Positions 1 through 26,485 of a DNA stretch of 26,485 nucleotides are shown here, piece after piece. Within the stretch, counting starts at the first letter, position 1, and each line of letters begins with the position of its first letter. The notes under the pieces were generated by a model that searched no databases, had not been told where the DNA came from, and saw only the letters and a program-made list of their open reading frames with translations. The position numbers and the translations under genes are program-made. The stretch spans positions 1 to 26,485 of IMG/VR virus record IMGVR_UViG_3300025128_000271; one strand, given 5' to 3'. Origin of the DNA: a virus.

Positions 1-1
1 A

Positions 2-85
2 GCTAGATATGATGATGATATGGCAAAAGCAAAAGCACAATCAGATGGATTAAAAACTGCAATCGCTGATTTCAAAAAACTTTAA
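2..85 (+). CDS. C-terminal end of an unidentified protein (partial)
   Basis: An open frame enters from the left edge and stops at TAA 83-85, giving 27 residues rich in Lys, Ala and Asp. The sequence is too short to assign a family. It is followed 22 bp later by the next late gene, which has its own Shine-Dalgarno sequence, so it is probably the last part of an upstream virion gene in the same operon. Confidence 0.6.
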   Translation, partial: ARYDDDMAKAKAQSDGLKTAIADFKKL

Positions 86-107
86 TTAACATAACAAGGA
101 GTTACTA

Positions 108-350
108 ATGGCAAAAAAAGAAAAAGAAATGCCTAAAGACAACATAATCACTCTTTTTGACAAAGAGTATAAGGAATCAGAGTTATCTGATGAACAGAAA
201 GTAATGATTAATCATGTAGCTGATTTAGATAGAAAAATTCAATCTTCTGAATTTAACCTTCAACAGCTACGATTTGGAAAACAGGCTTTCCTAGATGCTT
301 TAAAGGCTAGTATTGAAAAAGATGAACAAGAGAATAAAAAAGAGAAGTAA
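108..350 (+). CDS. Small DUF6447-like phage protein
   Basis: 80 aa, charged and without a signal or membrane segment. The pattern (an N-terminal ITLFDKEYKESELSDEQK stretch, then a long helical region with Gln/Leu repeats and a closing ALKASIEK helix) matches small phage proteins I recall as DUF6447, which occur among marine phage structural genes. Their role is unknown. An AAGGAG site lies about 8 bp before the ATG. The TAA overlaps the next ATG (TAATG), implying translational coupling. The family name is from memory and should be confirmed by profile search. Confidence 0.75.
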   Translation: MAKKEKEMPKDNIITLFDKEYKESELSDEQKVMINHVADLDRKIQSSEFNLQQLRFGKQAFLDALKASIEKDEQENKKEK

Positions 351-613
351 TGGTGATTTTGTGGTCATGCATGAAAAAAACTGCATTAGTACATCTTATA
401 ATATTCCTATTCGGTATGTTTATGTTGACTAATTGTTCAACAGGTTGGTCTGTGGGGGGATATGAGTTATTCCCTCAGGACACTACAAACAATACTGTTT
501 TTACAGAAATTGTTTCTTACGATTCTACAGTCCATTGGTATTCACAAAAAATATTTGATGGTGATAATTGGTGTTTTAAACACAGTGAATGGGAAGACGT
601 AAGGATTTACTAA
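350..613 (+). CDS. Small exported or lipoprotein-like protein
   Basis: 87 aa. A Lys-Lys pair (residues 9-10) is followed by a hydrophobic stretch to about residue 26 and then a Cys in the context LTNC. This looks like a signal peptide and possibly a lipobox, although Asn at -1 is unusual. The mature part is polar and aromatic with no recognised domain. ATG 350 is coupled to the previous stop (TAATG) and has GAGAAG upstream; ATG 371 would give a more classic signal peptide starting MKKTAL. An outer-spanin or envelope role is possible from its place in a bank of small membrane genes, but is inference only. Confidence 0.6.
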   Translation: MVILWSCMKKTALVHLIIFLFGMFMLTNCSTGWSVGGYELFPQDTTNNTVFTEIVSYDSTVHWYSQKIFDGDNWCFKHSEWEDVRIY

Positions 614-626
614 TGAGGACGGTGAT

Positions 627-950
627 TTGAGTGGGAAACCAGATACAGCCAGAAGTTATCGTGCTACTGTTCTTGATGATAATGCCATTGTTTCTATTAA
701 TCTTAAGTGGCTTGGTCAAATTGCAGTACTTATCGGAATGTTGGTCTACGGTTATTGGCAAGTTGAAAGTAGGATTAGACGACTTGAAGATAGCGTTCTT
801 ACTCAAACTGAACAAATTGGGAGCTTACTTGATAAGCATATCGTGGAAGAACGGATTGAGAGACAAGAGCTGGCAGAGAAAGTAGCTTTTTACGAAAAAG
901 AATTTAATATCAACCCATTGAGTTGGGGGAAAAAGAAGAAAAGCAAATGA
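627..950 (+). CDS. Small membrane protein with coiled coil
   Basis: 107 aa. One probable transmembrane segment at about residues 29-44 (WLGQIAVLIGMLVYGYW) is followed by a charged coiled coil (about 46-85) and a basic tail ending in Lys-rich residues. The start is TTG 627, chosen because GAGG lies about 8 bp upstream and ATG 613 and GTG 622 in other frames stop at once. Its stop overlaps the next gene as ATGA. A membrane anchor with a helical cytoplasmic domain fits a lysis-accessory or virion-assembly protein. The overlapping frame at 631-885 was rejected. Confidence 0.7.
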   Translation: MSGKPDTARSYRATVLDDNAIVSINLKWLGQIAVLIGMLVYGYWQVESRIRRLEDSVLTQTEQIGSLLDKHIVEERIERQELAEKVAFYEKEFNINPLSWGKKKKSK

Positions 951-1069
951 GTGAACAACAAGAGTCATTAAAAAGAGAACAGGCTCTTGTAATGCTTGCT
1001 AGAAATCAAGGAAATAGTAAAGCAACTAAGCGGATTATTAAACAGTTTTTAAAGTGTATTAAGGGATAG
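947..1069 (+). CDS. 40-aa basic protein of unknown function
   Basis: Starts MSEQQESLKREQALVMLARN and ends KQFLKCIKG. The ATG overlaps the previous gene's TGA (ATGA) and the stop lies one base before the next ATG, so it fills the gap exactly. No membrane segment; predicted to be helical and basic. The perfect packing and coupling argue for a real gene, but no family is recognised. Confidence 0.55.
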   Translation: MSEQQESLKREQALVMLARNQGNSKATKRIIKQFLKCIKG

Positions 1070-1070
1070 T

Positions 1071-1388
1071 ATGAATTTTTTAGAAATATACGGCGAAGCT
1101 GGAATGATAGGAGTTGTTGGGGCGATGTTTGTATATTTAGTTGTATCCTTAAGTAATAAATCAGCTAAACAGCAAGAAACTTTAGAGAATTTAAAAGTGG
1201 AAAACAAAGGTCAATCGGAAACTTTAGAAAATATGGAAGGAATGATTATAAAATTAATTAATAGATGGAATCAATCAGATGACAAACTAGATAGAAAATT
1301 TGATGCATTGACCAAAGAAATAAACGATTTAGATAATCAAGTGTCTCGAATAGATGGGTCACTATCAAGAATAAATGGAAAACACTAA
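1071..1388 (+). CDS. Membrane/coiled-coil protein, possible holin-like
   Basis: 105 aa. A glycine-containing hydrophobic segment at about residues 11-27 (GMIGVVGAMFVYLVVSL) is followed by a long Gln/Glu/Asn-rich coiled coil to the C-terminus. An N-terminal membrane anchor plus helical tail recalls small BhlA-type holins, but the likeness is architectural only. It sits one base after the 40-aa gene and its TAA overlaps the next ATG. Function not proven; an anchoring or assembly role is equally possible. Confidence 0.65.
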   Translation: MNFLEIYGEAGMIGVVGAMFVYLVVSLSNKSAKQQETLENLKVENKGQSETLENMEGMIIKLINRWNQSDDKLDRKFDALTKEINDLDNQVSRIDGSLSRINGKH

Positions 1389-1525
1389 TGGATAGTTTGA
1401 AAGTAACTTCAATTAGCTTTGCTAACTATGGAGTATATCTAGCGGAGATAAATTTATTATTGCAATGTGTTGTTGCGGTAATGAGTATCATATACTTAGC
1501 AATTAAAATCAAAAGGAAATACTAA
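1388..1525 (+). CDS. 45-aa single-span membrane protein, holin candidate
   Basis: Reads MDSLKVTSISFANYG, then a hydrophobic helix at about residues 21-40, then a basic tail IKIKRKY. A single span with a positively charged C-terminus of this size is typical of small phage holins and of conserved membrane peptides in marine phages. Both ends overlap neighbouring genes by one base (TAATG), so it is clearly translationally coupled. No endolysin is visible in this window, so the lysis assignment rests on size, topology and neighbours. Confidence 0.6.
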   Translation: MDSLKVTSISFANYGVYLAEINLLLQCVVAVMSIIYLAIKIKRKY

Positions 1526-1752
1526 TGGATATTAAATCAATGTTAGTTAAGATAGCGGAAGAGCAAGCTGAGAAGATGCAAGATGACGTAATGAGTCATT
1601 TAGCATCGGATGAGTTTACTGAAATGTTAGCAACAAAAATAAATGAACGTGTCAATCTTCCTTGGATCAATGAAGAAAAAGAGCAAGAGCTTTTTGAAAA
1701 ACTTGTTGATGTAATGACAGATATGTTAGAAGGCGTTTTTAAAGGAAAATAA
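1525..1752 (+). CDS. Small acidic helical protein, unknown
   Basis: 75 aa, acidic and predicted all-helical, with an amphipathic N-terminus (MDIKSMLVKIAEEQAEKMQD) and C-terminal VDVMTDMLEGVFKGK. AAAGGAAATACTA precedes the ATG. There is no membrane segment or recognisable motif. It lies between a holin-like gene and a Lys-rich secreted peptide, in the same coupled operon. Confidence 0.7.
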   Translation: MDIKSMLVKIAEEQAEKMQDDVMSHLASDEFTEMLATKINERVNLPWINEEKEQELFEKLVDVMTDMLEGVFKGK

Positions 1753-1753
1753 T

Positions 1754-1939
1754 ATGAAAAGTATAATGACAGGATTAATTATAGTAGCTTTGTCAAGTTC
1801 TGTATATCCAGAATACCACGAAGCAGAAAGATATTCAAACAGCGAGATTAAGAAAAAGAAAAAAAAGAAGAAGAAGCTGGCAGAAAAAGGTAAAAAGAAA
1901 AAGAAAGGGTTTTTTTCAAAAGCATTTGGTTCTAAATAA
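1754..1939 (+). CDS. Secreted or membrane peptide with poly-lysine tail
   Basis: 61 aa. A short hydrophobic N-terminus (about residues 4-17) resembles a signal peptide and is followed by an extremely basic tail: nine consecutive Lys at about 33-41, a second run of five Lys, and GFFSKAF near the end. Such a peptide could bind membrane or nucleic acid. The Lys run is encoded by an A-rich tract with an in-frame A-AAA-AAG heptamer, a known -1 slippery sequence; slippage would end the protein within about ten codons. The gene overlaps the next by one base (TAATG). Confidence 0.55.
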   Translation: MKSIMTGLIIVALSSSVYPEYHEAERYSNSEIKKKKKKKKKLAEKGKKKKKGFFSKAFGSK

Positions 1940-2352
1940 TGCCTAAGCAGTTCTACACAATACGGGATTGGTCGGGAGGCATGAACAATCGTAAAGACCC
2001 TAGAGACTTACGAGAAAATGAATATTCTTTTATTGAGAATATGTCAATAGATGCATTAGGAAAGATAAAAACTATAGGCGGTTTATATGATAAAAACGCT
2101 GACTCTGATGGAGATACTAGTTCTACTCCACTTACAGAGCATTTTGTTACGAGAACGGCAAACATAACGGGTGGGGGAGGCTATGGTTTATATTACTTTG
2201 AATCTGATCATAGTAAAAACGCAGATCAAACGATTACAGAAACAAAAAGCGGAACAGCTTTGGCAATCGGAACAAGTAATGGTAATATTAGTTTTGTTCG
2301 TGTCCAAACGACTCCTGACGTACCTGCTGATATTCCTGATCTACCCGGATAA
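1939..2352 (+). CDS. N-terminal part of stabilization-type tail protein (split gene)
   Basis: 137 aa beginning with an aromatic/Gly motif (DWSGGMNNRKDPRDL) and ENEYSFIENMSIDALG, the usual opening of virion stabilization or tail-accessory proteins in marine podovirus-like phages. The frame ends at TAA 2350-2352 and the next large ORF continues in the same frame 12 bp later. Such proteins are normally one long chain, so this is probably the N-terminal portion of a single gene cut by one nonsense codon, or a two-subunit version of it. The ATG is coupled to the preceding stop. Confidence 0.65.
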   Translation: MPKQFYTIRDWSGGMNNRKDPRDLRENEYSFIENMSIDALGKIKTIGGLYDKNADSDGDTSSTPLTEHFVTRTANITGGGGYGLYYFESDHSKNADQTITETKSGTALAIGTSNGNISFVRVQTTPDVPADIPDLPG

Positions 2353-2364
2353 AGTAAGTTAGAG

Positions 2365-5300
2365 ATGCCTACTCCTTCGTCAAGTTATATGCTATTAAAA
2401 GGTGGTACAGATAATGGAAATAGTACCATTTATACTGCTGATGATTCTGCTACTCAAAACCTTATTAAGATTGGTGACATTATCAAAGTTACTGGAACTG
2501 CTAATAATAACGGTATTTACACGGTAATAGATATTACTACAGATGGTACTGCTTTAGGTAGTACAGGGGATGTGTATTACTCGCTAAAGGGTTCTGCGTT
2601 GACAAATGAAAGCTCTGCTGGTAGCACTGATCCGGAAATAGAAGTTATTAGAGAGCCCGGTGATAAGTTACTTGCTTTGGGAGACGTAGACAGTGCAAAT
2701 AATATTGATGTGTGGTCTAATAATTCAGCTACGGATTACTCCAATAACAGCTCAGGAGATGATGATGGCGGTTGGACAACTGAGGCTGTTCATGTTACAA
2801 AGACGGGTGATGATGCACAGTATATTTATTATTTTGTAGACGAAGCGGTTAGAATTTGCAACATAAATGAGTTAAATAATTCTCACATTATGTGGTATGG
2901 ATATATTCAGCGACAGCAGTTTGGTTCTTCAGGGACTCCGGGTATGACTTTTTCTGGTTGGCAAGCTTTTAGAAATTTTTTATACCCACCAAAAACTGCT
3001 CACGATATCTTTTCTTATTGCTATGTAAACTCTGCTGATACAGGCGGTAGCAGTGGAACCAATGCAACTCTTGGTGACGATCCTCACGACAATACAGATG
3101 CGACTAACTATTATAGTGACAATAGAGGTGTTGCTTTCGTAATGAAAACAGCTACAAGCGACTTAAGGTTTAGGGCAAACAATACAGGGTTTTCTGGTTT
3201 CCTATCCTCTGGCCCTAAAACTTTTTTAGGAGATGCGTTAGATGATGCAGATGACGTTATAGATTTTGGAGGAAACAATGGAGATGGCGGGGCTACATTA
3301 GTAGATAGTGATGGTTTTACAGTTAGTAATGCCACATTTGTTGTTAGTAGTGGTGTTGGCGTGTTAGCAAATAGCACAACCGCAAATGGCGGTGCTTATC
3401 TAAGGCTTGTTCTTACTGCTGGAAAACGATATCAGGTTAGTTTTGATTTGGCTTCTAGTAGTAATGCCAACGGTTCTGTTTCTTTAAGTGCTTCGACTTC
3501 TTATGATAGCAATTCTGCTTCTGGTTCTATTAGTTCAAGTGGTGTCAATAACAATACCTTAACAGCACCTTATTATGCAGATGGCTCTTCTTCTGCTTAT
3601 CTTCATTTAAAAGTAGAATCTACAACAAGCGGAGAGCATGCTGATTTTGACAATATAACAGTAAGAAGAATTGATATAATGGCCTTTGAAGACACCAATC
3701 CAACAATGGTTACTGATCAATTTAATGTAAATGATGTAATTACTATAGGTGATACTTTTATAGATTCTACTTGTGACTATAATAATGACCCAACTATTAC
3801 GCACGATGCTAATCCAAATATTGTAGTTGGTTTGCTAGTTTCAGGTACTGGTATACCTGCTGGTGCTTTCATTTCTTCTTTAAATAGTACAACGTCTTTT
3901 GAATTATCTGCAAGCACGACAGGTGGTTCTGTATCGAATGGTTCTCTAACTTTTAATTATCATTTAGGTAGTTATCCAAAAGAGTTTATCTTTGGAGCTC
4001 TGCAAAAATCTACCGGAGGGCCAATGACTGTTCTTCGGTCGTATGGAGGAAAGCTTGGAGGAACCGCTCCTCATGTATACGCAGATGCAGATACTCCAGT
4101 TATATCTAGGGGGTTAGGTTTTAACATTGGGGTATCGGATGGAACAGCAGATGGAGACTGGGGAGCTGGAACATATGAGTTTTTTCAAACCAAAGTATAT
4201 GATGGGCACCAAGAATCTTTACCTGTAAAAATGGGAGACGGAGAAGAAACTACAAATATAGTGGCTGGTACGCATACATCAGCAGGAGGAAAGGCTTTAA
4301 GAATTTCCGTATATGCAGACGTTGGTTATAATGGTCGCATGTCAGGTGCTAGAATATACACTAGGACATCTGGCTCAGATGATGATTTAATTTTACTATT
4401 AGATATAGATATTGTAAAGGGAGTGAGGACTACTTTAGACGGAGATCATGTTTCTTGGTCTTATCAAGTTGGTAAGGGGTATTATGTAGTTGGCCCAGCG
4501 GGAGGAAACGCATCTAGCCCTAACCTAGACACGTACACAACTATCAATGGCTTTAGCCCTGATGTTCATTTTAGTTCCTTAGGGGGTACCAATGAAATAT
4601 TTAAGACTTCCGTTATTGCTAACAGGAGAGCTTTTATAGCAAATGTAAAAACCAAAGAATCTACAGGTGAGTTAAAGCGTTATGGCGATAGAATTATGTA
4701 TAGTGAAATTGGAAAATTTGATACATTTCTTAGTCACAATTTCATTGACGTTTCAAAGGGTGATTATGGTGAGTATGTTGCTTTAGAAACATTTGCAGAT
4801 CGACTATTAGCGTTTAAACACAACATTATTCATATTATAAACATTGCAAGTCCTAGTGTGGCAAGTTGGTATTTAGAAGACACAATTAAATACAACGGTG
4901 TACAGTTTTCTTTTAGCGTTGCCAAAACTAAAAATGGCATTGCTTGGGTTTCTGACGATGGGTGTTATTTGTATGACGGCACACGAGTGACAAACCTTAT
5001 TGATAGAAAAATTGCTGTTAGTAATGCTTCTTACTCTACTACAAATGTCACATGGAATGATTGGTATCGAGGGACTGCTTTTTTAAAAGATGTTATGTTA
5101 GGTTACGATCCAATAAGTAATTCTTTATTAATGTTTAGAAGTCCGAACGATTCAACAACTAATTCTCATACAGGATGGATGTATGATTTTGATACTGGAG
5201 CTTGGGTATATCACACAGGTATTTTTACAGACAATAAAATTTATACAAATTTTATTACAGATTGGAACAACAACTTAACAACAGGAGGTCAGTCTGGTTC

Positions 5301-5685
5301 TCTTGTTTTATTTGAAAAGTTTTTACCAATAAGTAAGTCTGTAGCAAGTCAGCAATTTGTCACAAGAGATATAGATTTTGGAATACCCGGCTTAACAAAG
5401 AAAATTTATAAAGTAGTCGTTACTTATAAGTCAGATGGTGCAGAGACTACACCCTTTACGTATGCAATAGACGGTAAACAAAACTTTGCAGGGGATGGCG
5501 GGGGCACATTTACTGGTAATTTTGTAGACACTTCAGATAAATGGGACGTAGTTACTTTAACTCCTTCTTCTACAATTTCTTGCCAAAGTATACAAATTAA
5601 ATTTACCTCTCCAAGTGCGGGAGTATTTGAAATTAACGATATGTCTATTCAATATAGAGTTATTCGTAACTTGGAGCCAACTTAA
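2365..5685 (+). CDS. Large stabilization-type tail protein, C-terminal part
   Basis: 1106 aa in the same frame as the 137-aa ORF, separated from it only by TAA AGT AAG TTA GAG. The start ATG has no proper Shine-Dalgarno sequence. Around residues 310-440 a Gly/Ser/Thr-rich beta region (ATLVDSDGF...TAGKRYQVSFDLAS...ADFDNITVRR) resembles a carbohydrate-binding jelly roll. At about 490-525 an SGTGIPAGAFISSLN segment resembles repeat modules of phage structural proteins. The second half (GDRIMYSEIGK, DRLLAFKHN, GIAWVSDDGCYLYDG) is typical of the beta-propeller-like body of these proteins. Expected role: tail or neck component of the virion, with the inserted module perhaps contacting host glycans (inference). 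Confidence 0.65.
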   Translation: MPTPSSSYMLLKGGTDNGNSTIYTADDSATQNLIKIGDIIKVTGTANNNGIYTVIDITTDGTALGSTGDVYYSLKGSALTNESSAGSTDPEIEVIREPGDKLLALGDVDSANNIDVWSNNSATDYSNNSSGDDDGGWTTEAVHVTKTGDDAQYIYYFVDEAVRICNINELNNSHIMWYGYIQRQQFGSSGTPGMTFSGWQAFRNFLYPPKTAHDIFSYCYVNSADTGGSSGTNATLGDDPHDNTDATNYYSDNRGVAFVMKTATSDLRFRANNTGFSGFLSSGPKTFLGDALDDADDVIDFGGNNGDGGATLVDSDGFTVSNATFVVSSGVGVLANSTTANGGAYLRLVLTAGKRYQVSFDLASSSNANGSVSLSASTSYDSNSASGSISSSGVNNNTLTAPYYADGSSSAYLHLKVESTTSGEHADFDNITVRRIDIMAFEDTNPTMVTDQFNVNDVITIGDTFIDSTCDYNNDPTITHDANPNIVVGLLVSGTGIPAGAFISSLNSTTSFELSASTTGGSVSNGSLTFNYHLGSYPKEFIFGALQKSTGGPMTVLRSYGGKLGGTAPHVYADADTPVISRGLGFNIGVSDGTADGDWGAGTYEFFQTKVYDGHQESLPVKMGDGEETTNIVAGTHTSAGGKALRISVYADVGYNGRMSGARIYTRTSGSDDDLILLLDIDIVKGVRTTLDGDHVSWSYQVGKGYYVVGPAGGNASSPNLDTYTTINGFSPDVHFSSLGGTNEIFKTSVIANRRAFIANVKTKESTGELKRYGDRIMYSEIGKFDTFLSHNFIDVSKGDYGEYVALETFADRLLAFKHNIIHIINIASPSVASWYLEDTIKYNGVQFSFSVAKTKNGIAWVSDDGCYLYDGTRVTNLIDRKIAVSNASYSTTNVTWNDWYRGTAFLKDVMLGYDPISNSLLMFRSPNDSTTNSHTGWMYDFDTGAWVYHTGIFTDNKIYTNFITDWNNNLTTGGQSGSLVLFEKFLPISKSVASQQFVTRDIDFGIPGLTKKIYKVVVTYKSDGAETTPFTYAIDGKQNFAGDGGGTFTGNFVDTSDKWDVVTLTPSSTISCQSIQIKFTSPSAGVFEINDMSIQYRVIRNLEPT

Positions 5686-6275
5686 TGGCTATTAATGACA
5701 GAGAGATAAGGAAGTTAATTAACACAAAGCAAAGCTCTATGGAGTTTGAGGGAATCCCTTCTTTAAATGGTATGCTTGAAGGGCAAACCGCCATACAGAA
5801 AAAATCAAACTCCCAGTTATCTTTATATAGAAAACAATTTGGAAAGCTGTTTAAATCTCACATGAGTGCAGATGGTAATCAATTTATAGAGAAGAATTTA
5901 TCTGTAGAAAAAAATTTAGAACTAAAAGGCGACTTAAATGCTAGTGGTTTATTAAATGCAAATACCCTTGTTTTTAATAGGGGGCCAGAGTTAACAATAG
6001 CTAGTGGGGCAATTACAGCTACTCACTCTTTTCATTTAGTTGACACTGAAGGAGATGCATCCGCAGATGACTTAGACAGTATTACCGCTGGAACAACTGG
6101 ACAAATTTTAATTTTAAAGCCAGCTAGTGGGTCTAGAGATGTTAGAATTAGAAACGGTGAAGATAATATTTATACATCGGGAGGCTCTAGTTTTTCAATG
6201 AATACAACAAACGATACAGCTATTTTATTAGCAGATGGTTCAAATTGGTATCTTATACTGTCAATAAGTATATGA
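5685..6275 (+). CDS. Virion fibre-like structural protein
   Basis: 196 aa, coupled to the tail gene by TAATG. The N-terminal half is helical and may be an attachment region. The C-terminal half carries a beta-domain pattern (ATHSFHLVDTEGDASADDL, GGSSFSMN, DTAILLADGSNWYL) that recurs in phage tail-fibre or head-decoration proteins of marine phages. Likely a minor virion component or short fibre. No chaperone or enzymatic domain is seen. Confidence 0.65.
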   Translation: MAINDREIRKLINTKQSSMEFEGIPSLNGMLEGQTAIQKKSNSQLSLYRKQFGKLFKSHMSADGNQFIEKNLSVEKNLELKGDLNASGLLNANTLVFNRGPELTIASGAITATHSFHLVDTEGDASADDLDSITAGTTGQILILKPASGSRDVRIRNGEDNIYTSGGSSFSMNTTNDTAILLADGSNWYLILSISI

Positions 6276-6315
6276 TAATTATTAAAAGTTTTATTAAATT
6301 CAAAGGAATTACACC

Positions 6316-8046
6316 ATGATTAAACATTCCTCAAAGTCAAAAGGTTTTTTACCCGCAAAGTCTGGCCCTAATCTTACAGGCTTTTATATGGGTAAGTCAA
6401 ACACTCTTCTTCAAATGATGCAAACTGGTGGGCAACCTAGTCGTGGTGCGGCTATGCTTGCTCAAGCTACACAAAAACAAAGCGATATAAAAAAATTAGA
6501 GTCTCAACAAAGAGCAGAAGCCAAGAGACAAAAACGTGGTGCATTATTTGGAAGTGTTGCGAGTAAAGGGTTAGGTTTATTAGGTTCGGCTATAGCTGGC
6601 CCATTAGGAGCCGGAATAGGTTCTGCATTAGGAAAACGTTTAGGAGAGGGAATAGGTGCTGGTAAAAGCAGACAATACGATTCAAGTGGCACAGTGTTTG
6701 GTCAACAAGATTTTAGAGATGTAGAGCAGGCTAGTAGAGATTACACTAGAGGTATGGGAGAAAGAGCTGTAGTTTCCGGTTTAAAAGCTGGGCTTACAGC
6801 GGGGTTTTCACCCGGTGGCGGGATATATGGAGAAGCCGCTAGAAGAGCAGGGGGGCTACGTCCTACTCTTGCTGGAGCTGTTGGTTATGGAGGAGCTTCA
6901 TTGCCGTCCGCTCCTCAGATAGCAGATACGGGAATTATGGATTCAATATTAAATGCTACACCTTCTACTCCTGTTCCTACGGCTTTTAATCCACCAGACA
7001 CGTCTCTTGTTTCAATGCCATTGGGCTTAACAGAGCAACCATTGATGTTTCAAGATGGTGGTAAGGTTCAGCGTGGTGCTTTGATGCAGGCTTTTAAAGA
7101 AGCGGATAAAAATAGAGATGCTATTATGGCATCGGCTAAGGAAAGAATACTTGGTGATGAGACACAGCAGTATAGTCCAGAGTCAGCTCAGCATTTAAAG
7201 AAAGCGGGATTATTGGGTATGACAAAAAGAATGAGCAAAGAAGATTTAGAAGATAGAGCTTTTTTAAGAGAGCAAATAAAATCAAGAGAAGGGTTAGATG
7301 ATATGATGTTTGATTTTGATCCTACTTTGGGGATTGGTGATGTCGCAGTCACTCAGTCATTAGCCCCTAAAGGACTTCGTATGAGCGACAACCCTTTAAC
7401 AAGCGATATATCGTCATTGCGTGCTATTTCTACGTTTAACCCACCTGAAGGAAGCACTTTAGATTCTCCAAGATTTTTAAGGAGTGTACTCTCTTCGTTG
7501 TCTGGTATGGAAGATGGCGGTCTTATCGAGTATGGGTATGGTGGTAGCGTAGGCAACATAGAACAAATTTTAAAGGATGCAGGCATAACAGCAACCTCTC
7601 AGCAGTTAGCTTTGTTTGAGCAGTTTGACCCCACATCTCTTAATAGAATGGCCGAAGGTCTGCAAGATAGCTTATTGTCTGGAACACAGCAAGCACAGCA
7701 AGCACAAGCTGGAACAGGATTTGCAGGTTCTGGAGCAGTGCAACAGGCACAGGTAGAGCAAAGAGAAAGAGCCGGTGAGCAGATGGCTCAAGCAACGGAA
7801 GATGCTAGTAAGGCTTTTGCTTCTGACACTTTAGGAGAGGCGGCTAGTATGATAGGACAGGGTGCTGAGTTTGGCACTGCCGTTTCATTTGTCGCTCCAA
7901 CTGTTAACGTTTTGCCAACGGTAGACCAAGGGGCTGTGAACTTTAATGGTGTTGAATATCAATGGGACAACGACTCTGGGCAGTATATTACATCAGCACA
8001 ATTTGAGCAAGGCATGAGCACTTATTATGATGACCTATATGGTTAA
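6316..8046 (+). CDS. Gly/Ala-rich internal virion protein (putative)
   Basis: 576 aa, preceded by AAGGA. Residues about 73-120 form a Gly/Ala/Leu-rich, membrane-active-looking segment (GLGLLGSAIAGPLGAGIGSA). Two DGG motifs (FQDGGKV and MEDGGLIEYGYGG) and a C-terminal NGVEYQWDNDSGQY motif recur in marine phage proteins of unknown role next to internal virion genes. A Gln/Ala-rich helical stretch lies near residue 455. The position before two large helical proteins suggests a DNA-ejection or core function, but no enzyme motif supports it. Confidence 0.6.
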   Translation: MIKHSSKSKGFLPAKSGPNLTGFYMGKSNTLLQMMQTGGQPSRGAAMLAQATQKQSDIKKLESQQRAEAKRQKRGALFGSVASKGLGLLGSAIAGPLGAGIGSALGKRLGEGIGAGKSRQYDSSGTVFGQQDFRDVEQASRDYTRGMGERAVVSGLKAGLTAGFSPGGGIYGEAARRAGGLRPTLAGAVGYGGASLPSAPQIADTGIMDSILNATPSTPVPTAFNPPDTSLVSMPLGLTEQPLMFQDGGKVQRGALMQAFKEADKNRDAIMASAKERILGDETQQYSPESAQHLKKAGLLGMTKRMSKEDLEDRAFLREQIKSREGLDDMMFDFDPTLGIGDVAVTQSLAPKGLRMSDNPLTSDISSLRAISTFNPPEGSTLDSPRFLRSVLSSLSGMEDGGLIEYGYGGSVGNIEQILKDAGITATSQQLALFEQFDPTSLNRMAEGLQDSLLSGTQQAQQAQAGTGFAGSGAVQQAQVEQRERAGEQMAQATEDASKAFASDTLGEAASMIGQGAEFGTAVSFVAPTVNVLPTVDQGAVNFNGVEYQWDNDSGQYITSAQFEQGMSTYYDDLYG

Positions 8047-8059
8047 AATGAGGTATTAA

Positions 8060-9571
8060 ATGGCAAACGGCCCTAGAAGTATATACAGTAGAAGACAGCG
8101 ATTAGGCCCTGCAAGTTACGAAACTCCCCTTGCAGACTTTTTAGATAGACTGCCAGATTATTTTGATCAGTATCAAAGAAATAAACTAGCACTTGATAGG
8201 CAAAAACTAGCAGATAAAAGATATGAAGATTCTCAGACGTTAGCAAAAGAACAAAGAGAAAAAGAACAAATACGCTATGATCAAGAACAAAAAAGAAGAG
8301 AAGATGAACTTATAACTAGAGCTGGTTTAGTTGCCGCAAATAAAGGTAATTATGATCTTGCAGAAAATCTTTTTAAGGGTGCTGGTAAAGACGATATAGC
8401 GGCTACATTTTCTCAAATGCGAAAAGATGAGCAAGGAATGGAATCTGGTTTATCTGATATAAAAGATGCCTTCTATGGAAATCAGTCTCCTTATAAGATA
8501 GAAGATATGATTAATAATTACCGTGAAGAATACAATGACAAAATTAAAATTAACGACACAAGAGATCAGGCTCTTACAAATTGGATGCAGTCAAACTCTG
8601 AAAAGGTAGCAAAATACAATAAGGGTTTCCTGCCCTTGAAACAGTGGCCTACATCTGGCCCAGATGGACAAAGAGACTTTGATGAATATGATAGAATTAG
8701 AGACAGTATTGAAGAAGACACTAAAGTTTTAAATAGCGGTCAGTTTTTAATGGGCAAGACAGCCAAGTCGGTAGCCAGAGATATAAAAGCAAAAGAAGGA
8801 GAGCTTAGGAGGCTTGAAGGTAAATACAAGACCGAGACAAGGGAAGAATATAACTACAGAACTAAAGCGATGCCAAAAATGTTTGGTGCTCTTTCTGGCG
8901 TAATACCTAGCATGCCTAATTTAGCATTTGGTCAAGGCACTGATCAGGAGTATACTATTTCCTCTGATGAGTCTTTAGCTGATATGGATGTAAATGATGC
9001 GATTGGTCAAAAGCTAACAGCTTTGCAAGAACCGATTGGCCCACAGCCAGATAGTTCAATAGTAAAAAGCACAACTCCTATACAAGATATACTAAATATG
9101 CCTAGTGCACAGGCTCAACCTCAGACAACAGAACAAGACACTACCGAACCTGCTAATTTGCAACTTGGTAAAACTATTAGTGCACAGCCAACAGCTAACT
9201 TTGATGTAAAGGACATATCTGAAGTTAAGGATAACATGTTAAAAAATCCTCAAACAGCTCGCAAATACGCTAAAGATATTAAGAAATTACAAAATTTATC
9301 TAGTAGATTATTAGATGTTCAGAATATACCAAACGAAAAAGGCAGAGATTTTACTAGAAAAAAACTTAACAAAGAAATTGAAAAAATATCTAATGATATT
9401 AAAAAAGAATATGGAGACTTTATTGATCCAAATACAGGTGATTTTAGTAGTGACGAATTTAGTAATGATTTTTTCTCTGTATTAAGTTTGTATAGTGATG
9501 TCCCTCAAGATCAATTAAAACAATTATTCAAAGGTTTTTCTACAGCAAAGCCAGTACAACAAGCAATATAA
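8060..9571 (+). CDS. Coiled-coil internal virion protein (putative)
   Basis: 503 aa, starting 13 bp after the previous stop with GAGG upstream. The first 100 residues are strongly charged and helical (RNKLALDRQKLADKRYEDSQ), a likely coiled coil. The middle is Pro/Gln/Thr-rich and low-complexity (about residues 320-385), and the C-terminus is helical again. The architecture resembles ejection or core proteins of podoviruses. The gene ends in TAA at 9569-9571, in the same frame as the next gene, with only three bases between. Confidence 0.55.
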   Translation: MANGPRSIYSRRQRLGPASYETPLADFLDRLPDYFDQYQRNKLALDRQKLADKRYEDSQTLAKEQREKEQIRYDQEQKRREDELITRAGLVAANKGNYDLAENLFKGAGKDDIAATFSQMRKDEQGMESGLSDIKDAFYGNQSPYKIEDMINNYREEYNDKIKINDTRDQALTNWMQSNSEKVAKYNKGFLPLKQWPTSGPDGQRDFDEYDRIRDSIEEDTKVLNSGQFLMGKTAKSVARDIKAKEGELRRLEGKYKTETREEYNYRTKAMPKMFGALSGVIPSMPNLAFGQGTDQEYTISSDESLADMDVNDAIGQKLTALQEPIGPQPDSSIVKSTTPIQDILNMPSAQAQPQTTEQDTTEPANLQLGKTISAQPTANFDVKDISEVKDNMLKNPQTARKYAKDIKKLQNLSSRLLDVQNIPNEKGRDFTRKKLNKEIEKISNDIKKEYGDFIDPNTGDFSSDEFSNDFFSVLSLYSDVPQDQLKQLFKGFSTAKPVQQAI

Positions 9572-9574
9572 AGC

Positions 9575-12500
9575 ATGCCAACAAACCCAGATTCATATAG
9601 GTCTTTTTCGGATGCTCTAGGTCTGGCTTACAATAATCCAGACAAGGTAAACAGTAAAACGTTAAACAACCTATACGATACATCGGATTATTTAGAAGCA
9701 GATGCAAATCCTAAAACCGATCAGTATAGCTATGCTGATTTTCTAGTAGAAAGAAGTACAGAACTTCAAAAAGTTAAAACATCATCTGAAGATGAATCTT
9801 TGTATGGTTTTATACCCGGAGGGTGGCTACCAGATTGGGTTAAGGACGGATACAATAGGAGCATAACGGGTTTGTCTGAACAGATAATATCTGGAGAAAA
9901 AAGATTTGAGCTAGGGGATTACAAACCAGAAACTTTACAAGATATAGGGGCTACTGTAATATCTTTTATACAGCCACTAGACTTTGCAACGATGGCGGCT
10001 GGTGGTGGTATTGGAGGATTCGCCGCTAAACAAGCATTAAAATCTGGTGCAAAAGAAGCTCTAAAAAAAGGACTGTCAAAAACAGCTACTAATAAGATAG
10101 TAACTAATAAATTAGATGATCTTGCAGTAAAAGAAATATTGGGCAATGCTCCAAATAAAGCAATACAATTAATGGTAAATGGTGGAGTTGCACCTACGGT
10201 AGCGAAGAAAGCTGTAGAGCAGGCCGCTCCTAGAGTAGTTCATAAAGCCTTAATTGAAGGTGCGGCTGGAGCAACAGGATTAGGATTTTATCAGGGCTTA
10301 GCCACAGGGCAAATGACAAAGATAGAAAGCGGTGATTTTGATGAGGCTATGGCTTTAAAAGAAGGGATTAAAGGTAGTGCTTTAGGTGCTGTAACAGCAG
10401 GGACTGGGCCGATTGTTAGGTCTGCTTTGAAAAGGTTAAATCCTGCAACTCAAACCCTTGCCGTAAAAGCTGTAGAGACTGCTGAGTTTGGTACCCTTGC
10501 TCCGATTCTTAGTGGAGAAGATATAAATGTAGAGGGGTATATACATGCGGCGGGTGTTATAGGTGGCTTAACGGCACAGAAAGCGGCGTTAAGGTATGCT
10601 AAAAAAGGTATAGATGCTGTAAAGTCTAAGCAGTACGAAAACGCAATGGATGCTGAAACTACAGCAAGATACGTAATGGAGGAGACCAGTAAAGACGTTC
10701 AAAAGAAAAGTGTTCGTAATATGATAGAAACTAATGAAGTTTTTACGGATAGAAATGGAACAGAATTTGATCGTTTACGTTTTAACGATAAGCAAAAAAC
10801 GGTTCAGTTGCGAAACAAGCAGACTCAGAAAGTAGATAAAATTAATTACGATCAATTTGACCAATTATTATTTAGAAGAAAAAGCAAAGCTAGAACAGAA
10901 AAAGGTCTCGCTACATACAGAAATAATCAAATAAAAAACCTTACAAAAGAATTAAAATTAGATACTAAAAAATTTAATGAGCATATAGATGCATCAAGAC
11001 TAAAGCCACCAGCAGAAGGTGTAAAAAATAAATACTCCTTAAACTCTTTAAGTGGCGTAGAAAGGTTTAAGCTGTTAAATGAGCTTAGGCATGAGAAGAG
11101 AGTTCTTGATTTAGGTAAGCAGTTAACGGAAGCAGGTTGGGAGGGTAGTTTACTACCAAAGAAAAGATTTTTTGATGATCTGTTTCCCACTCTTCCTAAG
11201 TTTTACAGGCAAACAAAAAATAGAGGAACAACACAATTAGAAACATTGTCATTTAGAGACTTTGATCGCTTTAACATTAGAGAGCTAACATTGACTGGTG
11301 ACTTTATACAGCAGTTTAGAAGTGCAGGTGTATTTAAAGGCGGTTTATTTAAAAGAAAAAAGTTATTAGAATACAATCAATCTTTAGCTGACAAGCTTGA
11401 AGACCCTAGATACGCCATTGCAAATAATAAAAACTTACCAGACTTTCAAAAAGTACAAGAGATTAGAAAAACATTTGATGGTATATGGGAGTTGGCTAAT
11501 AAGGCGGGTATTGACCTAGGGCCTAAAGAACAATTTTATTTTCCTAGAATGATAAAGCCTGAGTTTTTAGGAATATTTAATAAAGACATAGCAAATATAG
11601 CAAAGAACAATGCAGAGTTAGCATTTGATAGTAAGCTAGCAAATAATAAAAACTTTCAAGACTTGCTAAAGTCTTACATAGACACAAAACAGTTTGATCC
11701 TGCTACTATTAATGTACTGCAAAAAATGGGTGGAGTTGTCCCGCCAGAAACGTCAGTATCTTCTGCTTCAATACCTGTAATTGGCAAAACAAGAGCAAAG
11801 CAAGCTGAGATAAATAGAAAAATGGCTCAAGCTTTTTATGAATTAAATCGTGCAGTTACGGTTCAGTTTGCTAACACAGCAAAGAACTTAGAAGTTGCTA
11901 GAAAAGGGGTTGACATACCAAAAGAATTTATGGAGAGAGATGTCAGATTAGTTCTTTCAAGATACTCAAAACAAGTGGCAAACAGAATATCTTTTGTAGA
12001 AACCTTTGGCAAGAAGGGCGAGGTTATTACTAGCAGAATCAATGCACTTCATAAGTCTTCTAAGGATGCTTTAAAAGCAGGCGATTTAAAACTTTCAAAA
12101 CAGTTTAGCGAATCAAGTAGATTGTTAAAACAGTTATTTTCTGCTTCCACAAATAAAATTGAGATTGATCCATCGTATAACTGGAAGACACCAACTGCAA
12201 GAAAGTTTTGGGGAGACATTGTTGATTTCCAAATAGGTACAAAAATTGGTTTAGGTTTTGCTACAATACCAAACATAACACAGACCTTTATATCTACCGC
12301 AATACGAACAGGGTATAGGCCTTTGATAAGGTCAATGTATAATTTATCTGTAAATCCTGTAGTAGATTCTAAAACTGGATTAAGATACAGGGATGCAATT
12401 AGGAAGTCTGGTGTTTCTAATTTATCTGTATTTCAAATGATATCTAATTTAGAGCCTTCCGATAGGTTCATGGGAAAGTTTGCTGAATTAACAACAAGCG

Positions 12501-13609
12501 TTTCAGGTTTTCAAAAGGTAAATGAATTTAACCAAATAGTTTCTGCGGCCGCAGGTAGGGAATGGATACTGGCACTTAGGAAAACAGCTAATGGTAAAAG
12601 TGCGTTGTTAGATACTGGAGTAAAACTACCTCAGTTATTAGGTGGTGCTAGGATAAACAGAAGACAGTGGGCAATTAAGACTTTAAACGAATTAGGCTTT
12701 ACTGATCATACAAAAACTCCTACGCAAAGACAGTTATATGAAGCTATGTATAAGTTTTCAAGAGACAGTCAATTACAAAGAAATGTTCTTACAGAGCCTT
12801 TAGTTTCTCTTGATCCTAGATGGAGACCTTTCTTTTTATTTAAAAAGTTTGGTTACAAACAGTTCAACTGGATAAGGGAGCAGTTACAGGCAGAGGTGTC
12901 TCGTGGTAATTTGTTTCCTATGTTAAGACTTGGTGTGGCAGGAATGGCAGGTGGCGAGTTCGTAGGATACGCTAGGGATGCCCTTGCGGAACTGATAGCA
13001 GGTAATGAGGTCTATGATAATAACAGGTATATGTTTCCGTATTTACTAAAAGGAACTAAACTATCAGATGTGGGATCAGATCAATTTGTAGAAATGTCTG
13101 AATTTACCATAGACGATTATGTAGATAGGTTTGCATCTGTTGGTGCATTTGGCGTTATAGGAGATATTGTTGCTAATGAAAATAAAATTAGAGCTATTGA
13201 ATTTGCTTTTAAACCTGCGGTCGTTCAGGACTTTGATAAGATATGGAGTGCTATGACCAGAACAATAGAAGATACAAAGACATACGGATTAGGAACAGCG
13301 AAAAGACTTCCAAAGTATGTGGCTCCTATACTCGGTACAGTTCCTAGAAGATTTACTGAGAGGTTTGAGCCCGTTGGTCAAAGAAATGCTTATGTGTTAA
13401 GAATTAAACAGTTAAGATTGGGAGACATAAAAGACTCTATCATAGAAGGAGACAGCGATAAGGCAACAAGGTTAATACAGGATTACAATAGAACGTATGG
13501 ATCAGAAAATCCTATTTTATATGATGACTATGATGCTGATTCAATTACAGAAAGAATTATAAATAGAATAAAGAAAAGACAAGAAAACGTTAGAAGAATT
13601 AATCCGTAA
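9575..13609 (+). CDS. Very large internal virion / DNA-ejection protein (putative)
   Basis: 1344 aa. The N-terminal region contains an aromatic GFIPGGWLPDWVKDGYN motif (about residue 74) that I associate with large marine phage internal proteins. Gly/Ala-rich hydrophobic segments follow at about 135-160 (FATMAAGGGIGGFAAK) and 230-290, and the rest is long basic helical sequence. This pattern fits a protein that unfolds, crosses the envelope and helps DNA entry, as T7 gp16 does; no sequence match to gp16 or lysozyme motif is evident. There is no Shine-Dalgarno sequence before the ATG, so translation may depend on termination of the upstream gene. The 3' end overlaps a convergent gene by 11 bp. 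Confidence 0.6.
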   Translation: MPTNPDSYRSFSDALGLAYNNPDKVNSKTLNNLYDTSDYLEADANPKTDQYSYADFLVERSTELQKVKTSSEDESLYGFIPGGWLPDWVKDGYNRSITGLSEQIISGEKRFELGDYKPETLQDIGATVISFIQPLDFATMAAGGGIGGFAAKQALKSGAKEALKKGLSKTATNKIVTNKLDDLAVKEILGNAPNKAIQLMVNGGVAPTVAKKAVEQAAPRVVHKALIEGAAGATGLGFYQGLATGQMTKIESGDFDEAMALKEGIKGSALGAVTAGTGPIVRSALKRLNPATQTLAVKAVETAEFGTLAPILSGEDINVEGYIHAAGVIGGLTAQKAALRYAKKGIDAVKSKQYENAMDAETTARYVMEETSKDVQKKSVRNMIETNEVFTDRNGTEFDRLRFNDKQKTVQLRNKQTQKVDKINYDQFDQLLFRRKSKARTEKGLATYRNNQIKNLTKELKLDTKKFNEHIDASRLKPPAEGVKNKYSLNSLSGVERFKLLNELRHEKRVLDLGKQLTEAGWEGSLLPKKRFFDDLFPTLPKFYRQTKNRGTTQLETLSFRDFDRFNIRELTLTGDFIQQFRSAGVFKGGLFKRKKLLEYNQSLADKLEDPRYAIANNKNLPDFQKVQEIRKTFDGIWELANKAGIDLGPKEQFYFPRMIKPEFLGIFNKDIANIAKNNAELAFDSKLANNKNFQDLLKSYIDTKQFDPATINVLQKMGGVVPPETSVSSASIPVIGKTRAKQAEINRKMAQAFYELNRAVTVQFANTAKNLEVARKGVDIPKEFMERDVRLVLSRYSKQVANRISFVETFGKKGEVITSRINALHKSSKDALKAGDLKLSKQFSESSRLLKQLFSASTNKIEIDPSYNWKTPTARKFWGDIVDFQIGTKIGLGFATIPNITQTFISTAIRTGYRPLIRSMYNLSVNPVVDSKTGLRYRDAIRKSGVSNLSVFQMISNLEPSDRFMGKFAELTTSVSGFQKVNEFNQIVSAAAGREWILALRKTANGKSALLDTGVKLPQLLGGARINRRQWAIKTLNELGFTDHTKTPTQRQLYEAMYKFSRDSQLQRNVLTEPLVSLDPRWRPFFLFKKFGYKQFNWIREQLQAEVSRGNLFPMLRLGVAGMAGGEFVGYARDALAELIAGNEVYDNNRYMFPYLLKGTKLSDVGSDQFVEMSEFTIDDYVDRFASVGAFGVIGDIVANENKIRAIEFAFKPAVVQDFDKIWSAMTRTIEDTKTYGLGTAKRLPKYVAPILGTVPRRFTERFEPVGQRNAYVLRIKQLRLGDIKDSIIEGDSDKATRLIQDYNRTYGSENPILYDDYDADSITERIINRIKKRQENVRRINP

Positions 13610-13967
13610 CATATAGTAAAGTTTCTTCTGCATATTCTGGAAACCCATTCTTATTCCAGAACTCGGCTAATTTCTGAAAATACTTATCACCCGTTAATCG
13701 CTTCGCCAGACATTGTTTAATTAAAGATAGTATCTCATTTGCCTGTTCCTGAGGTAATGCATCTTTTACATCCGGCTCCTCTTTTAAATCTCTTTCTTTT
13801 TTTCCGTCATAACGCATTAAAGGTCTTTCTTCTCCGTGTCGTTTACATATCATATATAGCGATCCACCACCAATAGCAGAAACATGAAAATTATTACATC
13901 CTTCTTTGATGCAATGGTATGTAAGAGACTGGTCTCTTCCTGATGAAAAATTATCTAGTATGTCCAT
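13599..13967 (-). CDS. Small zinc-binding-like protein
   Basis: 122 aa, last gene of the leftward operon. C19 and C24, then C41 and H44 (CIKEGC and CKRHGE), could form one zinc site. The C-terminal half is helical and contains EFWNKNGFPEYAEETL. The start has GGAGAC upstream and overlaps the previous stop (TAATG). The 3' end overlaps the rightward 1344-aa gene by 11 bp, so leftward transcription runs directly into the late operon. Function unknown. Confidence 0.7.
   Translation of the reverse strand: MDILDNFSSGRDQSLTYHCIKEGCNNFHVSAIGGGSLYMICKRHGEERPLMRYDGKKERDLKEEPDVKDALPQEQANEILSLIKQCLAKRLTGDKYFQKLAEFWNKNGFPEYAEETLLYVTD
13635..13661. repeat. 8-bp inverted repeat just past the late operon
   Basis: TTCTGGAA at 13635-13642 is mirrored by TTCCAGAA at 13654-13661, with an 11-nt loop. 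It lies 26 bp after the stop of the rightward 1344-aa gene, inside the leftward 122-aa gene. No U-run follows on either strand, so it is a weak candidate for a bidirectional transcription end and may be chance. Confidence 0.3.
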
Positions 13968-14269
13968 TATGCTTGTCTCCTTATTCTCATTGATAAATAC
14001 TCATCTTTCTTTTTCTTTGTATATGTAGACCGCTGACTCTTTGTCATTTTCAACCAACATTCCGGAAGCGAAGAAACTAACGTATCATAACTACTTGCAA
14101 TTCCACAAAACATTTTATTTTTTTTACTGTATTCTTGAGTTTTAGGATCAAATGTAGAAAATCCACAGAAACCACACAGTTTATTTGTTTTAGTACAAAT
14201 TTCAAACATTACTCTTAAAAAACCCCCTCTAATCTCACGATTATGGCTGTAAAATAAATTATTGGACAT
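13967..14269 (-). CDS. Cys-rich small protein, unknown
   Basis: 100 aa from ATG 14269. ATG 14209 (residue 21, MFEICTKTN) may be the true start, since the conserved-looking part begins there. C25, C32, C35 and C55 suggest a zinc site, and FDPKTQEYSKKNKMFCG and LPECWLKMTKSQRSTYTKKK look like a compact conserved phage family. The basic C-terminus could bind nucleic acid. It follows a strong hairpin at 14301-14316 and is coupled to the next gene by TAATG. Confidence 0.65.
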   Translation of the reverse strand: MSNNLFYSHNREIRGGFLRVMFEICTKTNKLCGFCGFSTFDPKTQEYSKKNKMFCGIASSYDTLVSSLPECWLKMTKSQRSTYTKKKKDEYLSMRIRRQA

Positions 14270-14300
14270 AGGTATCGCCTAAAAATAAACTATTTAATAA

Positions 14301-14316
14301 GGGGGCCGTAGCCCCC
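14301..14316 (-). terminator. UNCG-capped GC hairpin, probable terminator or attenuator
   Basis: On the leftward transcript this reads GGGGGC UACG GCCCCC: a perfect 6-bp GC stem closed as C(UACG)G, one of the very stable UNCG tetraloops, followed by a U/A-rich stretch (TTATTAAATAG). It lies between the 69-aa and 100-aa genes. A Rho-independent terminator is the simplest reading; because genes continue downstream it may be partial, or protect mRNA ends. Confidence 0.6.
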
Positions 14317-14332
14317 CTATTATTAACAAGCA

Positions 14333-14542
14333 CTAAAATGGCGTATCTTTTTTGTATTCTTCTTTAAACTGACCAGAAAGATACCTATCTCCCTTATCGG
14401 TTTCGTTAATCCACAAAGAAAAATCTTTCTTTTCTCCATTTACGATACCATTGCCAGTATAGTCAGGCTTTTTATCGCCATCTTTTTTGAACTTGTTTTT
14501 CCACAGCGTAAAGCTGTTTTCTTTTTGTTTGTATTCGGCCAT
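14333..14542 (-). CDS. DUF736-like small phage protein
   Basis: 69 aa with a strong TAGGAGG site before the ATG. The pattern KPDYTGNGIVNGEKKDFSLW, then DRYLSGQF, follows the layout of small DUF736-like proteins (K-PD-x-G ... W ... YLS). Their function is unsettled, but such genes sit beside replication and recombination genes in phages. Here it follows a nuclease-rich operon and is followed by a strong hairpin. The family likeness is from memory. Confidence 0.6.
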   Translation of the reverse strand: MAEYKQKENSFTLWKNKFKKDGDKKPDYTGNGIVNGEKKDFSLWINETDKGDRYLSGQFKEEYKKDTPF

Positions 14543-14565
14543 TGTGCCTCCTAATTATGGGCAAG

Positions 14566-14784
14566 CTAATTCATTACCTTTTTTAGCCAACTCAGATCTG
14601 TTTTTAATTGATCCAATTTCTCGTAATGTTCAGCCTGCCCTGTTTCGTTATTAAGTCTTGACTCTAATTGATTTAATCTTCTATGACATGATCCGTTTTT
14701 ACGAATACGCCCTTTCTCCAAAAGTTGTCTATAAAAAGAGACCAATCCCTTAGGGCCTAATCTCTTGGGATTGTATTTACTCAT
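14566..14784 (-). CDS. Small basic helical protein, unknown
   Basis: 72 aa, basic. Conserved-looking N-terminus (YNPKRLGPKGLVSFYRQLLE) and a C-terminal helix of charged residues. AAGGAATTAGCAA precedes the ATG, which overlaps the end of the resolvase-like gene by 8 bp. No known domain; the basic charge and neighbours are compatible with a DNA-linked role. Confidence 0.65.
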   Translation of the reverse strand: MSKYNPKRLGPKGLVSFYRQLLEKGRIRKNGSCHRRLNQLESRLNNETGQAEHYEKLDQLKTDLSWLKKVMN

Positions 14785-15124
14785 TTGCTAATTCCTTCAT
14801 TATGGTTAATAGTTCAATAAAAAATTTATAATCTAAAACAATATACGGTTTACCACGATCCTCACGAACAACAACTCCCTCTTCTTGCTTCTCTGGTTTA
14901 AGCCACTTAGCAATCTGTCTTCTCCTTTTGCAACCGTAGTAATGTCCTTCAATTTCAATGTCTCCTTGTTCATGCTGTGCTCCGCCCCTATCTCTATTAT
15001 ATGCTTCAAGTCCTAATTCCTTTGCCATCCGAACGGCTTGTCTTTGTAATTCAGCACCTCGTTGCCTAGCTCTTTTTCCTGTTTTAATATTTTTTGGATT
15101 TTTCATTTGCTGTTTATTGCTCAT
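14777..15124 (-). CDS. PD-(D/E)XK / Holliday-junction-resolvase-like protein
   Basis: 115 aa from ATG 15124, chosen over GTG 15133 because AGGG lies about 10 bp upstream. The order of motifs is that of small resolvase-like nucleases: RQRG-E25 helix, NRDRGGAQHEQGD55I, then YYGC65K66RR, and a C-terminal KPYIVLDYKFFIELL strand-helix. The usual Glu of the (D/E)XK triad is Gly64 here (GCK instead of ECK), so catalysis may use another acidic residue (E57/E59) or be lost. Likely acts on branched DNA during replication or packaging; it lies with two other nuclease genes. Confidence 0.6.
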   Translation of the reverse strand: MSNKQQMKNPKNIKTGKRARQRGAELQRQAVRMAKELGLEAYNRDRGGAQHEQGDIEIEGHYYGCKRRRQIAKWLKPEKQEEGVVVREDRGKPYIVLDYKFFIELLTIMKELANE

Positions 15125-15371
15125 TGGGAACACCCTGCATTACGGAACTTTCTAAGATAACTTCCTTTTCTTTTCTTTTATCTATCATTGCATTGTTTTC
15201 TTTGTCTAACATTTGTTCTTTAATTCTCTGCATGTCTTTTAATAAGTTAAGATACGGGCCTCGGTAATTTGTTAAGTTGTTACCTTGTAATGCAATTTTC
15301 AATGCGTTTATATGAACCTCAACTTCCTGCTTTGAATATTTAATTAGGGCTGTGCAAACATATTCTTTCAT
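15114..15371 (-). CDS. Small helical protein, unknown
   Basis: 85 aa. N-terminal CTALIKYSKQEVEVHINALK and a charged helical C-terminus. Its ATG overlaps the upstream gene's TGA (ATGA) and its tail overlaps the next start. It has no recognised motif; a coiled-coil adaptor in the nuclease operon is possible. Confidence 0.6.
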   Translation of the reverse strand: MKEYVCTALIKYSKQEVEVHINALKIALQGNNLTNYRGPYLNLLKDMQRIKEQMLDKENNAMIDKRKEKEVILESSVMQGVPNEQ

Positions 15372-15850
15372 AATAACTCGTTTCCTTTTTTAAATGGGAG
15401 ATAGGCATTTGTTCTAATAATACTACCACCATTTATTGTTTTTTGCGTTCTTGTATTTTTAACATCAAAGTCAAATAAAAAATTTCCATGCTTATCTGTT
15501 ATTTTCCAATACATAATAATCTTGTCTTTAATCAAGTAAAGAAATCCAAAGAAAGGAACTCGCAACATCTCTGAAAGTCGCTTTCCATCCATAACCTTAT
15601 CTAAGGTAATTAACCACGATCCAAAATTTATTAGTTGCATCAAACTTAAATTTCTACATTTAGACTCGAAAACTCCAGACAGTTGATTTTCTTTTATAAT
15701 CATCCCGTCTACCTTTGCATCCATATCTTTATCGGTTTCTACAATAAAAGAATTTTCCTTATGTTTATTGCATATATGTTGTCGAATTACATCAAGCATT
15801 TCTCTTTCATACTCTAGTGACCTCTGTCCTTTTTTTGTTAATATATCCAT
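15368..15850 (-). CDS. PD-(D/E)XK-type nuclease
   Basis: 160 aa. Residues D48 (KVDGMII) and E62-S-K64 (GVFESKCRN) form a clear D...ExK pair on predicted beta strands, the active-site signature of the PD-(D/E)XK fold. An N-terminal helix (YEREMLDVIRQHI) with an acidic residue precedes it, as in the fold. Probably a phage endonuclease or recombination nuclease. The start is coupled by TAATG to the upstream gene and has no Shine-Dalgarno sequence of its own. Substrate unknown. Confidence 0.6.
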   Translation of the reverse strand: MDILTKKGQRSLEYEREMLDVIRQHICNKHKENSFIVETDKDMDAKVDGMIIKENQLSGVFESKCRNLSLMQLINFGSWLITLDKVMDGKRLSEMLRVPFFGFLYLIKDKIIMYWKITDKHGNFLFDFDVKNTRTQKTINGGSIIRTNAYLPFKKGNELL

Positions 15851-16323
15851 TAAAAAGGAACAGGAGATTCTTTTATTAATTGAATAACTCTTGCAACTGG
15901 GTAATGAACCTCAGAGTCTAAATCATTTACAAATTTCTTCTTAGATACGTCTATTAATACCTTGTACTTTATAATGTTACTGATGTGAAGGAAGGGCAGT
16001 TGACCACCCTTCCCACCATCTTTTAATAAACGCATAATAGATAAAAACTTAGCATACCCCCAGTTTTTTTGCTGTTGATATACAAAACCCTCAACCTTCT
16101 TATATCTGAATATACCATTATCCCTAACAAAAGAATCTGGGTAGTCAGAATGTTCGTCTTTATCTATTTGATACTCCGGTTTAAAAACATCTGCAATATA
16201 CTTACCAAAGCGGACATTTTTACTAATCTCCATATCCACTACAGTTGCAGTATATCTCCCTGCTGATATTGATTTCTCAAACTCTAACGGGTCTCCAGAA
16301 TAATATGCATCACCAACTTCCAT
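15850..16323 (-). CDS. Possible ssDNA-binding / recombination-associated protein
   Basis: 157 aa. An early beta-rich segment (AGRYTATVVDMEISKNVRFG, then DVFKPEYQI), an aromatic-basic middle (VYQQQKNWGYAKFL) and a Pro-containing end recall DUF669-like phage ssDNA-binding proteins found next to Cas4-like exonucleases. No signature motif proves it. It lies six bases after the preceding gene and is coupled by TAATG to a nuclease gene, which supports a recombination role. Confidence 0.45.
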   Translation of the reverse strand: MEVGDAYYSGDPLEFEKSISAGRYTATVVDMEISKNVRFGKYIADVFKPEYQIDKDEHSDYPDSFVRDNGIFRYKKVEGFVYQQQKNWGYAKFLSIMRLLKDGGKGGQLPFLHISNIIKYKVLIDVSKKKFVNDLDSEVHYPVARVIQLIKESPVPF

Positions 16324-16329
16324 ACCTTA

Positions 16330-16740
16330 TTACTTCATCTCCTCAATCTTATCAAGACAGGCTTGTAAATTGTCTAAAGTAATGTTGTTATTTTTTAACT
16401 GATACAAGACTTTATTTTTCTCTTTGGCTTTTAAACCATCAACCGCATTGAGGATTTGTTCTCCAATGTATTGCTCACTTGTTTGTTCAACAACTGTGCC
16501 ATTAAATGTGTCCTTAACCTTTTCTTGAAGGTCTGTATCTGTCAGGATTTTATTCTCTTCATCTTTATCAAGCATTTCTTTGATACCGTGATATCCATGT
16601 ATGATAAACTGTACCCACTTCTCCATTGTTTTCATATTGTCTGATGTGAGGCCTTGTCCCTGTTCTATGAAGGCTACTGCGACACCATGTCGTATCTTGC
16701 CTTCTGTTATTTTATCCCAATCGGGTTGTTTGTCGCTCAT
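16330..16740 (-). CDS. Conserved phage protein next to exonuclease, unknown
   Basis: 136 aa from ATG 16740, chosen because it overlaps the upstream stop (TATGA) and has GGAG about 8 bp upstream; the longer reading frame would extend into the nuclease gene. The N-terminus PDWDKITEGKIRHGVAVAFIE resembles a phage family that accompanies recombination exonucleases. The rest is acidic and helical. A recombination cofactor is a guess from context. Confidence 0.65.
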   Translation of the reverse strand: MSDKQPDWDKITEGKIRHGVAVAFIEQGQGLTSDNMKTMEKWVQFIIHGYHGIKEMLDKDEENKILTDTDLQEKVKDTFNGTVVEQTSEQYIGEQILNAVDGLKAKEKNKVLYQLKNNNITLDNLQACLDKIEEMK

Positions 16741-17465
16741 AGATCGACTCCTTTCTCTTTGTATCCACCACCGCATATTTCATAGAAGTTGCAATACTTA
16801 GGGTTGCACTCCCATTTATATACAGGAGCTACACCTATCTCAATGGGTGGATTACCTGTTTCAAAATTCTTTTTAACGTGATACCAATACTCTTGTGCTT
16901 TTTTGATGTATGATGTTGATATTACTTTTTCTTTCATTCTTGAATTGTCTTTGTTGTAATATAATAACGCTAACTTTTTCAGTTTGTTCCCAGTATGTTC
17001 TTCAAACCACCAACCGTATGTACCTAGCTGTATGTTGTAATTAACAGCAGGATTAGGATCGGGGTTACGACCGAACATCCCTTTCCACTTCCAAGCATTG
17101 CAAGTTTTAATATCGTACAAAGCGTTATCTTCAACAATAATAACATCTAGGAAGCCACGCACATTTACATCGGGTAATCGTATCTCACGTTCTATCATTA
17201 TTTGAGAACCGTTGATTCTTGCATAATCCATTAGTGCTTCTTGAATATCTCCATGCACTAAGTCTCCAAGCCTAAACAATCTCATAGTGTTGTCATCTAT
17301 TTCTTTTGGCTCTACCTCTGCGACATGTTGGAAATAATGTTTTCTCATGCACATCCCCGCTGAAGAGGCATGAAACCATTGTTCTTTGCCTTGATATCTT
17401 TTTTTCTGGTGAAGGCTATTGCCCTTCCGCAACCAGTCTTCATATATCTTTTGTATGTTTAACAT
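16737..17465 (-). CDS. Cas4/RecB-like Fe-S exonuclease
   Basis: 242 aa from ATG 17465, which has AAAGGAA about 6 bp upstream; a longer frame to 17546 would cross the structured leader. It has the full set of Cas4/RecB-nuclease motifs: SAGMC39 (first cluster Cys), LGDLVH71, GFLD107, Y-D118-I-K120, the Q146xxxY150 motif and a C-terminal C220-x4-C225-x5-C231 triad. Four Cys in a 1+3 arrangement are expected to hold a 4Fe-4S cluster. In phages these act as exonucleases in homologous recombination or end processing; there is no CRISPR locus here. It heads the recombination operon and its transcript begins with a nested hairpin. Confidence 0.85.
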   Translation of the reverse strand: MLNIQKIYEDWLRKGNSLHQKKRYQGKEQWFHASSAGMCMRKHYFQHVAEVEPKEIDDNTMRLFRLGDLVHGDIQEALMDYARINGSQIMIEREIRLPDVNVRGFLDVIIVEDNALYDIKTCNAWKWKGMFGRNPDPNPAVNYNIQLGTYGWWFEEHTGNKLKKLALLYYNKDNSRMKEKVISTSYIKKAQEYWYHVKKNFETGNPPIEIGVAPVYKWECNPKYCNFYEICGGGYKEKGVDL

Positions 17466-17490
17466 TTTTGTTCCTTTAGTATATGGTAAA

Positions 17491-17565
17491 GGGCAGGACT
17501 TTTGAGGTGTGTAGTTGCGGAGTGGATCGGAAAATTGTTGGAGCAAAAACCGATCCTGCCTGCCC
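17491..17565 (-). promoter_or_regulatory. Nested inverted-repeat leader before the nuclease gene
   Basis: Two perfect 7-bp inverted repeats are nested: GGGCAGG (17491-17497) with CCTGCCC (17559-17565), and GGATCGG (17524-17530) with CCGATCC (17550-17556). On the leftward RNA the 5' arms are only two bases apart, and the outer 3' arm ends about 25 nt before the ATG. This could be a translation-control leader, an attenuator or a protein-binding site. No U-run directly follows, so it is not a typical terminator. Confidence 0.55.
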
Positions 17566-17577
17566 TGTTAGTTTCAT

Positions 17578-17766
17578 TTAAACTTTTATCTCCAGAGTTT
17601 CTTTATTATCTGAGTAGAAAGTAATCTCTATCACCGCACCCTCATCTGTCTCAGCATAAATTGTTTTTAGAAATGTTTTTCCATTCATTATAGAGTCAGA
17701 TTCAATAGATAAAGATTTAACTTTATGTATATTAACCTCTTGATAGTTCCCTAGTGTTGATTGCAT
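17578..17766 (-). CDS. 62-aa protein of unknown function
   Basis: Beta-rich composition with an acidic C-terminus (EGAVIEITFYSDNKETLEIKV). AGGAGAGGATA sits right before the ATG, and the start overlaps the previous gene by 35 bp, so the strong site decides the start. Its end lies about 110 bp before the nuclease gene, with the nested leader between. No family recognised. Confidence 0.6.
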   Translation of the reverse strand: MQSTLGNYQEVNIHKVKSLSIESDSIMNGKTFLKTIYAETDEGAVIEITFYSDNKETLEIKV

Positions 17767-17971
17767 TATCCTCTCCTTGTTTTTGTTCTGCCCATCTGTC
17801 TAGTGCAGTAAGTTCTTTTGACTCTGCTAACTCTACAAATTGTAAGGCTCTTCTTAGACCACTAATCTCAGCGAAATAATAATCGTTAGATGGATTGTCG
17901 TCCCACTGCTTCTCCACTTTAGTAATCTCTTTAGCTATTTGATATTTCAGTTTACTTAGTACTGTAAACAC
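17732..17971 (-). CDS. 79-aa helical protein, unknown
   Basis: GTG start at 17971 with AAAGGAG about 7 bp upstream. Predicted helical with a central YYFAEISGLRRALQFVELAE stretch; polar C-terminus. It precedes the 62-aa gene and overlaps it. No motif recognised. Confidence 0.6.
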   Translation of the reverse strand: MFTVLSKLKYQIAKEITKVEKQWDDNPSNDYYFAEISGLRRALQFVELAESKELTALDRWAEQKQGEDNAINTRELSRG

Positions 17972-18003
17972 TGTATTCTCCTTTTGTTTCTATATACTGT
18001 AAC

Positions 18004-18513
18004 TCACTTATCATTGTTTTGTTCCCGTTTTTCTACATATTCTTTTATAATATCTTGTATATGTTTAAAGTACCCAAACTGTTTGTGTGTTTTTATTTGG
18101 TGGCAATTACGACAACGTATCTTACACTTGTTTATTTCTGTCTGTACAGTTTCCCATTTGTAACCCGCTCTCACAAGAGCACCTACTCCCTCAGTCCGTC
18201 TTTTGTTCTGCCTTTTCTTAACTCCCTTAACGTGGTCAAATTCCAGAACTCGATAGTCATTCTCACCACAGTCTACACAGCCGTGAATAAAGTACTCCAT
18301 AAGTATTTTCTTATAGTTTTCTCTTACTACACGAGCCTTTCTTTCTTTGACTTGCTGTATTCTGTGTTGCCTATGAGACTCATACCAAGTATTGTTATGA
18401 TACGTCTTTTGACAGGCCTTGCAGGAGTATTGTCTACCATCGGGTTTAGCACGATTGATATAAAACTCCTTGCGGGGTTTGTCTTCCTTACAAGTTGCAC
18501 ACCTCTTTAACAT
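18004..18513 (-). CDS. HNH endonuclease with N-terminal zinc finger
   Basis: 169 aa. The N-terminal module has C5xxC8 and C31xxC34 around a KPRKEFY...DGRQYSCKAC motif. The HNH domain follows: C79xxC82, F-D93-H94 (first His), then C134xxC137-H138 and H143. This is a complete zinc-containing HNH fold that cleaves DNA with a divalent metal. It may be a homing-type or accessory phage endonuclease. Its Shine-Dalgarno sequence is weak (TTGAG next to ATG), unlike its neighbours. The opposite-strand frame of similar length is a shadow. Confidence 0.85.
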   Translation of the reverse strand: MLKRCATCKEDKPRKEFYINRAKPDGRQYSCKACQKTYHNNTWYESHRQHRIQQVKERKARVVRENYKKILMEYFIHGCVDCGENDYRVLEFDHVKGVKKRQNKRRTEGVGALVRAGYKWETVQTEINKCKIRCRNCHQIKTHKQFGYFKHIQDIIKEYVEKREQNNDK

Positions 18514-18536
18514 CTCAAGTTTCGATTCTTTTTAAT

Positions 18537-18722
18537 TTAGTTATTCTTAGTTTCAGATTCAATGTTTTCTTTTGATTCACCTGAGTTTATATCTATCTCT
18601 AAATATTTCTCATCATCCATAACATAGCCAATCGCATCTTTTTTCAGAATAGACCTAGCTTCCTCAACTGACTCAGCTTCTACAAATCCACTAGCTGTTA
18701 TTGTCCAATGATATTCTTTCAT
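18537..18722 (-). CDS. 61-aa acidic protein, unknown
   Basis: N-terminal WTITASGFVEAESVEEARSI, a beta strand-helix pattern common in tiny phage proteins, followed by LEIDIN and an acidic tail. AAAAAGGAG precedes the ATG, immediately after a GC hairpin at 18741-18760. No function assignable. Confidence 0.65.
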   Translation of the reverse strand: MKEYHWTITASGFVEAESVEEARSILKKDAIGYVMDDEKYLEIDINSGESKENIESETKNN

Positions 18723-18740
18723 TACTTGCTCCTTTTTATA

Positions 18741-18760
18741 GGGGCGGGTTGCCCCGCCCC
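18741..18760 (-). terminator. GNRA-capped GC hairpin between genes
   Basis: The leftward RNA reads GGGGCGGG GCAA CCCGCCCC: a perfect 8-bp GC stem with a GCAA (GNRA) tetraloop, between the 81-aa and 61-aa genes. What follows is TATAAAAAGG, not a U-run, and it leads straight into the next Shine-Dalgarno site. It therefore looks more like an intercistronic RNA stability or processing element, or partial attenuator, than a strict terminator. Confidence 0.5.
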
Positions 18761-18768
18761 AGTTTAGT

Positions 18769-19014
18769 TTACGCTACCTGATCTGACTTTAACCAGTCAA
18801 TCATCTCTCTGTATCTTTTCCTAATAACCTCATCTACAAACACCTTAACATAAGGCTTCTTATCGTATATCTCTTCTGACGGCACTACCATACACTCCGC
18901 ACTAGATAGTCCTTGATGATACAACATGTATTCCAACCATTCTATTACATCTTGTTTAGACTCAAACAAAGATTGTTTTTTATCATTCTTTCTTGTTGTC
19001 ATAGGTAATTTCAT
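18769..19014 (-). CDS. 81-aa early protein, unknown
   Basis: Charged, with central DVIEWLEYMLYHQGLSSAEC and C-terminal IRKRYREMIDWLKSD helices; no known motif. AAAAAGGAG lies before the ATG. It is the first gene after the promoter at 19060-19090 and would head the transcript that also carries the HNH and recombination genes. Confidence 0.7.
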   Translation of the reverse strand: MKLPMTTRKNDKKQSLFESKQDVIEWLEYMLYHQGLSSAECMVVPSEEIYDKKPYVKVFVDEVIRKRYREMIDWLKSDQVA

Positions 19015-19059
19015 AATAGCTCCTTTTTATTATTGTTGTTTTAAGCTTCGTGCTTACTT

Positions 19060-19090
19060 ATTATACGCACCCAGTTTCAAAAAGTTCCAA
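19060..19090 (-). promoter_or_regulatory. Early promoter copy 1 (GGAAC box, 17 bp, TATAAT)
   Basis: On the minus strand TTGGAACT (19090-19083) is followed after exactly 17 bp by TATAAT (19065-19060). The expected start is about 40 nt before the 81-aa gene's ATG. It is one of seven copies with the same spacing; the perfect -10 hexamer makes it one of the best. Confidence 0.7.
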
Positions 19091-19109
19091 ATTAATTTTT
19101 CTCTCCTAT

Positions 19110-19283
19110 TTATTTTTTTGTTCTTTTGTTTCTTTTTTCAATGTCCCATCCCCATTTTCTAAGTTCTGGTATACCACCTCTCGTATATGACTTGATAAAA
19201 CATTTTTTAAAATCATAATACATTTTTACTAAGCCACCTTTCGGAGTGCATATCCATACAGATTGATCCTTACCCTTATACAT
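19110..19283 (-). CDS. 57-aa basic protein, unknown
   Basis: Found by reading the 270-bp gap between longer frames. It starts MYKGKDQSVWICTPKGG, contains YYDFKKCFIKSYTRGG and ends in a basic WGWDIEKRNKRTKK tail. Its ATG begins two bases after the TAA of the zinc-ribbon gene, with no clear Shine-Dalgarno sequence, so coupling is likely. The aromatic and basic pattern looks like real protein rather than noise. Confidence 0.5.
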   Translation of the reverse strand: MYKGKDQSVWICTPKGGLVKMYYDFKKCFIKSYTRGGIPELRKWGWDIEKRNKRTKK

Positions 19284-19284
19284 A

Positions 19285-19578
19285 TTAATTATTCACGTCA
19301 AAGATATGGTAGACCTCAACATGGGTGTTGCAATCACAATTTGAGCAAGAGAAGTTGGATACAATACCCTCGCTCTGTTCGTCTTCATAAACCTCCTGTA
19401 CATCGTGATCGCCACCCCATATTAACTCTGACTTACAATGCCAACATCTAAACCGTTTGTAGTCGTTGTCATCCTGAGCTTCAATAAGTTCCTTTAGTCG
19501 TTTAATCTTCTCATCCCTTCTTTCTACCATAGTTTCGTATTGCAGTAGTTCTAGCTGTAAGTCCATATATTCTTTCAT
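19285..19578 (-). CDS. Zinc-ribbon small protein
   Basis: 97 aa. An N-terminal coiled coil (about residues 5-35) is followed by a zinc ribbon: C45xxC48 (FRCWHCKSELIWGGDH) and C78xxC81. The CWHC...ELIWGGDH motif recurs in phage proteins of unknown role. Such a protein could bind DNA, RNA or a host factor. The ATG overlaps the TGA of the upstream 43-aa gene. Confidence 0.7.
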   Translation of the reverse strand: MKEYMDLQLELLQYETMVERRDEKIKRLKELIEAQDDNDYKRFRCWHCKSELIWGGDHDVQEVYEDEQSEGIVSNFSCSNCDCNTHVEVYHIFDVNN

Positions 19579-19706
19579 TTACCTCTCCAATCCTGTATCG
19601 AGTACACTACTAGAGTTACCATAAACAATCCCATTGAGAGAATTACCAGTCCCATAGAAAGTATAAAGAAGTTCACAATCCACTCTGCTAAGTCTATTAA
19701 TATCAT
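19575..19706 (-). CDS. 43-aa single-span membrane protein
   Basis: Found by reading the gap between longer frames. MILIDLAEWIVNFFILSMGL and the following 15 residues are almost wholly hydrophobic, ending in a polar IQDWRGK. GGGGGGA lies about 4 bp before the ATG, and both ends overlap neighbours as ATGA. Probably an inner-membrane peptide made early in infection; function unknown. Confidence 0.6.
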   Translation of the reverse strand: MILIDLAEWIVNFFILSMGLVILSMGLFMVTLVVYSIQDWRGK

Positions 19707-19936
19707 TCTTCCCCCCTTGTAATCTCATAGTCTATATAGTTTTGTACATCGGGCATTTCATCTGACATCATACTTAACGTATTAATAATGATTTGTTGTT
19801 TATTATTAATGTCTTCTGTTATGTTTTTAATATACCATCTCATTAAGTAGTGGTAAATAAGGTGTAGTATCGCCAGATACACCACTATAAAAACATCAAA
19901 TCCATTCTCTGATAAAGATTGTAACCAATGTATCAT
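19703..19936 (-). CDS. 77-aa membrane protein
   Basis: One hydrophobic span at about residues 13-33 (FDVFIVVYLAILHLIYHYL), then a basic stretch and an acidic soluble tail. GGAGGGG precedes the ATG. It pairs with the 43-aa membrane gene just downstream, which overlaps it by 4 bp, so the two may work together at the membrane. Function unknown. Confidence 0.6.
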   Translation of the reverse strand: MIHWLQSLSENGFDVFIVVYLAILHLIYHYLMRWYIKNITEDINNKQQIIINTLSMMSDEMPDVQNYIDYEITRGEE

Positions 19937-19937
19937 T

Positions 19938-20114
19938 TTACCCCTCCACCTGCTTTGCTCTCTTGTAAAGGAAAGCCTCTATGATTTGCACCATTAGTTC
20001 ATGGTTAATGTTATGCTCTTCCATTAAATGCTCTGCTTCTCTGTCTACTGCTTCATCTAATTCAGGAAATAACGTTTCACATAATTTGTCAAATACTAAT
20101 TCATGTTCGTTCAT
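19938..20114 (-). CDS. 58-aa acidic helical protein
   Basis: Found in a gap between longer frames. MNEHELVFDKLCETLFPELD, then a Glu/His-rich helix and FLYKRAKQVEG. AAAGGAG lies about 10 bp before the ATG, inside the end of the upstream gene, which it overlaps by 14 bp. Its stop is one base before the next ATG. The packing supports a real gene; no family known. Confidence 0.6.
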   Translation of the reverse strand: MNEHELVFDKLCETLFPELDEAVDREAEHLMEEHNINHELMVQIIEAFLYKRAKQVEG

Positions 20115-20442
20115 TTCTTACTTCTCCTTTTTGTTTGTATGTTCTTATCATGCACACCAATAACAAAAGATAGTTAATGATATCCATAATTCTACCTTCG
20201 ATACTTTCCGAGTATTCTTTACCATCTTTAAAATAGTTAAAAACACTACTTGTATGCTTCAGTAAATATACAGATAGTACCTTCATTGGTGGTATGTCTA
20301 ATGTTTCTGCTATGTTCTCGAAGTTCCATAAAACATTTGAGTTATGGTGTCCTTCTGTGTATTCAATACGTTTATTGTCTGAAAGTTTCAAGGTTTCTGA
20401 AAGAAACTCTTCTCTCATAATTTGGTATTGTTTAGCGTTCAT
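20101..20442 (-). CDS. DUF1599-like phage protein (putative nucleotide-metabolism)
   Basis: 113 aa. The pattern NKRIEYTEGHHNSNVLWNFE, then VYLLKHTSSVFNYFKDGKE and SIEGRIMDIINYLLLL, matches a phage family that I recall as DUF1599 or nucleotide-modification-associated, with conserved Tyr, Asn-Phe, Lys-His and Asp-x-x-Asn-Tyr positions. Such helical proteins are thought to act on nucleotides, but this is not proven. The start overlaps the previous gene's stop (ATGA). Confidence 0.55.
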   Translation of the reverse strand: MNAKQYQIMREEFLSETLKLSDNKRIEYTEGHHNSNVLWNFENIAETLDIPPMKVLSVYLLKHTSSVFNYFKDGKEYSESIEGRIMDIINYLLLLVCMIRTYKQKGEVRNERT

Positions 20443-20633
20443 TCCTCTTCCTCATGTTCGTTATAAAATTCTTTTTTAGGATCAAGTCCGTTTCTAATAA
20501 TCTCTGCCACCGCCACATCATTTAAGTCAAAACACCACTCACAAGACAATACGCTACCTTGTAAACCGCAAGAATCTATAAAGCGATAATCTTTTCTTTT
20601 CACTTTATGTTTTCTACAAATGCTACACTTCAT
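20439..20633 (-). CDS. Small zinc-finger protein
   Basis: 64 aa with C3xxC6 and C31xxC34 flanking a basic loop, a treble-clef or zinc-ribbon pattern, and an acidic tail ending in EEEE. AAAGGAG lies about 6 bp before the ATG. The 91 bp upstream of it hold no gene I can support. Function unknown. Confidence 0.65.
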   Translation of the reverse strand: MKCSICRKHKVKRKDYRFIDSCGLQGSVLSCEWCFDLNDVAVAEIIRNGLDPKKEFYNEHEEEE

Positions 20634-20724
20634 TTATTACTCCTTTTATTTTTTAGGGCGTAAGCCAAGCGGTTTGTATGATTAACTGGATGAAATACAA
20701 ATTCATTATGCTCGACTCACACCT

Positions 20725-20952
20725 CTATCTTACTCTAAATTCTACACCATTCTTGGTGTTTATCATCTTCACTTTTTCCCATCTGTAATGGCTTTTGCAG
20801 TACATTTGCACAGTTCGATTGTATTCTGTAATCTCTCTATTGTAGTCGTGTACATATTTATCTCTATCCATTATCTTATATGATGGTTGTGTTGCGGTGC
20901 AACTACAAATAAGGATTAGTAATACTATTTTTATTTTACTTACTATTTGCAC
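20725..20952 (-). CDS. Probable small lipoprotein
   Basis: 75 aa from GTG 20952, with AAAGGAG about 10 bp upstream. A basic start (SKIKI), a hydrophobic core (VLLILI) and C16-S-C18 form a lipoprotein-type signal peptide, followed by a polar mature chain rich in Tyr and Arg. An early-expressed phage lipoprotein would sit in the host envelope, where a superinfection-exclusion role is conceivable but unproven. It overlaps the upstream zinc-ribbon gene by 17 bp. Confidence 0.6.
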   Translation of the reverse strand: MQIVSKIKIVLLILICSCTATQPSYKIMDRDKYVHDYNREITEYNRTVQMYCKSHYRWEKVKMINTKNGVEFRVR

Positions 20953-21172
20953 AGTATTTACACTCCTTCTTTTTAATACCTCTTGTTGGAAAGTCTTGGT
21001 ATTTCACAATATACTGAGGAGAACTTCTATCTGTCTCCCATACACAATTACAAGACTTACAATAATTCATCCTAAATGTTTCTTTTTTGGAATGTTTTCG
21101 TTGTTGCTTTGTGTGTACAACACGTTTTTTCTTATTGTCAGATCCGCAAAAAGAATCTATTGCCCATTGCAT
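20936..21172 (-). CDS. Small basic zinc-ribbon protein
   Basis: 78 aa from ATG 21172, chosen over an upstream start because AGGAGG lies about 9 bp before it and just after the preceding stop. C38xxC41 (CKSCNCVWE) and C71xxC74 (CKYC) form a zinc ribbon. The N-terminal half is very basic (KKKRVVHTKQQRKHSKK), suggesting nucleic-acid binding. Function unknown. Confidence 0.6.
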   Translation of the reverse strand: MQWAIDSFCGSDNKKKRVVHTKQQRKHSKKETFRMNYCKSCNCVWETDRSSPQYIVKYQDFPTRGIKKKECKYCANSK

Positions 21173-21186
21173 TTTACAAATCCCTC

Positions 21187-21570
21187 CTAATAATATGTTA
21201 TGTATGGAATTGCTATATTCCAAGTTTTGCCATTATCATTTGTGTCAATGCAAGCATCTCCTATTTTATAATGATTATATCCCTCAAGATCATAAAACTT
21301 TACAAAATGTTTAATACAATCATCTATTTGACTATGATCATCCCAATCATACCAACCATCATCCATTGTATCTTCGTATAGCTGTGTTATATATCTTAGG
21401 TTACAATCAAATCCTTTTGCTTTTGCATCCTCCCATAAATACTCTTCTCCATTATTGCCATTCATGTCTTCATCTAAATTCCAAAATAACTTTTCTATTC
21501 TGTGGGGTAAACTATCACTATCGCAATAAGTCATTCGCATTAACCCTATTGATATGCTATTTCTATTCAT
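21187..21570 (-). CDS. 127-aa acidic phage protein, unknown
   Basis: Acidic and aromatic, with WNLDEDMNGNNGEEYLWEDA, then DDGWYDWDDHSQIDD and a C-terminal IGDACIDTNDNGKTWNIAIP. No motif recognised. Its AGGAGG site belongs to a 15-bp stretch duplicated in front of the downstream gene. The start overlaps the previous gene's stop (TAATG). Confidence 0.65.
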   Translation of the reverse strand: MNRNSISIGLMRMTYCDSDSLPHRIEKLFWNLDEDMNGNNGEEYLWEDAKAKGFDCNLRYITQLYEDTMDDGWYDWDDHSQIDDCIKHFVKFYDLEGYNHYKIGDACIDTNDNGKTWNIAIPYITYY

Positions 21571-21761
21571 TACAAATCCCTCCTAGTTTCAAAGTATAGA
21601 TTAATTTCATCTCTGTATAACTTGCTCATAGGAATCGGATCATTTATGAAACTTGCTACAATTCCACAAAAGTCTTCTTTCTTTAAGAGGCAGTTGTTAA
21701 TGTCCAGTTCAAAGAACATCATCACATCTTCCTTATTGATTTTCTTGAATGGTCGCTTCAT
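21570..21761 (-). CDS. 63-aa protein, unknown
   Basis: From ATG 21761, chosen because AAAGGAAAGC lies right before it; a longer frame to 21794 has no such site. MKRPFKKINKEDVMMFFELD, then CLLKKEDFCGIVASFIND and a charged end. Its last codons (RRDL) are encoded by part of the duplicated 15-bp ribosome-site repeat. No family recognised. Confidence 0.55.
   Translation of the reverse strand: MKRPFKKINKEDVMMFFELDINNCLLKKEDFCGIVASFINDPIPMSKLYRDEINLYFETRRDL
21571..21585. repeat. 15-bp repeat containing a ribosome binding site (copy 2)
   Basis: TACAAATCCCTCCTA occurs here and at 21175-21189, in front of two adjacent genes. On the leftward strand it reads TAGGAGGGATTTGTA and supplies AGGAGG to both starts. 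It looks like a duplicated translation-initiation cassette. Confidence 0.6.
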
Positions 21762-21903
21762 ATCGCTTTCCTTTCGTCTCATTGGATACGGCATCGTTGC
21801 CCCCTCTTCTTTTATCTCTTTCTATTTTTATTTTAAGTTCATCGACATATCTCTTGGCTCTTTCATAACCCATGTCAATTACTAATCCTTTCATCTTGCC
21901 CAT
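21733..21903 (-). CDS. 56-aa basic helical protein
   Basis: Found by reading the gap between longer frames. It starts MGKMKGLVIDMGYERAKRYV and continues as a Lys/Arg-rich helix. GGAG lies 5 bp before the ATG. Its 3' end overlaps the start of the 63-aa gene by 29 bp in another frame. The helical repeat and good ribosome site favour a real gene; no family assigned. Confidence 0.55.
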   Translation of the reverse strand: MGKMKGLVIDMGYERAKRYVDELKIKIERDKRRGGNDAVSNETKGKRYEATIQENQ

Positions 21904-21920
21904 TACTTCTCCTTTGTTTA

Positions 21921-22151
21921 TTAGTTAGACCTTGCCACCTCTTCATCAACAAACCTTTCGGCTTCAAGGCTGTCTTTTACGCTTTCTATGTCGTAAGTAT
22001 TCCATATATAATTATCATGTGCCTCTCTAAAAGAATCCACATCAAGAACCATGTCAAGATAATATTGCTTATAATCATCTGTATCCCAATGCTTTAACCT
22101 TAGTTGAATTAACTCTTCATATAGTTTTATATACTCTTTTGATCTTCTCAT
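21921..22151 (-). CDS. 76-aa helical protein, unknown
   Basis: Acidic and helical (IKLYEELIQLRLKHWDTDDY, then VDSFREAHDNYIWNTYDIE). AAAGGATC precedes the ATG. It is the first gene downstream of the promoter copy at 22172-22202. No motif. Confidence 0.65.
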   Translation of the reverse strand: MRRSKEYIKLYEELIQLRLKHWDTDDYKQYYLDMVLDVDSFREAHDNYIWNTYDIESVKDSLEAERFVDEEVARSN

Positions 22152-22171
22152 TATTGATCCTTTGTTTATTA

Positions 22172-22202
22172 GTTATACGAGGTTAGTTCGTATTGGTTCC
22201 AG
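22172..22202 (-). promoter_or_regulatory. Early promoter copy 2 (divergent -35, TATAAC)
   Basis: The minus strand has CTGGAACC (22202-22195), a 17-bp gap, then TATAAC (22177-22172), about 20 bp before the ATG at 22151. It lies across the end of the upstream zinc-ribbon gene. The GGAAC core and the spacing match the other six copies, but the flanks do not. Confidence 0.55.
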
Positions 22203-22554
22203 TTTTTTTTGATTTTTCTTGGTCAAACCCACAATAATTGCATACTCCATCTTCAGATGCTCCATTATTTTCATAACCTTCGCCCATGTCGAAATCACAT
22301 TTTTTACATTCGTAATCGTATTCTTGCTTTGCAATTTCCTTCGCCTTTTTAAACAATTTATAAGCCTCTTTTTTTGTGTAAATGGATTCAAAAACATCAT
22401 CAAAAGAATCCAATTCATCGTTATAGGAAATACGAATGTCATAATAGTGGTTACGATTATCCCATAAATCACGATACTCTTTTTCTACTGAATACAATAA
22501 TATGCTTACATCATACCCACATATTCTTTCGCTATAGATTACATCTTGCAACAT
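22183..22554 (-). CDS. Zinc-ribbon acidic protein
   Basis: 123 aa. C83xxC86 (CKKCDF) and C105xxC108 (CNYCGF) form a zinc ribbon in the C-terminal half. The N-terminus is aromatic and acidic. AAGG lies about 6 bp before ATG 22554, the first gene after promoter copy 3. A competing frame at 22173-22472 lacks these motifs and was rejected. Function unknown. Confidence 0.65.
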   Translation of the reverse strand: MLQDVIYSERICGYDVSILLYSVEKEYRDLWDNRNHYYDIRISYNDELDSFDDVFESIYTKKEAYKLFKKAKEIAKQEYDYECKKCDFDMGEGYENNGASEDGVCNYCGFDQEKSKKTGTNTN

Positions 22555-22581
22555 CTTAACCTTCCTTTTTTTTATTTACTT

Positions 22582-22612
22582 ATATAACTACACACTTAAT
22601 TAAAAGTTCCAA
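22582..22612 (-). promoter_or_regulatory. Early promoter copy 3 (TTGGAACT, TTATAT)
   Basis: The minus strand has TTGGAACT (22612-22605), a 17-bp gap and TTATAT (22587-22582), starting just after the stop of the upstream gene. The expected start is about 20 nt before the 22554 ATG. Confidence 0.6.
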
Positions 22613-22618
22613 TTTATT

Positions 22619-23113
22619 TTAATAATGTACATCTGCCGGTACTACAAAAACCTTTCGATCTTGTAGGTTCTTATCATCCCATTTGTTTAGTACGTTGTTT
22701 AAATGCCCTCTAGACTTTATTCCTTCTCCATCGCCATCATACATCCATACTCCTGCACCTCGATACATTCCCACAGAATGATAATGATACTGAAGATGAC
22801 TATCTTTCAGAGATTGTATGATTTCTAGGTCGCTCTTATTTTCTGTAATCTTCCGTATTTCCTGTAAGTGCCACCTCATATCCCTTAATGTATTTTTCCA
22901 TCCGTCTACCACCAATTTACGCCCTTCTACGGTTGTTATATGTGATACGGGTTGCAACCTATCGCCCCAATACGAAGTTCCACCATTATCAAAAGTATCG
23001 TAGTAGTCAAATGGATATTGTCCTTCGCATAAATAATCCATGTTATTTTTAGCTTTACCTAGTGCCTCGCCTTTGCTATTGGCGTATACTATGTTTCTAA
23101 TTATCATGTGCAT
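22619..23113 (-). CDS. 164-aa conserved-looking phage protein, unknown
   Basis: The largest gene of this block. VYANSKGEALGKAKNNMDYL suggests an alpha-beta start; then YYDTFDNGGTSYWGDRLQPV, and a C-terminal DKNLQDRKVFVVPADVHY. It is His/Tyr/Gly-rich without a recognised catalytic motif. AAAGGAG lies about 8 bp upstream. It is followed directly by promoter copy 3. Confidence 0.65.
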   Translation of the reverse strand: MHMIIRNIVYANSKGEALGKAKNNMDYLCEGQYPFDYYDTFDNGGTSYWGDRLQPVSHITTVEGRKLVVDGWKNTLRDMRWHLQEIRKITENKSDLEIIQSLKDSHLQYHYHSVGMYRGAGVWMYDGDGEGIKSRGHLNNVLNKWDDKNLQDRKVFVVPADVHY

Positions 23114-23292
23114 TTTATTTGCTCCTTTTTTTTATTATCTTCTAATTCTTTAAAATGTTTTACTATCCTATCACAAGCACTTACAACCCCATAGTTAAAG
23201 CCATCTACCACAAGAGGTGTACCATCTTTATCAACTCCAATATCATTTTTAATGTCTTCACAAGCGTTAATTAGGTTCTCTAAATAGATCAT
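23104..23292 (-). CDS. 62-aa protein, unknown (uncertain start)
   Basis: From ATG 23292: MIYLENLINACEDIKNDIGV, then GTPLVVDGFNYGVVSACDRI and a charged tail. This ATG overlaps a TGA (CTATGA) that ends a 10-codon minicistron with a strong Shine-Dalgarno sequence, so reinitiation is likely. The only upstream in-frame start, TTG 23349, would give 81 aa but translates the ribosome site itself. A single-base error could also join the frames. Function unknown. Confidence 0.55.
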   Translation of the reverse strand: MIYLENLINACEDIKNDIGVDKDGTPLVVDGFNYGVVSACDRIVKHFKELEDNKKKEQIKCT

Positions 23293-23321
23293 AGGTTCTG
23301 TATCTTGTTTGGTTTTCTCAT
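23289..23321 (-). CDS. 10-codon minicistron ahead of the 62-aa gene
   Basis: ATG 23321 overlaps the previous gene's stop (TAATG) and has AAGGAGG about 7 bp upstream. It reads ten residues (MRKPNKIQNL) and ends at TGA 23289-23291, which overlaps the ATG of the 62-aa gene. It may be a leader peptide that couples translation, or the remnant of a frameshift in a longer gene. Confidence 0.35.
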   Translation of the reverse strand: MRKPNKIQNL

Positions 23322-23530
23322 TACTCTTCCTCCTTTTTGTAATTTTCAAATTCTATATGATATGGTTCTAATTCATTACCCTCTTCATCCTCATAACCAT
23401 TAAAGCAAATCTGTAATGATGAAAGTAGCTGACCACCCTTTCCGAATACTTGTAAGTGTTTAGGTAGTAATTCTGCTTTTTTTTCACTAACAACAATATC
23501 ATCTACTATAAACCTAATATATTTTTTCAC
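23321..23530 (-). CDS. 69-aa acidic protein, unknown
   Basis: GTG start at 23530 with GGAAG about 5 bp upstream; it overlaps the preceding stop (GTGA). RFIVDDIVVSEKKAELLPKH, GKGGQLLSSLQICFNGYEDE and an acidic EEE end. Likely beta-rich. No motif recognised. Confidence 0.6.
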   Translation of the reverse strand: MKKYIRFIVDDIVVSEKKAELLPKHLQVFGKGGQLLSSLQICFNGYEDEEGNELEPYHIEFENYKKEEE

Positions 23531-23706
23531 AACTCTTCCTCTTTACACAATTTAAAATCTTCTTCATGCCAAACCTCATAACTTGAATTTAAACCCATTG
23601 GTATATATACTTTCCAATATCCATCTTTTAATTTCTTTACTAGAGTTGCAACAAACCCCTCTATAACTTCAACCTCTTCAACAAGGTCATCAATTTTATA
23701 TTCCAT
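23527..23706 (-). CDS. 59-aa acidic protein
   Basis: Found by reading a gap between longer frames. MEYKIDDLVEEVEVIEGFVA, then KDGYWKVYIPMGLNSSYEVW and an acidic end. AGGAAGAG precedes the ATG, which overlaps the previous stop (TAATG). The beta-strand pattern (GYWKVYIP) resembles small SH3-like barrels, though not a defined match. Function unknown. Confidence 0.6.
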   Translation of the reverse strand: MEYKIDDLVEEVEVIEGFVATLVKKLKDGYWKVYIPMGLNSSYEVWHEEDFKLCKEEEL

Positions 23707-24005
23707 TACTCTTCCTCCTCATCGTGTACCTCATCCCACAGATGCTCAGCCACTTCATAGAAATTGACTGTCTTTATAGAACTGTTTACCATGTCTTTTA
23801 TAAAGCCATGTGCGTATTCGTATGATCTAAGAACATCATCAGCCATATCCTCTGCCCACGATTCTAGTTTTTTACTGAGTTCGTATTTATTTTCAGAATC
23901 TTCTGCAAGTTCTAAAGCGTGATTGTAATCTGACTCTTCGTTTGTGATCCACAAATTAAAATTCCAAGTCTCGTAATTTGTCCATCCGTTGTATTTATTA
24001 CTCAT
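23706..24005 (-). CDS. DUF7249-like small phage protein A
   Basis: 99 aa. The YNGWTNYETWNFNLWITNEE motif is the hallmark of a phage family I recall as DUF7249; a second member lies at 25643-25951. The C-terminal VNFYEVAEHLWDEVHD is also shared with that paralogue. A GAGGGGGG site lies upstream. Acidic and helical; function unknown. Confidence 0.75.
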   Translation of the reverse strand: MSNKYNGWTNYETWNFNLWITNEESDYNHALELAEDSENKYELSKKLESWAEDMADDVLRSYEYAHGFIKDMVNSSIKTVNFYEVAEHLWDEVHDEEEE

Positions 24006-24213
24006 TTTCAGAACCCCCCTCTATTTCCCAACTTAACCAATTTGTAAACATTCTCTGTACTTGAATAGAAGACCTACCTATTATATTTACATTTTTCATT
24101 TCTGTTTTATTGACTTGAGGATTTTGAACCATAGTGAATTTCATATCATCATTTAATGACCTCCACCAATGTAGTGCTTTTCTCCTCGCATCATTGACGA
24201 TTATATTACTCAT
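23998..24213 (-). CDS. 71-aa basic protein, unknown
   Basis: N-terminal ARRKALHWWRSLNDDMKFTM, then IGRSSIQVQRMFTNWLSWEI. The Trp-rich basic helix may bind nucleic acid or protein. AAAAGGAG lies about 12 bp before the ATG, a longer spacing than its neighbours. First gene after promoter copy 4. Confidence 0.65.
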   Translation of the reverse strand: MSNIIVNDARRKALHWWRSLNDDMKFTMVQNPQVNKTEMKNVNIIGRSSIQVQRMFTNWLSWEIEGGSENE

Positions 24214-24246
24214 TGTATTACTGCTCCTTTTATTGTTTGCTTACTA

Positions 24247-24277
24247 ATTATACTACACTATTAAAATAAAGTTCCCA
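24247..24277 (-). promoter_or_regulatory. Early promoter copy 4 (TGGGAACT, TATAAT)
   Basis: The minus strand has TGGGAACT (24277-24270), a 17-bp gap and a perfect TATAAT (24252-24247), with GTGTAG just before the -10. The expected start is about 27 nt before the ATG at 24213. Together with copy 1, the clearest member of the family. Confidence 0.7.
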
Positions 24278-24278
24278 T

Positions 24279-24470
24279 TTATTTATTACTTTCTTCTGGT
24301 TCGTTATCTTCAACATTGAAATCAACTTTCACACCTAAATGTTTTCTAAGAATCTGTGGCAATTCATCATCTAAAGCCATAAAATCATCATCAGATACCA
24401 CGTTAAATGATTCAACAATCTCGTTTCTTATCTTGTGAAATTGTGTTTTTGATATTATCATATTTATCAT
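24279..24470 (-). CDS. 63-aa acidic protein, unknown
   Basis: ISKTQFHKIRNEIVESFNVV, then a run of Asp and an acidic tail ending EESNK. AAAAGGAA lies upstream. It is a single-gene unit between promoter copies 5 and 4; its promoter carries the large palindrome upstream. Confidence 0.6.
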   Translation of the reverse strand: MINMIISKTQFHKIRNEIVESFNVVSDDDFMALDDELPQILRKHLGVKVDFNVEDNEPEESNK

Positions 24471-24502
24471 TTTTTACTGTTCCTTTTATTGTTTGTTTAT
24501 TT

Positions 24503-24533
24503 ATTTAACTACACTATTTGTTAAATGTTCCAA
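24503..24533 (-). promoter_or_regulatory. Early promoter copy 5 (TTGGAACA, TTAAAT)
   Basis: The minus strand has TTGGAACA (24533-24526), a 17-bp gap and TTAAAT (24508-24503), with the same GTGTAG before the -10 as copy 4. The weaker -10 and the palindrome just upstream suggest it is regulated by a bound factor. Confidence 0.6.
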
Positions 24534-24546
24534 ATTATTTTTTATT

Positions 24547-24576
24547 TATCGTACTTAAGTATACTTGAGTACGATA
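24547..24576. promoter_or_regulatory. 30-bp palindrome, candidate operator
   Basis: The sequence from 24547 to 24576 is self-complementary except for one T/G pair, with the dyad centre in AAGTATACTT. Its centre lies about 65 bp upstream of the predicted start of promoter copy 5, a position used by class I activators. No U-run follows on either side, so it is unlikely to be a terminator. Confidence 0.55.
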
Positions 24577-24593
24577 GTTTATATCTTTCTCCA

Positions 24594-24620
24594 AAAGGGG
24601 ATGTATTACACACCCCCTTT
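24594..24620 (-). terminator. Probable terminator after the 95-aa gene
   Basis: The leftward RNA forms AAAGGGG / CCCCUUU (7 bp) around a 13-nt loop that may hold a small TGT/ACA stem, and it ends in UUUU. It lies 12 bp after the stop of the 24633-24920 gene, so it likely separates this unit from the next promoter. Confidence 0.5.
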
Positions 24621-24632
24621 AATTTCTGTAAG

Positions 24633-24920
24633 TTAGTTACGGTTCAAGCCTAGATTGTTTCCTATAAATTCGTATGTTTTTCCGTTGTAGTCTGCGTACC
24701 AATCATAGTTTTTTTGGTACACTTGAAACCCTAAATTAAAAATACTTGAAGTTTGATTCATTCTTGTTTTGGTTGTTGGTGTAAACCAACCCCCTGTATT
24801 TAGCATAATTGCATCTTCTGAAAACGATACAACTTTGGTGTTGTGATACTTTACAAAAGTTACTCCGTTTTCTGTAAAAACTTTTGTTTTGTGTGTTCCA
24901 ATTTGATGTTGTTGTGCCAT
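24633..24920 (-). CDS. Conserved phage protein, unknown
   Basis: 95 aa. The central motif NTGGWFTPTTKTRMNQTSS, then FNLGFQVYQKNYDWYADYNG, recurs in unrelated phages as a hypothetical protein with a beta-rich core. AAAAAAGGAG precedes the ATG. It is the second gene of the transcript starting at promoter copy 6, with a terminator downstream. The strong conservation implies a common early role, unknown to me. Confidence 0.7.
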   Translation of the reverse strand: MAQQHQIGTHKTKVFTENGVTFVKYHNTKVVSFSEDAIMLNTGGWFTPTTKTRMNQTSSIFNLGFQVYQKNYDWYADYNGKTYEFIGNNLGLNRN

Positions 24921-24946
24921 GTTTTACACTCCTTTTTTTATTATTG

Positions 24947-25228
24947 TTATTGCCTATTGATTCCAAAAACTCGCCATTGTTTATCGCTGTTCACGTCACA
25001 ATCCGTATTGACTCGCAACCAATCTTCTAATGATAATCCGTTTAAGTTGAAAAAGATTTCATCTACATTTAAACAGAGTATATTTTCTAGTTCATCCATC
25101 CATATTCTATCTTTAAACCATTCACCACTATTTTCTAATAATATAATCTCCATTAAATCTTCTAATTCTTTTTTGTTTCTGTCTTTGCTTTTTTTTACAA
25201 GCAATTCAGTTGCCGTAATAATTTTCAT
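24947..25228 (-). CDS. 93-aa acidic protein, unknown
   Basis: From ATG 25228, which has GGAG 8 bp upstream; GTG 25237 is poorer. MKIITATELLVKKSKDRNKK, a Glu/Leu-rich helix, and NLNGLSLEDWLRVNTDCDVN. No motif. First gene after promoter copy 6. Confidence 0.65.
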   Translation of the reverse strand: MKIITATELLVKKSKDRNKKELEDLMEIILLENSGEWFKDRIWMDELENILCLNVDEIFFNLNGLSLEDWLRVNTDCDVNSDKQWRVFGINRQ

Positions 25229-25261
25229 TTCTAACACTCCATTTTTTTTGTTTTGTTACTT

Positions 25262-25292
25262 GTTATACTCTCCGAGTTGCGGAAAGTTCCAA
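25262..25292 (-). promoter_or_regulatory. Early promoter copy 6 (TTGGAACT, TATAAC)
   Basis: The minus strand has TTGGAACT (25292-25285), a 17-bp gap and TATAAC (25267-25262), starting one base after the stop of the upstream 114-aa gene. The expected start is about 27 nt before the ATG at 25228. Confidence 0.65.
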
Positions 25293-25637
25293 TTATATTT
25301 TACAAAATGTTAATGACCAATGATGACCCATCTCAGTATAATACCCGTATTTTTTCTCAATAGACTCTAGAAAATCATACCATTTTTGATTTAAACGGCC
25401 AAATTCATAATTAATAACATCACACAAAGGCCCTTCAAACGTCATTGTAATAGTTTCATCGTTGCTAAATTGGCAATAATCCGATCCAATAACATTTTTA
25501 ATAATTGTTTTTTGACCACTAGAATTATAATCATAACATTTATTACTAAAATAAATTCTAGTATCTTGACATAATTCGGTTTCATACATAAAACTTTCTA
25601 TGGCTTTTGCGATTGTATGTTTTGTTTTAATATCCAT
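25293..25637 (-). CDS. 114-aa phage protein, unknown
   Basis: TIAKAIESFMYETELCQDTR opens it; TMTFEGPLCDVINYEFGRLN, then YGYYTEMGHHWSLTFCKI, look like a conserved alpha-beta domain. GGAGTAAATAAA precedes the ATG, overlapping the end of the DUF7249-like gene region. No catalytic signature is obvious. Confidence 0.65.
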   Translation of the reverse strand: MDIKTKHTIAKAIESFMYETELCQDTRIYFSNKCYDYNSSGQKTIIKNVIGSDYCQFSNDETITMTFEGPLCDVINYEFGRLNQKWYDFLESIEKKYGYYTEMGHHWSLTFCKI

Positions 25638-25642
25638 TTTAT

Positions 25643-25951
25643 TTACTCCATATCCTCGTTTAAATGTTCGGCAATTTCTTTATAATTGATTTTATTTAAT
25701 GATCCTTCAAAGCTTTTTAAATCCTTAGAAAATGTTATTTCTTTTGGATTTATCTTTTCATCTCTATTCACTAAATATTTAGCAAATTCTTTTAAATCTG
25801 TAGATATTTTATCAATGTTATCTTTATTATCTTTTGTTATTCCTTGAGCTATTCCATACATTAAATAATCGTTGTTAATCCATAGCATAAACGCCCACGT
25901 TGATTTATTAGTGTATCCATTATAACTCTCATTAGTGCATTTTAATTTCAT
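25643..25951 (-). CDS. DUF7249-like small phage protein B
   Basis: 102 aa. YNGYTNKSTWAFMLWINND aligns with the N-terminus of the 23706-24005 protein, and INYKEIAEHLNEDM aligns with its C-terminus; the middle is diverged and Lys/Asp-rich. AAAAGGAAAAATAAA precedes the ATG. It is the first gene after promoter copy 7, the rightmost recognised leftward gene. Function unknown. Confidence 0.7.
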   Translation of the reverse strand: MKLKCTNESYNGYTNKSTWAFMLWINNDYLMYGIAQGITKDNKDNIDKISTDLKEFAKYLVNRDEKINPKEITFSKDLKSFEGSLNKINYKEIAEHLNEDME

Positions 25952-25978
25952 TTTATTTTTCCTTTTGGTTGCTTACTT

Positions 25979-26009
25979 ATTAAATGTATTTGCTGGGCAA
26001 TAGTTCCAA
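25979..26009 (-). promoter_or_regulatory. Early promoter copy 7 (TTGGAACT, TTTAAT)
   Basis: The minus strand has TTGGAACT (26009-26002), a 17-bp gap and TTTAAT (25984-25979). The expected start is about 21 nt before the ATG at 25951. Rightmost copy. Confidence 0.6.
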
Positions 26010-26417
26010 TAAAAATAATATACGTGTGTAATACTCGTGTTGTATATCCTAGCTTATTATATAAACTAAGTAAACGTGTAAAGTAATTACTATTATATAT
26101 ATATTTATTTATCATTTATTTATTTAATTAATTAGTTCGGCTCTTGCTCCATTGAAACTTATATAGTTAATTGATCTGTATCCTATACATTTATTTATTT
26201 ATTTAATACAGTATCCCTGTAAGTCCTTATATTATTGAAGTTATAGAGATATAAAATATAAATTGTAAGTTGTAACGTGCCTAAATAAAAACGATTTTTT
26301 CAACACAACAATTCTAACGTGAAATGGGTTAGGGGGGAGGGTCGTGTGCAATAAAAGAAAGACACACATGCTGATATATTTTTCTGAAATTTTTTACACT
26401 TTTTTGGATTAGTTGCC
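26010..26417. other. AT-rich non-coding region
   Basis: No supported gene on either strand over about 400 bp. It holds several TTTATTTATTTA runs, a 10-bp palindrome (AGTAATTACT, near 26087), three CGTGT words at 26023-26080 and a G-rich patch near 26330-26342. It lies next to the first early promoter and may contain a control region, a replication origin or a genome end; none is proven. Confidence 0.45.
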
Positions 26418-26452
26418 AAAGCGGGTACTATTTTTACTAAAGCGGGTACTAT
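26418..26452. repeat. Direct repeat of 14 bp with 21-bp period
   Basis: AAAGCGGGTACTAT occurs at 26418-26431 and at 26439-26452, 21 bp apart, which is about two helical turns. This spacing is typical of operator or iteron sites bound by the same protein on one DNA face. Confidence 0.65.
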
Positions 26453-26477
26453 ATATACTATATATACTATATATACT
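26451..26477. repeat. Three tandem 9-bp repeats at window end
   Basis: ATATATACT occurs three times in a row at 26451-26459, 26460-26468 and 26469-26477, then degenerates. It continues from the second 14-bp repeat. Each unit contains a TATACT-like word, so the array could act as an unwinding element or a promoter cluster; the window ends eight bases later. Confidence 0.65.
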
Positions 26478-26485
26478 ATTAATAC

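Follow-up and report, generated by a model that had tools for sequence, protein, structure and literature searches.

Why should the gene for a viral tail protein be interrupted by one in-frame stop codon? The question is raised by an IMG/VR virus record of 26,485 bases, referred to here as the window. The initial annotation described two ORFs, at 1939-2352 and 2365-5685, in the same frame and separated by TAA AGT AAG TTA GAG, and this was confirmed from the sequence. It read them as a tail stabilization gene and left four explanations side by side: a recent nonsense mutation, a sequencing or assembly error, stop readthrough, or two polypeptides with the second made by reinitiation.

The first ORF, the N gene (1939-2352, + strand), encodes 137 amino acids and ends in DLPG, followed by the stop codon TAA (2350-2352, +). 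It carries the conserved motif RDWSGGMN..RDPRDL..NE..I.NMS.D..GKIK..G.L, and its product is assigned below as the N-terminal nozzle chain. The intergenic linker (2353-2364, +) is 12 nt long and reads AGTAAGTTAGAG. The predicted RNA fold of the linker and junction is not more stable than that of shuffled sequences (z = 0.58), and no stable fold was found there. The C gene (2365-5685, +), which begins MPTPSSSYMLLKGG, encodes 1106 amino acids, the main nozzle chain. Its beta-propeller and C-terminal part (3964-5682, +; residues 534-1106) is the region whose model was matched to podophage nozzles.

Within the C gene, an inserted module of 71 amino acids (3751-3963, +) has no counterpart in L001 and L002, which are 94% identical to the window. 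Copies of this module with 35-59% identity are present at residues ~61-131 in many relatives and at residues ~295-370 in L035, L040, L043, L068 and L136, while a weak copy lies inside the longer N protein of L021. Judged from these sequences, the module looks like a domain moving within these genes. On either side, the gene pair is packed tightly against its neighbours. The TAA of a lysine-rich gene of 61 amino acids (1754-1939, +) overlaps the ATG of the N gene as TAATG, and the ATG of a downstream gene of 196 amino acids (5685-6275, +) overlaps the stop of the C gene in the same manner (TAATG). The upstream protein with its run of lysines is conserved at 61-68 amino acids, and in L042 its place is taken by an M15-type endolysin gene. 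For the downstream product, Pfam gave a match below threshold to the C-terminal beta-sandwich domain of a depolymerase.

To place the window among its relatives, 144 loci were collected from IMG/VR by searches that used the N protein itself and profiles built for N and C, and the stop-to-stop frames of every locus were matched against the profiles. Both parts were present at 138 of the 144 loci and only one part at the other 6; a single ORF holding the N and C parts was seen at none (0/138). The split is common to every relative in the family, including contigs of independent metagenomes. The close IMG/VR relatives L001, L002 and L003 have the same split with the same 12-nt gap, the stop codon being TAA in the window and L003, and TAG in L001 and L002. 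Once junctions identical over 300 flanking bases were removed, 78 distinct junctions were left, some of them close to one another and not to be counted as 78 independent events. Their stop-to-start gaps are -1 nt (20 junctions), 0 (15), 1 (2), 2 (10), 3 (16), 9 (1), 11 (1), 12 (9), 15 (2) and 20 nt (2). The N gene stops with TAA at 60 junctions and with TAG at 18, and the C gene, whose start codon is kept in all relatives, begins with ATG at 76 and with GTG at 2.

It is nearly certain that the two-gene organisation is normal for this group of phages. The initial annotation supposed that homologues usually form one long chain, which is wrong for the window's own family and right for distant relatives, as discussed below. 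It had also argued that homologues split at the same place, with two separate virion proteins, would make the split a normal one, and at the DNA level the comparison of 138 loci finds them so split. The chance that a recent nonsense mutation, or a sequencing or assembly error in one contig, produced the pair is practically negligible. Such an event would agree with frames that are otherwise continuous and one codon apart; it is contradicted by the presence of the split in all relatives, among them contigs from independent metagenomes, by the use of two different stop codons, and by a second gene that retains its start codon and a conserved N-terminus. Both of these early suggestions are, therefore, set aside.

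Another possibility is programmed readthrough, by which some full-length fused protein would be made besides the short N chain. The two ORFs are indeed in frame in the window and at 43 of the 78 junctions. The shared frame is nevertheless not special, as all three relative frames occur (43 junctions in the same frame, 2 and 33 in the other two), and 35 of the 78 pairs do not share a frame. At some of the in-frame junctions there is a double stop, L023, L025 and L078 have TAG TAG, the stop switches between TAA and TAG, and the C start codon is kept in every member.

Selection on the coding sequence speaks in the same direction. A comparison of the window with L001 gives a dN/dS of 0.024 for N and of 0.071 for C, which indicates purifying selection on both sides of the stop; near the junction it is seen as well, in the final 40 codons of the N gene and the opening 40 of the C gene for the same pair. 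The linkers of 12-15 nt are too short for a selection test of their own. Between relatives, the changes in linker codons are mostly amino-acid-changing, as in GAG to AAT (window vs L001) or AGC to AAC and GAT to GGT (L032 vs L037), whereas flanking codons change mostly silently. This pattern is the expectation for two genes with a short spacer and not for a read-through linker. Readthrough would call for an in-frame continuation that is conserved and for constraint on both stop and linker, and the family shows neither. Rejected as a general explanation by the out-of-frame junctions, the double stops and linker codons not conserved as protein, readthrough is very improbable.

How, then, is the C gene translated? 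Translational coupling needs overlaps or very short gaps and is steeply distance-dependent; a gap of ~20 nt nearly abolished it in the pairs tested, and coupled pairs often encode subunits of one complex (PMC10666635). In the phage family, the gap is between -1 and 3 nt at 63 of the 78 junctions, within the overlap or very-short-gap range of termination-reinitiation. With 12 nt, the window itself is a borderline case at the long end, above the overlaps of -4/-1 nt typical of coupling. The claim that the second ORF has no Shine-Dalgarno sequence was nearly right, the best upstream match being the 4-mer TAAG, which is the linker's only anti-Shine-Dalgarno match. Many free-standing genes of the window phage, on both strands, have AAGGA, AAGGAG or TAAGGAG, while several starts packed on an upstream stop (350, 1939, 2365, 9575) have little Shine-Dalgarno sequence.

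The spacing suggests that ribosomes reaching the end of the N gene go on to translate the C gene. The ribosomes that have just completed the N gene would translate it either by termination-reinitiation or by coupled initiation at a weak Shine-Dalgarno sequence. Such coupling would yield near-equal amounts of the N and C chains, with a presumed stoichiometry of 1:1. Alternatively, translation of the C gene could start separately, at a weak ribosome-binding site of its own and not with the terminating ribosome. The gap of 12 nt, being at the long end, leaves room for this in the window, and Shine-Dalgarno matches of at least 4 nt are somewhat enriched at C starts (46/78, compared to 29% at internal ATGs). 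The 63 of 78 gaps of 3 nt or less argue against it, as does a window start with TAAG only where free-standing genes have matches of 5-7 nt; independent initiation is considered the less probable course, yet one to be reckoned with. Of the explanations first offered, two polypeptides with the second made by reinitiation is the one that fits the conserved two-gene split, as far as sequence can tell. In L050 (5077-5102), the 20-nt gap between N and C holds a mini-ORF, ATG TAT ATA AAT TTA TAA, which could hand the ribosome on to the C start; in L038 the ATG of such a mini-ORF is absent.

What protein do the two genes encode? Searches with the window's two proteins gave nothing useful in PHROGs and Pfam, where the small ORF had no match, nothing relevant among PDB sequence profiles, and, together with divergent family members, no significant tblastn match in GenBank phages. 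Structure was more informative. Residues 534-1106 of the C protein were modelled with 45 sequences to moderate quality (pLDDT 67.7, pTM 0.45). In a Foldseek search of the PDB, the best 16 matches were all podophage tail chains, among them SU10 (5.7e-11), Pa223, P22 gp10 (1.5e-8), crAss001, GP4 and T7, with low TM-scores of ~0.3 to the model. A second alignment method (VIA) placed nozzle chains in the 14 best positions, with Z 13.1-15.0 over 286-405 residues, while other beta-propellers reached Z of 12.3 at most, mostly over ~200 residues. The moderate model, with its top matches all nozzles, falls within the podophage nozzle family of beta-propellers. The solved nozzles that were matched are all single chains. 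A read-through construct of N and C from the relative L074 gave an AlphaFold2 pLDDT of 43, a model of too low quality to reveal packing of N on C. Among the distant relatives, matches were to a linked set of PHROGs that covers virion, head-closure and tail proteins (for instance phrog_511, phrog_3287 and phrog_578). Based on the fold model, the gene pair probably forms the tail nozzle, of the T7 gp12 / P22 gp10 type, of a short-tailed phage; the term 'tail stabilization' was thus right in kind, since the nozzle proteins matched include P22 gp10.

The neighbourhood agrees with a block of virion genes. In the 47-kb relative G001, terminase, portal (phrog_156, and more weakly the head-tail adaptor phrog_332) and major head protein genes lie upstream of the nozzle genes; the window begins too near the gene pair to show them. 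The T7-type portal family of Pfam (PF12236) had no match in nine related records, nor in any control, so that this result is uninformative. Elsewhere in the 47-kb relative (L145, 13109-17349), two proteins of the amidoligase family (phrog_2443) are encoded on the strand of the DnaB-like helicase. The window encodes a protein of the Cas4-like exonuclease family at 16737-17546 (-) and an HNH endonuclease at 18004-18513 (-).

Beyond the family, the nozzle is found in one piece. IMG/VR was scanned for DNA encoding WSGGMN, and the counts, being drawn from the matches listed, are lower bounds. Among these matches were at least ~50 N genes of the window family, all of them short ORFs, and at least four distant relatives (L217, L218, L220 and L176). 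L217 and L218 have a single ORF of ~1158 amino acids, with the N motif followed by the C part, while the ORF of L220 ends at the contig end. A further search gave L267 (1021 amino acids) and L268 (1220 amino acids), each a single chain in which the N motif precedes the C part. An isolated phage, Paenibacillus phage API480, has the same order in the single chain of gp11 (663 amino acids), which the N-family profile matched with a probability of 91%. Identity is low, only ~17-26%, where the N- and C-family profiles match the one-chain proteins. A scan for further one-chain relatives with the alignment of L217 and L218 returned just the two queries.

L176 encodes N and C in separate genes, of 329 and about 750 amino acids, which lie ~3 kb apart. 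The region at 7593-11480 in this relative has a tyrosine integrase gene and three other genes between the nozzle parts, one of the three being like the GP4 fibre gp80. An insertion may possibly have broken the nozzle gene of L176, which looks like a second break at another place, and at least two such breaks seem to have occurred in the nozzle protein. The same relative favours a different history, in which the N protein is a separate tail component, such as an adaptor-like ring, that was never in the nozzle chain of this lineage, the one-chain forms being later fusions. Since the solved nozzle matches are all single chains, the other distant relatives have one chain, and the arrangement in L176, where an integrase gene lies between the two parts, resembles a second break, this history is judged unlikely. 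The one-chain state is the commoner one among distant relatives; by parsimony, from unrooted comparisons, we infer for the window family a one-chain ancestor and a change by fission, not by fusion.

Rather than a mutation, the split represents conserved fission in a known virion protein. The favoured account, held with good confidence, is an old and fixed fission of the nozzle gene, with two polypeptides probably made by translational coupling and the N chain expected to complete the platform in trans. The ancestral single chain would have been interrupted in variable sequence that follows the N-terminal motif, and this state would then have become fixed in an entire family of uncultivated short-tailed phages. 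In T7 gp12, the N-terminal 45 residues give three strands of the platform barrel, and C-terminal sequence supplies the remainder (PMC6702177). In the N protein, the conserved stretch of the first 50 residues, which corresponds to the N-terminus of the one-chain relatives, takes the position of these T7 strands. Completion of the platform in trans by the N chain is, for this reason, the simplest model: by analogy with T7, the chain of 137 amino acids would fold onto that of 1106 and provide the platform, which binds the adaptor ring, with its N-terminal strands. A nozzle fixed as two polypeptides throughout the clade, with its adaptor-facing N piece as a separate trans-complementing subunit, is a bolder proposition, put forward tentatively and with more doubt than trust. 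If it is true, the separate N piece could enter assembly at another step or be swapped, or it could permit rearrangements of the opening nozzle that are beyond a single chain.

In the literature covered, from which most subscription papers fall outside, no precedent for a split nozzle was found. A family that keeps two nozzle genes through large sequence divergence would be a natural split-protein system in an essential viral machine. Such a split would show at which point a break is tolerated in the nozzle and provide a means of testing how the platform assembles. It is also a warning for annotation, as the small ORF, having no match in PHROGs or Pfam, would be entered as hypothetical, and the large one might be mistaken for a truncated gene.

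Compared with known systems, the pair resembles other coupled genes for the subunits of a complex, which have very short gaps or overlaps and encode parts of one assembly (PMC10666635). It differs from the usual coupled pairs in that its subunits are pieces of what is elsewhere one protein, its gap is 12 nt, and its coupling is predicted. API480 gp11 and the proteins of L217, L218, L267 and L268 have an N motif and a propeller region of the window's kind, with both parts in one ORF. The nozzle proteins of P22 (gp10), Sf6 (gp8) and GP4, known as 'stabilization' or head-closure proteins, match the fold of the C part over 286-303 residues (Z 13-14.6), and with P22 gp10 the match reaches its C-terminus. 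These are single chains of ~470-520 residues, whereas the window's C chain alone has 1106 amino acids, with large insertions; a homologue of the GP4 fibre protein gp80 is also present in L176. T7 gp12 has a beta-propeller nozzle fold like that of the C part, but in one chain, and sequence similarity to the window proteins was not detected with PDB sequence profiles. In T7 gp12, the N-terminal residues enter the platform in cis, which suggests the role that a separate N chain may have in the window phage.
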